Below, in pieces: positions 1 through 64,000 of a DNA stretch of 64,000 bases; the stretch's first letter is position 1, and each line of letters begins with the position of its first letter. A model generated the notes under the pieces. That model was given only the letters and a program-made list of their open reading frames with translations, ran no database searches and was not told the origin of the DNA. This stretch comes from Pseudobdellovibrionaceae bacterium (GTDB taxonomy: Bacteria; Bdellovibrionota; Bdellovibrionia; Bdellovibrionales; UBA1609). Location of the stretch: positions 124,001-188,000 of the forward strand of contig CANEZP010000003.1 in NCBI GenBank assembly GCA_947444305.1, given 5' to 3'. The translations under genes and the position numbers were made by a program.

Positions 1-651
1 GTCTTTACCGCTGAAATCGCAACCGTGAATATCGTCCACGCAGCCGTTGTTGTCGTCATCGACGTTGGGCAATCCGTTTAATTCAGTTTGGTTCGTGAAG
101 ATGTTCGGCAGCAGTTCAGGATTCTGCCAGTTTACGCCGGTGTCGATGACCGCGACGACAACATCGCGCGATCCGGTCTCGAGCATCCATGCCTGTCGTG
201 CGTTGATGTCCACGCCGGTTTTACCGGTGAATGTGCCGCCGTCCCCGCTGACCTGCTGACCGGAGTTGACCAAGCCCCACAAACTCGAGAGACCGGGATC
301 GATTGGTAAATCCGGTGAAGCACCGCTCGCCCGGTAGATAAAGTTCGGCTCGGCATACTCCACCATCGGATTGTTCGAAAGACTTGCGAGGACGGAAGAC
401 TTGAGTTCAATGACCGGCCGTTGCACCAAGATCACGCCGCCCTTTGCCGAAACGACCTCTTTGACCTTCGCCTTCAGCGAAGTCGAAAGGGAAACTAAAC
501 CCGTACTCAGGACCACCGAATTGTTTTTTAATTTAACGATGTATTCACCCGGCACGGCCGGAAAATCTTTGGCCTGCGCGAGACCGCTAAAAAACAGAGT
601 GAGGCCAACGGCCATCGCCGCTACCGCTCCAAAGAGTCGTCCTTGAATCAT
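1..651 (-). CDS. Secreted subtilisin-like serine protease, N-terminal part
   Basis: Peptidase S8 (subtilase) family; probably an exported protease. The frame is open from an ATG at 651 to the window edge, giving 217 residues of the N-terminus. It starts with a signal peptide (hydrophobic stretch ending in GLAQA), then an I9-type inhibitor propeptide (GEYIVKLKNN at about residue 30, ending near VEYAEPNFIY), then the catalytic domain start with the Asp motif VAVIDTGVNW, followed by an acidic NVDDDNNGCVDD segment typical of a calcium site in these proteases. The His and Ser of the triad lie outside the window. A GGGGGAA ribosome site precedes the start. Predatory Bdellovibrio carry many such proteases; the role here is inferred only from family. 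Confidence 0.85.
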   Translation of the reverse strand, partial: MIQGRLFGAVAAMAVGLTLFFSGLAQAKDFPAVPGEYIVKLKNNSVVLSTGLVSLSTSLKAKVKEVVSAKGGVILVQRPVIELKSSVLASLSNNPMVEYAEPNFIYRASGASPDLPIDPGLSSLWGLVNSGQQVSGDGGTFTGKTGVDINARQAWMLETGSRDVVVAVIDTGVNWQNPELLPNIFTNQTELNGLPNVDDDNNGCVDDIHGCDFSGKD

Positions 652-732
652 GGTTTCCCCCGGCTCGTCACTGAGCCAATGATTTGAATTTTTTTGGAGT
701 CATCCGCTCTTCAATCCATGAAGTACGCTTCG

Positions 733-776
733 CCGAATCCTTCGGCTCCGAACAGGCTCGCTCGGGCTAAAGCCCG
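733..776. repeat. Two adjacent short hairpins
   Basis: CCGAA-tcc-TTCGG and CGGGCT-aa-AGCCCG lie next to each other between the protease start and the small gene ending at 823. They sit downstream of that small gene on the minus strand and may end its transcript, although no T-run follows. No tRNA fold could be built from them. Confidence 0.4.
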
Positions 777-822
777 CCAGTTCCAAAATGGTACCAAGTT
801 GCACGTGTGAGTCCACGACTAT

Positions 823-1044
823 CTATTTATTGCCGGCTTTCAGGACATGCGGATCGAAGGCAAGTTGCGCGGCTTGTTCAGTAGGAGAAGCGGGGCTCTT
901 TTTTAGTTCTGAAAATAGATCCAAATTCTGGACGTTTGGCGGAGTCGCGGCTCGAACCAAGTGCTTAAAAAATGCCCGTTGGGTATGGACCGAGGATTCT
1001 TTTTTGAAGCCTAAATCGGCCAACAGATTTCCCATTTTCTTCAC
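823..1044 (-). CDS. Small protein of unknown function (73 aa)
   Basis: Not recognised. A GTG start at 1044 is preceded by TAGGAG at good spacing, giving a 73-residue basic, hydrophilic protein without signal peptide or membrane segment. It begins VKKMGNLLADLGF and ends in a small Ala/Pro-rich part. An upstream ATG at 1123 or earlier would lengthen it, but those residues look like translated spacer and lack a ribosome site. The opposite strand also holds a 124-codon open frame (788-1162) with less protein-like composition. The start of the product faintly resembles the N-terminus of DciA/DUF721 proteins, too weakly for a call. Confidence 0.45.
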   Translation of the reverse strand: MKKMGNLLADLGFKKESSVHTQRAFFKHLVRAATPPNVQNLDLFSELKKSPASPTEQAAQLAFDPHVLKAGNK

Positions 1045-1416
1045 AGAAACTCCTACTAATAAGGTCTTGTCGGCGCATTTTGACGACCGATTGAACCGTA
1101 TTTGGTGGAAAGCGGAAGAAGGCATGGCGATCTGTAGCTTGGGCAACACAGCGAATACGTGAAGTTTTGGGAAATTCTGCCCCAAATTCAGGACAAACGT
1201 CTAGTAACACAGCGTGTTTAGGGGCTGCGCTGTGGATAACTCTGTGGGTTTATGTTCATAAGTCGCTATGGGTGCCTCAGCCAAAGGTCTAGAACACTAG
1301 CGGTAGGGGTCCTGTTGGATTTTTGAGCAAGGGGGCAGATTGCCAAATTCGCGTTGTCGCCGATTTTTGCTGGACGACAGATTCTGACGAACCCGCCCCC
1401 AGCTCATTTCACCGGC
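1045..1416. other. Intergenic region with one DnaA-type box
   Basis: About 370 bases without a supported gene between the small gene and sdhB. It contains one perfect DnaA-box sequence, TGTGGATAA at 1231-1239, but no cluster of boxes. Neither a terminator with T-run for sdhB nor a convincing promoter was seen. Confidence 0.5.
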
Positions 1417-2178
1417 TTACTTTTTCTTCAGCGAAGCGAACATAAATTCGCGGTTCATACGCGCGATATTTTCTAAGCTGATTTCGACGGGGCACGAAGC
1501 GGAACACGCGCCCGTGTTGGTGCAAGCGCCGAAACCTTCGGCATCCATTTGCGCGACCATGCCTAAAGCTCGTTCGCTTCGTTCGGCTTCACCTTGGGGC
1601 AACAGCGCCAAGTGCGAAATCTTTGCCGAGACGAACAAAGCCGCCGAAGCATTTTTGCAGGCCGCAACGCAAGCGCCGCAACCGATGCAAGTTGCGGAAG
1701 CAAACGCAAGATCGGCCTTTTTCTTGGGCACCGGAATATTGTTCGCGTCTTGGGCCGAACCCGTGTTCGCCGAAATATAGCCGCCGGCCTTTTGGATGCG
1801 GTCGAAGGCCGAACGATCGGTCACGAGATCTTTCAGGATCGGGAAGGATTTGGCGCGGAACGGTTCAATCGTGATGGATTCGCCGTCTTTAAACCGGCGC
1901 ATGTGCAACTGGCAGGTCGTCGTCGCCCGGTCGGGACCGTGAGGGTTACCGTTAATGACCATCGCGCACGAACCACAAATACCTTCACGGCAATCGTGAT
2001 CAAACTCGATGGTCTCTTCACCCTTGCGAACGAGATTGTCGTTTACGACGTCGAGCATCTCTAAGAAAGACATATGCTCGGATACATCCGTCGCTTGTAT
2101 CTCTTGGAAGTGGCCCTTCGCTTGCGGGCCCGCTTGACGCCAAACTTTTAAATTCAGGTTCATCTTTTTGTCGGACAT
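1417..2178 (-). CDS. sdhB: Succinate dehydrogenase iron-sulfur subunit
   Basis: Iron-sulfur subunit of complex II, passing electrons from SdhA flavin to the membrane haem/quinone subunit. 253 aa. The [2Fe-2S] domain shows [10 protein letters not shown] (Cys 63, 68, 71) and a fourth Cys in RATTTCQ near 89. The C-terminal ferredoxin domain shows [11 protein letters not shown] near residue 165 and [12 protein letters not shown] near 220 for the [4Fe-4S] and [3Fe-4S] clusters. It is last in sdhC-sdhA-sdhB, 19 bases after sdhA, with an AGAGG ribosome site. The subunit layout matches the b558-type enzymes of Gram-positives, Epsilon- and Deltaproteobacteria rather than the four-subunit E. coli type. 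Confidence 0.96.
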
Positions 2179-2197
2179 ATCTACCTCTGAATATTGC

Positions 2198-4144
2198 TTA
2201 CTTGTAACTGCGCTGCGAAGGCTTCACGTATTCGAAAGTCAGCGGTTCTTTGTTCGGCTTCCACGCGGCCGAATCGTTGCTGCCCGTGAACTCCCACGCC
2301 GTCACGTGCGAATACTTTTCGTCATCGCGGCGGGCTTCGTTGTCGGGGGTTTGGTATTCTTCACGGAAGTGACCACCGCAACTTTCGTTGCGTTCGAGCG
2401 CGTCCGTCGCCATCAATTCACCAAGTTCGAGGAAGTCGGCTACGCGACCGGCTTTCTCTAATTCAGAATTTTTGAAATTCGGTTCACCGGTCACGTGCAC
2501 GTTGGACCAGAACTCTTTGCGAAGCGTACGAATCTTGGCGATGGCGTCTTTAAGACCGGCCTCGGTACGAGACATGCCCACGAGATCCCACATAATATTC
2601 CCGAGCTCTTTGTGGATTTCATCGACGGGGCGCTTGCCCTTGATGTTGAGCAGCTTATTCAACCGAACCGAAACTTCCTCGCGGCTGGCTTTGAAGGCAT
2701 CGTGAGTCGTGTCGACCTTTTCCATTTTGGTCGAAGCAATGTAGTGGCCGAGCGTATACGGGATAACGAAATAGCCGTCGGCTAAACCTTGCATCAATGC
2801 CGAAGCGCCCAAACGATTAGCGCCGTGATCGGAAAAGTTAGCCTCACCGAGCACGTGTAATCCGGGGATTGTGCTCATCAAGTTGTAATCAACCCAAAGG
2901 CCACCCATCGTGTAGTGGACCGCGGGATAAATACGCATCGGTTGTTCGTACGGATTTTCGTCGGTGATTTTCGCGTACATGTCGAATAGGTTGCCGTACT
3001 TTTCGGATATCGCATCTTTACCTAAGCGTTTAATCGAATCGGCAAAATCGAGATAAACCGACTCGCCCGACGGACCGACGCCGCGCCCTTCATCGACGCG
3101 AAATTTCGCCTGGCGCGAAGCTACGTCACGCGGAACCAAGTTCCCGAACGACGGATAAAGTCGCTCAAGATAGTAATCGCGTTCGCTTTCAGGAATTTGT
3201 TGCGGTGGGCGTTTGTCGCCTTTGCTTTTTGGAACCCAAACGCGGCCGTCATTTCGTAACGATTCGGACATCAGCGTGAGCTTGGATTGATAATCGCCCG
3301 AGCGGGGAATGCAGGTCGGGTGAATTTGCGTGAAGCAGGGATTGGCGAAGTACGCGCCCTTGCGGTGGCAGCGCCAAGAAGCCGAAGCGTTCGAATTCAT
3401 CGCGTTGGTCGAAAGGTAGTACGCATTGCCGTACCCGCCCGTGCACAACAACACCGAATCGCCGACGTAAGATTCAATTTCACCGGTGATCAAATTGCGA
3501 ACCGTGATCCCGCGGGCCATGCCGTCGACTTGCACCAAGTCGAGCATTTCACGGCGGGGATACATCTCGCACGCGCCTTTTTCCACCTGGCGCATCATCG
3601 AGGAATAGGCACCGAGCAGGAGTTGTTGTCCCGTTTGCCCACGGGCGTAGAACGTACGCGAAACCTGCGCGCCGCCGAACGAGCGGGTGTCGAGCATGCC
3701 GCCGTACTCACGCGCGAAAGGAACGCCGAGCGCTACGCAATGGTCAATAATCGCGCGTGAAATTTCGGCCAGACGATAAACGTTGGATTCGCGTGAACGA
3801 AAATCACCGCCTTTAACGGTGTCGTAGAACAACCGGTAAACGGAATCGCCGTCGTTGGCGTAATTTTTTGCCGCGTTGATTCCGCCTTGCGCGGCGATCG
3901 AGTGCGCGCGGCGCGGGGAATCTTGAATGCAAAATACTTTTACTTTGTAGCCCAATTCGCTAAGCGAAGCGGCGGCCGATGCACCCGCGAGCCCCGTGCC
4001 CACGATCAAGATCGTGTGTTTGCGTTTGTTCGCCGGATTCACAAGCTTCATTTCGAAGCGATGTTTCTCCCACCGCTTTTCGATCGGTCCGGTGGGGATC
4101 TTGGGATCCAACTTGCCTAAAGAAACAGGTGTCGTGTCAGCCAT
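2198..4144 (-). CDS. sdhA: Succinate dehydrogenase flavoprotein subunit
   Basis: Catalytic subunit of succinate dehydrogenase/fumarate reductase, 648 aa. The FAD-binding Rossmann motif lies at about residues 48-60 ([11 protein letters not shown]), and the His that carries covalent FAD is His81 in [10 protein letters not shown]. The TMGGLWVDY and [16 protein letters not shown] segments near residues 400-440 are typical of the family. It starts two bases after the sdhC stop, so the genes are translationally linked. Length fits the non-classical SDH/FRD flavoproteins. The direction in vivo cannot be told from sequence alone; an aerobic TCA role is likely given the neighbouring NADH dehydrogenase and ATP synthase genes. 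Confidence 0.96.
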
Positions 4145-4146
4145 GC

Positions 4147-4839
4147 TTAGCCTCTAAGGAAATAAACGTAAATCGGTTGCGACAAAAAACCCACGGTCAC
4201 GATCAGCGCGTAAACGATGCTCACCGTCTTGAAATGCCGTTGATAGCGGATGTGGTGAATTCCTAAAGTTTGCAATGAGGAGCCTACGCCGTGGCTCAAG
4301 TGAAAACCCAGCACGATCAAAGCGACGATGTACCAAGCGACGTAAACCGGCTCTTGAAAAACTTCGATGACCAGCTTGTGCAGATCACGCATTTCTATGC
4401 CGCCATAATTTGCGGTGTAATTGGGACCGTATTTGAAGGTGATCAGGTGCAGGATGGTGAAGGCTAAGATCAGCAGACCTTGTGCCCACAAACTTCGCTG
4501 CGTGAACGTCGTGCGCTTAGCCCCGCTGGGTCGCATCGCGTATTTAAAATCTCGCGCATTCCAGTTCGACCAACTTAAGCGGAGCGCGATGAACATGTGC
4601 GCGAGGAACATCGCGATCAATCCCGCCTCGGCAATGTATATAAACGGATTCGTTACTAGCGCGTGCGCGTACTGGTTGTACGCTTGCGGCCCTACCAGGA
4701 TGAGCATGTTGCCCAACATATGTGTCAGTACAAAACCGCTCAGCCCAAGTCCGGTGACTCCGACTAATTGTTTTCTACCGATGGTGGAGCTCATCCAGCC
4801 GGTGGTCTTCACGCTGCCGTTATCAGAATGGTTTTGCAT
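4147..4839 (-). CDS. sdhC: Succinate dehydrogenase cytochrome b subunit, b558 family
   Basis: Membrane anchor of complex II. About 230 aa with five predicted hydrophobic helices, so a single large cytochrome b of the dihaem b558 type (TIGR02046-like) takes the place of separate SdhC and SdhD. The first helix reads [18 protein letters not shown], followed by the loop [15 protein letters not shown] characteristic of this family; conserved His residues in the helices are the likely haem ligands. The ATG at 4839 has AAGGG eight bases upstream; a GTG at 4842 lies directly before it. First gene of sdhCAB. This anchor type is usually linked to menaquinone, which would be the inferred quinone here. 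Confidence 0.93.
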
Positions 4840-4927
4840 CACTTAAGCCCTTGAGATTCTTATCGATTGACTTTAAGTTGAATACCCCAGAAACACGTAA
4901 TGGTCTACACATTCATCCGGAGAGTCT

Positions 4928-5704
4928 ATGAGAATCTTTGTTTGCCTCAAACAAGTCCCCGACACGGAAACGAGAATCCAAATCAAGACGGACAAGTCCG
5001 GCATCGAAGAGTCCGGCGTGAAGTGGGTGATGAACCCTTACGACGAGTACGCCGTTGAAGAAGCGTTGAAACTGCGCGATGCCAAAGGTGGTGGGCAAGT
5101 CACCGTGATGAGCGTTGGACCAAAGTCGCGTGTGACGGATTCATTGCGCACCGCCATGGCCATGGGTGCCGATGACGGAATCGTGATCGACTCCGCCGGC
5201 GAACAGGTCGACACGTTCATGGCCGCCAAAGCTTTGAGCGAAGCGATCAAAAAAGAAGGTGCGTTTGACCTCGTGTTAACCGGACGTCACGCGATTGATG
5301 ACAACGCGGCCAGCGTTCCGCAAATCCTCGGCGAGCTCTTGAATATTCCCCACGTCACCGTCGTTTCGAAAATCACGGCCGGCGAATCGATGCTGGTCGA
5401 ACGCGAAATCGAAGGCGGCGCCCGCGAAATCTTCGAAGTGACCGGCCCGTGCGTACTTGCCGCGAACAAAGGTTTGAATACTCCGCGCTACGCTTCGTTG
5501 CCCGGAATCATGAAGGCGAAGAAGAAGCCGCTTAAAGAAATGACCTTGGCCGACGCGGGCGTTTCATCAGCGCAAATGAAAACTCGCCTCAAAGATTTTC
5601 AATTACCGCCCGATAAGCCCGCCGTAAAAATGCTTTCGGGTGATGCGGGCGCGCAGGCGAAAGAATTGGTTCGTTTGTTAATGGAAGAAGCAAAGGTGTT
5701 ATAA
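4928..5704 (+). CDS. etfB: Electron transfer flavoprotein beta subunit
   Basis: Small subunit of the ETF heterodimer, which accepts electrons from acyl-CoA dehydrogenases and passes them to ETF:quinone oxidoreductase. 258 aa, normal length. It starts MRIFVCLKQVPDTET, the family hallmark, with VKWVMNPYDEYAVEEAL near residue 35 and the AMP-binding region ALTGRHAIDD-like (VLTGRHAIDDN) near 115. A GGAGAG ribosome site precedes the ATG. Divergent from sdhC with an 88-base gap that must hold both promoters; a weak TTGACT lies at 4867. etfA follows one base after the stop. Confidence 0.96.
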   Translation: MRIFVCLKQVPDTETRIQIKTDKSGIEESGVKWVMNPYDEYAVEEALKLRDAKGGGQVTVMSVGPKSRVTDSLRTAMAMGADDGIVIDSAGEQVDTFMAAKALSEAIKKEGAFDLVLTGRHAIDDNAASVPQILGELLNIPHVTVVSKITAGESMLVEREIEGGAREIFEVTGPCVLAANKGLNTPRYASLPGIMKAKKKPLKEMTLADAGVSSAQMKTRLKDFQLPPDKPAVKMLSGDAGAQAKELVRLLMEEAKVL

Positions 5705-5705
5705 G

Positions 5706-6674
5706 ATGGCAAAAGTTTTTGTATTCCTCGAAGGCAACAATCAGGATCTCAAAAAAGGCAGCCTCGAACTTCTAACGGCGGCGAAAGCCTCGGGCCGTGA
5801 AGTTGTGGCGGGATTGGTCGGACCGGGCGTGAAAGCGCTGGCGCCGAAGGCCGCCCACTACGGCGCACAAACTACTTTTGTTTGTGATGCCGCCGAGCTC
5901 GGCCACTACAATCCCGAAACTTTTACCGACGCCGTAACGGCCATGGTGAAAGACTCCGGCGCCGATGTCGTGCTGGCTTCCAGTAGCGTCCTTGCGCGCG
6001 ATCTATTCCCGCGGGTTGCCGCTAGGCTAGATTCGGGCGTCGCTTCCGATTGCACAATTCTGAAATTAGACGGCGGCACGGTCACCGTGCGCAAGCCGCT
6101 CTATTCCGGCAAATGCACCGCCGAAGTTGAGTTTGTAAATAGCCCGGTCAAAATCGTGTTGATGCGCCCCAACCAGTTGCCCGTCGGTCAACCGGATGCC
6201 GCCGCGACCGCGCAGACCAAAGATTTTCCTGCGCCTGCGGCCTCGGGCAAAATCAAGACGAAGGATTTGGTTAAAGGCTCTTCGTCAAAGACGGATCTAG
6301 CGGAAGCAAACATCATCGTGGCCGGCGGCCGCGGCATGGGCAGCGCCGAAAACTTCAAGCAGCTTGAAGATTTGGCGAACGCACTGGGCGCCACCGTCGG
6401 TGCTTCGCGCGCGGTTGCCGATGCGGGCTGGGTTCCGCACAGCATGCAAGTCGGTCAAACGGGTAAAACGGTTGCGCCAAGCTTGTACATTGCGTTCGGC
6501 ATCTCGGGCGCGATTCAACACTTGGCGGGGATGAGCGGCAGCAAAGTGATCGTTGCCGTTAACAAAGATGGAGACGCGCCGATTTTTCAGAAAGCAACCT
6601 ACGGCTTAGTGGGTGATCTTTTTGAACTCGCTCCGAAGCTTACCGAAGAATTTAAGAAAGCTCTGCACAAGTAA
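5706..6674 (+). CDS. etfA: Electron transfer flavoprotein alpha subunit
   Basis: FAD-binding subunit of ETF, 322 aa. N-terminal alpha/beta domain ([12 protein letters not shown]), then the C-terminal FAD domain with [20 protein letters not shown] near residue 205, [25 protein letters not shown] near 235 (only part of a longer conserved run) and [17 protein letters not shown] near 265. These are the classical ETF-alpha signature segments. It follows etfB with a single base between them and AAAGGTG within etfB as ribosome site. The pair feeds electrons from fatty-acid or amino-acid oxidation into the quinone pool. Confidence 0.96.
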
Positions 6675-6690
6675 GGGCGGGCAGGGAAGT

Positions 6691-7332
6691 ATGTTCCGCA
6701 ACTTTTTTCTTCCCTGGATCGTCTATCTATTTTATCGCCTGTGGACCGCCACTTGGCGCGTCGAACGCGTTGAATCCGATGGTTTAAAAAAAGCGATCGC
6801 GGCCGGCGAGAAATTGATTTTCGCCCACTGGCACGGTGACGAGTTAAAAATCGTCCCGATGGTCACTCCTTATCGTATCGCTACCATGACCTCGACGAGC
6901 AAAGATGGCCAACTGATCGACTTTTCAATTCGGAAATTAGGCGGCGCTACGAGCCGCGGCAGTTCCACCCGCGGCGGTATCGGCGCCCTAAAAGGCTTAA
7001 TACGCCTCGTGGGCCAAGGCTACCGCGCGTCCATGGCCGTCGACGGACCGAAGGGACCGCTGCATAAAGTGAAGCCCGGCGTCTTCGAACTTTCGAGGCT
7101 AGCGAAGGCTCGCATCGTACCGGTCGGTGCGGCCACCGACCGCGCCATTTTGTTTAAAAAATCCTGGAATAAAGCGGAGCTGCCTAAGCCATTCGCGAAG
7201 GTCGTCATTTTATTCGGCGAACCGTTCGCTGTTATCTCAAAAGACGAATCCCCGAAAGATCCTGCCCTCACCGCGCGCTTAGAAAACGAAATCGCTAGGG
7301 CTTGCCAGTTTGCTAGTGAACACCTACGATAA
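6691..7332 (+). CDS. DUF374 lysophospholipid acyltransferase-like protein
   Basis: 213 aa, DUF374 family, distantly related to the PlsC-type acyltransferases and probably acting on lipid A or phospholipid precursors at the inner membrane. One N-terminal hydrophobic segment (FFLPWIVYLFYRLW) is followed by the HxxxxD-like catalytic motif FAHWHGDE near residue 48, then TSTSKDGQLI, STRGG and AVDGPKGP (about residue 114), all characteristic of the family. The ATG at 6691 has AGGGA upstream; longer in-frame starts would lie inside etfA. It opens a run of closely spaced genes continuing through the parvulins to the hexomutase. Substrate is unknown. Confidence 0.85.
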   Translation: MFRNFFLPWIVYLFYRLWTATWRVERVESDGLKKAIAAGEKLIFAHWHGDELKIVPMVTPYRIATMTSTSKDGQLIDFSIRKLGGATSRGSSTRGGIGALKGLIRLVGQGYRASMAVDGPKGPLHKVKPGVFELSRLAKARIVPVGAATDRAILFKKSWNKAELPKPFAKVVILFGEPFAVISKDESPKDPALTARLENEIARACQFASEHLR

Positions 7333-7372
7333 TTTTGCACCCGGAGATCGGCGTGCTACAGGGGGTTTATCT

Positions 7373-8200
7373 ATGAGACTTTTTTTGATCGCCGTTGCAT
7401 TCACGGCCGGATTTTTCGCCGTGGCCGGTACCGCGAACGCACAGATCCTCGCGACCGTCGGCAATTCGAAGATCACGCTCGAAGAATTTAACCGCAAGCT
7501 CGATGACATAAAAAAACAAGCGATGAACCCGCCTACGCCCGAGCAGTTCCTGGAAGATTTGGTTCGCTACGAAGTCGGCGTGCAAGAAGCTCAGAAGATG
7601 AAGCTTGCCGACGACCCGATGGTCAAAGAGCGTTTCAAGCAGGTGCTTTACAATTCGCTGCTCGAAAAAGAGCTCGGGCGCAAAACCGAGTCGATCAAGA
7701 TCACCGACGGCGAGATGAAAGAGTTCTACAAAAAAAACCCTGAGCTTCGAATCGCGCATATTCTTATCGATCTTAAGGCAAACGCCACTCCCGAGGAGCG
7801 CGAGATTACCCGCAAACGTGCCTTAGAAATTTTTGATGACGTAAAAAAATCGAAACGACCTTTCGAAGAGCTCGTCAAATTGTACAGCGACGATTTGCCT
7901 ACCAAAGAGATGGGCGGCGATATCGGCTTTCAATCCCGCGTTACCCTGCTGCCCACGATTTATGACGTCGCGGTGAACATGAAAGAGAACGAGGTGAAAG
8001 GTCTGCTCGAAACACGTTTCGGCTTTCACATCATCAAACTTATCGATCGCCGCAGTTACGATCTTGCCGACAAACGCCAAATTCGCTCAGCTCTTTTCGA
8101 TAACAAGCGCGCCAAACTCTTCAACGAATATTTTGAAAAGGCCAAGAAGAGTTACAAGGTTGAGATCAACCGCGAAGCGCTTAAGTCCGTGAAGAACTGA
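7373..8200 (+). CDS. Periplasmic parvulin-type peptidyl-prolyl isomerase (first of three)
   Basis: 275 aa with a signal peptide (MRLFLIAVAF to a cut after TANA), a SurA-like N-terminal helical domain, and a PpiC/parvulin domain from about residue 125 (LRIAHILIDL) ending in FGFHIIKLID near 240. This is the fold of periplasmic folding helpers such as SurA and PrsA. AGGGGG upstream supports the ATG at 7373; an earlier in-frame start at 7310 would overlap the acyltransferase and bury the signal peptide. The stop overlaps the start of the next paralogue by one base. Confidence 0.88.
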   Translation: MRLFLIAVAFTAGFFAVAGTANAQILATVGNSKITLEEFNRKLDDIKKQAMNPPTPEQFLEDLVRYEVGVQEAQKMKLADDPMVKERFKQVLYNSLLEKELGRKTESIKITDGEMKEFYKKNPELRIAHILIDLKANATPEEREITRKRALEIFDDVKKSKRPFEELVKLYSDDLPTKEMGGDIGFQSRVTLLPTIYDVAVNMKENEVKGLLETRFGFHIIKLIDRRSYDLADKRQIRSALFDNKRAKLFNEYFEKAKKSYKVEINREALKSVKN

Positions 8201-9150
8201 TGCGTTTTTGTTTTCTACTCGCTCTTTTATTGACGCTAAACGCTTGCGATTTTACCCGCCCGTCGCTCACCAAGAAAATCGTGCTCGACGTCAACGGCCG
8301 GCAAATGTCGGCCCAAAGTTTTTCGCAAGAGCTCGCCTTCAGGCTTAAAGATCAAGATGCGCTTTCGGCCAAAGATCCGAAGATGCTTGCGGTCGTAAAA
8401 AAGAAGATCGCCGAAGAGTTCGTCGTGCAAACTTTAAGTGAAGGATGGGCCAAAGATAACGGTATCGTGGTGAAAGCCGAACAGATCGAATCGCAAATCC
8501 AAGATATCCAAAAAAGCTACCCCGACGACTCCTCGTTTCAACAGGCAATCACCGATCAGGGCATGACTTTCAAAGCCTGGCGCGACCGGCTGCAAAACAC
8601 CATGCTGCAAAAACTCGTCGTGCGTAAAGTGGTCGAGTCCGCGGGCGCGGTGACCGACGCCGAAATGCAAGCCTACTACAACGAGCACAAAAGCGAATTT
8701 TCCGCTCCGGAAAGCGCGCAAGTACGGCAGATCATGGTTTCGACCGAAAGCGATGCTAAATCACTCGAAGCCGAGCTGAAAAAAGGCAAAAAGATGGCCG
8801 ACTTGGCAAAGAAGTATTCGATTTCTCCCGAAGCGTCGCAGGGCGGAAATGTCGGCTGGATCGAGAAGGGCTTAACCGACGTGTTTGAACCCGCGTTCCA
8901 GATGAAACAGGGGCAACGCAGCCCCGTCTTCAAAAGCGCCTTCGGCTACCACATTTTCGAGGTCACGGGCCGCAAACCTTCGCGCTCGAAAGCCTACGCC
9001 GAGGTGAAGGATCAGATTAAAAGTATTTTGATGGAAAAACGCGAACAATCGCTTTATCTTGCATGGCTGGAAGAACAGGTGCGTAAAGCCCGGGTGTTTA
9101 AAGACCAGGCGTTTATCGATGCCCTCAAGGTTGAGACCAAAATAAATTGA
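8200..9150 (+). CDS. Parvulin-type peptidyl-prolyl isomerase lipoprotein (second of three)
   Basis: 316 aa. The N-terminus MRFCFLLALLLTLNACD carries a lipobox (LNAC), so the mature protein is probably lipid-anchored, unlike its two neighbours. A SurA_N-like helical region precedes a parvulin domain from about residue 180 (ARQIMVST-like VRQIMVSTES) through GNVGWIEKGL to FGYHIFEVTG near 250. Its start ATG shares a base with the stop of the preceding gene (TGATG), so translation is coupled. Its lipid anchor recalls PrsA of Gram-positives and the accessory SurA-like lipoproteins of Deltaproteobacteria. Clients are unknown. Confidence 0.88.
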   Translation: MRFCFLLALLLTLNACDFTRPSLTKKIVLDVNGRQMSAQSFSQELAFRLKDQDALSAKDPKMLAVVKKKIAEEFVVQTLSEGWAKDNGIVVKAEQIESQIQDIQKSYPDDSSFQQAITDQGMTFKAWRDRLQNTMLQKLVVRKVVESAGAVTDAEMQAYYNEHKSEFSAPESAQVRQIMVSTESDAKSLEAELKKGKKMADLAKKYSISPEASQGGNVGWIEKGLTDVFEPAFQMKQGQRSPVFKSAFGYHIFEVTGRKPSRSKAYAEVKDQIKSILMEKREQSLYLAWLEEQVRKARVFKDQAFIDALKVETKIN

Positions 9151-9192
9151 TATTGGATCGACCGATCCCCGCGGCCGGAGAATAGAGTTTTA

Positions 9193-10173
9193 ATGAACAA
9201 GAATCTGCAACGCCTTCTACCAGTATGCCTGCTCGCTTTCGGCGGCTTGGGTTTCACGGCGCCTGCGTTTGCCCGGGTCGTCGATAAAATCGTAGCGATC
9301 GTCAATGATCAACTCGTCACCCTGACCGACACCGAAAAGTTTCGAAAGCGTCTGTCCTCACAAGGCCTAGTGGATGACGCTCTCCTACGCCTGACCGAGC
9401 CCGAGATTCTAAAAAAAGATCGTAACGCCCTTTTGACCCACCTCATCGACGAAAAGTTGATCGACTCCGAAGTGAAACGCAAAGGCATGGAAGTCACGAT
9501 TGAGCGGGTGGAGCAAGAGATCCGGACGATCGCCAAAGGTAATAATATTTCACGCAATCAACTCAAAGATGCCTTGAGTGCCAAAGGCGTCACCATCTCG
9601 CAGTACCAGGATTTTATTAAAACTTCGCTCGAACGCCAAAGCCTGATCGAGCGTGAGGTCACTTCGAAAATCCGAATCTCCGACGAAGACATCACGTCTT
9701 ATTACCTTTCCACGAAAGGCCCGACGGGCGCACAGACCTTCGAGTACAATCTCGCGCACATTCTATTCACACCGAAAACGGGCGGTCCCGAAGGCGCCCT
9801 CGTCCGTGCCCGCGCGGTCGAAGAGAAATTGAAAGCCGGCGAATCCTTCGAGAAGGTCGCCGAGCAGTTTAGCGAAGATCCCAACTTCTCCAAAGGCGGA
9901 CAGTTCGGCGTCCTGCGGGCCGACGAAATGAGCAAAGAATTCCAAGACGCTCTCGCGAAGGCCCAAACCGGCGACGTGACCGAACCGGTCAAAAGCCCTC
10001 AGGGTTATCACATCATTAAAGTGATCAAACGGACGCTCATCGCCGATCCAATGCTCGACGAACAACGCGAATCGATCCGCGGCGTAATCTACGCACGTGA
10101 ATTCAAAAAACAATTTCGCGTTTGGTTAAATCAGCGCCGCGACGAGGCCTTTATCCGCATCAATGGCTACTAA
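9193..10173 (+). CDS. surA: SurA-like periplasmic chaperone (third parvulin)
   Basis: 326 aa. Signal peptide MNKNLQRLLPVCLLAF to about PAFA, then the SurA N-terminal domain beginning VVDKIVAIVNDQLVTLTD, which is the strongest SurA signature of the three paralogues. A single parvulin domain follows from about residue 185 (YNLAHILFTP) through GGQFGVLRADEM to PQGYHIIKVI near 275; E. coli SurA has two. SurA carries unfolded beta-barrel proteins to the BAM complex. The 3' end overlaps pdxA by 11 bases, which reproduces the classical surA-pdxA adjacency and supports orthology. Confidence 0.88.
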   Translation: MNKNLQRLLPVCLLAFGGLGFTAPAFARVVDKIVAIVNDQLVTLTDTEKFRKRLSSQGLVDDALLRLTEPEILKKDRNALLTHLIDEKLIDSEVKRKGMEVTIERVEQEIRTIAKGNNISRNQLKDALSAKGVTISQYQDFIKTSLERQSLIEREVTSKIRISDEDITSYYLSTKGPTGAQTFEYNLAHILFTPKTGGPEGALVRARAVEEKLKAGESFEKVAEQFSEDPNFSKGGQFGVLRADEMSKEFQDALAKAQTGDVTEPVKSPQGYHIIKVIKRTLIADPMLDEQRESIRGVIYAREFKKQFRVWLNQRRDEAFIRINGY

Positions 10174-11143
10174 GTCACGGCTGCTTCTTACCACCGGTGA
10201 CCCGGACGGCATCGGCTGGGAAGTCACCGCGAAGGCCTTGGAAAGCGTAGGGCCTTCGCCCGGCACCCAGTTCTTTTTCTATCGCTCCACGAAAGCCGCA
10301 TCGGCTAGGCCCGCGCTCCCAAAAAGCTTCAAGCACCTGACGGTATCTTCACTCGAAGAAGCGGCGACGGTGGCTTTCGATCCGAAGCTCGCGGTTGAAA
10401 TACGCAACGCTAAATCGCCCGCGTACTGGGTTGACGAAGCGGCCACCGCGTGTTTCCAGAGCCAGTTCTCCGGACTGGTGACGGCGCCGCTTTCCAAAAC
10501 CTCAATCATCGCGGCCGGCTTCAAAGACATCGGGCACACCGAGATTCTAGCGCGCGTTTCGGGGGTGCGTGATCTCTTCATGGGGTTTGCGGGGACCAAG
10601 TTCAACGTCGTCTTGATGGGCGGCCACGAGCCGTTGAGAACGGCGGCATCTTCTTTTAGCGAAGAAAAAATGGTCAAGGCCCTCCGGGCGGCTAACCAAT
10701 TCCGATTATCGCTACCGGCCGCGGTCCGCGCGAGGCCGATGGCCGTCGTCGGCCTGAACCCCCACGCGGGTGAAGAGGGTTTACTCGGCGGCGAAGAAAA
10801 ATGGATGCGGAAAGTGATCGATAAGCTGAGCGGGGAACTCGGCGAAATCGCGGGCCCGCTTGTGCCCGACGCCGCGTTTTTACCCCATAACTGGAAAAGA
10901 TATTCGGTCTACCTTTGTCCTTACCATGATCAGGGTCTTATACCTTTCAAGATGGTTCACGGCTTCCGGGGCGGCGTGCATTTGACACTCGGTCTGCCGT
11001 TTGTCAGAACCAGTGTGGACCACGGTACGGCCAAAGAGCTTTTCGGTAAGAACAAAGCCGAAGCCGGTTCGATGAAGGATGCGATTCAAACCGCCATGCG
11101 CCTTTGTAAAGCAAAGACCGCGGGCCAGGAGAAAACCAAATGA
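10163..11143 (+). CDS. pdxA: 4-hydroxythreonine-4-phosphate dehydrogenase
   Basis: NAD-dependent oxidation of 4-phosphohydroxy-L-threonine in DXP-dependent pyridoxal phosphate synthesis. 326 aa, as expected. Visible motifs: TTGDPDGIGWEV at residue 10, the substrate segment GHTEILARVSG near 130, and three metal-ligand His contexts, MGGHEPLR, LNPHAGEEG and CPYHDQGLIPFK. The start overlaps the surA homologue by 11 bases and the stop overlaps the next start (ATGATC). Related non-PdxA family members act on other phosphorylated acids, but the context with surA favours pdxA. Confidence 0.93.
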   Translation: MATKSRLLLTTGDPDGIGWEVTAKALESVGPSPGTQFFFYRSTKAASARPALPKSFKHLTVSSLEEAATVAFDPKLAVEIRNAKSPAYWVDEAATACFQSQFSGLVTAPLSKTSIIAAGFKDIGHTEILARVSGVRDLFMGFAGTKFNVVLMGGHEPLRTAASSFSEEKMVKALRAANQFRLSLPAAVRARPMAVVGLNPHAGEEGLLGGEEKWMRKVIDKLSGELGEIAGPLVPDAAFLPHNWKRYSVYLCPYHDQGLIPFKMVHGFRGGVHLTLGLPFVRTSVDHGTAKELFGKNKAEAGSMKDAIQTAMRLCKAKTAGQEKTK

Positions 11144-12546
11144 TCATGAATTCCGTTATTTTTCGCGAGTACGATATCCGCGGAGTTTACAACACCGACT
11201 TCGATAAAAAATTTGCTTTTACCTTAGCCCGTGCGTTCATCACCTACCTGCGCAAAAAAACGGGTCAAGTAAACCCGCGCGTGACTCTAGGCTACGATGC
11301 CCGCGTAAGTGGCCCCGAAGTCGTCGAGGAAATGGCGAACGGATTCAAAGCGAGTGGCGCGCACGTTGTGCGGCTAGGAATGATCACCTCACCGGTGAGT
11401 TACTTTTCAACCTTCACGGTCGACGGTGTCGTCGGCGGTATTATGGTTACGGGAAGTCACAATCCACCCGACCATAACGGCTTCAAAATTTCTTTCAATA
11501 AAACGACGATCCACGGTGATGAAATCAAAGAACTTGAGCGCATCATCAACCGCAAAGACTTCGCCGACGGCAATGGAAGCGAAGAGACGATCGATATCCT
11601 CACTCCTTACGTCGAACGTTACAAAAAAGAATTTGCTCCGCTAAAGGACAAGTTTAAGGATTTCCCCGTCGTCGTCGACTGCGGCAACGGCGCCGCCGGA
11701 ACCGTCGTTCGTCGCATGTACGAAGCCGCGGGTTTAAATCCGGTCATCTTGTTCGAACAACCCGATGGCCGTTTCCCCAATCATCACCCGGATCCCACGG
11801 TCGAGAAAAACTTAAGTATCTTGAAAACCGAAGTCGCCAAGCACAAAGCCAAAGTCGGTATCGGCTTTGACGGCGATGCCGATCGCATCGGGTTAATCGA
11901 CGACACCGGCCGCTTCATCCTCGGCGACGAGATGATGGCCGTCATGGCTTACGACATCATCCGCGAAAATCCGGGCGCGAAAATTATCGGCGACGTAAAA
12001 TGCTCGGACCGCATGTTCGACTTCATCAAAAAACACGGCGGCGAACCCATCATGTGGAAAACGGGCCATTCATTAATCAAGAATAAGGTCAAAGAAGTCA
12101 GCGCCCCGTTCGGTGGCGAGATGAGCGGGCATGTGTTCTACGCCGATCGCAACTATGGTTACGACGACGCGCTTTACGCGGGTCTTCGCGTGATCGAGAT
12201 TCTGGCAAAGACGGGCAAAACCATTCCCGAACTTCTTAAGGATTTGCCGCCCGCGTTCTGCACGCCTGAGATCCGCATCGACACTACCGAAGAGAAGAAA
12301 TACGCGATCGTCACCGCGCTCAAAGAAAGGTTTGCCGTAAAATCACCCGACTATTCCGCCAACCTGCTCGACGGTATCCGCGTTAGCTTTAAGGACGGTT
12401 GGGGCCTAGCCCGCGCCTCGAACACGCAGCCGGTTTTGGTTCTGCGCTTTGAATCAACGAGCGAAGCCGGTCTCAACCGAATTCGCCGTGAATTCGAAAC
12501 CATAGTTGAACCCATGCTCGGGCACGCGATCACCGATTCACACTAA
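11140..12546 (+). CDS. Phosphomannomutase/phosphoglucomutase
   Basis: Alpha-D-phosphohexomutase, 468 aa, interconverting hexose 6- and 1-phosphates for envelope polysaccharide or LPS precursors. N-terminal FREYDIRGVYNTDF, active-site phosphoserine loop VTGSHNPPDHNGFK near residue 105, magnesium loop GFDGDADRIGL near 245, sugar-binding loop FGGEMSGHVFY near 325 and the phosphate-binding loop near the C-terminus (RASNTQPVLVLRFE). This is the bifunctional PMM/PGM (AlgC-like) layout. Either the ATG at 11140 or the one at 11146 may start it. Last gene of the run that begins with the acyltransferase. Confidence 0.93.
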   Translation: MIMNSVIFREYDIRGVYNTDFDKKFAFTLARAFITYLRKKTGQVNPRVTLGYDARVSGPEVVEEMANGFKASGAHVVRLGMITSPVSYFSTFTVDGVVGGIMVTGSHNPPDHNGFKISFNKTTIHGDEIKELERIINRKDFADGNGSEETIDILTPYVERYKKEFAPLKDKFKDFPVVVDCGNGAAGTVVRRMYEAAGLNPVILFEQPDGRFPNHHPDPTVEKNLSILKTEVAKHKAKVGIGFDGDADRIGLIDDTGRFILGDEMMAVMAYDIIRENPGAKIIGDVKCSDRMFDFIKKHGGEPIMWKTGHSLIKNKVKEVSAPFGGEMSGHVFYADRNYGYDDALYAGLRVIEILAKTGKTIPELLKDLPPAFCTPEIRIDTTEEKKYAIVTALKERFAVKSPDYSANLLDGIRVSFKDGWGLARASNTQPVLVLRFESTSEAGLNRIRREFETIVEPMLGHAITDSH

Positions 12547-12557
12547 GCTCGGTAGGT

Positions 12558-12572
12558 GTCTCAGACTGAGAC
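12558..12572. promoter_or_regulatory. 15-base palindrome, possible operator
   Basis: GTCTCAG-a-CTGAGAC is a perfect inverted repeat just after the hexomutase stop and about 20 bases upstream of the FliA-like -35 element at 12593. It may be an operator for the following genes, or part of a hairpin ending the upstream transcript, although there is no T-run. Confidence 0.4.
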
Positions 12573-12592
12573 GTTAATAAGCGCCGCGCGCC

Positions 12593-12620
12593 TAAAGACC
12601 TGAGTGTCTCTTTCCGATAA
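12593..12620 (+). promoter_or_regulatory. FliA (sigma-28)-like promoter
   Basis: CTAAAGACC followed after 12 bases by TCCGATAA resembles the FliA consensus TAAAGTTT-N11-GCCGATAA, with one extra spacer base and one -10 mismatch. The predicted transcription start is near 12627, which coincides with the likely GTG start of the next gene. Confidence 0.5.
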
Positions 12621-12626
12621 GTGGAG

Positions 12627-13130
12627 GTGAGACCAAGACAGTTCGTCCTAATCTGCATGGCGCTCGTACCGATGGTATTGGCATTCCAAAACTGCAGCCA
12701 AGGTTTTACCGCGGCGGGCATCGATAAATCCTCGTCGGCCCAATGCAAAGCCCACATGAAAAGCGAAGCGCTGAAGAAGAAATGGTCCCACGCGGATTTC
12801 CGCTGTGACGATTTTGCCTCTTACGCCTGCGAACGCCGCGTGTTTAGCCCCGACGTTCAAGACATGACTCACTTACTTACCGAATGTTTACCCGGCGACA
12901 CGATTTGCGTTGAGGTTGATGTACGCCAATACAACACTTCGGTTGCGCGCGGTCCAAGCGCCCAGGCCTCCGACTTTGAACCCGGTGGATCATACAATCA
13001 CGAAGAGGTTCGCTGTCATCACCGCTGGTTGTACGAAGGTGCGGTTTTATTCGAAGGCGAAAAATCTACCATCGAAGAATCGCTAAGCGCCGCGATGTCC
13101 GCTTGTGAAAAAGCCCTGGAGAATCAATGA
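12627..13130 (+). CDS. Cysteine-rich exported lipoprotein of unknown function
   Basis: About 167 aa. The GTG at 12627 gives VRPRQFVLICMALVPMVLAF followed by QNCSQGF, that is a basic n-region, a hydrophobic core and a Cys in an unusual FQNC lipobox of the kind common in Bdellovibrio lipoproteins. A GTG at 12621 is the alternative. The mature part holds seven further Cys (for example SAQCKAH, FRCDDFASYACE, TECLPGDTIC, EVRCHHRW), suggesting disulfides outside the cytoplasm. No family was recognised. Its stop overlaps the start of the next exported protein by four bases (ATGA), so the two form an operon. Confidence 0.7.
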   Translation: MRPRQFVLICMALVPMVLAFQNCSQGFTAAGIDKSSSAQCKAHMKSEALKKKWSHADFRCDDFASYACERRVFSPDVQDMTHLLTECLPGDTICVEVDVRQYNTSVARGPSAQASDFEPGGSYNHEEVRCHHRWLYEGAVLFEGEKSTIEESLSAAMSACEKALENQ

Positions 13131-13621
13131 GAATTTTTATCTTCGCCTTCATCACGCTTTTCGGCCTCGGTGCGCAGGCGCATATTCGCGCAAAGACGTC
13201 GGGTAATTTAGTGCCGCGTTCTACTTCGGATAGTTTAAAATCCGCCCCTTGCGGAGGCGTGGCCCGCGCCCTCTCGTCCGCGACGTACACTCCCGGCCAG
13301 ACCATCACCATGACTTGGGAAGAGACGATCAACCATCCCGGTCGCTTCGAAATATCATTCTCGCCGGCGGGCGATGCGAATTGGCAATTGTTAAAGACGA
13401 TTCCCGATACGATGGACAATACGAATGACTTGCCCCACCAGTATTCCACGACGGTCACGCTACCGAATACGCCCTGCACGGCTTGCACGATTCAATTGAT
13501 TCAAGTGATGACCGAAAATCCGATGTCGCCGACGTATTACTATTCGTGCTCGGATATTAAGTTGCAGTCGGCCACCCTTACGCCGCCCACGACGACGCCG
13601 GTTTCACCCGTTTGCCCGTAA
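13127..13621 (+). CDS. Small exported protein, SCE4755-family (polysaccharide monooxygenase-like)
   Basis: 164 aa with a signal peptide ending at GLGAQA, so the mature protein would begin with His (HIRAKTSG). Further marks are APCGG near residue 40, an Ig-like strand TMTWEETINHPGRFEISF near 63, and PCTACTIQLIQVM with YYYSCSDI near the C-terminus, then a Pro/Thr-rich tail. This combination resembles small secreted proteins named SCE4755 family, which are compared with copper polysaccharide monooxygenases because an N-terminal His and a second His could form a copper brace. Family assignment is from memory. It is coupled to the preceding lipoprotein and converges on the gene ending at 13628. 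Confidence 0.65.
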   Translation: MRIFIFAFITLFGLGAQAHIRAKTSGNLVPRSTSDSLKSAPCGGVARALSSATYTPGQTITMTWEETINHPGRFEISFSPAGDANWQLLKTIPDTMDNTNDLPHQYSTTVTLPNTPCTACTIQLIQVMTENPMSPTYYYSCSDIKLQSATLTPPTTTPVSPVCP

Positions 13622-13627
13622 AGCTTT

Positions 13628-15403
13628 TTAACCCGCTTTTTTCTTGATGATGTCGGTCAGGTAGCAGGTCGCCAAAAACGTGCGCAAGTTTTCTGCGTCG
13701 ATCGTTTTCATATAGAGGTCTTTGATTTGACCGCTTTGTAGACGCTCTTTCTGTTTAGTCTGCATTTGGCGTCCGTTACGAAGATACAAAAAGTATTTTT
13801 CGTTCTTCTTAAAATGCAAATAGACCTTGAACGTAACGGGCGCTTCGGCCGGGATATGTTCCAGCGCGATCGAATACATCGATTTGTCTTCGATGACCTT
13901 CGGCTTAGGAATCGGGCGCTTCGTCGCGAAGAACGCAACACCGATTTCTTCGGTTCCGTGCGAGGTCGAAAAACTGAAAGCCGAATTTTTCGAGGCCCAG
14001 TCACCAAAATCAACGCTCGGTAAGGTCACGAAGAATCCCGACTCTAAACCGGCTTGCAAATTCATTTCGATAAACGTGGCCGATAGAACTTCTTGCACTT
14101 TGTTAAAGAAGGGTTCGATCGCTTGCATGTCATTGTGTGGCCAAGCGATGACGAGATAGCCGGGCAAAGTGGGCGAATCGACCGGGAAGACTCCGACTTG
14201 TTCAATTTTACCGACGCTCGCGGGTTCGTCCGTGGCGGGTTTACAGATTTTATTTAGAGCCGCTTGAACCGCCCGCTCGATAAGGGAATGAGGTCCCACC
14301 GAAGCTAAGGACTTCATCTTTTTTGCGCGCGGCTTTTGTTCGTTCGTCGCGTTGGTTTGCCCAGCGGTGGGCACGACGAGACCCTGCGCTTGGGCCGTCG
14401 CCGGCGAAGGCAGTATCGCTTCGTTTGTCTGCGCCGTCGTTGGCCGCGGTAAGACCGAATCACCCTGCGCTCTTGCTTGCTCGGGTAGAATCGACTCATT
14501 GCTTTGAGGAGCCGTCTGATGCGGCAATAGGGATTCGTTACCCCGCGCCGTCGCCTCCGGTAGAATCGTTCCCGGTCCGTCACCCGATGAAAAGCCGGCT
14601 TCCTGCGTGAACATACCCGCGGCGCTCAGCCCCGTCGTTCGGTTCGTATCCGCTTCAGCTTCCTTACCGGGGTCCGATTGCAATTCATCGGCGGGATCGG
14701 GCGTAACTTCCGGTTCCGCAGCGTCACCGAACAAAGATTTTTTTAATTTAGCGGCAAGTGCTTTCTGATCGACGCCTTGGTCCGCTTCGTCCGAAGCATC
14801 TTTCGCCGCTTTCGAAAGCTCGCGCAAGGAACGACGGTTTGTTTTACTCATCGTGTACTTGCCGGTCGAAAGCTTTTCGTTCTCGATCAGATTGTCTTCG
14901 TCCTCGTGCTTTTCGCCCTTAATGGTCGTCGGCCCATTGTCGTCCTTCGCACCGGAAGAACGCGTCTGACCTTTGTCGTCTAACTGAATGTTTAGTTTTT
15001 CCGCCAGCAACTTCCGTAGCGAACGATGCAAGGTCGGTCCACTCGCCTGACCTTGGATTTTCGCGGCGATGGGCGATTTCGCGAGGCGGGCGCCCGAAGC
15101 GTTATCAAAATTCTCGGCGAAGGCGACGCATGTCGCACCGAAGGTCGTCGTTAAAAGATCCGAAAGTCTGATCGTCGCGGGATTGGGATGATTGACGCTA
15201 ATCAAAACAAAATCAGGTTTGCGATCCGTGGCGAATTCGATCGCTTGCGAAAGATTAGTTAGAATCGTCGTCGGCCAACCGCGCCGGGTTAAAAAATTGG
15301 CGGCCGGCTGAATCTTCGCGGGAGTCTTTGCGATAATAAGAACCAATACCTCGATATCATCGAGATCAATATCCTGCATATTGGCATTTTTATCGATCGC
15401 CAA
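13628..15403 (-). CDS. Pseudo-receiver protein with tandem LP repeats, unknown function
   Basis: About 591 aa, cytoplasmic, no membrane segment. A TTG start at 15403 has AAAGGA at ideal spacing; a GTG at 15421 is in frame but lacks one. Residues about 15-135 look like a response-regulator receiver fold (VLVLIIAKTPAKIQPAANFL, then PDFVLISVNHPN), but the usual phospho-acceptor Asp is replaced in LISV. A charged linker follows, then six 12-13-residue repeats of the form [ILV]LPxxxxAxxNE[SA] (14351-14566), then a basic stretch and a C-terminal alpha/beta domain of about 230 residues that I do not recognise. A consensus FliA promoter lies 40 bases upstream, which points to motility-phase expression. 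Confidence 0.8.
   Translation of the reverse strand: MAIDKNANMQDIDLDDIEVLVLIIAKTPAKIQPAANFLTRRGWPTTILTNLSQAIEFATDRKPDFVLISVNHPNPATIRLSDLLTTTFGATCVAFAENFDNASGARLAKSPIAAKIQGQASGPTLHRSLRKLLAEKLNIQLDDKGQTRSSGAKDDNGPTTIKGEKHEDEDNLIENEKLSTGKYTMSKTNRRSLRELSKAAKDASDEADQGVDQKALAAKLKKSLFGDAAEPEVTPDPADELQSDPGKEAEADTNRTTGLSAAGMFTQEAGFSSGDGPGTILPEATARGNESLLPHQTAPQSNESILPEQARAQGDSVLPRPTTAQTNEAILPSPATAQAQGLVVPTAGQTNATNEQKPRAKKMKSLASVGPHSLIERAVQAALNKICKPATDEPASVGKIEQVGVFPVDSPTLPGYLVIAWPHNDMQAIEPFFNKVQEVLSATFIEMNLQAGLESGFFVTLPSVDFGDWASKNSAFSFSTSHGTEEIGVAFFATKRPIPKPKVIEDKSMYSIALEHIPAEAPVTFKVYLHFKKNEKYFLYLRNGRQMQTKQKERLQSGQIKDLYMKTIDAENLRTFLATCYLTDIIKKKAG
14351..14566 (-). repeat. Six tandem 12-13-residue coding repeats
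   Basis: Within the pseudo-receiver gene, 72 codons form six degenerate units: ILPEATARGNES, LLPHQTAPQSNES, ILPEQARAQGDS, VLPRPTTAQTNEA, ILPSPATAQAQG and LVVPTAGQTN. The spacing of LP is 12 or 13 residues. Such low-complexity Pro/Ala/Gln repeats usually form a flexible linker or a docking array. Confidence 0.8.
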
Positions 15404-15445
15404 AGATGGTCCTTTAAACACTAAGCATTTAGTGTTTCTAAGGAC

Positions 15446-15472
15446 TTATCGGCAAAATGTTGGGGAGTTTTA
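15446..15472 (-). promoter_or_regulatory. Consensus FliA (sigma-28) promoter
   Basis: On the minus strand TAAA (15472-15469), 15 bases, then GCCGATAA (15453-15446) match the FliA consensus TAAA-N15-GCCGATAA exactly in the core positions. It lies upstream of the pseudo-receiver gene, with a predicted start near 15439 and a leader of about 35 bases containing AAAGGA. Confidence 0.7.
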
Positions 15473-15513
15473 ACGATGCGAGAGTAAACGCCGACCTTAG
15501 TCGGATCGTAAAT

Positions 15514-15543
15514 AAAAAAAGCCGTGAAGAATGACTTCACGGC
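15514..15543 (-). terminator. Rho-independent terminator after atpE
   Basis: On the minus strand the stem GCCGTGAAG with loop TCATT and its complement is followed by seven T. It lies 35 bases after the atpE stop and closes the leftward F0 operon just upstream of the FliA promoter. Confidence 0.9.
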
Positions 15544-15577
15544 TTGATGTTAGTCCGGCCGCGCGAGCGGATCCCGA

Positions 15578-15886
15578 CTAGATTTTGCCGGCGACGCCTT
15601 GAGCGATCAGCCAGGTCAAGATGAACAACGACTCGATAAGAGCCAAGACGACGATCATCGGTACGAACATCGAGTTACGGGCTTGGGGATTGCGAGCCAA
15701 ACCTTCCATCGCCGAAGCACCGACTTTACCTTGAGCCGAAGTTGCACCGTAAGCGCCGAGACCGAGCATGATCGCCAGTCCAAGTGCGTACATAGCTTTG
15801 TCGGTACCTACGTGGCTAACGGCTTCTTGAGCGTAGGCCGAAGCGGACATCAACATCGCGAAGATGAGAAGCGCTGTTTTTTTCAT
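15578..15886 (-). CDS. atpE: ATP synthase F0 subunit c
   Basis: Rotor-ring subunit, 102 aa. Two membrane helices joined by the polar loop ARNPQA (residues 64-69); the ion-binding carboxylate is Glu85 in LIESLF. An extra N-terminal segment MKKTALLIFAMLMSASAYAQ looks like a cleavable signal peptide, so the mature subunit would be about 80 aa. Gln52 in helix 1 and Ser86 next to Glu85 align with two sodium ligands of Na+-type c-subunits, but the neighbouring Thr is Leu87. AAGGAG precedes the ATG. Last gene of atpZ-I-B-E, and followed by a terminator. The b, delta and F1 subunits are encoded 22 kb away. Confidence 0.95.
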   Translation of the reverse strand: MKKTALLIFAMLMSASAYAQEAVSHVGTDKAMYALGLAIMLGLGAYGATSAQGKVGASAMEGLARNPQARNSMFVPMIVVLALIESLFILTWLIAQGVAGKI

Positions 15887-15991
15887 GAATTCTCCTTTGA
15901 GGGAAACCCTCGTTGTTAAAGGAAGACTCCCGCAAACCGGGTGTCCCCTGTGCCCGGGAATGCCTCGCGGCTCTCCCAGGTTGATGACAAA
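15887..15991 (-). other. Structured atpB-atpE intercistronic region
   Basis: The 105 bases between atpB and atpE contain several inverted repeats: GAGGG-aaa-CCCTC (15899-15911), a CCCG/CGGG pair near 15929-15942 and CCCGGG near 15953-15958, then an A-rich AAAGGAG site. This may raise atpE translation or protect its message, because the c-ring needs many more copies than subunit a. Confidence 0.5.
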
Positions 15992-16717
15992 TTAATGTTC
16001 TTCGTGCGCGATCGCCATCGAGACGTAAATCATCGAGAGCATCGTGAAGACGAAAGCCTGCATAGACGCAACGAAAATGCCCATGCCGTAGAAAATCGCC
16101 GGAACCGGAATGAACCAAAGACGTTCAAACATCGATAAGAAGACCGACAAGACCGTGTGATCCGCCATGATGTTTCCGTAAAGACGCAGACCGAGGGTGA
16201 GCGGACGAACCGCGTGGCCGATAACCTCGATGCCTAACATCAGCACCATCATCGGCAACCAAACCCAGCCGGTTACGGGACCGAGGAAGTGCTTTACGTA
16301 ATCCATGCCGTTTTCTTTGAGACCATAAAAGTTGTAAACGAGAAATGAGAAAATACCTACGGCGAGGGTCGTGTTGATATTGTCCGTCGCGGGAGTCATA
16401 CCCGGCAACAGGCCGGCTAAATTTTGCACCCAAACGAACATGAAAACCGCGGCGAACATCGGTACGTACTTGCGGCCACCTTCACCGACGACCATGTCGA
16501 CGATGCCGACGATGAACTCGACGATCAATTCGATAATGCCTTTGAGCGAGAAAGTAGAAGCCGGAGTCACGGCGGCTTCGCCGGTTCCGAGAACCGCGCG
16601 GCCCGCGAATGCAGTTGCGACCAAAACTCCGCCGACAGCCGCGGCCGTTGCGACGTGAACGTTGTCGTGAGTGACTCCGGGAACCAACATCAACCAATTA
16701 AAATGCGCTTGAGCCAA
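15992..16717 (-). CDS. atpB: ATP synthase F0 subunit a
   Basis: Stator subunit of F0 that forms the two ion half-channels against the c-ring. 241 aa, multi-spanning. The conserved helix with the essential Arg reads GHAVRPLTLGLRLYGNIMADH (split across the loop and helix, about residue 165), and the N-terminal part has the WVQNLAGLLPGMTP segment near residue 95. It follows atpI in the leftward operon and precedes atpE by 105 bases. Confidence 0.95.
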   Translation of the reverse strand: MAQAHFNWLMLVPGVTHDNVHVATAAAVGGVLVATAFAGRAVLGTGEAAVTPASTFSLKGIIELIVEFIVGIVDMVVGEGGRKYVPMFAAVFMFVWVQNLAGLLPGMTPATDNINTTLAVGIFSFLVYNFYGLKENGMDYVKHFLGPVTGWVWLPMMVLMLGIEVIGHAVRPLTLGLRLYGNIMADHTVLSVFLSMFERLWFIPVPAIFYGMGIFVASMQAFVFTMLSMIYVSMAIAHEEH

Positions 16718-16759
16718 GGGATTTCACTTTCGTAAGCGGTGTTCTTCAAAAAACCATGC

Positions 16760-17095
16760 TTAAAGCGATTCTGTATTCTGAGTGGCGATCGCCGAACCTA
16801 GAATCGCGAGAATGAAACTCGCAATACCGAGACCGGCGCCGAATGCACTGAACCAGTCCATCCGGGAGAAATAGAACACAGAGCCAAGCAATATCGCGTA
16901 CTTGATTACAATGATAAGGACCGTCGACGCAACGGGTTTTTTCGCAACCGAGCGCCACGAAGACCACGCCAGCGCGCCTAGATTTCCCAGCATAAGCCCC
17001 GCCCCAACGGCGAACGACGCGGCAAGTTGCGCGCGGCCGGCGATCACTAATCCGGCCGTAACGATCACGATGATCGCGAGCTGGTAAACGGCCAT
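16760..17095 (-). CDS. atpI: ATP synthase subunit I-like membrane protein
   Basis: 111 aa from the ATG at 17095 (MAVYQLAII), with four hydrophobic helices, positioned directly before atpB. Fits the ATP synthase I family (Pfam PF03899 type), which helps c-ring assembly. An earlier ATG at 17128 would overlap atpZ by 29 bases; neither start has a clear ribosome site, and the four-base gap after atpZ favours coupled translation from 17095. A conserved Ser/Arg-rich loop (SSWRSVAKK) separates helices two and three. Confidence 0.78.
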   Translation of the reverse strand: MAVYQLAIIVIVTAGLVIAGRAQLAASFAVGAGLMLGNLGALAWSSWRSVAKKPVASTVLIIVIKYAILLGSVFYFSRMDWFSAFGAGLGIASFILAILGSAIATQNTESL

Positions 17096-17099
17096 AGAT

Positions 17100-17336
17100 T
17101 TAAGACTGTTGAGTATCGTCGCCGGCATTGTCTTTTTCGAATTTCTGCAAAAGGTAAAACAGGTGCACGAACCAACCCACGAGAAGAGCGAGGACGAGAT
17201 AGGTCTGCGCGGTGTTGACCCACCCCATGTGTTGGTCCACCATGCTGCCGATCACCCAGCCGCCGATGCAAAGGGCAACGAGCTCGAAAGCAACGCCGAA
17301 GAAGACGATTCCCTTATTTGCGGACTGTTTACTCAT
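17100..17336 (-). CDS. atpZ: AtpZ/AtpI-like small membrane protein
   Basis: 78 aa with two membrane helices (KGIVFFGVAFELVALCIGGW and QTYLVLALLVGWFVHLFYLL) and a charged C-terminal tail, the layout of AtpZ/putative F0F1-ATPase subunit proteins. AtpZ and AtpI form a small membrane complex connected with ATP synthase assembly or Mg2+/Ca2+ supply. The start overlaps the TPR lipoprotein stop by four bases (ATGA), linking the F0 genes to the gyrA end of the origin cluster. Confidence 0.78.
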   Translation of the reverse strand: MSKQSANKGIVFFGVAFELVALCIGGWVIGSMVDQHMGWVNTAQTYLVLALLVGWFVHLFYLLQKFEKDNAGDDTQQS

Positions 17337-18148
17337 CGTTTTAACCCCTGGGCTCCGGGCAAGTTGTACTGGCGTTCTTTCAGGCGTTCAATACGCTGAT
17401 CGAGAAACTTTGGATTTGGGTAAGTTTCACGCATAGATTCCAAGACGGTGATCGCCTTGCCGAATTCTTTAAGCTCTTCGTAAACCACTACTAGGTTCAT
17501 GGCGACGTTGTCTTTGGTCGAACGTTCGGGAAAGTCTTTGAGCACCGACTCCCAAAGGCCGGTGGCTTCATTGAGCTGCTTGTTCGCCACCAGTACATTT
17601 GCCTTGAGCATTTTGATTTCGAATACGCCGTCGGCCGGCGGTTTATTTTCGAGTAAAACGTTGAGTTCGGTCAAAGCTTGCTCAACGTTGTTCAGACCCA
17701 GCTGGCTTTTGGCTAAGTACAAACGGTAACGAAACGCTTCGTCGGGCGTGTTCTCAAGCTTCAAAAGTTTTTCGAATTCGATCACCGACTGATCAAGATC
17801 CTGCAAATTTTCGTAATAAATATGAGCGATCGCCCGCTGCGCGCCTTTACGTTCTTCGGGTGAGTCCGATTTCATCACGAGGTAGCGGTAAAATTTTACG
17901 GCGAGCGGATAATTCTTCGTGTCGAGATGGGCCGCCCGTGCGCCGGTGCGTGCAGCTTCGACGCCGCGGCCCCCTTCGGGATGATGATCCACTAACATTT
18001 GCAACAGCGGCAGAGCCGTTGCGTAATTACGCTGATCGATGGCCCGCTGCGCCCGGTACTGGCGCAGCCAATCCATGTTGAAGGTGCAGCCCCCGCAAAA
18101 AAGCGGGGTCGCAAAAACAAAGCTGACAAGTTTTAAACGCGGACTCAC
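17333..18148 (-). CDS. TPR-repeat lipoprotein
   Basis: 271 aa. The N-terminus has a hydrophobic signal and a CGGC lipobox-like site (LFCGGCTF), so it is probably lipid-anchored. The rest is made of tetratricopeptide-like helices (for example [18 protein letters not shown] near residue 42, [19 protein letters not shown] near 120, and [18 protein letters not shown] near 235), similar to YfgC/BamD-type outer-membrane TPR proteins. GTG start overlaps the gyrA stop by four bases and its own stop overlaps atpZ. Partner proteins are unknown; the location between gyrase and F0 genes says only that it shares a transcript. Confidence 0.85.
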
Positions 18149-20646
18149 TGAGCCCCGGGACCGCCCCCGGTTGTGCCCGCCGGTCCGCCTTCGGTCGCGG
18201 CGGCAACGACTTCTTCCTCTTCTTCGAGCAAAGCGACGCTGGTCACGAACTCACCCTCGTGCAAATCCATAAGCTTAACGCCCTGGGTGTTGCGGCTGAT
18301 CACGGAGATGTCCGAGCAACGCATACGAATCGATTGACCGTTATTGGTCGTGAGCAAGATTTGTTCTTTGTCGGTCACCAATTGTGCCGAAACAACCATG
18401 CCTACTTTGTCCGTGGTCTTTTGAGTGATCAAACCGACACCGCCGCGGCCTTGCAAGCGGTACTCTTCCATAGAGGTGCGCTTACCGAAACCGTTTTGGG
18501 TCACGATCAGAATCGTTTCTTTGCTGTCCTTCGAGATGACTTCCATCCCGACGACCTTGTCGTCTTTACCCAGCGTTACGCCTTTTACACCGCGCGCGGC
18601 GCGGCCCATGGCGCGTACGTCGTCTTCGTCGAAGCGAATGGACATACCCTCTTTGGTGACGATGAAAATGTCGTCCTTACCGCCGGAAAGTTTGGCCTCG
18701 ATCAAATTGTCGTCGAGATCGATCGTTAACGCGATCAAACCGCTAGGCCGCGGACGCGAGAAAGCTTCGAGAGAAGTTTTCTTGATCGTACCCTTTTCGG
18801 TTAGCATGACGACAAACTGATCTTCTTTAAATTCTTCGACGGGGAGGATCGCGCGTACGTTTTCACCCGAAGACAATTGCACGACGTTATTGATCGCCTT
18901 GCCTTTGCTGGTGCGGCTACCGAGCGGGAGTTCATGAACTTTGGTCCAATACAACTTACCGCGGTCCGAGAACGTGAGGATCGTGGTGTGCGTATTGGCC
19001 GAGAACAGCCGCGAGACGTAATCTTCGTCACGCTGTTCGGCGCCCTTGAGGCCTTTGCCGCCGCGTTTTTGTAAGCGGTATTCATCGATCGCGATGCGCT
19101 TGATGTAGCCTGAGTTGGTCATCGAAATGATCATCTCTTCGCGCGCGATCAAGTCTTCGTCCTGGAATTCTTCGTTCGAGCGTTCGATCTTCGTGCGGCG
19201 GACGTCGGCGTAATTTTCGCGGATCTCGGTCAGTTCGCCGACGATGATTTTGTAGATCTCTTCTTCGGAACCCAAAACCATTTTTAGCCAGGCGATGTTC
19301 TTGTGAACTTCGGCCAGTTCGTCTACGATTTTTTGGCGTTCGAGACCGGTCAGGCGCTGCAAACGCATATCGAGAATAGCTTGCGCCTGCTTCTCGGAAA
19401 AACCGAAAGTCGTCATGAGGCCGTGACGTGCACCTTCGGCTTCTTTCGCGGCACGAATCGTCGCGATGACCGCGTCGATGTGATCCAAAGCCTTCTTTAA
19501 GCCTTCTAAGATGTGCGCGCGCGCTTCGGCTTTTTTCAGGTCGAAGATGCAACGACGGGTTACGACGTCTTTGCGATGGGCGATGAAAGCCTCGAGCATC
19601 TTCTTTAAATCAAAAACGACAGGTTGGTTGCGCGCATCGAGCGCCAACATGATGATCCCGAACGAAACTTGCATCTGCGTGTATTTGTACAAGCGATTGA
19701 GCACGACCTGCGCGTTCTCGCCGCGTTTAAGCAGGATCACGATACGCATGCCTTCGCGCGACGATTCGTCACGGATATCCGAAATACCTTCGATGCGTTT
19801 ATCTTTGACCAAGTCCGCGATGCTTTCGATCAGCTTCGCTTTGTTCACCTGGTAGGGAATTTCGGAAACGATGATTTCTTCGCGGTCTTTTTTCGGAACG
19901 ATTTCGGCGACGGCTTTTAGAATGATAACGCCGCGGCCGGTTTTATAGGCTTGGGTAATGCCGGCCGTGCCGGCGATCACGCCCGCGGTCGGAAAATCCG
20001 GACCGGGGATCATCTTGTAGAGTTCATCCAAGCCCATTTTCGGATTGTTGATCAAGGCCACGCAGCCGTCGATCACTTCGCCCAAATTGTGCGGAGGAAT
20101 ATTCGTGGCCATACCGACCGCGATGCCGGCCGAACCGTTCACCAAGAGATTGGGAAATTTCGCGGGCAAGATTTGCGGAATCAGCAAAGAGTCATCGTAG
20201 TTCCAACCAAACGGAACCGTGTCTTTGTCGATATCGACCAACAGCTCTTCGGCCAAGTTGGTCATGCGAACTTCGGTGTAACGTGCGGCGGCCGCCGTGT
20301 CGCCATCGATCGAGCCGAAGTTTCCTTGGCCGTCGATCAGCGGGTAGCGCAAAGAAAAATCCTGCGCCATACGAACCATAGTTTCGTAAACGGCCGAGTC
20401 TCCGTGCGGATGGTATTTACCGATCACGTCCCCGACGATACGAGCGGACTTCTTGTACGGTTTGTCATGCGTATTGCCGAGGTCATTCATCGCGAACAAA
20501 ATCCGGCGGTGAACCGGCTTCAGTCCGTCGCGAACATCGGGCAAGGCGCGCCCTACGATAACGCTCATCGAGTAGGTGAGGTAAGCCTCACGCATCTCTT
20601 TGTTGATATCGATATTTGTTATTCTGCTATTCGGAATATCGTCCAT
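18145..20646 (-). CDS. gyrA: DNA gyrase subunit A
   Basis: Breakage-reunion subunit of gyrase, 833 aa. N-terminal helix [20 protein letters not shown], winged-helix region with [10 protein letters not shown] (the quinolone-determining region; Ser84 and Glu88 are at the usual positions) and catalytic Tyr123 in AARYTEVRM. The C-terminal beta-pinwheel holds the GyrA-box-like QRGGKGLKG near residue 545 that distinguishes gyrase from ParC. The tail is acidic and then Gly/Ala-rich ([16 protein letters not shown]). Two bases separate it from gyrB. Confidence 0.97.
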
Positions 20647-20648
20647 TT

Positions 20649-24232
<3,584 letters not shown>

Positions 24233-24250
24233 GGAAACTCATAAGCGCTA

Positions 24251-24408
24251 AGTGGATAACTCAGTGGACACTGTGGATAACTAAACAAACAAAACTTATC
24301 CACATGTTAGTGCACAAAAAAATCTATAAACAAATCCTAGATATCCACATCCCCCACACCTTAATCCACAATAAAAATGTGTATTACTCTGTGAACACCT
24401 GTGGATTC
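24251..24408. other. DnaA-box cluster, candidate oriC segment (recF-dnaN gap)
   Basis: Boxes matching or within one base of TTATCCACA occur at 24251 (AGTGGATAA), 24272 (TGTGGATAA, perfect), 24296 (TTATCCACA, perfect), 24341 (ATATCCACA) and 24362 (TAATCCACA), with a weaker TGTGGATTC at 24400. The DNA between them is A/T-rich (24281-24340, 24371-24390), as expected of an unwinding element. Boxes face both ways. Confidence 0.75.
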
Positions 24409-24444
24409 AAAAAAACACATCGTACCTAAGCAGTTCGTAAGAGG

Positions 24445-24494
24445 TTGCCGGCCCGAACGGGCCCGCAACACTAAGCCTTCCAAGCCTGGAAGGC
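24445..24494. repeat. Two tandem hairpins directly after dnaN
   Basis: Inverted repeats at 24445-24468 (TTGC-GGGCCCG arms) and 24475-24494 (GCCTTCC arms, 6-base loop) lie 7 to 56 bases past the dnaN stop, between dnaN and the DnaA-box cluster. There is no T-run. They could halt or weaken transcription entering the origin segment. Confidence 0.6.
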
Positions 24495-24500
24495 GCAATG

Positions 24501-25622
24501 TTAAATCCGCATCGGCATGACCACGCAAGTATACGACGGATCATCATTCGGGCGCACGAGACCCGGCGAGAGTTGATCGTTCAACTCTACACGTACGATA
24601 TCGTCGTGCATGCTTTGCAACACATCCAGAACGTAGCGCGCGTTAAAACCGATCTTCATCTCTTTGCCCTTATACTCAATTTCGATTTCTTCTTTCGCGT
24701 CGCCGAGCTCAGGATTGTTCGAAGTGATTTCCATTTTGCCGCCGTTCAACGCGAACGTTACGCCTTTGGATTTCGTGTTCGACAATAAGGAAACGCGTTT
24801 CAAAGAAGACAATAAAGCTTCACGCTGGACCAAGAAATGTTCTTTCAAATTTTGTGGAATAAGCTGTTGGTAATTCGGGTATTTGCCTTCGATCAAACGC
24901 ACCATCAAAATGGTCGTTTGTGAGCGAACAACCAACTGCGCACCTTCGATCGCCACTTCAACTTCACCGTCTACGGTTTCGAGAAGTTTGCGAACTTCGT
25001 GTAAACCTTTGCGCGGGATTATTACGCCTTGGCTACCGCCGCTTTTGCTACCCGCATTCGGGATTTTTCGATCGATCAAACTTAACCGGTGTCCGTCGGT
25101 TGCGACCATTCGGTAGGTGCCTAAATCCTTCTCGCTTTTTACTTCCAAATAAACGCCGTTGAGGTGGTAACGGGTTTCGTCGGTCGAGACGGAATAGATC
25201 GTTTTTTCGATCATCTCGGAGAGAATGCTGGCTTCGATTTTTACGAATTCCTGAGTCGTGAAAGTCGGGAAGACGGGATATTCCTCAGGTGAGATTCCGA
25301 CGATGTTAAATACCGCGCGGTTCTGAGTGATCTTGAGCCAATTGTTTTCTTTGCGCTCGAGTTCGATTTTTCCTTCGGGCAGTTCCTTGATAATTTCAAA
25401 AAGACTTTTCGCATTCACCGCGACTTTGCCTGGCGATTTTACTCCTGCCGGGATTTCGTCGGTGAGGCTAACTTCGAGATCTGTTGCGAATCCGCGGAGA
25501 CCTTCCCCTTTGGCCTCCAGCAAAACATTCACCAAGATCGGCATTGTGTTTCGTTTCTCAACGATGTTCTGCGCTCTTGCGATTACGTTCAACAAATCTT
25601 TTTTCTCTACGTTGAGTTTCAC
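24501..25622 (-). CDS. dnaN: DNA polymerase III beta sliding clamp
   Basis: Processivity clamp that tethers Pol III to DNA, 373 aa as usual. N-terminus MKLNVEKKDLLNVIARAQNI, central YHLNGVYLEV and MVATDGHRLSLIDRK near residue 170-185, and C-terminal PLRID-type end YTCVVMPMRI, all diagnostic. Transcribed leftward from the dnaA side; 237 bases with further DnaA boxes separate it from dnaA, and two hairpins follow its stop. Confidence 0.97.
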   Translation of the reverse strand: MKLNVEKKDLLNVIARAQNIVEKRNTMPILVNVLLEAKGEGLRGFATDLEVSLTDEIPAGVKSPGKVAVNAKSLFEIIKELPEGKIELERKENNWLKITQNRAVFNIVGISPEEYPVFPTFTTQEFVKIEASILSEMIEKTIYSVSTDETRYHLNGVYLEVKSEKDLGTYRMVATDGHRLSLIDRKIPNAGSKSGGSQGVIIPRKGLHEVRKLLETVDGEVEVAIEGAQLVVRSQTTILMVRLIEGKYPNYQQLIPQNLKEHFLVQREALLSSLKRVSLLSNTKSKGVTFALNGGKMEITSNNPELGDAKEEIEIEYKGKEMKIGFNARYVLDVLQSMHDDIVRVELNDQLSPGLVRPNDDPSYTCVVMPMRI

Positions 25623-25859
25623 AAACGATCCCTTTCAAAATTTTAGGTCTTAAGAAGCTTCTTTTAATAATTTTAAAAACTAGTAGTTGTAGTAGGGGCT
25701 GTGATTTTCCTGCTTATCTCGTAACTGCTTGAAAATCTTCTCTTTTCTCCGTGGATAACTACCGGGGATAACTCCGGCGAAACTTTGCGAATTATCCCCG
25801 TAACTTGGGTCCACATTTTTCCTCGCATGCTTATCCACATACCAATACACAATCCACAT
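25623..25859. other. dnaA-dnaN intergenic region with DnaA boxes, candidate oriC segment
   Basis: Contains CGTGGATAA (25750), TTATCCACA (25831, perfect), CAATCCACA (25850) and two TTATCCCCG/GGGGATAA variants at 25764 and 25792. The dnaN-proximal 60 bases (25640-25690) are very A/T-rich. It also must hold the dnaN promoter. Together with the recF-dnaN cluster it suggests an origin in parts around dnaN. Confidence 0.7.
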
Positions 25860-27299
25860 TCACACCCCTGTGATATTGTGGATTCGGCTCTCTAAATCCT
25901 CGATATCTCTCTTGATTTCTGAGTCTTTGTTCAGTTGATCGTCGATTCGACGCAAGGCGTTCATAACCGTCGTATGATCCTTGCCCCCGAACGAACGGCC
26001 GATATCCACCAGCGATTTATCGAGGTGTTTTTTCACTAAGTACATGGCGACCTGCCGCGCGACCACTAAAGGTTTGGTTCGGGTCTTCGATTTCATGTCG
26101 GGGAGGCGAATTTTATAATGTTCGGCCACGAGCTTCTGGATGTCGTCGATGGTGATCGTGGCGACGTCATCGTGGGTGCTGAGCACGCGCTTGGCGAGTT
26201 CGATATCGATCGGTACGCCTTGGAGCTCGGAAAACATTTTGATCTTGTTGAGGTTGCCTTCGAGTTCGCGAATCGAACGTTTAGAAATACGCGCGACGTG
26301 CCCGATCACTTCGTTGGGCATCATTATATTCTTACGCTCGGCTTTATATTTAAGAATCGCCACTCGCGTTTCGATGTCGGGCATTTGAATATCGGCGATC
26401 AATCCCCATTCGAGCCGGGTGCGGATACGGTCTTCGAGGCCTTTGATATCTTTAGGCATGCGGTCGGAAGCGACGATGACTTGCTGATCCTTCTCGAAGA
26501 AGTCATTCAACGTGTGAAAAAACTCTTCCTGCACGGCTTCGCCCCGGCCCAAAATCTGAATATCATCCATCAGCAAAACGTCGCACTTATCGCGGTAACG
26601 AATTCGAAAGCGGTCCATCTCGTTACGGCGGATGCTCGAGATGCATTCGTTTAAGAAACGCTCGGCCGATACATATAGGATGCGCAGGTGCGGAAAATTC
26701 ATACGGATGTGATTGCCTACGGCATTCAGCAAGTGTGTTTTACCCATCCCCGTCGGCCCGCATATAAAGAGGGGATTGTAGTTCTCTTTGCCCGGGTTTT
26801 CGGCGATCGAGAAACTCGCGGCGTGGGCAAATTCATTGTTTCGTCCGACGACGAACGTCGAAAAAGTGTAATCCGCGTTCAACATATCGCGGTTTGAACC
26901 GAAAGCGCCGCCCGAAACGCCGGAATCCTCTTGGCTCACGGCCGGAGCCGGCGGGGGGATCAGTTCGGTTTGCATGTTCGGGATATCACTGACCGAGAGA
27001 TTACCTTGGCCGGTCACCACCAGCTCGATCTGGAATGGATTTTGGTAAATAGCTGAGATTTCTGAGCAAATCCGCTCCAACAGGTTTTGCGAGATCCAAA
27101 ATTTATGCAATTCGGTGGGTACGCCAAGCGTGAAACAGCGTCCGTTTTGACGATCTTCGACGGCGATCAAATTGGTCGGTTCAAACCACATCTGCAGGGG
27201 CTTATTATTCAAGTTTTTCGATTTCAGGCTGTTCTTAATCTGCAGCCAAAATTCTTGGCTGATCTGTGCCTGGTTATGGGGAGAAGTCTGTGGATTCAA
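25860..27299 (-). CDS. dnaA: Chromosomal replication initiator DnaA
   Basis: AAA+ initiator, about 479 aa. Domain I begins EFWLQIKNSLKSKNLNNKPL; domain III has Walker A CGPTGMGKTHLLNAVG near residue 165, Walker B VLLMDDIQIL near 230 and sensor segments; domain IV ends with the box-binding signature GGKDHTTVMNALRRID. The only start codons are TTG: the one at 27299 has AGGGAT six bases upstream and is preferred; the one at 27320 lacks a ribosome site. Two DnaA boxes lie upstream (27333, 27415), suggesting autoregulation. Confidence 0.96.
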   Translation of the reverse strand: MNPQTSPHNQAQISQEFWLQIKNSLKSKNLNNKPLQMWFEPTNLIAVEDRQNGRCFTLGVPTELHKFWISQNLLERICSEISAIYQNPFQIELVVTGQGNLSVSDIPNMQTELIPPPAPAVSQEDSGVSGGAFGSNRDMLNADYTFSTFVVGRNNEFAHAASFSIAENPGKENYNPLFICGPTGMGKTHLLNAVGNHIRMNFPHLRILYVSAERFLNECISSIRRNEMDRFRIRYRDKCDVLLMDDIQILGRGEAVQEEFFHTLNDFFEKDQQVIVASDRMPKDIKGLEDRIRTRLEWGLIADIQMPDIETRVAILKYKAERKNIMMPNEVIGHVARISKRSIRELEGNLNKIKMFSELQGVPIDIELAKRVLSTHDDVATITIDDIQKLVAEHYKIRLPDMKSKTRTKPLVVARQVAMYLVKKHLDKSLVDIGRSFGGKDHTTVMNALRRIDDQLNKDSEIKRDIEDLESRIHNITGV

Positions 27300-27332
27300 C
27301 TGTAGATCCCTGCAAGCCAATGCTTGCTTTTA

Positions 27333-27423
27333 TGTGGATAAGAGCAAATGGGAGTTAGCATCGACGAATAAAAGTTTCAATGATTAGGGTGATCTAGCGG
27401 TCCGAGCCACAGGGTTATCCACA
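27333..27423. promoter_or_regulatory. Two DnaA boxes upstream of dnaA
   Basis: Perfect boxes TGTGGATAA at 27333-27341 and TTATCCACA at 27415-27423 face each other in the dnaA-rpmH divergent region. They probably serve DnaA self-regulation and may add to the origin. Confidence 0.65.
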
Positions 27424-27489
27424 TGCTTGTAACTTCAGCACGGCCGGTCAAAGTCGGGAATTTATAAGGGATTCCGAGGGTCATGCTCC

Positions 27490-27519
27490 TTGACTCGAAA
27501 ATTCGCTTTGTGCTTTATT
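27490..27519 (+). promoter_or_regulatory. rpmH: Possible rpmH promoter
   Basis: TTGACT, 18 bases, TTTATT lie about 65 bases before the rpmH start. The -35 is good, the -10 is weak. No other candidate was better in the gap. Confidence 0.35.
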
Positions 27520-27584
27520 GGCGCATTCTGTCGTAACCCCACACTACAGGCGATCTCCCGTGTTGATCGTCTATGGAGCAAAAG

Positions 27585-27737
27585 ATGCCAAAGCGCACAT
27601 ATCAGCCTAGCCGCGTTCGCCGTAAAAAAACTCATGGATTCCGCAAACGCATGTCGACCAAAAATGGCCGCGCTGTTTTGTCGGCTCGCCGTGCAAAAGG
27701 TCGCAAGTCGTTAACCGTTTCGGTAGGCGCCAAATAA
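27585..27737 (+). CDS. rpmH: 50S ribosomal protein L34
   Basis: 50 aa, very basic, beginning [19 protein letters not shown] and continuing [20 protein letters not shown], the L34 signature. TGGAG precedes the ATG. It occupies its normal place next to dnaA and before rnpA, although here a 150-base repeat-bearing spacer separates it from rnpA. Confidence 0.97.
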
Positions 27738-27738
27738 T

Positions 27739-27880
27739 ATTGGTTCACCGCCTGTCGGCGGTTCACTGATATTGGTTCACCGCTATCGGTTCACGCCTGC
27801 CGGCGGTTCGCTGATGGGCTTACTGCCTTCGTTAATAGGTTCACTCATATAAGTTCACCGTCTGTTGGCGGTTTGCTGAT
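27739..27880. repeat. Three degenerate 32-base repeats with a hairpin core
   Basis: Copies at 27739-27770, 27784-27815 and 27849-27880 share GTTCACCGCCTGTCGGCGGT, then TCACTGAT or TCGCTGAT, with a few changes. The core ACCGCC-tgtc-GGCGGT is an inverted repeat. Partial copies (GGTTCACCG at 27773, GGTTCACTCAT near 27837) fill the spacers, so the whole gap seems built from one decayed repeat. Confidence 0.8.
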
Positions 27881-27885
27881 GCTGG

Positions 27886-28308
27886 TTGATCCACCGATAT
27901 TTTTGTTCGCTTGTATCTGAGGTTTGTATTCGGTTTGTTTCTTTATCCCGCAGCAAAGATTTTGAAGCGTTGCGAGCGAACGGCCACAGTATTCACATCA
28001 CCTCGTGGCTTTTGGTCAACGTACAGCAGACCGAACTTTCGGTTTTGCGCTGCGGATGGACTCTGCCCCGGCAAATCGGTACGGCGGTTGTACGCAATCG
28101 TTTCCGCCGTTGGGGAAGGGAATATTTACGAGCATGGTCCAAGCGGTCGAACAATAGTCTGGATTTGAATCTAGTTTTCAAACGCAAAGACAAATCGTTC
28201 TACAAAAATTTGGGCCATAAGGAATTTGATGAAGCTTTGGAAAAAATGGTCGGTAAGATTTTGCGACTTCAAATTGCGAAAGCGCCCGATCGGCAACTTC
28301 ATAAATAA
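27886..28308 (+). CDS. rnpA: Ribonuclease P protein component
   Basis: Protein subunit of RNase P for 5' maturation of tRNA. The core runs from FVSLSRSKDFEALRANG through the hallmark RNR segment VVRNRFRRWGREYLR near residue 68 of the long form. No ATG or GTG is available. The TTG at 27886 gives 140 aa but has no ribosome site; an ATT at 27928 sits five bases after GAGG and gives 126 aa, close to the family norm. The interval listed uses the TTG. It overlaps yidD by 80 bases. Confidence 0.85.
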   Translation: MIHRYFCSLVSEVCIRFVSLSRSKDFEALRANGHSIHITSWLLVNVQQTELSVLRCGWTLPRQIGTAVVRNRFRRWGREYLRAWSKRSNNSLDLNLVFKRKDKSFYKNLGHKEFDEALEKMVGKILRLQIAKAPDRQLHK

Positions 28309-28549
28309 AATTATAGCCGGCTTGGCTCTCTTCCTTCTTTCTATTTACCGTGGTTTTTTCTCGGCCTTGATAACGTCGCTTTTCGGGGACGTTTGCCGAT
28401 TCGAACCTTCTTGTTCCCGCTATGCGCAATTGTCCTTTGAACAACATCCGCCGCTTAAGGCGGGCTGGCTCACCGTGCGCCGGCTTTGTAAATGTCATCC
28501 TCTGGGATCCTTCGGTTTCGACCCGGTTCCGGAAAGGGAAATTTCTTGA
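28229..28549 (+). CDS. yidD: Membrane protein insertion efficiency factor YidD
   Basis: About 106 aa. The YidD motif SLFGDVCRFEPSCSRYA follows an amphipathic/hydrophobic helix (IIAGLALFLLSIYRGFF), and KAGWLTVRRLCKCHPLG matches the C-terminal signature. The ATG at 28229 gives a longer basic N-terminus than typical, overlapping rnpA by 80 bases; no better start exists. YidD acts with YidC in inserting inner-membrane proteins. Its stop overlaps the TTG start of yidC. Confidence 0.92.
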   Translation: MKLWKKWSVRFCDFKLRKRPIGNFINKIIAGLALFLLSIYRGFFSALITSLFGDVCRFEPSCSRYAQLSFEQHPPLKAGWLTVRRLCKCHPLGSFGFDPVPEREIS

Positions 28550-30168
28550 GTTCCACGAATAACGATAATCCAAATTTTTTCGACATCCGTACGATCATGG
28601 CTATTATCCTGGTCGCCGCCACCTTCATGGGTTGGCAGTACTATATGCAACAAAAGTATCCCGATTCGTTTAAGAAGAAGGACGCCGTCGCGCAAGACGG
28701 GAAACCCGTACAACAAGATAAGAAAGTGGCGGACGTAGAAAATCCCGGCGCGACCAATCCGCCCGCCGCCGTTCCCGATTCGGTGAAAGCGGAAGCCATC
28801 GCCGAGAGCCTCACTCCTTTTGAAAACGAGAATCTTGCTTTTCAGATCTCGAGCAAAGGCATGGGTCTTAAGAACTTCATGATCCGTAAATACAAAGACC
28901 GATCGGGTCAGGTCATCGAATTAGGCCACCCGGGTGAAAGCAGTCTCGCGCTCGAGACTCGGCTAATCGGCAGTACGCAGGCGCTTGATTTCAGAGTCGA
29001 AAAGGTGAGTGACAGCATGTTCGTTGGCCGCGCGAAAGTCGGCGACATGGAAATCACCAAGACGATGGAAGTTTTGCCCGACACTTACGTTCTTAAATAT
29101 AAGATCGCCACGCAAGGTAGCGTTGACCGCTTCGTCGGATTATCGACGGTACTCGGCGAAGAAGTGCACGATATCTCGGGCGGGAACTTCCTGCTTCCGC
29201 AATTTGCGAAGCAAGAATTTTACATCGATACCGCCGATTCACACGACCGTGTTCACTTTGACAAAAATGATGTGCAAAAATCTTGGAGCAAAGTAAAAGT
29301 CGCGGCCGTCGGTTCGCAATATTTTACCCAAGCGGTGGTCGACAATTCGCCTATTATGCCCGAAGCCAAGGCGACGATAAACCACGCGACTAAATCGGCC
29401 GAAGTGTTGATGCTCTATCCGATACTAAACAAAAACGATGGTCTCTCGCTTGAGTATTCGGCGTTTATGGGACCTAAATCCCATCACCTGTTGGTAAACG
29501 TCGACGAGAATCTTTCACACGTCGTTGATTTTGGATTCTTTAATTGGATCGGCCGGCAAATTTTGACCACGCTCAAGTGGTTCTACGCCTTAGTCGGCAA
29601 TTGGGGCGCGGCGATCATCTTGCTCACAATTTTGGTTCGCTTGATCGTGCTGCCGTTCAACGTCTACTCTTATAAGTCGATGAAGAAGATGCAGGAGATC
29701 CAGCCGCAGATCGCGCGTTTGCGCGAGCGCTACAAGGATGATCAGCAAAAGCAGCAGCAGGAAATGATGACCTTGATGCGTGAGAACAAGGTCAACCCCG
29801 TCGGGGGCTGTCTTCCTGTGCTTCTGCAATTTCCTATATTTATTGCACTATATCAGGTGCTGGGTAACAGCATCGAACTATACCAAGCGCCGTTTACCCT
29901 CTGGATTCACGATCTTTCTTTGAAGGATCCGTTTTACATCTTGCCGGTGTTGATGGGGGTAACTATGTTTATTCAACAGAAAATTACGCCTAACACGATG
30001 GATCCGGCTCAGGCCAAGATCCTTCAATTTATGCCGCTTATTTTCACGTTCTTCATGGTGTCGCTGCCCAGCGGGCTGACGCTTTACATGTGGGTCGGTG
30101 CTCTATTTAGTGTTTTGCAGCAGCTTTATTTTATGCGTGACCAAAAAAAACCGGTTCCGGCTGCGTAG
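28546..30168 (+). CDS. yidC: Membrane protein insertase YidC
   Basis: Inserts F0 subunit c, NuoK and other proteins into the inner membrane, alone or with Sec. 540 aa from a TTG at 28546, which overlaps the yidD stop and has AAGGGA upstream. Layout is that of Gram-negative YidC: first membrane helix (TIMAIILVAATFMGWQYYM), large periplasmic beta-domain (about residues 60-340), then five helices of the conserved insertase domain (WFYALVGNWGAAIILLTILVR; NPVGGCLPVLLQFPIFIALY; LMGVTMFIQQKITP). The conserved Arg of the groove is in ILVRLIVLP. Confidence 0.96.
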   Translation: MSSTNNDNPNFFDIRTIMAIILVAATFMGWQYYMQQKYPDSFKKKDAVAQDGKPVQQDKKVADVENPGATNPPAAVPDSVKAEAIAESLTPFENENLAFQISSKGMGLKNFMIRKYKDRSGQVIELGHPGESSLALETRLIGSTQALDFRVEKVSDSMFVGRAKVGDMEITKTMEVLPDTYVLKYKIATQGSVDRFVGLSTVLGEEVHDISGGNFLLPQFAKQEFYIDTADSHDRVHFDKNDVQKSWSKVKVAAVGSQYFTQAVVDNSPIMPEAKATINHATKSAEVLMLYPILNKNDGLSLEYSAFMGPKSHHLLVNVDENLSHVVDFGFFNWIGRQILTTLKWFYALVGNWGAAIILLTILVRLIVLPFNVYSYKSMKKMQEIQPQIARLRERYKDDQQKQQQEMMTLMRENKVNPVGGCLPVLLQFPIFIALYQVLGNSIELYQAPFTLWIHDLSLKDPFYILPVLMGVTMFIQQKITPNTMDPAQAKILQFMPLIFTFFMVSLPSGLTLYMWVGALFSVLQQLYFMRDQKKPVPAA

Positions 30169-30193
30169 TCAGTCTTAAAATCAGGAGAGGTAT

Positions 30194-30769
30194 ATGACAG
30201 GGTTTTTAGGAAAATTGTTCGGTAAAAAAGAAGTCAAAAAAGAAGAAGCGCTCGGTTCTGAAGGCATGGTCGAAAACATTATCGGCAATATCATCGAGCT
30301 CGCGAACTTCGAATTGTCTTACGATATTAAACGCCTTGAAGACGGAACCGTTCACGTCGACCTTTACGGTAAGGATGAAGAGATGCTTACCGGTAAAGAG
30401 GGTCAACTCCTCGATGCTTTGCAACTCTACATTCGCCGCGCCATTCAACACCAAGTTCCCGAAGACAACTTTAACGTGAACATCGACTGCGCTAATTTCC
30501 GCGAACAGGCCGACGCCGCGTTGATCGAACTTGCCGAAAAGTTAAAAGGCATTGCGCTCGAAAAAGGTAAATCGGTTTACTTCCGCGCGCTGCCGCCCAA
30601 AGATCGTAAAGTCATTCACCAATACCTTGCCGAAGACGGGCGCGTGAAAAGCCGCTCAATCGGTGACGGACATTTCAAGAAAATTAAAATCTATCCCATG
30701 AAAGAGGGCGGCGGGCCGGCAACGGACGACGCAATGGATTCACCCGATGAGGCCTTCGGAAACCGTTAG
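30194..30769 (+). CDS. jag: Jag/KhpB-like RNA-binding protein (KH plus R3H)
   Basis: 191 aa. Basic N-terminus (KLFGKKEVKKEE), a KH domain with the modified loop GKEGQLLDALQLYIRR near residue 67, and an R3H domain (DRKVIHQYLAEDGRVKSRSIGDG near 135-157, with the R-x3-H spacing). Immediately after yidC, as in many bacteria. GGAGAGG precedes the ATG. KhpB-type proteins bind RNA and influence cell elongation and division. A short Gly/Asp tail overlaps mnmE. Confidence 0.92.
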   Translation: MTGFLGKLFGKKEVKKEEALGSEGMVENIIGNIIELANFELSYDIKRLEDGTVHVDLYGKDEEMLTGKEGQLLDALQLYIRRAIQHQVPEDNFNVNIDCANFREQADAALIELAEKLKGIALEKGKSVYFRALPPKDRKVIHQYLAEDGRVKSRSIGDGHFKKIKIYPMKEGGGPATDDAMDSPDEAFGNR

Positions 30770-32165
30770 TTCCAACGTGGGCGCCTCGCTTGGGGCGTCG
30801 TCGACGGTTTGTGCCCTAGCGACGGCGCACGGAATCGGCGCCATCTCGGTCATTCGAATCAGTGGTGGCGATGCGATCGCGATCATGAGGCGGCTTGCGG
30901 GCTTCCTTCCCGAAAACTTAGAGTCCCACAAAATTTATTACGGAATCATCAAGTCGGTGGACGGCAATCGCCGTCTCGACGAGGTTTTGATTTCATATTT
31001 TGCGAACGGAAAATCGTTCACGGGCGAAACTACGTTTGAAATTTCCTGCCACGGCTCCGAGGCGATCGTTAACGATGTGTTGCAAGAGTTGGTGAACGCC
31101 GGCGCGAAGCCCGCGAAGCGCGGTGAGTTCACGTTCCGGGCCTTCATGAATGGCCGGCTTGATTTGGTGCAGGCCGAAAGTGTACTCGCAATGATCGAGT
31201 CACGCTCGACGCGTGCATCGCAATTAGCTTTAAGACAATTGCAGGGTGAGTTCTCTACCGAGCTTAAAAAGATTGCGGATGATTTAACCTGGGTACTGGC
31301 GCATCTCGAAGCCAATATTGATTACGCGAGTGAAGACATCGTGATCGCCGAGGCGGATGTTCTCGCTACACGGATGGAGAAATTGCAGACGCAAGTCGAG
31401 CGTCTGCTTTCGACGTATAAGCAGGGTCGAATCGTGCGCGAAGGATTTCAAGTTGCTTTGGTAGGTCGCCCGAACGCCGGTAAATCGTCTTTGTTGAATG
31501 CCTTGGCCGGCGAAGAGCGTGCGATCGTAACGGAAGTCGCGGGTACGACGAGGGACTTCGTCGAGGCTCAGTTTGCGATGAACGGTTACCGGGTCACGAT
31601 GATCGACACGGCCGGGCTCCGAATGACCGATGATCGTGTCGAAAAAATCGGTGTTCAAAGAACGATCGAAAAGCTGTCCTTGGTCGATATGGTTCTCTAC
31701 GTCGCCGACGCTCGCGAAGGCCTCAGCGAAGAGGACCGTGCTTTCTTCGCAAAAATCCCGTGGCATATGACAAGCGTACTCTGGAACAAAATCGATGCGC
31801 CGGAGGCCGAAGCTCGCGTTCTGCCTGATTCGCGCCTCTTTTGCGCCGAGCCTGTCCAACTCATTTCGGTGAGCGCCCATACGGGTCAAGGTCTGGAGGC
31901 CCTGCGCGCGGCCATCGTCGCGAAGCTTTCGACTGAGGTTTCGGAGGATTCGACTTTGGTGGCGAACGTCAGGCATTTCGAAGGTTTGAAAACGGTACGT
32001 ACCGCCGTAGCGGCAAGTTTGCCACTCGTGTTAAACGGAGAATCTCCGGATTTGATCGCCTTGGAACTACAGACGGGATTGGTCGCCCTTTACGAAATTC
32101 TTGGGCTGACTTACGACGATCAAGTGATGGACCGTGTTTTTAAAGAATTCTGTCTAGGAAAGTAA
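30747..32165 (+). CDS. mnmE: tRNA modification GTPase MnmE
   Basis: Works with MnmG to make cmnm5U34 in tRNA wobble positions. 472 aa: N-terminal tetrahydrofolate-binding domain ([37 protein letters not shown] near residue 130), helical domain with inserted G domain (G1 [14 protein letters not shown] near 232; GTTRDF; DTAG; NKID near 348) and the C-terminal FCLGK with the catalytic Cys. The ATG at 30747 overlaps jag by 23 bases; the first 15 residues are extra relative to most homologues. Confidence 0.96.
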
Positions 32166-32167
32166 TC

Positions 32168-34066
32168 ATGAGCGACGGCACCAGAAATTTTGATGTGATT
32201 GTCATCGGCGCGGGGCATGCCGGTATCGAGGCGGCTTTGGCCAGTCACCGTCTAGGTCTTAACGTCATGATGGTGACCACGAACACCGATCGGATCGGCT
32301 ACATGAGTTGCAATCCGTCGATCGGAGGTCTAGGCAAGGGCCACATGGTTCGCGAGATCGATATTCTCGGCGGCGCGATGGCCCAGGCCGCCGATCGTAC
32401 CTGCATCCAATTCAAAAGATTGAACGCGCGCAAAGGTCCGGCAGTTCGCGGATCACGGTCGCAATGTGACAAAGATCTCTATTGTGAATACATGGGTTCA
32501 CGTTTACTGAACCTCGACCGGATGACCGTCCTTGAATCCGAAGCCAAGTCATTAATCCTGGAAAATGGGCGTTGTTTAGGGATTGTCGACGAGCAAGGTT
32601 CGAAGATCTTCGCTAAGGCGGTGATCATTACGACCGGTACCTTCATGAATGCGGTCATGCACATCGGTTTACAAAAAATTGAAGGTGGCCGCGTCGGCGA
32701 TAAAGCCACCCGTGGAATTTCGGATCAGCTCCGCGAACACGGCTTCCGCGTGACTCGACTAAAGACCGGTACGCCCGCGCGCTTGGACCGTGATTCGATC
32801 GATTGGTCTAAAACCTCACCGCAGTGGGGCGATGAGAAATTTATGCCGTTCAGCTTCCGGAGTCCGAAGGCCGTTCAGCAAAAACAGATCGCCTGTTTCC
32901 TCAGTTATACGAATGAGCGCACTCACGAAATCATCCGGAATAATCTTGATAAATCACCGATGTTTTTAGGCATCATCGAAGGAATCGGCCCGCGCTATTG
33001 TCCGTCGATTGAAGACAAAGTCACCCGCTTCGCCGACAAAGATAAACACCAGACATTTCTAGAGCCGGAAGGTTTAACGACCAATTCGATTTACCTTCAA
33101 GGTATCTCGACTTGTTTGCCCGAAGATATTCAGTATCAATTCCTGAGAACCATTCCTGGTCTAGAGAACGTGAAAATGCTCAAGCCGGGTTATGCCGTCG
33201 AGTACGATTTTATCGAACCTACCCAAATTCATCACACGCTGGAAAGTCGCACCATTCAGAATCTTTACCTCGCCGGTCAAATCAACGGAACGAGTGGGTA
33301 TGAAGAGGCGGCCGCGCAAGGTTTGCTCGCCGGCGCGAACGCAGGATTAAAAATTCTGGAGCGCGAACCTTTGATACTCGGTCGCGATCAAGCGTACATG
33401 GGCGTGTTGGTCGATGACTTGGTTTGCAAAGGCACCAAAGAGCCTTATCGCATGATGACCTCACGCGCGGAGTTCCGGCTTGTTTTAAGAGAAGACAATA
33501 CGATCGAGCGTTTAGCAGGGGTCGCACGAAACGCCGGTTTGATATCGGAGGCCGACTTTGAACATCTGAGTGAGATCATGGCCAAAAGACAGAAGCTGCT
33601 CTCGGATTTAGAGACGGTGCAGATCGTTCCGAACGCCGCTACTCAGGAAAAACTCGTAAAATTAAACACCCCAGTTATAAATAAGCCGTTAAAAGCCGCG
33701 GACTTGCTACGCCGCGATGAAATCGAGTGTTTAGATCTGCGGGTGTTCGGCGTGGACGTGAGCGAGGATGAAAACGTTCATTCGCCCGTCGAAATCCACG
33801 TCAAATATTCGGGCTACATTCACCGGCAGAACGAGATGGTCGATCAAGCCAAGAAGCTAGAAAATATGCGTTTGCCGGCGGATTTGCCGTACATGTCCGT
33901 ACGTGGATTATCTCGTGAGGAAGTTGAAAAACTGAACACCATTCAACCGCGGTCTCTGGGACAGGCGCAAAGAATAAGTGGCGTGAATCCCTCTGCAATC
34001 CAAGCTATATTGGTTTTTTTGAAAGGCCGCGAACGCGCGGCTTTAGCAGAGGAGCGCGTGCTGTGA
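32168..34066 (+). CDS. mnmG: tRNA uridine 5-carboxymethylaminomethyl modification enzyme MnmG
   Basis: FAD-dependent partner of MnmE, 632 aa. FAD-binding motif [14 protein letters not shown] near residue 12, [21 protein letters not shown] split near 50-70, the conserved Cys segments CNPSIGG and [12 protein letters not shown], and C-terminal QIDEMVDQ-like helical region ([16 protein letters not shown]). AGGAAAG precedes the ATG. Its stop overlaps the rsmG start (GTGA). Confidence 0.97.
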
Positions 34067-34767
34067 GTTCAAAATTTTCGACCCCAAGATTTCCGCCGAC
34101 GGCCGCTGAGAAAAAACCGGAAGCACCAAAGGGTGACAATGCCCTATGGCGGGTCCCCGAGTGGTTCCCGGATTTAAACCCGTCCGTGATTCAGAAGATG
34201 CAGATCTACCATAGCGAGCTCCTAAAATTTAATTCAAAGCTCAATTTGATTTCCCGAAATACGGAGCGCGATGCGGACGAGGCTCACTTTGCGGACTGCA
34301 TTTTGGCGACGAAGCTGATGGCGAAGGTAAACCTTAATAAGCCCGTTTATGATTTCGGCGCGGGCAACGGTTTCCCGGGAATTATTTTATCGATTCTTAT
34401 TCCGAACGTCGAATTCCGGATGGTTGAGAGTGACTCGCGCAAATGCGAGTTTCTGAAACACATGGTCGCGGCTCTCGAGTTGAAAAATGCTCAGGTACTG
34501 AACGTAAGGGTCGAAACCTTACTCTCTTCGGAAATGGAAATTGCGGTTTCTCGGGGCTTTGCGAGCATTTCGAAGGCTCTTCTTGCGACCAATAAGGGAT
34601 TTCAAAAGGGTGGACGGCTCTATCACCTCAAAGGGAGCAACTGGAGTTCCGAAATCGCCGAAATTCCCACGCAACTGATCTCTCTTTGGTCTCCGGAGCT
34701 CATTGGAGAATACACCTTGCCCGACACTCAGGCTCGACGTGTTGTGGTCTGCACAACTAAAAATTAG
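34063..34767 (+). CDS. rsmG: 16S rRNA (guanine527-N7)-methyltransferase
   Basis: Methylates G527 of 16S rRNA using S-adenosylmethionine; loss in other species gives low-level streptomycin resistance. 234 aa with SAM motif [17 protein letters not shown] near residue 98 and [13 protein letters not shown] near 165. The GTG at 34063 overlaps the mnmG stop by four bases. The first 35 residues (Pro-rich) extend beyond the usual start. The first parS site lies 12 bases after the stop. Confidence 0.95.
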
Positions 34768-34778
34768 TTCTGTACGGG

Positions 34779-34794
34779 TGTTCCACGTGGAACA
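34779..34794. promoter_or_regulatory. parS: parS site 1
   Basis: TGTTCCACGTGGAACA, a perfect 16-base palindrome and a canonical ParB-binding centromere sequence, just after rsmG and 0.75 kb before parA. Confidence 0.95.
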
Positions 34795-34824
34795 TCTCTC
34801 AAAAGTTTTAAATTAAAATTCGCA

Positions 34825-34840
34825 TGTTCCACGTAGAACA
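34825..34840. promoter_or_regulatory. parS: parS site 2
   Basis: TGTTCCACGTAGAACA, one change from the perfect palindrome, 46 bases after site 1. Confidence 0.9.
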
Positions 34841-34866
34841 AAGATCATAAGGGTTGTTTTGCCGAA

Positions 34867-34882
34867 TGTTCCACGTGGAACA
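34867..34882. promoter_or_regulatory. parS: parS site 3
   Basis: TGTTCCACGTGGAACA, perfect, 42 bases after site 2 and 7 bases from the stop of the leftward lipoprotein gene. Confidence 0.95.
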
Positions 34883-34889
34883 GCGGCAA

Positions 34890-35435
34890 TTAGTGGCCGC
34901 TTGGTGCAGGCGCGGCGCCGTGTTCGCCACCGGCCGGCTTGGCGGCCGCGGGTTGACTGCCGGGCTGCCGATCCGCGAGCTTCGGGACACGCGTGGCCCA
35001 GTTTCGGTTGGACTCCTGGAGCCTGAGATTCGTTTGATAATCTAAAAATTCCTGCGGATCAGGCCAGGGTTTGTCCGCCGCGAAAGCTTTTTTATAAGCC
35101 AATCGTGCCACCAACCGACGGCGCTCGGCGCGGATGCGATAGTAGCGGGACAGTTGATCCGCGTTCATTAATTTCAGCTTTTCTTTCGCCAATTCTTTTT
35201 GGAAGTTTTTAACTTCGATCGTTCGTGCTTCGGCCTTACGTAAGGACTCTTCCAGCGTCGGAATCTTTGCCTTCGATTCTTCCAAATTTTTTGTGTAAGC
35301 CGAATGACGTGCGGATAAATCTTTAAAAATCGGATCAAGATTCTCAGGGGTGGGATCTTCTTTCTTGCAACCCAGGATCATGCACGAGAGCATAAGTCCG
35401 ACGATGAAGTGAAGTATGGAATAGGAACGATTCAT
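34890..35435 (-). CDS. Coiled-coil lipoprotein of unknown function
   Basis: 181 aa from the ATG at 35435, with GGGGAG upstream. Signal MNRSYSILHFIVGLMLSCMILGC ends in a clear lipobox (ILGC; the Cys is at residue 23), so it is probably anchored in a periplasm-facing membrane. Residues about 45-120 are charged and helical (EESKAKIPTLEESLRKAEA, NFQKELAKEKLKLMNADQL), likely a coiled coil; the tail is Gly/Ala/Pro/His-rich. It is the only leftward gene in the rightward segregation block, flanked by parS sites. Not recognised. Confidence 0.8.
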   Translation of the reverse strand: MNRSYSILHFIVGLMLSCMILGCKKEDPTPENLDPIFKDLSARHSAYTKNLEESKAKIPTLEESLRKAEARTIEVKNFQKELAKEKLKLMNADQLSRYYRIRAERRRLVARLAYKKAFAADKPWPDPQEFLDYQTNLRLQESNRNWATRVPKLADRQPGSQPAAAKPAGGEHGAAPAPSGH

Positions 35436-35453
35436 TTTCGAATGGACTCCCCA

Positions 35454-35469
35454 AGTTCTACATGGAACA
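35454..35469. promoter_or_regulatory. Degenerate parS-like sequence
   Basis: AGTTCTACATGGAACA differs from the three nearby parS sites at three of 16 positions. It lies in the divergent region between the lipoprotein gene and parA. It may be a decayed or weak ParB site. Confidence 0.4.
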
Positions 35470-35536
35470 ATCGGCAAGATTTACAAAGTAATTGAGCCTT
35501 ACCACCAATATATGCATCAAAGACGAGGGACCTAGC

Positions 35537-36754
35537 ATGGCGAGAATCATATGTGTGGCTAACCAGAAGGGCGGAGTAGGCAAAACCACGACTTCGGTCA
35601 ACCTGGCCGCGGCGCTTACTCTTCTGAATAAGCGAGTACTCATTGTAGACATGGATCCACAGGGCAACGCGTCAAGTGGGCTTGGCGTCAAGAGATATGA
35701 AAATCAAGAAGCTAATATTTACCAAGTTTTGATCGGTGAGAAGCCTATCCAAGAGACTATCCAGGCTACTCAGGTGACTAATCTGGATATCATCCCGGCT
35801 AACCCCGATTTGGTGGGGGCCGAGATCGAATTGGTCGATATGCCGCAGCGCGAATACCGTCTGAAGGCCGCACTTCATCAGGTCAAAGGCACCTACCACT
35901 ACATCCTGATCGACTGCCCGCCCTCACTGGGTTTATTGACCGTGAATTCTCTCTCGGCGGCCGAGACTTTTTTGGTTCCGCTCCAGTGTGAGTACTATGC
36001 ACTGGAAGGTCTCTCCCAACTGCTCAACACTGCCGGATTGATTAAGAAATCTCTAAACCCGGAGCTCAGAATCGAAGGGATTTGCCTGACGATGTTCGAT
36101 GCTCGTAACAACTTATCGCATCAAGTGGTCGCCGAAATTCAGAATCATTTCGGCGAGAAAGTCTTCGCCGCGATCATCCCTAGAAACGTTCGTCTTTCGG
36201 AAGCGCCCTCGCACGGGCAAACCATTTTTCAGTACGACGCCAAGAGCCTCGGCGCGAAGAAATACAAGGAACTTGCTGAGGAGCTCGACGCTCGCGTCTA
36301 CGGAACGGTCGCCCCGACAAAGGTCGCGCCCGCCGCCGCTCCGGTCATCACACCTCCGCCCATTGTTTCTTTCGCACCGGAGCCGCCGCCGGTCGAGTTA
36401 CCGCCGGAGCCGACTCCGGCGATCATGTCCGTGGAGGCCGCGATCGAAGAACATTTTGCGACCGAAGAGTCGCCGGACCTTGAGCTAGCCGAGCACCAAC
36501 CAGGAAATCATGAAACGGCTTCTCATGATTTTATCGAGCCGTCGTCTCATGACCACTCTGAACACGACCACGACCACGACCACGCCGAGCATGAACATAC
36601 GGAGCATGAACAAAATCTTTCGAGCGAACACATCGCCGAAAATAATTTTTCCGCTTCCGAACACGAAGAAACGGCCAAAGACATCACCGAAATGACCGAC
36701 GAAGAACTCGAACTTCTGACGGCCCCCGGCCGCGAAGGAGACCTCCATGTCTGA
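35537..36754 (+). CDS. parA: Chromosome partitioning ATPase ParA with long acidic, His-rich tail
   Basis: 405 aa from the ATG at 35537 with GAGGGA upstream. Residues 1-255 are a normal ParA/Soj: deviant Walker A NQKGGVGKTTTSVNLA at residue 8, VDMDPQGNASSGLG near 38, IDCPPSLGLLTVNSL near 122. The last 150 residues are additional: a Pro-rich linker (about 260-295) then an acidic His-rich stretch with alternating HDHDHDHAEHEH and an acidic end (EMTDEELELLTAPG). The frame is continuous into the parB overlap, so the tail is real coding DNA. ParA gradients move ParB-parS complexes. Confidence 0.95.
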   Translation: MARIICVANQKGGVGKTTTSVNLAAALTLLNKRVLIVDMDPQGNASSGLGVKRYENQEANIYQVLIGEKPIQETIQATQVTNLDIIPANPDLVGAEIELVDMPQREYRLKAALHQVKGTYHYILIDCPPSLGLLTVNSLSAAETFLVPLQCEYYALEGLSQLLNTAGLIKKSLNPELRIEGICLTMFDARNNLSHQVVAEIQNHFGEKVFAAIIPRNVRLSEAPSHGQTIFQYDAKSLGAKKYKELAEELDARVYGTVAPTKVAPAAAPVITPPPIVSFAPEPPPVELPPEPTPAIMSVEAAIEEHFATEESPDLELAEHQPGNHETASHDFIEPSSHDHSEHDHDHDHAEHEHTEHEQNLSSEHIAENNFSASEHEETAKDITEMTDEELELLTAPGREGDLHV

Positions 36755-37859
36755 TGCACAAGCGACAAAAAATCCGAAGCAACAAAAAGGTCTAGGGCGT
36801 GGCCTCGGCTCCTTACTTGGAAATTCGGGCAACGGTGCGTTTTCGAAATCGACACCGGTCCAGGACAACTTGGTTGAAAAGTTAAGCGCCGATCTTCCAA
36901 GCCAACAAGTCACCGCGATCAAGGAGGGATTTGTCGAAACCACGGCGCCCGCAGTGGCCGCAGCTCCGGTCGCCGAACCCGCTAAGACCGAAGTCCAGGC
37001 CAAGGCCGAACCGACGAATGTCGAGCCGCCAAAGGTCGAGACACCGCCGGTGCCGCAGGTTCCTCCGCATATGCGCTTGTGGAACATCGCCATCGAAAAG
37101 ATCTTTCCGAATCCGAACCAGCCTCGCCAAGTTTTCGATAAAGAAGCACTGGATGAACTCGCACTGTCGATTATGGAAAAAGGGATTATTCAACCCTTGC
37201 TCGTGCGAAAGAGCGAAGATGATACTTTTGAGATCATCGCCGGCGAGCGACGCTGGCGTGCGGCACAAATTGCGGGGCTTAAAGATGTCCCGGCGCTGAT
37301 TAAAGATATCGAAGACCAGGAAGTACTCGAGCTAGCGCTGATCGAAAACATCCAACGTGAGAACTTGAATCCAATCGAGGAATCGGAAGCGTACGAATTC
37401 CTTATGAAAAAGTATAACTTAACGCAGGAAAAATTGGCCACCAAGGTCGGCAAAGACAGGGCGACCGTTGCGAACATGCTTCGTTTGCTGAATCTTCAAC
37501 CCGGTGTGCGGCAGATGGTCTCGCGCGGTGAGCTGTCCATGGGCCAGGCGAAGGTCCTGCTGGGAATATCCGACGGCCGCGCGCAGGAAAAAATGGCCGA
37601 AAAAGCCCGGAATCTAAACTTGAGCGTCCGCGCACTCGAAAAAATGGTCGCCGCCGGCAAGAGTTCTTCGAACGAAAAGACAACGGAAGATTTGCCCACA
37701 AAAATGGCACGTGCACTTGGCGAAGAGCTGCAGAAGCTCATCGGTTCGAAGGTTGTGCTGGATTACGAAAAAGGCAAAGGTAAGATCACGATCAATTTCT
37801 ACTCGGATCAAGAGCTGAACCAAATCGCGGACACTTTGAGGGACTCATGGCGGCATTAG
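36747..37859 (+). CDS. parB: Chromosome partitioning protein ParB
   Basis: CTP-dependent DNA clamp that loads at parS, 370 aa. N-terminal ParA-stimulating peptide KGLGRGLGSLLG near residue 15, long Ala/Pro/Glu linker (55-105), then the ParB CTPase domain with FPNPNQPRQVFDKEALDELA and GERRWRAAQ (about residue 170), and a HTH (LTQEKLATKVGKDRATVANML near 225). C-terminal dimerisation domain ends KGKITINFYSDQELNQI. Overlaps parA by 8 bases and bactofilin by 13. Confidence 0.96.
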   Translation: MSDAQATKNPKQQKGLGRGLGSLLGNSGNGAFSKSTPVQDNLVEKLSADLPSQQVTAIKEGFVETTAPAVAAAPVAEPAKTEVQAKAEPTNVEPPKVETPPVPQVPPHMRLWNIAIEKIFPNPNQPRQVFDKEALDELALSIMEKGIIQPLLVRKSEDDTFEIIAGERRWRAAQIAGLKDVPALIKDIEDQEVLELALIENIQRENLNPIEESEAYEFLMKKYNLTQEKLATKVGKDRATVANMLRLLNLQPGVRQMVSRGELSMGQAKVLLGISDGRAQEKMAEKARNLNLSVRALEKMVAAGKSSSNEKTTEDLPTKMARALGEELQKLIGSKVVLDYEKGKGKITINFYSDQELNQIADTLRDSWRH

Positions 37860-38188
37860 AAACAGAAAGTTCGGTTACGGCGCTCCTCGAAAAAGGAGCG
37901 TCCTTCGATGGTCGGCTCACTTTTGAAGGGACGGTGCGCATCGGTGGGCATTTCCGCGGCGAGATCTTCACAAACGATACGCTTGTAATTAATCCAGGAG
38001 CGCAAGTCGAAGCGCAGATCGAAGCCGAAACCGTGATCATTAGCGGCGCGGTCAAAGGCAATATCTTCGCGCGTCGCCGGGTGATCATGCATCCGCCCGC
38101 CATTTTTCAAGGTACGGTAACGACACCGTCCTTACGCATCGACGAAGGCGTCTTATTTGAAGGTGCCTCATATATGCCGAAGAATTAA
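37847..38188 (+). CDS. Bactofilin
   Basis: 113 aa bactofilin (polymer-forming cytoskeletal) domain. Repeating beta-helix turns, for example GASFDGRLTFEGTVRIGGHF, INPGAQVEAQIEAETVII and VKGNIFARRRVIMH, with a short N-terminal tail (METESS-like, starting MAALETESSV). Bactofilins form nucleotide-free filaments; in Myxococcus, BacNOP bind ParABS components and hold the origin region near the poles, and in Bdellovibrio a bactofilin acts in cell shape. Overlap with parB by 13 bases suits a role with chromosome segregation here, which is inference. Confidence 0.93.
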   Translation: MAALETESSVTALLEKGASFDGRLTFEGTVRIGGHFRGEIFTNDTLVINPGAQVEAQIEAETVIISGAVKGNIFARRRVIMHPPAIFQGTVTTPSLRIDEGVLFEGASYMPKN

Positions 38189-38217
38189 TTTACACGGCGT
38201 CAGCAAATATATATATA
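38189..38217 (+). promoter_or_regulatory. Sigma-70-type promoter of the atpF'-C operon
   Basis: TTTACA, 17 bases, TATATA in the 62-base gap between bactofilin and atpF'. The A/T-rich TATATATATAGA around the -10 offers alternative registers. It is the only obvious promoter for the seven-gene ATP synthase block. Confidence 0.55.
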
Positions 38218-38250
38218 GAGGCGACCTCATAATCAAAAGGATGCGCCTTC

Positions 38251-38697
38251 ATGGATCTGCTGAACTCACTCGGGGTAAATTCAACCCTCGCTATTCAGAT
38301 GGTTGTTTTTCTCATCGTCTACGTAACGCTTAAGAGCGTTTTGTTCGACCCCTATTTCAAAGCCTACAATGAACGCAATAACCGCACCGTCGGCCAAACC
38401 GAACTCGCCGAAAAATACGTTTTGCAAACTCGCGAGCTTGAAGAACGTTTCGCCGCGAAAGCTAACGAAGTAAACGACCGCTTCAAAGTGATGTTTGATA
38501 AAACTCGCGGCGAAGCTACGAAAGAATACGATCGCCTCGTCAACGACGCTCGCAATGAATCGAAGATGATGATGGATCAAGCGCGTACGAAAATTCAAAA
38601 AGAGATGGAAACTGTCGGTCAGCAATTGAAGTCCGAAGTGGCGACCGTCTCCAAGCTCATCAATCAAAAATTGATTGGTAAGGATCTCAGCGTATGA
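38251..38697 (+). CDS. atpF': ATP synthase F0 subunit b'
   Basis: 148 aa: one N-terminal membrane helix (LAIQMVVFLIVYVTLKSVLF) followed by a long charged helix (about residues 35-140), the design of the second b-type stator subunit found where b and b' form a heterodimer. The subunit joins F0 to the delta subunit of F1. ATGA overlap with the following atpF shows that both b-type genes are expressed together. Confidence 0.88.
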   Translation: MDLLNSLGVNSTLAIQMVVFLIVYVTLKSVLFDPYFKAYNERNNRTVGQTELAEKYVLQTRELEERFAAKANEVNDRFKVMFDKTRGEATKEYDRLVNDARNESKMMMDQARTKIQKEMETVGQQLKSEVATVSKLINQKLIGKDLSV

Positions 38698-39293
38698 TGA
38701 ACAAATTGAATTTATTTATCCTTCTCGCGGTCGGGACGCCGTTTTTCGCGTTCGCCGAAGACGCGCACCATGCCGCCGGCGCGGCTCACGGCGGCGATCA
38801 CGCCGTCGTTATTCCTACGCAGTCGTTGTTCGTCCAAGCGTTCAACGTTATCGTTCTTTTTGCGGTTCTCTTCTTCCTTCTGCGTAAGGGCGCGGTTGCC
38901 CACTTCGCGGATCGCGCTAAAGAGTATAACGAACTCGTCCGTCGCGCCGAAGCCGCGAAGCAAGAAGCCGAGCGCGGTCATCGCGAAATCAAAGAGAGAT
39001 TAGACAAACTAGAATCCGGCGCCGAAGCGTCTCTCGTGCAAGCGCGCCGCGAAGCCGACGAACTCAAAGTGAAAATGATCGCCGAAGCCAAAGTGGTCAG
39101 TGAACGTTTGAAGACCGAAGCTACGCGCACGGTGAATAGCGAAGTTGAGAAAGCGAAAGCCGAACTTCGCGGCGATCTTCTGCAAAGTGCCTTAGCGACT
39201 TCGCAAGAAGTTTTGAAAAGCTCACTCAGCTCTTCCGAGCAAACTAAATTGCAAAACGAATTCGTTCAAAAAATTCAGGTGGTGGGCGGATGA
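38694..39293 (+). CDS. atpF: ATP synthase F0 subunit b, with predicted signal sequence
   Basis: 199 aa. Residues 1-20 (MNKLNLFILLAVGTPFFAFA) look like a signal peptide; next is a short His-rich segment (EDAHHAAGAAHGGDH), then the membrane helix (FNVIVLFAVLFFLLRKG) and the long stator helix. A typical b subunit lacks the first two elements. ATG at 38694 or 38697. Overlaps both neighbours by four bases. Confidence 0.9.
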   Translation: MMNKLNLFILLAVGTPFFAFAEDAHHAAGAAHGGDHAVVIPTQSLFVQAFNVIVLFAVLFFLLRKGAVAHFADRAKEYNELVRRAEAAKQEAERGHREIKERLDKLESGAEASLVQARREADELKVKMIAEAKVVSERLKTEATRTVNSEVEKAKAELRGDLLQSALATSQEVLKSSLSSSEQTKLQNEFVQKIQVVGG

Positions 39294-39838
39294 GAAATAT
39301 GATTTTAGCTACCCGCTACGCCCGGGCCGTCTACAACCTCGCCAAAGACGGCAATGAACAAGACAATGTCTTTAATCAAATGCGCGTCGTCGGTGAAGCC
39401 TTTGCCTCTGACCAAGAGATTGCGGGCTTTATCAATACACCTATGGTTCGGCCCGCCGATAAAATTAAAGCGATCGAAGGCATGCTGGCGAAGGTCCAAG
39501 TTTCTGAAGTTCTTAAAAACTTCATCTTGCTGCTCGCGCGCAAAGACCGTCTGCCCCTCTTCGGCGACGTAGTGACGGCGTATCAGCAAATTTCCGACGA
39601 ATCTCACGGAGTCACCCGTGGCCAAGTTCGTTCGGCCGCCGTTCTCGGTCCTGACGATCGTAAACGCATTGAAGAACTCGTAAGCAAGGCGACTAAGAAA
39701 AAGGTCATCCTGACTTACAAGGAAGAGCCCGGCCTCCTCGGTGGCTTGGTTGCCGAAGTCGGCAGCTTCACGTTTGACGATTCCCTAACTTCACATTTAA
39801 GCCGTATTAACGAGCAACTCACACGGAGCATGAATTAA
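39290..39838 (+). CDS. atpH: ATP synthase F1 subunit delta
   Basis: 182 aa OSCP/delta subunit that links the b stalk to the top of F1. N-terminal helical bundle starts [12 protein letters not shown] at residue 5; the C-terminal segment ending [23 protein letters not shown] matches the family. Start overlaps atpF by four bases; one base separates it from atpA. Confidence 0.93.
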
Positions 39839-39839
39839 G

Positions 39840-41366
39840 ATGGAAACCACCATTCGCGCGGACGAGATCAGCCGGGTTCTTAAGGAACAGATCAAGAATT
39901 ACAACAAGACCATCGAGGTCTCAGAAACCGGAAGCGTACTTTCGGTGGGTGACGGCGTCGCCCGTATCTACGGACTCGAGAAAGTCATGGCCGGTGAGCT
40001 GGTCGAATTCCCGAACCAGATTTTCGGGATGGTTCTGAACTTGGAAACCGACTCCGTCGGTGTGGTGATCTTCGGTAACGACTCGACGATTCGCGAAGGC
40101 GATACCGTTAAGCGTACGAAAAAGATCGTACAAGTTCCCGTCGGTGAAGCTTTGCTCGGCCGCGTAGTCGACGCCCTTGGCAATCCGATCGACGGCAAAG
40201 GCGATTTGAAATCGACCCACACCCGCATCGTTGAATTGAAAGCACCGGGCATTTTGGCTCGTAAATCCGTTCACGAGCCGATGCAAACCGGCATCAAAGC
40301 GATCGACTCCATGATTCCGATCGGTCGCGGTCAGCGCGAGTTGATCATCGGCGATCGTCAGACCGGTAAGACCGCGATCGCGATCGATACGATCATCAAT
40401 CAAAAAGGCCAAAACGTTCAGTGCTTTTACGTAGCCATCGGTCAGAAGAAATCGACCGTTGCTCAGGTTGTTGAAAAGCTACGTGACGCCGGCGCGATGG
40501 AATACACGACCGTCATCGCGGCGACGGCTTCGGATGCGGCGCCCCTGCAGTTCTTGGCGCCCTACACCGGCTGCACCATGGCTGAATACTTCCGCGACAG
40601 CGGCCGCCACGCACTAATCATCTACGATGATTTGACTAAACAAGCTCAGGCTTACCGCCAGTTGTCTTTGTTGCTCCGCCGCCCTCCCGGCCGCGAAGCT
40701 TATCCCGGTGACGTGTTTTACGTTCACTCTCGCTTGCTCGAACGTGCGGCGAAAATGTCCGATAAAGAAGGTGGCGGTTCATTAACCGCACTCCCGATCA
40801 TCGAAACTCAGGCCGGCGATATCTCGGCGTACATTCCGACCAACGTGATCTCGATCACCGATGGTCAGATTTTCCTTGAAGGTTCGTTGTTCTACAAAGG
40901 GGTTCGTCCCGCCGTTGACGTGGGAAAATCAGTTTCTCGCGTGGGTGGTTCGGCGCAAATTAAGGCGATGAAGCAAGTTGCCGGTACATTGAAACTTGAA
41001 TTGGCGCAGTTCCGCGAGTTGGAAGCTTTCTCGGCTTTCGCATCGGACTTGGACAAAGCGACGCAAAACCAGTTGGCGCGTGGCCGTCGTTTGGTCGAAA
41101 TGTTGAAACAAGGCCAAGGCAAACCGTACGCGGTTGAAAAGCAGGTCGCCGGGATTTGGGCCGCCACCAACGGTTATCTCGATTGGATTCCCGAGACCGA
41201 CGTTCAACGTTTTGAAAAAGAGCTGATGGAATTTTTGGACACCAAGTATTCGAAGGTTTTGACCAACATCCGCGAGAAAAAACAATTGGATGACGACAAC
41301 AAGCGCGATTTGAAAGGCGCTTTGGAAGAATTCAAAGCGATCTTCAAACCGATCGTTAAGAAGTAA
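39840..41366 (+). CDS. atpA: ATP synthase F1 subunit alpha
   Basis: Regulatory nucleotide-binding subunit, 508 aa. N-terminus [19 protein letters not shown], Walker [15 protein letters not shown] near residue 170, and the alpha signature [14 protein letters not shown] near 358 with the Ser-Arg finger. Complete and of normal length; rightward block atpF'FHAGDC. Confidence 0.98.
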
Positions 41367-41397
41367 TCACGAAAGCGAATAGGTGAAGCACTAACGC

Positions 41398-42297
41398 ATG
41401 GCTAATTTAAGGGACATCCGCAACCGAATATCGAGTGTCAAAAACACTCAGCAGATCACGCGGGCCATGAAAATGGTTTCGGCGGCGAAGCTGCGCCGGG
41501 CGCAAAACAATATTCAAAATTTGCGTCCCTTCGCGAACCATATTCTCTCCGTGATCGCCGACATTGCTTCGACCGAACGGCTTGAACACAAGCTGCTCGC
41601 CACCGTCGAAGCGCCCAAAAAAGTTCTGACGGTTGTTCTAACCTCGGATCGCGGTTTGGCCGGCGGTTTCAACAGCAACATCAATCGTTTCGCCATGAAG
41701 TACTACCAAGACAACAAGTCGAAGTATGAAAAAATGGATTTCTTGTTCATCGGCCGCAAGGGCTCGGATTTCTTCCGCGCCCGTTCGGTCAAAGGTGTCG
41801 ACACGATCTTGAACCTTGCGCGCGAAGTTTCGTTTCCGCTGGCGCAGGGCGTGGCCGGTCGCCTAATGGACGAGTTCAACAAGGGTGATTACGACGCCGT
41901 TTATTTGATCTACAACGAATTCAAATCGGCGATTTCGCAAGTCGTAACTAAAGAGCAATTGCTACCCGTCGATGTGTCGAAGGCGCGCATGGCCGGCCCC
42001 GATCACCCGACGGCAAACGGCAACACACGCTTCTCGCCCGATATGATCTTCGAGCCCTCGCCCGAAGAAATTATCGACGATTTACTCAAGAAACATTTCG
42101 CGATCCAAGTGTATCGCGCGATGGCCGAGAGTGTGGCCGCGGAACACGGCGCCCGTATGGCGGCGATGGAAAACGCGACCAAGAACGCGGGCGAAATGAT
42201 TCGCTCGATGACTTTGACTTACAATAAATTACGACAAGCTTCCATTACGACCGAGCTCATTGAGATCACGTCGGGTGCAGAAGCGCTTAAAGGCTAA
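41398..42297 (+). CDS. atpG: ATP synthase F1 subunit gamma
   Basis: Central rotor shaft, 299 aa. N-terminal helix LRDIRNRISSVKNTQQITRAM with KMVSAAKLRRAQ, middle LTSDRGLAGGFNSNI near residue 80, and C-terminal helix ATKNAGEMIRSMTLTYNKLRQ-like segment. All are family hallmarks. AGGTGA lies upstream of the ATG. Confidence 0.97.
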   Translation: MANLRDIRNRISSVKNTQQITRAMKMVSAAKLRRAQNNIQNLRPFANHILSVIADIASTERLEHKLLATVEAPKKVLTVVLTSDRGLAGGFNSNINRFAMKYYQDNKSKYEKMDFLFIGRKGSDFFRARSVKGVDTILNLAREVSFPLAQGVAGRLMDEFNKGDYDAVYLIYNEFKSAISQVVTKEQLLPVDVSKARMAGPDHPTANGNTRFSPDMIFEPSPEEIIDDLLKKHFAIQVYRAMAESVAAEHGARMAAMENATKNAGEMIRSMTLTYNKLRQASITTELIEITSGAEALKG

Positions 42298-43722
<1,425 letters not shown>

Positions 43723-43727
43723 GTTAT

Positions 43728-43783
43728 TGCGGCCGCGCGCGAACGCGGCCTTCTGAACTGCGGCCGCGCGGCAGCGCGGCCTT
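43728..43783. repeat. Two GC-rich 25-base direct repeats, each a hairpin
   Basis: Copies at 43728-43752 and 43759-43783 share 21 of 25 bases; each holds GGCCGCG, a 6-base loop and CGCGGCC. The two loops differ (cgcgaa and cggcag), which suggests that the stems are maintained by selection. They fill the atpD-atpC gap. Confidence 0.85.
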
Positions 43784-43795
43784 GAGGATAAACGA

Positions 43796-44212
43796 ATGTT
43801 TAATTTGAATTTGGTTACGCCCGAGAAGAAGTTGGTTACGGATCTGGAAGTCGATGAAGTCATCGTGCCCGGGTTCAAAGGTCAATTGGATATCTTGCCG
43901 GGTCACGCGCCTTTGATGACGACGCTCGGTACGGGTGTTGTGAAGTATCGGCTTAAAGGTGCGACCTCATACGAAACCTTCTTGGTCAGTTGGGGTTACT
44001 GCGAAGTGCACCCCGACGGAGTGATTGTGTTAGCCGAAGTTGCCGAAAGCCTGGCCGAGATTGATCGCGCCCGCGCCGAGGCAAACTTACGTAAGGCACA
44101 AGCCGCGCTCGTTGATCCTTTGTTGGAATCCGACCAAATGGTTATGATGCAGCGAAAAGTTGAACGCAACCAAGCGCGTATCAACGCTCTCGGCAACGAC
44201 ACTTCCCACTAA
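43796..44212 (+). CDS. atpC: ATP synthase F1 subunit epsilon
   Basis: 138 aa. N-terminal beta-sandwich (FNLNLVTPEKKLVTDLEVDE, then VPGFKGQLDILPGHAPL near residue 25) and a C-terminal helical pair (AEIDRARAEANLRKAQAAL near 92) that can restrain rotation. GAGGAT before the ATG. Last gene of the operon; the convergent NagZ-like gene ends three bases away. Confidence 0.96.
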   Translation: MFNLNLVTPEKKLVTDLEVDEVIVPGFKGQLDILPGHAPLMTTLGTGVVKYRLKGATSYETFLVSWGYCEVHPDGVIVLAEVAESLAEIDRARAEANLRKAQAALVDPLLESDQMVMMQRKVERNQARINALGNDTSH

Positions 44213-44215
44213 GAA

Positions 44216-45838
44216 TTATTCGAGCTCTACGCCCGCGGTTGCGGGATTGCGAATGTCCGGTTCGAGCGGGGGAGTATTCAGCTCCTTCGCGAGCCACTCT
44301 CCACTTTCCGGTGAATAAGAATTGATATTTAAAACGGCGGCGAAACCCGATTGATCTTCGATCTTTCCGGGATTGTTGCAATTGACGACGATCACTTTCG
44401 CCCGCAACTCTGGGCTAAGTTGAACCAGCCATTTTGCGGTCTTCGATCCCGAAGCGTAGAACACGGCCACCGCCCGGCGGTCGTCGGCGATTTCAGCCGC
44501 GGCCTGCAAAATGGTTTCTGGATTTAGCGTTTGGAAGTCGGTTTTGCCATGGAACGTTCGTTTGAAAGAAGCGTAGAAGCGGCGATCGCTGGCAAGCACG
44601 ACGACGCGCGATTTTTTATCAAGCACCGGCCACAATGAGGTTTTCGCTTTGACCGCGTCCTTGAAATTCTTCTGCATGATCTCGCGAGAGAGTGCCTCAA
44701 GTTTGGTTTTGATCTCGCGTGATTTCTTGTCTTCGACCTGCACCAGCGGTTTGCGGAGCGTACTTTTCGCTTCGAGGATCCGGGCTACGCTCTCGTTCAG
44801 GCGCTCCTCGGAAATTCGGCCGCTTTTAACGGCCGTCATCATCGCTTCGAAAGCGAGTTTTTGATTCCGCGGGTGGCCCGCCAACATCAGCATGTCGTTA
44901 CCGGCTAAGAATGCGCGGATCGCTCGCTCGCCGAGGTCGTCGCTTATCGAAGCACCGCCCATTTCTAAATCGTCGGTGAGCACAAGACCGTTGTAGCCGT
45001 ATTTATTGCGTAAGATTTCTTGAATGATTTTTTGCGAATACGTTGCGGGCAAGCCCGTCGCATCGACGTTCGGCAAAGCCAGGTGTGCCATCATCATCGC
45101 CTTAGGATATTTAGCGCCGGCGTACTGCATGAACGGCATGAGATCTCTTTGCTCGAGCTCTTCGAGCGTGGCCATTTTTTTCGCCGCCTTTAAGTGGCTA
45201 TCGTTGACCATGCCGCCATGACCGGGAAAGTGTTTCGCGGTCGGGATCATGCCCGCGGAGGCTAAACCTTTTGCATACGCTAGGGAGAGTTCGGTCACAT
45301 CTTCCGGCTCCGAACCGAACACGCGGTTAGAGATAAAAGAATTCGAATTCGGATTCGACATATCCATGACGGGCGAAAGATTGACGTTGAAACCGAGGGC
45401 CATGAGTAGTTCTGCGTTCGTATGGGCGTAGCTTTCCACAAACTGCGCATTTTGCATCTGACCAACGGCAAGCGCGCTCGGCAGCGGAGTGCCGACCTTC
45501 ACGCGGGTGACCGTTCCACCTTCTTGATCGATCATCATGAATAGCGGTGCTTTGATTTTCTTAGAAGCGAACTTCTGGGCGTCGGCGTTGAACTTTGCAA
45601 TTTGCGAGGTCGATTTGATATTACGCGAGAACGCGATAAGGGCGCCGAGCGGATACCGGGTGAGCATATCCTCGGTCTGCTTCGAAAAGCTGGTCCCGGC
45701 GAAGGTCCAAATCATCGTCTGCCCGACCTTTTCCTGGACTGACATACGTTCAATCAAAGGTTTTTCCTGGGCGTTCGTCCGCGGACATTGGGCTAGGAAA
45801 ATTAATCCCGCGACGAAAGAGGAGATTTGCAAAAGCAC
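44216..45838 (-). CDS. Glycoside hydrolase family 3 protein, NagZ-like
   Basis: About 540 aa; beta-N-acetylhexosaminidase type likely acting on peptidoglycan fragments. The GH3 core contains MMIDQEGGTVTRV near residue 100 and the NagZ hallmark TAKHFPGHGGMVNDSH, with LTDDLEMGGAS carrying the nucleophile Asp. A C-terminal domain of about 190 residues beyond classical NagZ (about 340 aa) follows. The N-terminus is hydrophobic and ends in LIFLAQCP, a lipoprotein-like or signal region, so it is probably exported. GTG at 45838 is the likeliest start; a GTG at 45895 would overlap the divergent gene. Recycling or modifying murein is inferred. Confidence 0.85.
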   Translation of the reverse strand: MLLQISSFVAGLIFLAQCPRTNAQEKPLIERMSVQEKVGQTMIWTFAGTSFSKQTEDMLTRYPLGALIAFSRNIKSTSQIAKFNADAQKFASKKIKAPLFMMIDQEGGTVTRVKVGTPLPSALAVGQMQNAQFVESYAHTNAELLMALGFNVNLSPVMDMSNPNSNSFISNRVFGSEPEDVTELSLAYAKGLASAGMIPTAKHFPGHGGMVNDSHLKAAKKMATLEELEQRDLMPFMQYAGAKYPKAMMMAHLALPNVDATGLPATYSQKIIQEILRNKYGYNGLVLTDDLEMGGASISDDLGERAIRAFLAGNDMLMLAGHPRNQKLAFEAMMTAVKSGRISEERLNESVARILEAKSTLRKPLVQVEDKKSREIKTKLEALSREIMQKNFKDAVKAKTSLWPVLDKKSRVVVLASDRRFYASFKRTFHGKTDFQTLNPETILQAAAEIADDRRAVAVFYASGSKTAKWLVQLSPELRAKVIVVNCNNPGKIEDQSGFAAVLNINSYSPESGEWLAKELNTPPLEPDIRNPATAGVELE

Positions 45839-45857
45839 GGCAAGCTTTATACGTGTT

Positions 45858-45871
45858 TTAAGTATACTTAA
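45858..45871. promoter_or_regulatory. 14-base palindrome in the divergent nagZ-like/OMP-like region
   Basis: TTAAGTATACTTAA is a perfect palindrome three bases before the ATG of the rightward gene and 20 bases upstream of the preferred NagZ start. It could be an operator or a shared promoter element. Confidence 0.4.
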
Positions 45872-45874
45872 GGC

Positions 45875-46657
45875 ATGAAGCGCGGGCGTTTTCACATCTA
45901 TATCATCGGCATTTTCCTTTTAAACTTTTACGGCCCGGCCGCGTTCGCGCAGCTCGAGGGAATGACGAAATACACCGGGGAAGCGAAGATGGTGACGGTT
46001 GAGCCAAGCCACATCATCACGGTGAAACAAGACGACGGCGATTACTCGCTTGAGTCCTACCGCGACCGCCGCGGCAACTGGGGCAAAACCATTTCGCTGG
46101 GCTACAGCACCTACGAACCTTCGAACTATTCGCCTAATTTTTTGGAAGCCGGCTACGACGAAATCTACGAAACGCCGGAACTGCCGCTGTTCGAAATGCA
46201 GTTCGCGATCAAACGCAACAGCCGTTCGATCACGTGGGGCGCCGAGATGAGCGTCGGTATTTACCAGAACGAGTCGGACCAAAAATCCTTGATCCAAAGT
46301 TCTTTGCAGATCATCCCGATCAAACTCGGCGGAACCCTGATGTTGGATGCGCTCGGACCCGAGCCCATGTTCGTGCCGTACGTTTCCGGCGGTGGTTACA
46401 TGGTTTTGTATAAGGAAGACAACAACGACACTTCGATCAACGGAAACACGCAGATCGCGCCTTACTTAACCGCGGGCATGGCTTTCTCCCTCAACTGGAT
46501 CGACAAGACCGCCGCGCGCATTTCGTACGAAGATTCCGGCATCGAGCAATGCTACGCCTTTGTAGAAGCTCGCTCGTTGTTCGAAGCCGGCGACGAGCTC
46601 GATCCCGATTTTTCGAGCCAGGTGAATTTCGCCGGTGGCTTTAAAGTAGAATTTTAA
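45875..46657 (+). CDS. Predicted outer-membrane beta-barrel-like protein
   Basis: 260 aa. Signal peptide MKRGRFHIYIIGIFLLNFYG to about AAFA, then alternating polar/hydrophobic strands rich in Tyr and Gly (for example SLGYSTYEPSNYS, FVPYVSGGGYMVLYK, APYLTAGMAFSLNW) and a terminal aromatic residue (GGFKVEF), features of small outer-membrane barrels (OmpW/OmpA-like fold). A DDGDYSLESYRDRRG loop follows the N-terminus. No specific family was recognised. The AAGG before the ATG sits within the palindrome edge. Confidence 0.7.
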   Translation: MKRGRFHIYIIGIFLLNFYGPAAFAQLEGMTKYTGEAKMVTVEPSHIITVKQDDGDYSLESYRDRRGNWGKTISLGYSTYEPSNYSPNFLEAGYDEIYETPELPLFEMQFAIKRNSRSITWGAEMSVGIYQNESDQKSLIQSSLQIIPIKLGGTLMLDALGPEPMFVPYVSGGGYMVLYKEDNNDTSINGNTQIAPYLTAGMAFSLNWIDKTAARISYEDSGIEQCYAFVEARSLFEAGDELDPDFSSQVNFAGGFKVEF

Positions 46658-46668
46658 ACGCATATTCG

Positions 46669-46685
46669 GCGGTCATTTAGACCGC
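46669..46685. terminator. Possible hairpin between two converging genes
   Basis: GCGGTC-attta-GACCGC lies midway between the OMP-like stop at 46657 and the mfd stop at 46693. A short ACTTT follows on the plus strand. Weak bidirectional terminator at best. Confidence 0.45.
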
Positions 46686-46692
46686 ACTTTCA

Positions 46693-49600
46693 TCAGCACA
46701 AACTTTTGAGATAAGTCAGCTCATCGTGAATGCGGGGCCAGGTGATCTCGTTCATGCGTACGCGTAAACGACTGTCGGGCGTGATCGAATATTTCTTATT
46801 CGCCCGTGCGGTCAGTTCGATCACCTTTTGCGGCGACAACGGCGTTTTTTCGGTGAAGGCGAGCGTGATGGTCGATTCGCCGCTCGAAAGATCGCGGACC
46901 GCAAGGTCCTTGCATTCTTTGCGGATCAACATCAGACCCATAAGGTTGAGCACTTGATCGGGCAGCTTCCCAAATTGATCGCGCAGTTCATCTTCGATGC
47001 GGTCGATGTCTTCGGGACTTTCAATCTCGGAGAGCTGTTTGTAGTAAGCGAGGCGTATGCGTAGATCCGGGATGAACGCATCAGGAATCAGTGCGGGAAT
47101 ACGCACGTTAATCTCGGGCTCGATATCGGCGATCGCGGCGTCTTCACCTTTGGCGGTGCGAACGGCCTCTTCGAGCAATTCCAGATAGAGTTCGTAACCG
47201 ACGGCGTTGACGTGCCCGGCCTGTTCTTCACCGAGGATATCACCCGCGCCGCGAAGTTCGAGATCGTACTGCGCAATGCGGATGCCGGAGCCGAGCGCCG
47301 TGTTCTCTTGTAAGATGCGTAAGCGTTCGAGAGCGGTTTTGTCCAAGCGCTTCTGGCCGGGGATCATAAGATAGCAATAAGCGCGTTCTTTCGAACGGCC
47401 CACGCGGCCGCGCAGCTGGTACAATTGCGAGAGACCAAGTTGGTGAGCGTTGTCGATGAACATCGTGTTCGCGGCCGAAACGTCCATGCCGCTTTCCACG
47501 ATCGTCGTGCAGATTAACATGTCGATCTCGTGGTGGAAGAATTCGACCATGCACTTCTCGAGTTCGCCCTCCTCCATCTGGCCGTGCGCAACGCGCATGC
47601 GAACCTCGGGTACGATCTCACGCAGTTGATCGGCTAGGCCGTAAATGCTCTGCACGCGATTGTGGATGAAATAAATCTGGCCGCCGCGGCCGACTTCCGA
47701 AAGGATCGCTTTGCGGATGGTGTCGGCATCGAACTTCGTGACGAATGTGCGAATCGCTAAACGATCGACGGGCGCGGTATGGATCAAACTTAGATCGCGA
47801 ATGCCGACCAAGCTCATGTTTAGCGTACGCGGGATCGGCGTAGCCGACATGGCGAGCGTATCGAGGCCGGCGCGGATCTTGCGCAGGCGCTCTTTGTGTT
47901 TTACGCCGAAGCGTTGCTCCTCGTCGACGATCATCAAACCGAGATCTTTAAATTGTACGTCCTGCGAAAACAATCGGTGGGTACCGACGACGATGTCGAC
48001 CTTGCCTTCACGCAATTCGGTGATGGTCTTCGTGATTTCTTTTTTCGGAACGAAGCGGTTCAAGGATCGGATGGTGATCTCGGGCCATTTCGAAAAACGT
48101 TTTTGGAAAGTTTCGTAATGCTGAAACGTCAAAACGGTAGTCGGTGCGATGATAGCGACTTGTTTGCCGTTACGAACCGCGTGGAATGCCGCGCGCATCG
48201 CCACTTCGGTCTTGCCGAAGCCGACGTCGCCGCAAACCAGGCGATCCATCGGCGTCGGTTTGCTCATATCACGAACGACATCATTGATCGCGCGCAATTG
48301 ATCTTCGGTTTCGCTGTACGGGAAAACCGCTTCGAAACTCGCGAACTCGGCATCCGGTGCGGCGAAGGTAGGCCGTTCCATCGACGCGCGTTTGGCGTAG
48401 AGATCCAAAAGATCGGCCGCGACGTCGCGCAAATGTGAGCGGACTTTAGTTTTGGTTTTTTCCCAACCCGTGCCGCCGAGTTTGTCGACCAGCGCGGCGG
48501 CCTGCGGGCCCGAGTATTTCTGAATTTGGTGTACGCGGTAGACGGGCAAGTACAGGCGATCGTTGCCTTTGTACTTCAGCTGAATAAATTCGGCGTCGAT
48601 ACCGTTGATCGGCATAACCTTTAGGCCTTCGTACACGCCGATGCCGTGCATCTTGTGCACGATCAAGTCGCCGGGTTTGAGATCGCCGAAATTAAAGGCT
48701 TGCGCACGCTGCTCTAGCGTACCGCTCGATTTGTACTCACTGCGCGGGCGTTTATTGCCGAACAGATCTTCTTCGCGCAGGAAAATGATTTGCTCGTCGC
48801 TGTAGCGCAAGCTCTCGCCCAACGGCCGCTCAACGATGTGAACCAAGTTGCGGTCGGCCCGTTGGCTCGAGATCCACTGATCCCACGAATAGGCGTCGAC
48901 CAGCTCCGACTTCAACTCCGACTTTTCGAGCAGTAGCTTTAACCGCTGCGCCTGGGCTTGCGACGCGACCGAGACGAATACGCTGTAGCCGAGGTTTTTC
49001 CACTCGTGCATCTTCTTGTTTAAGAACTCGGCGAGGTCGTTAACGTGCCCGGCGAGCTTCTTTGCGTTGGCCGCGATCTCTTTGAGATCGGAGGTTGAGA
49101 TCGGCAAGATGCCGACACCTTCATCATCGGCTTCACCGCCCAGGCGAACTTTCGTTAACGTAAGTTCTTGCGTACCGTCGGGGAACTGCAAACCGTCGAG
49201 CGTCGCGAAAACCGCGCTAAATTCGGGACGGATAATCTGACCGTTCGACGAGTCGTAATCTTTTTTACTGTCGGCTACTAATTTATCGTAAGCGCGTTCG
49301 AGCGAAAACGGATCCAACCGCCAAACGTTGAGGCCTGAATTAAAATGCTCGGTGGGAAGTGCCGGCGTGTCGTAAAAATTCGAAAGTAGAAATTCGATCC
49401 CGTGAACGTATTGGCCTTGCGCAAGTTGCTGCAAAACGGATTGAGCCTCCTCACGGTCGACTTGCCGCCCTTCGAACGAAGCCTTAAACTTGGTTGCGGC
49501 TTTCTGGCGGTTGTCGTCGGTGAATAAGATCTCTTGCGCGGGAATGATGCAAAGTTCGCCGGTGTCGCCGGCGGAACGTTGATTTTCGGCATCGAAGAAC

Positions 49601-50208
49601 CGCATCGAGTCGATAATGTCGCCGAACAATTCCATCCGAACGGGGAAATCGTGCGCGGGCGAAAAGACATCGACGATTCCGCCACGGATGCTAAAGGTGC
49701 CGGTATCTTCGACCAAGGGCACGTTCAAATAGCCCATCGCTTCGAGGCGTGTCGCTAGATCTTCGGGCATCGTGTCGGACTTGGCGAGGTGGAAAGCCTT
49801 CGAAGATAAAGATTGGTAAGGCAGGGTCCGCTGCACCAGGGCTTCGATCGGCGCGATGAAAATTTGGCCGGGACCGGCGTTTTGCGCCTCCCAGAGCCAG
49901 CGCAACCGGCCCGAGGTCGTTCGCCGGTTCGGAAAAAGATTAGAGTAAATGCCGACATCGAAGCCGGGAAGGATACTCGTTCTCAATTCGGGTTGGATAA
50001 AACGCAGCGAAGTCACCAAGCGATCGGCCGTCTCGCCGTCGCCGACGATGATGAGGTGAGGCTTATCGCTCAACGCAACTTTGGGAAGAGTGAGCAGTCC
50101 CGCGAGTAAGGTGACCGAGTCCGAACCGATGAGCTCCAAGGATTTCTCGCGGTTTCGGAAAAACCGATCGAGTGTGTTTTCAACTTTCCAGGGAAGATGT
50201 TCGAACAT
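46693..50208 (-). CDS. mfd: Transcription-repair coupling factor
   Basis: Removes stalled RNA polymerase and recruits UvrA. 1171 aa from the ATG at 50208 (MFEHLPWKVENTL); an ATG at 50226 would add six Arg/Gly-rich residues. UvrB-homology N-terminal part, RNA polymerase-interacting domain (GDLIVHKMHGIGVYEGLK near 525), helicase motifs CGDVGFGKTEVAMRAAF near 665, IVDEEQRFGVKHKE near 765 and SATPIPRTLNMSL; TRG region and C-terminal D7. Complete, standard size. Confidence 0.96.
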   Translation of the reverse strand: MFEHLPWKVENTLDRFFRNREKSLELIGSDSVTLLAGLLTLPKVALSDKPHLIIVGDGETADRLVTSLRFIQPELRTSILPGFDVGIYSNLFPNRRTTSGRLRWLWEAQNAGPGQIFIAPIEALVQRTLPYQSLSSKAFHLAKSDTMPEDLATRLEAMGYLNVPLVEDTGTFSIRGGIVDVFSPAHDFPVRMELFGDIIDSMRFFDAENQRSAGDTGELCIIPAQEILFTDDNRQKAATKFKASFEGRQVDREEAQSVLQQLAQGQYVHGIEFLLSNFYDTPALPTEHFNSGLNVWRLDPFSLERAYDKLVADSKKDYDSSNGQIIRPEFSAVFATLDGLQFPDGTQELTLTKVRLGGEADDEGVGILPISTSDLKEIAANAKKLAGHVNDLAEFLNKKMHEWKNLGYSVFVSVASQAQAQRLKLLLEKSELKSELVDAYSWDQWISSQRADRNLVHIVERPLGESLRYSDEQIIFLREEDLFGNKRPRSEYKSSGTLEQRAQAFNFGDLKPGDLIVHKMHGIGVYEGLKVMPINGIDAEFIQLKYKGNDRLYLPVYRVHQIQKYSGPQAAALVDKLGGTGWEKTKTKVRSHLRDVAADLLDLYAKRASMERPTFAAPDAEFASFEAVFPYSETEDQLRAINDVVRDMSKPTPMDRLVCGDVGFGKTEVAMRAAFHAVRNGKQVAIIAPTTVLTFQHYETFQKRFSKWPEITIRSLNRFVPKKEITKTITELREGKVDIVVGTHRLFSQDVQFKDLGLMIVDEEQRFGVKHKERLRKIRAGLDTLAMSATPIPRTLNMSLVGIRDLSLIHTAPVDRLAIRTFVTKFDADTIRKAILSEVGRGGQIYFIHNRVQSIYGLADQLREIVPEVRMRVAHGQMEEGELEKCMVEFFHHEIDMLICTTIVESGMDVSAANTMFIDNAHQLGLSQLYQLRGRVGRSKERAYCYLMIPGQKRLDKTALERLRILQENTALGSGIRIAQYDLELRGAGDILGEEQAGHVNAVGYELYLELLEEAVRTAKGEDAAIADIEPEINVRIPALIPDAFIPDLRIRLAYYKQLSEIESPEDIDRIEDELRDQFGKLPDQVLNLMGLMLIRKECKDLAVRDLSSGESTITLAFTEKTPLSPQKVIELTARANKKYSITPDSRLRVRMNEITWPRIHDELTYLKSLC

Positions 50209-50266
50209 GTGCCCGCCGCGCCGCATATTAGTTCGGCTTGGATAAGGTCTGCCTCACTTTATATTC

Positions 50267-50295
50267 TTGGATTTAAATCGGTCACAACTTATAAC
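50267..50295 (+). promoter_or_regulatory. Possible sigma-70 promoter of the nuo operon
   Basis: TTGGAT, 17 bases, TATAAC about 35 bases before nuoA. The -10 is good, the -35 only partial. The gap between mfd and nuoA offers no better pair. Confidence 0.45.
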
Positions 50296-50329
50296 CAGTA
50301 TAAACGTTCTTGCAACGTAGGAATTCACC

Positions 50330-50704
50330 ATGTCGCAACTTCTGCCCGTGCTCATTTTAGCTATTTTTATCATTACGTTTGGCTGCGCGATGATGCTCGT
50401 GTCGAGCCTGATCAGCATCAAGGCCAAAAAGCCCGACCCGGTCAAAGACGAAACATACGAGTGTGGGATACCGTCCGACAATTCGGGCGACACCAAAATC
50501 TCGATTAAGTTTTACCTGACCGCGATCCTCTTCATCTTGTTCGATATCGAAATCATTTTTATGTATCCGTGGGCGATGACCTACGGCGATTTCATCGCGG
50601 CCGGTTACGGCGTTTATTCTTTCTGCGTGATGGCTTTCTTCTTAGCGGTGTTCATCTTCGGCCTCTTTTGGGAGGTCAAATCCAAAGCTTTAGAATGGGA
50701 ATGA
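50330..50704 (+). CDS. nuoA: NADH-quinone oxidoreductase subunit A
   Basis: 124 aa, three membrane helices. Family signature ETYECGIP near residue 40 and KFYLTAILFILFDIEIIFMYPW near 60 to 82 (only part quoted in most homologues), typical of NuoA/ND3. First gene of nuoA-H-J-K-L-M-N; the peripheral-arm genes usually following it (nuoB, C, D) are absent. Confidence 0.95.
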   Translation: MSQLLPVLILAIFIITFGCAMMLVSSLISIKAKKPDPVKDETYECGIPSDNSGDTKISIKFYLTAILFILFDIEIIFMYPWAMTYGDFIAAGYGVYSFCVMAFFLAVFIFGLFWEVKSKALEWE

Positions 50705-50712
50705 AATAGGGC

Positions 50713-51873
50713 ATGGGAATTGACGTATTTGAAATCGGCGTAAATTTCGTCAAAATGATCGCGATCTTTTTGATGATGGTGCAAATCGTTCCGCTCTTGG
50801 TTTGGGTAGAGCGCCGGGGCTCGGCGTACATCCAAAACCGTTTGGGTCCGAATCGCGTGGGTCCGCTCGGCCTTATGCAGCTCGCCGCCGACGCGGTGAA
50901 GTTCTTAACTAAAGAAGAGTTCGTTCCCAAGCGCGGTTACCCGTTCTTGTTCTACGCGGCTCCCGTCGTGGCGATGGTGCCCGCGGCTTTAGCCTTCGGC
51001 GCAATTCCGCTTTCATCGCCGGTCATGGTCGAAGCCTTCGAGTGGATGGGCCAGCATTGGGGTCCTTACAGTTTTAAATTCCAAGGTTACGAGATCGGCA
51101 TCGGCATCGTTTTCGTGTTGGGCGTTTCATCCTTAGCGGCCTACGGCGTTTTGCTTGCCGGCTACGGCAGCGCGAACAAGTACGCCCTCTACGGCGCGCT
51201 TCGTGCGAGTGCGCAAACGATCTCGTACGAACTCGCGATGGGTCTCTCGATCGTGGGCGTGATCCTTCTTTTTAACTCGTTCAATTTCGCCGAAATCGTC
51301 GGCGCCCAATCCGCGCCGATGAACTTTATGTTATTCGGTAAAAAGGTCGAGTTAGCGTTCCTGCCCAACTGGGGGATTTTCTACCAACCACTTGGTGCCG
51401 TACTTTTGTTTTCGGCTATGTTTGCCGAAGCCAACCGTTTGCCCTTCGATTTGCCCGAGGCCGAGGGTGAACTCGTCGCCGGCTATCACACTGAATACTC
51501 GGGTTTCAAGTTCAACATGTTCTTCATCGGTGAATACGGGCACATGTTGGTCGCGTCGGCCCTGATGGTCACGTTCTTCTTCGGTGGATACACTCTCTGG
51601 CCGTGGCTTACTCCCGAGACGGTGGCGAAATGGTTCACTGGAATGTCGCTCACCCAAACCAGCCTACTTACGGCGCTTGTTCTGCACGGTGTGTTCCTCG
51701 CAAAAGTCGTTTTGTTCCTTTGGATTTTCATTTGGGTGCGTTGGACGTTGCCGCGTTTTCGCTACGATCAACTGATGGACCTCGGTTGGCGTACGATGTT
51801 GCCGTGGGCACTCTTCAATACCATTCTTACGGCCGTCGTGATTTTGATCATGCGCCATCCCTGGGGTGCTTAA
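50713..51873 (+). CDS. nuoH: NADH-quinone oxidoreductase subunit H
   Basis: 386 aa, about eight helices; forms the quinone-entry chamber. PLLVWVERRGSAYIQNRLGP near residue 27, GPLGLMQLAADAVKFL, and FAEANRLPFDLPEAEGELVAG near 235, all ND1 hallmarks. A typical end (WVRWTLPRFRYDQLMDLGWR) follows. Eight bases after nuoA. Confidence 0.97.
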   Translation: MGIDVFEIGVNFVKMIAIFLMMVQIVPLLVWVERRGSAYIQNRLGPNRVGPLGLMQLAADAVKFLTKEEFVPKRGYPFLFYAAPVVAMVPAALAFGAIPLSSPVMVEAFEWMGQHWGPYSFKFQGYEIGIGIVFVLGVSSLAAYGVLLAGYGSANKYALYGALRASAQTISYELAMGLSIVGVILLFNSFNFAEIVGAQSAPMNFMLFGKKVELAFLPNWGIFYQPLGAVLLFSAMFAEANRLPFDLPEAEGELVAGYHTEYSGFKFNMFFIGEYGHMLVASALMVTFFFGGYTLWPWLTPETVAKWFTGMSLTQTSLLTALVLHGVFLAKVVLFLWIFIWVRWTLPRFRYDQLMDLGWRTMLPWALFNTILTAVVILIMRHPWGA

Positions 51874-51874
51874 T

Positions 51875-52399
51875 ATGATGATGGAAGCCATCGCCTTTTA
51901 CATGCTTGCCGGTTTTTTGATTTTCTTTTCGTACAAGGTCATTTCGGTACCCAATCCATTGCATTCGGCACTCTACCTCGTGCTTACGATGCTCGGGCTT
52001 GCGTCGGCGTTCTTTAACTTAGGCGCGCAGTTTATCGCGGGCGTTCAAGTGATCGTCTACGCCGGTGCGGTCATGGTTCTGTTCGTCATGGTGCTGATGC
52101 TTTTCGATCTGAAGACGGAGATCCGTTCATTCTCCCGCGGGTTAATTTCCGGCGCGCTCAAAGTCATGTCGGCCGCACTGATCGCGGGCCTCGCCCTCGG
52201 CGGCGCGCGCAGTTCGGTTACGGTTCTCGATGCGCCTGCCGGTGCGGCCGTTCCCGGCGACGTCACTCGCCAACTTGGAATTTTGCTATACACTAAATAT
52301 CTTTTTGCTTTTGAAATCCTAGGGATTTTATTGCTGGCGGTCGCCGTGGGCGTCGTCGCCGTATCACGTATGAAGGGTGGCACGCATGCTCGACACTGA
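51875..52399 (+). CDS. nuoJ: NADH-quinone oxidoreductase subunit J
   Basis: 174 aa, five helices, ND6 family. NPLHSALYLVLTMLGLASAF near residue 25, VQVIVYAGAVMVLFVMVLML near 60. Three consecutive ATG codons occur at 51875, 51878 and 51881; GGGGTG precedes them. A start overlapping nuoH is less likely. nuoK begins before its stop or just after it. Confidence 0.94.
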   Translation: MMMEAIAFYMLAGFLIFFSYKVISVPNPLHSALYLVLTMLGLASAFFNLGAQFIAGVQVIVYAGAVMVLFVMVLMLFDLKTEIRSFSRGLISGALKVMSAALIAGLALGGARSSVTVLDAPAGAAVPGDVTRQLGILLYTKYLFAFEILGILLLAVAVGVVAVSRMKGGTHARH

Positions 52400-52406
52400 G
52401 GCGCTG

Positions 52407-52712
52407 ATGCGCATTGGCCTCGGCCATTACATCGCTCTTTCCGGTATTATCTTTTCGTTCGGCATGATCGCGGTCATGATGCGCAAAAACGTGATCGTCA
52501 TGCTCATGGGCGTAGAACTTATGTTGAACGCCGTGAATTTGTCGTTCGTCGCTTTCGCCAAAGAAGCCGGCAATCTGAACGGTCACATCATGGTCTTCTT
52601 CGTCATGACCATTGCCGCCGCCGAAGCCGGTGTGGGTTTGGCCTTGGCCGTCGCCATCTACAAGAAATTCCACGAAGTGAACATCCGTTTCTTCGAGCAA
52701 CTTAAGGGCTAG
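52407..52712 (+). CDS. nuoK: NADH-quinone oxidoreductase subunit K
   Basis: 101 aa from the ATG at 52407 with GAGG six bases upstream; an ATG at 52386 with AAGGGTGG is the alternative and adds MLDTEAL. GHYIALSGIIFSFGMIAVMM, then RKNVIVMLMGVELMLNAVNL with the conserved membrane Glu, and IAAAEAGVGLALAVAIYKK. Three helices, ND4L family. Eight bases from nuoL. Confidence 0.95.
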   Translation: MRIGLGHYIALSGIIFSFGMIAVMMRKNVIVMLMGVELMLNAVNLSFVAFAKEAGNLNGHIMVFFVMTIAAAEAGVGLALAVAIYKKFHEVNIRFFEQLKG

Positions 52713-52719
52713 GGCTGAC

Positions 52720-54651
52720 ATGAATCACGCATTATTGATCCTCACATTGTTGATCGCTCCCTTAATCGGTTTTCTGTTTAACGGTTTGCGCTTCCGTTCG
52801 CACAACGCTTACCTCGCGGGCGCGGTGGCGACGGGGGCCTCGGCCATTTCATTTTTGTGCTCGGTCACCTTGTGGACCAAATTGGTTTCGTTGCCCGTTG
52901 AAAACCGGGTGCTCGAGACCAAGTTCTTCGAGTGGATCGCCGTCGGTACCTTAAAAATCCCGTTCGGTTTCGTCGTCGATCAAATCAGCATCATCATGAT
53001 CTTGATCATCACGGGCGTTGGTTCTTTGATCCATCTCTTCAGCATCGGGTACATGTCGCATGACGAGCGCCCGTCAAAGTTCTTCGCTTATTTGAATCTG
53101 TTCTTGTTCAACATGCTCGTTCTCGTTTTGGGCGACAATATGTTGATGACCTTCGTCGGTTGGGAAGGCGTCGGGCTTTGCTCTTATCTATTGATCGGCT
53201 TCTGGTTCACCGATCCGGCAAAAGCCGCGGCCGGGATGAAGGCTTTCGTCACGAATCGTATCGGTGACGCCGGTTTCTTAATCGGCATGTTCATTCTGTT
53301 CTTCACCTTCGGTACTTTAGATTATTCGGATCTCGCGGCCGTCGTGCCGAAAGTGGCCGAGCTCGGTTGGACCGGCCCGGTGACGATGGCTTGCCTGTTC
53401 TTATTCTTGGGCGCGGCAGGAAAGTCGGCGCAAATTCCGCTCTACGTTTGGTTGCCCGACGCGATGGCCGGCCCCACGCCGGTTTCGGCATTGATCCACG
53501 CGGCCACGATGGTGACCGCCGGTGTTTATCTGTTCGTACGTTTAAGCGCGGTGCTTGTGCTTGCGCCGCACGCGATGGAAGTCATCGCTTGGACCGGTGC
53601 TTTGACCGCGCTGATGGCGGCGACCATCGGGATCACGCAGTGGGATATCAAAAAAATCCTCGCGTACTCGACCGTTTCGCAGCTTGGTTACATGTTCATG
53701 GCCGTCGGCGTGGGAGCGTTCCCCGCGGCGCAGTTTCACTTGATGACCCACGCGTTTTTCAAAGCGCTGATGTTCTTAGGCTCGGGTTCGGTAATTCACG
53801 CCATGCACGAAGAACAAGACATCCGTAAAATGGGTGGCTTGAAAAAATATTTGCCCGTGACCTACATCACATTCCTGATGGGTTGGTTGGCGATCATCGG
53901 TATTCCGCCGTTCGCGGGCTTCTTCTCGAAAGACGAAATTTTGTGGCAGGCTTGGTCAAGTCCCCACGGCAGCAAAGGTTTGTGGGCGATCGGGGCGATC
54001 ACCGCGGCGTGCACGGCTTTTTACATGACCCGATTGATGGCCTTAACTTTCTGGGGAAAATCCCGGGTCAGTCCCGATGTTCATCCGCACGAATCACCGC
54101 CCACGATGGCGATTCCTTTAATCGTGCTCGGTATCCTGTCGGTCATCGGTGGTTGGATCGGTATCCCGCACGTTATCGGCGAAGTTTTGCCTGGCCACCC
54201 GCCGAACATCTTTGCGCACTGGCTTGAACCGGTCGTCGCGAAAGTGGAAGCCGGTCACGGCAGCGCGGTAATGGAATGGTCATTGATGGGATTTTCGGTC
54301 GGACTCGCCGGAATTTTTGCCTGGTTGGCTTATGATTTCTACGTCCGCGTTCCTTCGCGTCCCAAGGCTGTCGCTGCGGCGCTCGGGCCCGCCTACCGTT
54401 TGGTCGAGAACAAATACTTTGTCGACGAATTCTATTTCGGGAAGATCATCAATCCGTTGGTGGAAGCCTCGAAAGCTATTTGGTTGTACATCGATGTGAA
54501 CTTCATCGATAAGGCTACCTACTTCGCCGGTGATTTAGTTTCGGGATTAGCCCAATTGGTAAAGACAATTCAGAACGGCAAAACGCAGAGCTATGCCTTG
54601 TACATGGCACTCGGCGTGGTCATTATCATGACCGTCGTTTTGTCTTCATGA
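52720..54651 (+). CDS. nuoL: NADH-quinone oxidoreductase subunit L
   Basis: 643 aa antiporter-like proton-pumping subunit of the distal membrane arm. Hallmarks: FVGWEGVGLCSYLLIGFW near residue 145, TPVSALIHAATMVTAGVYL near 250, YSTVSQLGYMFMAVGVGAF near 320, and the long lateral helix with C-terminal part (YKFVDEFYFGK-like, reading NKYFVDEFYFGKIINPL). ND5 family. Next gene nuoM after 7 bases. Confidence 0.97.
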   Translation: MNHALLILTLLIAPLIGFLFNGLRFRSHNAYLAGAVATGASAISFLCSVTLWTKLVSLPVENRVLETKFFEWIAVGTLKIPFGFVVDQISIIMILIITGVGSLIHLFSIGYMSHDERPSKFFAYLNLFLFNMLVLVLGDNMLMTFVGWEGVGLCSYLLIGFWFTDPAKAAAGMKAFVTNRIGDAGFLIGMFILFFTFGTLDYSDLAAVVPKVAELGWTGPVTMACLFLFLGAAGKSAQIPLYVWLPDAMAGPTPVSALIHAATMVTAGVYLFVRLSAVLVLAPHAMEVIAWTGALTALMAATIGITQWDIKKILAYSTVSQLGYMFMAVGVGAFPAAQFHLMTHAFFKALMFLGSGSVIHAMHEEQDIRKMGGLKKYLPVTYITFLMGWLAIIGIPPFAGFFSKDEILWQAWSSPHGSKGLWAIGAITAACTAFYMTRLMALTFWGKSRVSPDVHPHESPPTMAIPLIVLGILSVIGGWIGIPHVIGEVLPGHPPNIFAHWLEPVVAKVEAGHGSAVMEWSLMGFSVGLAGIFAWLAYDFYVRVPSRPKAVAAALGPAYRLVENKYFVDEFYFGKIINPLVEASKAIWLYIDVNFIDKATYFAGDLVSGLAQLVKTIQNGKTQSYALYMALGVVIIMTVVLSS

Positions 54652-54658
54652 GGTCAAA

Positions 54659-56173
54659 ATGCTTTTAACTACATTGATATTTCTGCCCGTGGTGTTTGCT
54701 TTGGTCGTGGCGGCTTTGCCGGAAGAGAAATGGGTTCGGCCCGTTTCGTTCGTGCTGAGCCTAGGTCACTTCGCGGCGACTTGCCTCTTGTTCTGGCGCT
54801 TCAACCCGGCCTCAAGTGCATTACAGCTGGTTGAGAAACATGCCTGGGTTCCCACCTTCGGCGTAAATTATTTCGTCGGCATCGACGGCATTTCTTTTTG
54901 GCTCGTCATTCTGTCGGCGTTCCTTACCCCGCTCGCGGTCTTAGGTTCGTGGACGGCGATCGAGAAAAAGGTCCGCGCGTTTCACATCTGCTTATTTCTT
55001 TTGTTAAGCGCGACGATGGGTACCTTCTTGGCCGTCGACGCCATTTTGTTCTACGCTTTTTTTGAAGCGTCGCTCATTCCGATGTACTTGATGATCGGTG
55101 TTTGGGGTGGTTCGCGTCGCTTGTACGCGACGATGAAATTCTTCATCTACACCATGGCCGGTTCGCTCTTCATGTTGCTCGCGATCATCGCGCTAATCTT
55201 CATGACCCAGGAACAAATGGGTCAGATGAGCGCGAGCGTGCTTGATTTCTACAATCTCGACGTTCCTTTCGTCGCGGGTGATTTCTTAAACACGCAGACG
55301 CTATTGTTCTTCGCTTTCTCTTTAGCGTTCGCGATCAAAGTTCCGATGTTCCCGGTGCACACTTGGTTACCAGACGCGCACGTCGAAGCGCCGACCCCGG
55401 GCTCGGTCATCCTAGCCGCCGTCATGTTGAAAATGGGAACGTACGGTTTCATGCGCTTCGTTTTGCCGATCTTCCCCGAAGCGAGCGAGTACTTCGCTTG
55501 GTTCTTCATGCTCCTCGGCGTGGTCGGTATCGTGTACGGCGCTTTGGTGGCGATGGTTCAGCCCGACATCAAGAAGCTTGTCGCGTACTCTTCCGTTTCC
55601 CACATGGGCTACGTCATGCTGGGTCTGTTCGCGATGAACCTCTACGGCACAACCGGTGGTTACTACCAGATGTTGAACCACGGGATCTCGACCGGTGCGC
55701 TCTTCTTACTCGTCGGGATGATTTACGAACGCACCCATACGCGCCAGATTTCCGAGTACGGTGGTTTGGCGAAGGCCGCTCCGATCTACACGATCGCGTT
55801 TCTTATCGTCACCTTCTCGTCGATCGCGGTGCCGTTAACCAACGGTTTCATCGGTGAGTTCTTGATCCTGCTCGGTACGTTCGAAGCCAACCGTTGGTTC
55901 GCCGGCGTTGCGGTGTTGGGCGTGATCTTAGGTGCCGTCTATATGTTGTGGGCGGTGAAACGCATTTTCTTCGGCCCGCGCGGCAAAGCCCTCGGTCACT
56001 ACGAAGAAGAAAGCCTCGACATCAACGGGCGCGAGATCGCCGTTTTGATTCCGCTCGTAATTTTGATTTTTTGGATGGGCCTTTTTCCCAGTGATTTTTT
56101 AAACTGGTCGAAAGCAAGCCTCGACAATCTGGTGCAGAATCGTACCCATTATGAGCTGAAGCTCGAAGAGTAG
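54659..56173 (+). CDS. nuoM: NADH-quinone oxidoreductase subunit M
   Basis: 504 aa, ND4 family pump subunit. VNYFVGIDGISFWLVILSAF near residue 75, FYAFFEASLIPMYLMIGVWG near 130, HTWLPDAHVEAPTPGSVILA near 235, AYSSVSHMGYVMLGLF near 310. About 14 helices. nuoN begins after 9 bases. Confidence 0.97.
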   Translation: MLLTTLIFLPVVFALVVAALPEEKWVRPVSFVLSLGHFAATCLLFWRFNPASSALQLVEKHAWVPTFGVNYFVGIDGISFWLVILSAFLTPLAVLGSWTAIEKKVRAFHICLFLLLSATMGTFLAVDAILFYAFFEASLIPMYLMIGVWGGSRRLYATMKFFIYTMAGSLFMLLAIIALIFMTQEQMGQMSASVLDFYNLDVPFVAGDFLNTQTLLFFAFSLAFAIKVPMFPVHTWLPDAHVEAPTPGSVILAAVMLKMGTYGFMRFVLPIFPEASEYFAWFFMLLGVVGIVYGALVAMVQPDIKKLVAYSSVSHMGYVMLGLFAMNLYGTTGGYYQMLNHGISTGALFLLVGMIYERTHTRQISEYGGLAKAAPIYTIAFLIVTFSSIAVPLTNGFIGEFLILLGTFEANRWFAGVAVLGVILGAVYMLWAVKRIFFGPRGKALGHYEEESLDINGREIAVLIPLVILIFWMGLFPSDFLNWSKASLDNLVQNRTHYELKLEE

Positions 56174-56182
56174 GTCACCCTT

Positions 56183-57661
56183 ATGGAAATTCAATTTAAG
56201 CTAGTCGATTTCTTGCTGGTGTCCCCGGCGGTGGCGTTGTTCATCTTCAGCTGCATCCCGCTGCTCATTAAAGTTTTGCGCGGCAATGTCGAACAAAATT
56301 CCTTCGCGACCCTGATCTGGGGTTACATGGGAATCATCATCGCGGCCGGGCTTACCGTGGCGACGATGGGTTCGAACCGAACCGCCTTCGAGGGCGCTTT
56401 GGTCTTCGACGGTCTGTCGGGTTTTACGGGTTTGGTGCTTTTGTTCGTCGCCGCCGTTTCGCTAACCTTCGCGCGGGATTCCGAATCAACAAACGATAAA
56501 CAGTTTACCGAGAACATGTTCCTCATGTTGAACTGCGTAGTCGGAATGCTGACCATGGCGTGGGCTAACGATTTAATCGTGGTGTTCGTCGGGCTCGAAT
56601 TGTTCTCGCTCTGTCTTTACATGATGATCGCGTTGTCACTCGAGCAGCGTACGTCGAAAGAAGCCGCGTTCAAATATTTCATCCTCGGCAGCTTCGCTTC
56701 GGCCCTTATGCTTTATGGTATTTCATTTATCTACGGTACGGTCGGTTCGACCTACTTGCCCGACATGATTTCGGCCGCACCGAATTTGTTGGCCACAAAC
56801 CGGCTTTTCCTTTTCGGTTTCGTGCTGTTGTTGGTCGGCGTTTGCTTTAAGGTCGCAATCTTCCCGTTCCACGCTTGGGCGCCGGACGTTTACCAAGGTT
56901 CACCTACGCCTTTGACCAGCTTCATGGCCACCGCGGTCAAAGCGGTTTCGTTGGCTTTCTTTTTACGGTTAGTGGCTTCGCAAGCGTTCAGCGTCGAGCG
57001 CTTCTGGCCGTTCGTGGATGTATTGCAATGGTTAGCGGTGTTGACCATCTTGGTCGGTAACGTCGGTGCGTTCAGACAAAAATCTTTGAAACGTATGATG
57101 GCTTACTCGTCGATCGCCCATTCGGGTTACGTATTGATCGGGTTGATCGCGGCGGGCATCGGCGGAGCGAGCATGCTCGGTGCCGGCGGCGTGATGTTCT
57201 ACATCTTCTCCTATTCCATCATGACGATCGGTGCGTTCGGGGTTTTACATTTGCTCGAAACCCGCGCCGATTCCGATCTGACTTTTGAAGACCTACGCGG
57301 ACTTGGGCGCGACAAGCCGTGGCTCGCGTTGGCGATGACCATCTTGTTGTTAAGCTTAACCGGTATCCCGCCCACGCTCGGCTTCTGGGGAAAATTCTTT
57401 ATTTTCTCGGCGGCCGTAAAGCAGGGTTTAGTTTGGCTCGCCATCTGGGGCGTCGTCGGCAGCATCATCAGCGTTTACTATTACCTACGTCCCATCGTCG
57501 CCATGTACATGGAAGAGCCGACCGCGGGTCGTTACACTTTCGAGCTTCGGCCGTTAAGCTATTTCGCGGTCTTGTTCTTAGCTTTGTTAACGATGGCTTT
57601 CGGACTGGCTTCCGAGCCGGTGTACCAAGCCGTGCTCGCGTCCGTTTCTAAAGTATTCTAG
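56183..57661 (+). CDS. nuoN: NADH-quinone oxidoreductase subunit N
   Basis: 492 aa, ND2 family pump subunit. FVGLELFSLCLYMMIALSLE near residue 135, FHAWAPDVYQGSPTPLTSFM near 230, MAYSSIAHSGYVLIGLIAAG near 310, LSLTGIPPTLGFWGKFFIF near 390. End of the nuo block; the stop is four bases before the next gene, so the methyltransferase may share its transcript. Confidence 0.97.
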   Translation: MEIQFKLVDFLLVSPAVALFIFSCIPLLIKVLRGNVEQNSFATLIWGYMGIIIAAGLTVATMGSNRTAFEGALVFDGLSGFTGLVLLFVAAVSLTFARDSESTNDKQFTENMFLMLNCVVGMLTMAWANDLIVVFVGLELFSLCLYMMIALSLEQRTSKEAAFKYFILGSFASALMLYGISFIYGTVGSTYLPDMISAAPNLLATNRLFLFGFVLLLVGVCFKVAIFPFHAWAPDVYQGSPTPLTSFMATAVKAVSLAFFLRLVASQAFSVERFWPFVDVLQWLAVLTILVGNVGAFRQKSLKRMMAYSSIAHSGYVLIGLIAAGIGGASMLGAGGVMFYIFSYSIMTIGAFGVLHLLETRADSDLTFEDLRGLGRDKPWLALAMTILLLSLTGIPPTLGFWGKFFIFSAAVKQGLVWLAIWGVVGSIISVYYYLRPIVAMYMEEPTAGRYTFELRPLSYFAVLFLALLTMAFGLASEPVYQAVLASVSKVF

Positions 57662-57665
57662 TAAC

Positions 57666-58556
57666 ATGAAAATGATCTTAGCCCCGGCCGACCATGCGGA
57701 CATCGTTCGTGAAGAGCTCGGGGCGCAAATCATCAAAGAGCAGGAACGTCTGTTCTTAGTTGAGGATTCGGCGCATTCCTTCTGGGCGCAGAACACCTGG
57801 TTCGACGTTCAAGAATTTAAATTTGATTCCATTTCCTCGGCCGCCAAACATCTGCGCGCCATTCAACGCAATTGGTGGCCACACTCCGTGGTCACTCATA
57901 GGCGAGCGCAATTAATCCAAGATCAACTGCCGCCCCTAAAACCGAAGCCGTTAAATTTTCTAGCGCCGGTGCCCAAATCCCCGATGGGATCGTGGACCCT
58001 GTGGGATGAGAAGACCATGTACTACTCTGGCCAGTGCGCGAGCCCGTACCCTGACGGTGAAGTAAACTTCATCGAAAACAAAACCGATCCCCCGAGCCGC
58101 GCTTACTTAAAACTTTGGGAGTTCTTCACCACGGAAGAAAAGCACCCCGGGCCCGGCGAAAAAGTGATGGACCTCGGCTCGAGCCCCGGCGGTTGGACCT
58201 GGGTGCTCGATCAATTAGGTTCCGAAGTTTTGAGCGTAGATAAAGCGCCGTTGTCGAAAGATCTGAAGATATCGAAACGCGTGAAGCACATCGAAGAGAG
58301 CGCGTTTGGTTTAGAGCCTAAGCAAGTCGGCCCGGTCGACTGGTTATTTTCGGATATCATTTGTTATCCAGAGCGTTTGCTACAATTAGTCGAGCGTTGG
58401 CGCGAAGCGGGCATGGCCAAGAACTTCGTCTGCACCATTAAGTTCCAAGGTCCGACGAATATGGACGTCGTGAAACAGTTCGCGGCGATTGAGGGCGCGA
58501 AGGTTCGGCACCTGTTCAACAATAAGCATGAGCTGACTTTTTCTTTGATCCGGTAG
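57666..58556 (+). CDS. FtsJ-type SAM-dependent rRNA methyltransferase, RlmM-like
   Basis: 296 aa. C-terminal RrmJ/FtsJ fold: SRAYLKLWEFF, the SAM-binding DLGSSPGGWTWVL near residue 170, then DWLFSDIICYPERL, CTIKFQG and KHELTFSLIR, which supply the catalytic K-D-K-E tetrad at family positions. The N-terminal 100 residues resemble the THUMP-like part of RlmM (YgdE), which 2'-O-methylates C2498 of 23S rRNA. Starts four bases after nuoN. RlmM-type role is likely but the substrate is inferred. Confidence 0.82.
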   Translation: MKMILAPADHADIVREELGAQIIKEQERLFLVEDSAHSFWAQNTWFDVQEFKFDSISSAAKHLRAIQRNWWPHSVVTHRRAQLIQDQLPPLKPKPLNFLAPVPKSPMGSWTLWDEKTMYYSGQCASPYPDGEVNFIENKTDPPSRAYLKLWEFFTTEEKHPGPGEKVMDLGSSPGGWTWVLDQLGSEVLSVDKAPLSKDLKISKRVKHIEESAFGLEPKQVGPVDWLFSDIICYPERLLQLVERWREAGMAKNFVCTIKFQGPTNMDVVKQFAAIEGAKVRHLFNNKHELTFSLIR

Positions 58557-58564
58557 CGCGTGCG

Positions 58565-58624
58565 ATGGCTTTTCGAAACGCCCTCCTGGCCTAGTGTTCG
58601 CATTGAATTCACGTGAAAAGCCAT
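58565..58624. repeat. 10-base inverted repeat around the leader of the next gene
   Basis: ATGGCTTTTC (58565-58574) and GAAAAGCCAT (58615-58624) are exact complements separated by 40 bases, ending ten bases before the ATG at 58635. They could fold the mRNA leader or mark an insertion junction. Confidence 0.6.
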
Positions 58625-58634
58625 TGGAGTTTAT

Positions 58635-59675
58635 ATGCGTACTATCGTGACGTTTTTTGTCATTTTAATCCCGAGATTGGCCTTCGCGGGCACTTGCGGA
58701 CCTTTTCACGACGATTCGGCGGTGATCAAACCATTGAAGTGTGCACATTCAGCTCGAGTTTACATTGTCGGAGAAGACCACAGTTCACGGAGTGCCAAAA
58801 CAACTAAGAATCACGTAGGTTCGATCGTCGATCATTCCAAAGTCCAATCCTTTAATGAGGGAATCATTTTCGGAACGGAAAATTTCAGTCCCCTCGAAGA
58901 TGAGCTTATCTATCGTTTTTCAACTTCATATATTCCAACATTAGTTCTGCAAGGAGATCGAGAACTTCCGGCGGGTATTGTAGAGCGTATCCGAACCGAT
59001 TTAGGACGTGCTATCAAGTTTTTGAAAATTTCCGATGAAATTCCGGTGGAGCGATCTGAACTTCTGACATTTTCTCGGCAAGTTTCATCGCAGCTATTGG
59101 AAGCCATCCGCAGAAATCCCAAATATTCATTCTTAGATCTAAAGGACGAGGGCGGCTATATCTATGGGTATGGACGTAGCATTCTTTTTTCAGCGAAAAT
59201 AAGGAATAGGTACTGTGAAGTCGCGGCTTCCGGGAAGAATCTATGGATCCAAGTAGGAAAGGGACACGCCGCCGAAATGGCGTGCATACTAAAGAAATCA
59301 CTTCCCCAAACTGCAGAGATTCAAAGCATAAGTCCCGAGCAATTGGACAAAGTTTACGCGACCTGGAAAACAAAAAGCCGCACGATGACAAATGAAATTC
59401 GCAGCTATATCCAGAACGTAAGTCCTAAGGCAGATTACCGCATCGACGAAGAGTCTTATTCTGAACCTGGTAAAAAAGGAATCGTGGAGGACTTCAGAAT
59501 TTCAGTTTCAATTGTTGGGACGAACAAAGTAAGAAGTTCGGCGATTTCTAAGATTGTGCAGCGATATGGTTACATTCTTATTAAGGATGAGGAGATTCAG
59601 GACGAATTTACTTCACTGACGATTACCTTCGACCCAACGCGACTCGAAAAGATTGGTTTCGCCGACCCTCGCTAG
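58635..59675 (+). CDS. Secreted TraB/ChaN-like protein of unknown function
   Basis: 346 aa. Signal peptide MRTIVTFFVILIPRLAFA, then RVYIVGEDHSSRSAKTTKNH near residue 43, a GxDH/GExH-type motif at the start of the TraB/PrgY/ChaN/Tiki superfamily, and ENFSPLEDEL near 90; WIQVGKGHAAEMACIL near 200 matches their second conserved His. Some members are metal-dependent proteases or haem-binding. Base use is clearly more A/T-rich than the flanking genes, which suggests acquisition. TTGGAG precedes the ATG; an inverted repeat lies in the leader. Confidence 0.6.
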   Translation: MRTIVTFFVILIPRLAFAGTCGPFHDDSAVIKPLKCAHSARVYIVGEDHSSRSAKTTKNHVGSIVDHSKVQSFNEGIIFGTENFSPLEDELIYRFSTSYIPTLVLQGDRELPAGIVERIRTDLGRAIKFLKISDEIPVERSELLTFSRQVSSQLLEAIRRNPKYSFLDLKDEGGYIYGYGRSILFSAKIRNRYCEVAASGKNLWIQVGKGHAAEMACILKKSLPQTAEIQSISPEQLDKVYATWKTKSRTMTNEIRSYIQNVSPKADYRIDEESYSEPGKKGIVEDFRISVSIVGTNKVRSSAISKIVQRYGYILIKDEEIQDEFTSLTITFDPTRLEKIGFADPR

Positions 59676-60877
59676 ATATTGTACGCGCGCAAAGTGTTCA
59701 TCGTGGATTTAAATCCGGTGCGCACGATGCCGCTTAGAACTTTCGGGTTCAGCGAGAAGTGATCGTAGAAGAAGAATTCGTAATCTTGCGGCCGGGGATG
59801 GATGTAAACGTAATCGACATCCGGGTTGAAGTTGGTGCGGTTGACCAAGATTTCGACCAGCTTAGTGATGTGCTCTTCGGCGATGCCTTGCTCGCGCATG
59901 TACCCTTGGGCGGCCGCGATCATAGAGCGAACGTCTTGTTGATGCTTAATGTGAGTTTCAATTTTCTTTTGAACGACCTGGTACAAAGCCTGGTTGAAGA
60001 TCAACGGCATGCCGTACTCGTGGAGCGAACCCATCTCGGGAGTGTAGTGATAGGGTTGAATAGAGTACGAAGCGATAACGAGATCCGCGCCCCGTTCGGC
60101 GGCGACGTGGGTCGATAGGGTGTCGCGGATTTCACCGTCGAAGTGATGGATCTCTTTCCCGGCTTCGTTGTTGATTCCGTAGGGTGCGAAAAATGGCGGC
60201 AAGGCCGCGCTGGCCGCCACCGCGTCCGACACTTTCGCGTAGTTTGCGCGGGTGACCTCTTTACCCTTTACGGTCTCTTCGTACGGACCAAAGACCACCT
60301 TGCGGGAGTGATTGAGCTGCGTCGCGACGATATACAATTCGGCGGCGAGTTTCTTGAAATCATTTTCCGGAAAGACGTTTTGCCGAACGTACTTTTCTAA
60401 ATTCTTGGTCGTGAAGACGCCGTTCACTTTGAAAGCTTCTTTGATCAGTGATTCAAAACTTCCGGTCACGTTCAAACGTTTGCGGAAAAACCGCGGCAAT
60501 AAGCGACTTGGATTTGCGGCCGAATAATTGAGCGCGAAAATATCGCGGTACGAAAGCGGCTTGAGATAAGAGTTTTCGGTTCTCGAGCGGGTCAGCGAAG
60601 CTAGACCGGTGCCGCGTGTGAAAGCATCGATGATGGCGTCGAGCGGATGGCCGGCCGCGAGAAAAGCGGCAACGACTGATCCGGCGCTCGACCCGACGTA
60701 AATATTGAAGGTTAGGGGACGTTCGTGAAACTGGGCGCGTTCTTTTGGATCGGTTCCGCCGCCGAAGCTGAAACCTTTTTCGCGCAGTGCCAAGCATACG
60801 CCGATGTGAAAAGCCGCGGCCTTTACGCCACCGCCGCTCAACACCAATGCCACTCTCTTTTTATCGGATAACTTCAT
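59672..60877 (-). CDS. Patatin-like phospholipase
   Basis: 401 aa. Oxyanion-hole motif LSGGGVKAAAFHIGV near residue 13, nucleophile elbow YVGSSAGSVVAAFL near 61 (Ser in GSSAG) and catalytic Asp in HFDGEIRDTLS near 248 (DG variant). These form the Ser-Asp dyad of bacterial patatins, lipid acyl hydrolases. No signal peptide, so probably cytoplasmic or membrane-associated. Its 3' end overlaps the convergent preceding gene by four bases. Confidence 0.93.
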   Translation of the reverse strand: MKLSDKKRVALVLSGGGVKAAAFHIGVCLALREKGFSFGGGTDPKERAQFHERPLTFNIYVGSSAGSVVAAFLAAGHPLDAIIDAFTRGTGLASLTRSRTENSYLKPLSYRDIFALNYSAANPSRLLPRFFRKRLNVTGSFESLIKEAFKVNGVFTTKNLEKYVRQNVFPENDFKKLAAELYIVATQLNHSRKVVFGPYEETVKGKEVTRANYAKVSDAVAASAALPPFFAPYGINNEAGKEIHHFDGEIRDTLSTHVAAERGADLVIASYSIQPYHYTPEMGSLHEYGMPLIFNQALYQVVQKKIETHIKHQQDVRSMIAAAQGYMREQGIAEEHITKLVEILVNRTNFNPDVDYVYIHPRPQDYEFFFYDHFSLNPKVLSGIVRTGFKSTMNTLRAYNI

Positions 60878-61076
60878 GAAATCACTGTACCCGATCGTGA
60901 GTAGTCAGCTAACCAAAATGTTGCGTAATCGCTGGATACTCAAAATGGAGGGGACGGCTTGGGCTAGCCTTTAGGCCTTGTTTCCAAGCCGATTGCCTAG
61001 TTTTCAATCTGACTATTCATCTCGCCTTTACTTGCTCATCGCAAACAGCTTAGATTTTGATTAACCAAAGGAGAGA

Positions 61077-61523
61077 GTGTTGAACACTCATAGCTGGTTA
61101 AGCTTAATGGAATACTCAGCCAAATACCGGGTGAGTTTATCGACGCTGCGCCGGCGCATCAAAGCCGGCGAGATCGAGTCGAAACTTACGGAAGGCAAGT
61201 ATCTGTTAAGGGATGGCCCCCTTCAGGTTGTGAACTCGAGCTCGGAGACCATCGCCCCCCCAACATCGGTGAAGTCTTCGAAGCCCGAGCCCACGACCCC
61301 GAGCGTGGACAGCGATCAGTTCTGGCGAACAACGCAAGGCTTATTGGGTGAAATCAAAAAGGCCTACTCCCTGATCTTGCAAGAAAAAGAAGAGCAGATA
61401 CTCCAATTGAAAGAAGAGGTCGCGGACCTGAAAACTTTGGTCCGTGTCCTTGAAGACGACAACAACCGGTTGAAAAGCACACTGCCCACGCCCATAGACT
61501 TCGATCTCGGCCTGGAAGTTTAA
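61077..61523 (+). CDS. HTH and coiled-coil protein
   Basis: 148 aa. N-terminal MerR/excisionase-like winged helix (LMEYSAKYRVSLSTLRRRIKAGEIES at 10-35), a Ser/Pro-rich linker, and a C-terminal coiled coil of about 45 residues (LQEKEEQILQLKEEVADLK). AGGAGA precedes the GTG at 61077; a TTG at 61080 is also possible. Directly upstream of an FHA gene, with two bases between stop and start, so the pair is one operon. DNA-binding is inferred from the fold; target unknown. Confidence 0.75.
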   Translation: MLNTHSWLSLMEYSAKYRVSLSTLRRRIKAGEIESKLTEGKYLLRDGPLQVVNSSSETIAPPTSVKSSKPEPTTPSVDSDQFWRTTQGLLGEIKKAYSLILQEKEEQILQLKEEVADLKTLVRVLEDDNNRLKSTLPTPIDFDLGLEV

Positions 61524-61525
61524 GC

Positions 61526-61921
61526 TTGAGCGGCCGGGACCTGACTAATTCAACGACGAAGATCATCCTTCCGAATTCCGATGATCCGAATAAGAAGTTT
61601 CCGCGGAAGTCTGCCGTTTTGGTTCTGTTGATTGGTCCGCAGGATATGATCGGTAAGCAGTGGACGTTAGATTTAAAGAGCGTCACCATCGGACGCTTCA
61701 CTGCCTCAGAAATTCTTGTTCCTGAAAAAAGCTTAAGTAAGACTCACGCACGCATAATCTTGGCCGACGGTGTTTATTCGATTTCGGATTTAGGCGCGAC
61801 CAACGGGACGTTCGTGAACGGTAAAAAGTTGGCCGAGTATTCGAGCTTTCAATTGCGGCACAACGATCAAATTCGTGCGGGCAGCGTAGTCTTCAAATTC
61901 GTTGAAAAAGCCGAGTCTTAA
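61526..61921 (+). CDS. FHA-domain protein
   Basis: 131 aa, nearly all one forkhead-associated domain, which binds phosphothreonine peptides. Hallmarks: TIGRFTASEI near residue 53, SLSKTHARI near 68, LGATNGTFVNGKKL near 86. Basic N-terminal extension of about 30 residues. The TTG at 61526 is two bases after the previous stop and has GGAAG upstream. A Ser/Thr kinase partner is not in the window. Confidence 0.85.
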   Translation: MSGRDLTNSTTKIILPNSDDPNKKFPRKSAVLVLLIGPQDMIGKQWTLDLKSVTIGRFTASEILVPEKSLSKTHARIILADGVYSISDLGATNGTFVNGKKLAEYSSFQLRHNDQIRAGSVVFKFVEKAES

Positions 61922-61931
61922 AAATTAAGAG

Positions 61932-62498
61932 CTAGGGACAATTGACCATTACGGATGTTTCGCGGCCATTGCGGCGAACATTGAGAACCGCGCCGCCTTT
62001 GTCCAAGGCCTTGGCGACTTGCTCTGGGTCGGTAAAGGTTTGTCCGTTCACCGAGACTAATTCATCCCCCGGCAACACGCCGGCTTGATCCCACAAAGAA
62101 CCTTTGGTGACTTCGGCAACCGAACGTCCGTCGGCGGCCAGGCGGCCGCTTTTAAGTAATTCGAGACCGTTGCAAGGCTTGCCTTGCGAATCGACTCTGG
62201 GCTTTGTGTCTTTCATCGGTTTAGAATCCGCTACCGTTGAGCGAGTGGCGCAGGCGGGAGCGAAGGCTAAAGTGCAAGCGCGGCGGACGTAGATGTTGCC
62301 CTTACGTTTGCTGGCTTTGTCTTTTTTGGTGAGGAGGATTTTTCCGTAATCGTAACAAGAGACGGCGATACCGTCTTCGCATCGCTTTAAAAGGTTCGCG
62401 ACCATCTTGGCTTTGGGATCTGCTTTAGTAACGGGCTTCGCCCAAACGCTCACGGAAAGTATCAATAAACAAACCGTGAGAAAATTTGGGCGAAACAT
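61932..62498 (-). CDS. Exported PDZ-domain protein
   Basis: 188 aa. Signal peptide MFRPNFLTVCLLILSVSVWA, then a Cys-bearing segment similar to Sel1-like repeats (LKRCEDGIAVSCYDYGKIL, RRACTLAFAPAC) and a C-terminal PDZ domain (GSLWDQAGVLPGDELVSVNG near residue 130) ending in the Cys-containing MVNCP. AGGAC before the ATG. Directly downstream of lon with eight bases between stop and start, so on the same transcript. May present or modulate substrates in the periplasm; function unknown. Confidence 0.75.
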   Translation of the reverse strand: MFRPNFLTVCLLILSVSVWAKPVTKADPKAKMVANLLKRCEDGIAVSCYDYGKILLTKKDKASKRKGNIYVRRACTLAFAPACATRSTVADSKPMKDTKPRVDSQGKPCNGLELLKSGRLAADGRSVAEVTKGSLWDQAGVLPGDELVSVNGQTFTDPEQVAKALDKGGAVLNVRRNGRETSVMVNCP

Positions 62499-62506
62499 TT
62501 GTTGTC

Positions 62507-64000
62507 CTAGGCCGCTGCGGCCGGAGCTTTCGGCTTTTTGATTCCTTTGTCCTTGGCTTTTGCGGCAACGGCTTTTTTATCGAAAGCCATCGCGAAAACT
62601 TCGTCCAAATTCTCAACAAAGATGAAGCTCATCTTCTTTTTAAATTCTTCCGGGATATCGGCCAAATCTTTTTGGTTCGACATCGGCAGAATGATGTTCG
62701 TTACACCGTGGAGCAAAGCCGCCAGCGCTTTTTCGCGAATTCCACCTACGGGAAGAACGCGACCGCTGAGGGTGATCTCGCCGGTCATGGCGATATCTTT
62801 GCGTACGGGAGCACCGGTCATCAAGCTAATCAACGCGGTGGCCATCGTTACACCGGCCGAAGGTCCATCCTTAGGGATGCCGCCTGCGGGTAAGTGGATG
62901 TGCACTTCGTTACTATCGAAGAATTCATCGTCGATGCCTAGCTCAACCGAATGAGCGCGGGCGTAAGACCATGCGGCGCGGGCCGATTCTTTCATCACGT
63001 CGCCGAGTTGGCCCGTGAGTACTAAACCGCCTTTACCTTTCATCTTCAAAGCTTCTACGTAAAGAACTTCGCCGCCGGCTTGGGTCCAAGCTAATCCGGT
63101 CACGATACCGACCGAATTTTCTTTCAAGCGCTCTTCTTTAAGGAAGCGCGGGGGACCGAGCAATTCGGGGATCGTGTTTGCGTTAACGATCACTTTCTCT
63201 TTGTGACCGAAGACGAACTTCTTAGCGACCTTACGGCAAACGGAACCGACTTCACGCTCGAGGTTACGAAGACCGGCCTCGCGGGTGTAGTGCGAGATCA
63301 AGTATTCTAGACCGTCGTCGGTGATTTCGATCTGCTCTTTGGTCACGCCGTTAGCTTCAATCTGACGGTCAACCAAGTGCTTGCGGGCGATCAACAACTT
63401 ATCGTTGTTGGTGTAACCCGTGATCTGAATCGTTTCCATACGGTCACGAAGAGCGGCCGGGATATTTTCGTAAACGTTGGCGGTCGCGATGAACAACACG
63501 TTGCTCAAGTCGAAGTCGACGTTCAGGTAGTTATCGCGGAACGCGAAGTTTTGTTCAGGATCCAAAACTTCGAGCATTGCGGCCGAGGGGTCGCCGCGGA
63601 AGTCAGAACCTAACTTATCAATTTCATCTAATACGATAACGGCGTTGTTCGTCTTAACCGACTTCAAAGCCTGGATCACTTTGCCGGGCATAGCGCCGAC
63701 GTAAGTGCGGCGATGTCCGCGGATTTCGGCTTCGTCTTTCACGCCGCCTAAAGCGATGCGGAAGTACTCGCGGCCCATGGAGCGCGCGATCGATTTACCG
63801 AGCGAGGTCTTACCGCAACCGGGGGGGCCTACGAAACAAAGGATCGGGCCTTTCATATTGTTGGCCTTAAGCTTGCGCACGGCCAAGAATTCCAAGACGC
63901 GGTCTTTTGCTTTTTGTAAGTCGTAGTGATCTTCGTCCAAGATCAGCTTGGCGCGGTGAAGATCCAAATTGTCGGGAGTCGATTTGTTCCACGGCAAGTC
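62507..64000 (-). CDS. lon: ATP-dependent protease Lon, C-terminal part
   Basis: Partial; runs off the right edge, with 497 residues visible. AAA+ module: Walker A GPPGCGKTSLGKS, Walker B VIVLDEIDKLG, sensor regions; then the Lon proteolytic domain with catalytic Ser in PKDGPSAGVTMA and catalytic Lys in GGIREKALAALLHG. The N-terminal substrate-binding domain is outside the window. Ends with a basic Lys/Ala-rich tail. An apparent start codon near 63997 is a Leu inside the conserved DLPWNKST segment. Confidence 0.96.
   Translation of the reverse strand, partial: DLPWNKSTPDNLDLHRAKLILDEDHYDLQKAKDRVLEFLAVRKLKANNMKGPILCFVGPPGCGKTSLGKSIARSMGREYFRIALGGVKDEAEIRGHRRTYVGAMPGKVIQALKSVKTNNAVIVLDEIDKLGSDFRGDPSAAMLEVLDPEQNFAFRDNYLNVDFDLSNVLFIATANVYENIPAALRDRMETIQITGYTNNDKLLIARKHLVDRQIEANGVTKEQIEITDDGLEYLISHYTREAGLRNLEREVGSVCRKVAKKFVFGHKEKVIVNANTIPELLGPPRFLKEERLKENSVGIVTGLAWTQAGGEVLYVEALKMKGKGGLVLTGQLGDVMKESARAAWSYARAHSVELGIDDEFFDSNEVHIHLPAGGIPKDGPSAGVTMATALISLMTGAPVRKDIAMTGEITLSGRVLPVGGIREKALAALLHGVTNIILPMSNQKDLADIPEEFKKKMSFIFVENLDEVFAMAFDKKAVAAKAKDKGIKKPKAPAAAA

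Follow-up and report, generated by a model that had tools for sequence, protein, structure and literature searches.

An SCE4755-family His-brace protein gene and its lipoprotein partner gene in a Pseudobdellovibrionaceae genome: a two-gene module with a candidate disulfide tether

Bim1, a His-brace protein that is anchored to the membrane and serves copper uptake, is small like the X325 proteins with which it is grouped (PF20238); its anchor is a GPI anchor, and in X325 the fourth copper ligand is an Asp. LPMOs, the polysaccharide-cutting enzymes of families such as AA9, AA10 and AA15, carry their copper in a two-histidine grip, and we take F219 of 4oy7 (AA10) and Y160 of 4b5q (AA9) to be axial residues and H76 of 4b5q to be a copper ligand. 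The catalytic histidines of 4oy7 are H35 and H144 (PMC6423801), and in 5msz (AA15) His91 is a copper ligand and Tyr184 the axial residue (PMC5823890). The SCE4755 family (NCBIfam NF043005) has an enzyme-like name without a study in the open-licence papers searched, none of which mentions SCE4755, and earlier work may exist. Here we describe a member of this family in a 64,000-nucleotide stretch of a Pseudobdellovibrionaceae genome (the window), where a conserved upstream partner and a C-terminal cysteine point to a protein that is tethered and not freely released.

The gene lies at 13127-13621 (+), starts with an ATG at 13127 behind a Shine-Dalgarno-like GGAG read from the sequence (13118-13121, +), and encodes a precursor of 164 aa with a predicted mature form of 146 aa. 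Its product matches NF043005 at 118.6 bits (E 2e-34, model positions 6-145 of 146; curated cut-off 75 bits), PF03067 (Pfam LPMO_10) at 35.3 bits over model positions 83-183 of 183 only (E 2e-8; gathering cut-off 23 bits), and PF20238 (BIM1-like) at 30.4 bits as the precursor (E 6e-7) and 27.4 bits as the domain alone (gathering cut-off 27 bits), and it is the sole match of each profile found in the genome. These scores are far beyond chance, and the open reading frame picked out by an earlier sequence-only reading is, by its sequence, a real gene of the SCE4755 family. The NHPGRF, APCGG and CTIQLIQVM segments named in that reading are all present, and its comparison with SCE4755-like proteins and copper monooxygenases gains support from the three profile scores and from the ligand alignment given below. 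The protein shares with NF043005 a full-length match over the cut-off, His1, a second His, and the PCG and YYSCAD-type motifs, whereas the model covers neither the partner nor the tethers described here. For comparison, 36 other family members were used; a weak protein-search match, L022 (G021), was spurious and was dropped as a relative, and no relative was found on the plasmids or viral contigs searched. That this product is an LPMO-like SCE4755 protein, secreted and with a His brace, is a prediction well supported by sequence.

A Sec signal peptide, MRIFIFAFITLFGLGAQA (13127-13180, +), was read from the sequence with the cleavage site ..FGLGAQA|HIRAK, so the mature chain is predicted to begin HIRAK. 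The N-terminal His proposed earlier thus has a plausible Sec site before it as well as an alignment behind it: in the full-length relatives a hydrophobic stretch ends in A, G or S and a His comes next, with one exception, G289 (Asn). His1 (codon 13181-13183, +), a predicted copper ligand through both its N-terminal amine and its side chain, is invariant across 20 aligned mature sequences, as are Cys24, His52, Tyr120 and Cys123; left out of this alignment were G289 (brace lost), G326 (a near-duplicate) and G310a (divergent). The profile built from these sequences matches 4oy7, 5msz and 4b5q by sequence. His52 of the NHPGRF motif (codon 13334-13336, +), the second predicted copper ligand, aligns with H144 of 4oy7 (chain position 110, counted along the alignment), H91 of 5msz and H76 of 4b5q, and the predicted axial residue Tyr120 (codon 13538-13540, +) aligns with F219, Y184 and Y160, respectively. 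The domain cysteines Cys24, Cys99, Cys102 and Cys123 (mature numbering; 13250-13549, +) probably form two disulfides, and Cys99 and Cys102 are kept or lost together among family members. The protein very probably binds a single copper ion between two histidines, as the polysaccharide-cutting enzymes do.

The His of a YYHCADI motif near the C-terminus of the relatives had been thought to be replaced by Ser in the window protein, a view that the family does not bear out. Most relatives have YYSC or YFSC, that is, Ser too; YVHC is found in five divergent members only, YYQC in three, and YYHCADI in none of those compared. Loss of a third His was rejected because the Ser column, two residues past the axial Tyr, aligns with a Ser of 4oy7 and is not a ligand. 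Among the relatives, G289 (L013 / L037) has Asn at position 1 and Gln for the second His, retains the tail Cys and the partner, and is a natural brace-less form; a divergent subgroup (G310a, G385a and G388 at L042, L078 and L080, respectively) has a long insertion and a YYQCID motif and lacks both the tail and the partner. The AlphaFold model of the mature protein, built with one relative, is a low-confidence beta-sandwich (pLDDT 63.5, below 50 for residues 1-26), too poor for copper-site measurement, and a fold search with it gave generic beta-sandwiches with no LPMO among the matches listed, a result that excludes no fold.

Directly upstream lies the partner gene (12621-13130, +), which overlaps the family gene by 4 bases (ATGA), the ATG lying within the upstream stop, and the two are probably translationally coupled. 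The predicted lipoprotein has 169 aa, a lipobox ..AFQN|C with the lipid Cys at position 25 (codon 12693-12695, +; QNC, NNC, TNC, SGC or SAC in relatives) and seven further Cys, among them a linker Cys, 'c1', at position 42 (codon 12744-12746, +). It has no noteworthy match in Pfam, NCBIfam, PHROGs or PDB, and its structural model is meaningless (pLDDT 36). The partner stands directly upstream of the family gene in all 21 phylum genomes that have the latter, as 20 complete pairs and one cut by a contig start (G333). When 369 genomes were searched with a partner profile, strong matches (E 2e-26 or better) came only from these genomes and from G172, whose contig ends within the partner; G029 and G235, in which the family gene was not found, gave weaker matches over most of the domain, and all further matches were short and weak. 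The genes around the pair otherwise differ, even between two species of one genus, so the pair moves as a unit. A comparison for a further copper or CAZyme gene next to the module gave, beyond the pair, only a few gene groups common to up to four of the loci compared, none of them including the window. At the level of sequence comparison, 12621-13130 and 13127-13621 form a two-gene module. The accompaniment of an SCE4755-family gene by this partner is new here, and the partner was previously unannotated.

The window protein has five Cys, of which four fit two disulfides and the fifth, Cys145, is unpaired and next to last in the chain (..SPVCP; codon 13613-13615, +). It stands at the end of a Pro/Thr/Ser-rich tail (13556-13618, +); P, T and S make up 58% of the 19 residues that lead from YYSCSD up to the last Cys. 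Across 34 members, all 15 with a linker Cys in their partner carry the tail Cys, and none of the other 19, where the partner is absent or without that Cys, does so (Fisher p = 5e-10, a value that ignores kinship and overstates the case because the rows are related). The underlying table rests on starts and lipoboxes set by rule and, in the case of four partners, by hand. Complete phylum pairs are of two types: 14/14 of the first combine a tail Cys with a partner that has the linker Cys and an odd number of Cys, and the remaining 6/6 have a Cys plus transmembrane tail on the family protein and a partner with no linker Cys and an even Cys count. The partner of G131 has lost two core Cys together, leaving its count odd, and both orphan partners (G029 and G235) are without the linker Cys. 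The tether hypothesis drawn from the first phylum was then tried on a second, that of G310, with 16 family genes, 14 of them with readable ends (the others being G310b, at a contig end, and G389, which ends at the domain). A partner accompanies only one of these 14, G390, which is also the only one with the tail Cys; the linker Cys is present in that partner. On the best tree the tail trait changes four times (three to five in bootstraps), its strongly supported branches force only one change, and a single origin is compatible with it; three divergent members were left out of this tree.

The association argues for a tether between a copper His-brace protein and a lipoprotein, with the unpaired tail Cys and the unpaired linker Cys of the partner (Cys42) joined in an interchain disulfide. 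Such a bond would hold the copper domain on a flexible leash from a lipoprotein that is probably located in the outer membrane. Since G289 lacks both His ligands and keeps the tail Cys and the partner, the tether would be independent of copper. The "secreted protein" of the sequence-only reading keeps its predicted export signal and His brace, but the tail Cys and the partner suggest that it would not be set free. We consider it unlikely that the C-terminal Cys is used in some other way, in a homodimer or for a lipid as in MYXO-CTERM proteins, beside a merely co-expressed partner. The related members with a Cys, a transmembrane stretch and a mostly Arg-rich end do resemble the tripartite MYXO-CTERM tag, but the tail Cys and the extra partner Cys are gained and lost together across the 34 members, second phylum included, and a homodimer would not need the linker Cys of the partner. 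The tag itself consists of a C-terminal Cys motif, a transmembrane helix and an Arg cluster, and the window protein ends in SPVCP with no transmembrane segment.

If the protein is instead a freely secreted LPMO, it would oxidatively cut prey-wall, chitin or biofilm polysaccharide, the role proposed in the sequence-only reading along with a link to proteins of predation. The score over the PF03067 cut-off speaks for this, as does an LPMO-type ligand set: by alignment, His1 and a second His ligand are in place, and the axial residue is a Tyr, as in most AA9 and in AA15. With the AA10, AA15 and AA9 enzymes the protein has in common the aligned second His and axial aromatic residue and a His1 exposed by signal cleavage, but it differs in its tethering tail and in a shorter N-terminal part, with about 30 residues ahead of the first common strand against 90 in 4oy7, 71 in 5msz and 52 in 4b5q. 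Two residues before the axial position, where an LPMO usually, though not absolutely, has a second-sphere Glu or Gln (Glu in 4oy7, Gln in 4b5q), the window protein has Thr118; close relatives have Ser, Thr, Arg or Ala in this column, and Glu occurs only in the five transmembrane-tailed YVHC members. Two residues before the second His, AA10 has Ala and the window protein Ile. Against a free enzyme also stand the conserved tail Cys with its lipoprotein partner, the lack of any GH18 chitinase in the genome, and a patchy distribution, with the family gene in 15/291 genomes of an even phylum sample and in 7/47 genomes of the taxonomic family. We regard a free LPMO as improbable. Because of this patchiness the protein would be no core predation factor, and the flanking genes that were scanned have housekeeping functions (succinate dehydrogenase, ETF, PPIases, PdxA and phosphomannomutase), further ones being recognised by eye only; the proposed setting among predation proteins was thus not recovered, and an attack on prey-wall or biofilm polysaccharide found no particular support. 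Convergent with the pair, a gene at 13628-15421 (-) encodes a 597 aa protein with no Pfam or NCBIfam match over the cut-off, and a protein encoded at 44216-45895 (-) looks by eye like a GH3 beta-N-acetylhexosaminidase (RMSVQEKVGQT).

A role in copper acquisition or handling at the surface, like that of Bim1 or X325 and with no activity on polysaccharide, would be compatible with the tether and is a possible, if on balance doubtful, reading. The window protein resembles X325 and Bim1 in being a small His-brace protein, in its PF20238 match over the cut-off, in its short N-terminal region and, on our interpretation, in surface anchoring, for which a lipoprotein partner would take the place of the GPI anchor of Bim1. 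The fourth ligand of X325, however, is Asp, whereas in the 20 aligned SCE4755 sequences Tyr is invariant at the axial position, as placed by alignment with 4oy7, 5msz and 4b5q; no recurring copper gene was seen next to the module in the loci compared, and G289 has lost the His pair but retains the module. Anchoring and a short domain recall Bim1, and the axial Tyr recalls LPMOs.

Taken as a whole, the observations are probably best explained by a coupled module in which a copper domain is disulfide-tethered to a lipoprotein and carries out copper chemistry at the surface. The second gene would supply a small His-brace copper protein built on an LPMO-type beta-sandwich (His1, His52 and axial Tyr120), and the first its anchor. 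Copper chemistry at the cell's own surface is the most likely function, either as oxidative trimming of nearby polysaccharide or as copper capture of the kind proposed for GPI-anchored Bim1, and we would give these two about equal weight. Should it hold, bacteria would have in this module an equivalent of Bim1 and other anchored copper proteins, with a bearing on the role of His-brace proteins that have no known substrate, and the partner would serve as a marker for function.

Other tail types occur in the family. In six members the bare tail Cys is replaced by a Cys motif and transmembrane stretch with a mostly basic C-terminus, similar to the MYXO-CTERM signal of myxosortase but with looser spacing; for the five of these that were scanned, no match to the MYXO-CTERM model was listed. 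One transmembrane-tailed member, G145 (L010 / L034), has a frame, open for 380 codons, that continues past its tail into another stretch with Cys and a signal-peptide-like character. In the second phylum, ten family genes that lack the Cys partner are followed directly by a gene for a small lipoprotein. Five of these lipoproteins were scanned alone for FnIII, and two matched from profile position 12-14, one matched weakly from position 2, and two had no match. The tails of the family proteins next to FnIII-like lipoproteins end in P..(N/G)LKV, a motif that resembles the first strand of FnIII. When tail and domain were joined in silico, with joins chosen by eye and the lipoprotein's own signal and linker dropped, the match started at position 2 in 3/5 pairs, and scores rose from 16.4 to 21.5, from none to 12.5 and from 17.7 to 25.7 bits, the last alone passing the FnIII cut-off of 25 bits; the other two joins went from none to 15.4 and from 14.9 to 16.7 bits, with a match that did not reach the strand. 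That the tail donates the missing first FnIII strand to the downstream lipoprotein is a lead, not proof.

A second tail type linked to a lipoprotein agrees with tethering as a recurrent feature of these proteins. We tentatively suggest, as a generalisation with a little under even chances, that members of this His-brace family are held at the bacterial surface through C-terminal tethers that are exchangeable and have arisen repeatedly in evolution, be it an interchain disulfide to a Cys-rich lipoprotein (as in the window), a strand that completes the split FnIII domain of another lipoprotein (in the second phylum), or a Cys plus transmembrane sorting tail. The two lipoprotein tethers yield clean, quickly testable predictions, and display of a copper redox domain by either a disulfide to a lipoprotein or an FnIII strand has, to our knowledge, not been described. 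FnIII-like lipoproteins seemingly without a first strand are encoded at L081 2039-2491, L082 2044-2457, L091 2155-2556, L089 1984-2409 and L085 1952-2500 (all +), and others of the same type at L084 1160-1588, L087 1923-2426, L088 1382-1876, L090 1995-2426 and L079 2018-2497 (all -, with coordinates along that strand). A pentapeptide-repeat-like protein is encoded beside the family gene in four second-phylum genomes, at L002 4528-4980 (+) and at L087 926-1435, L088 418-846 and L090 762-1418 (-, again along that strand).
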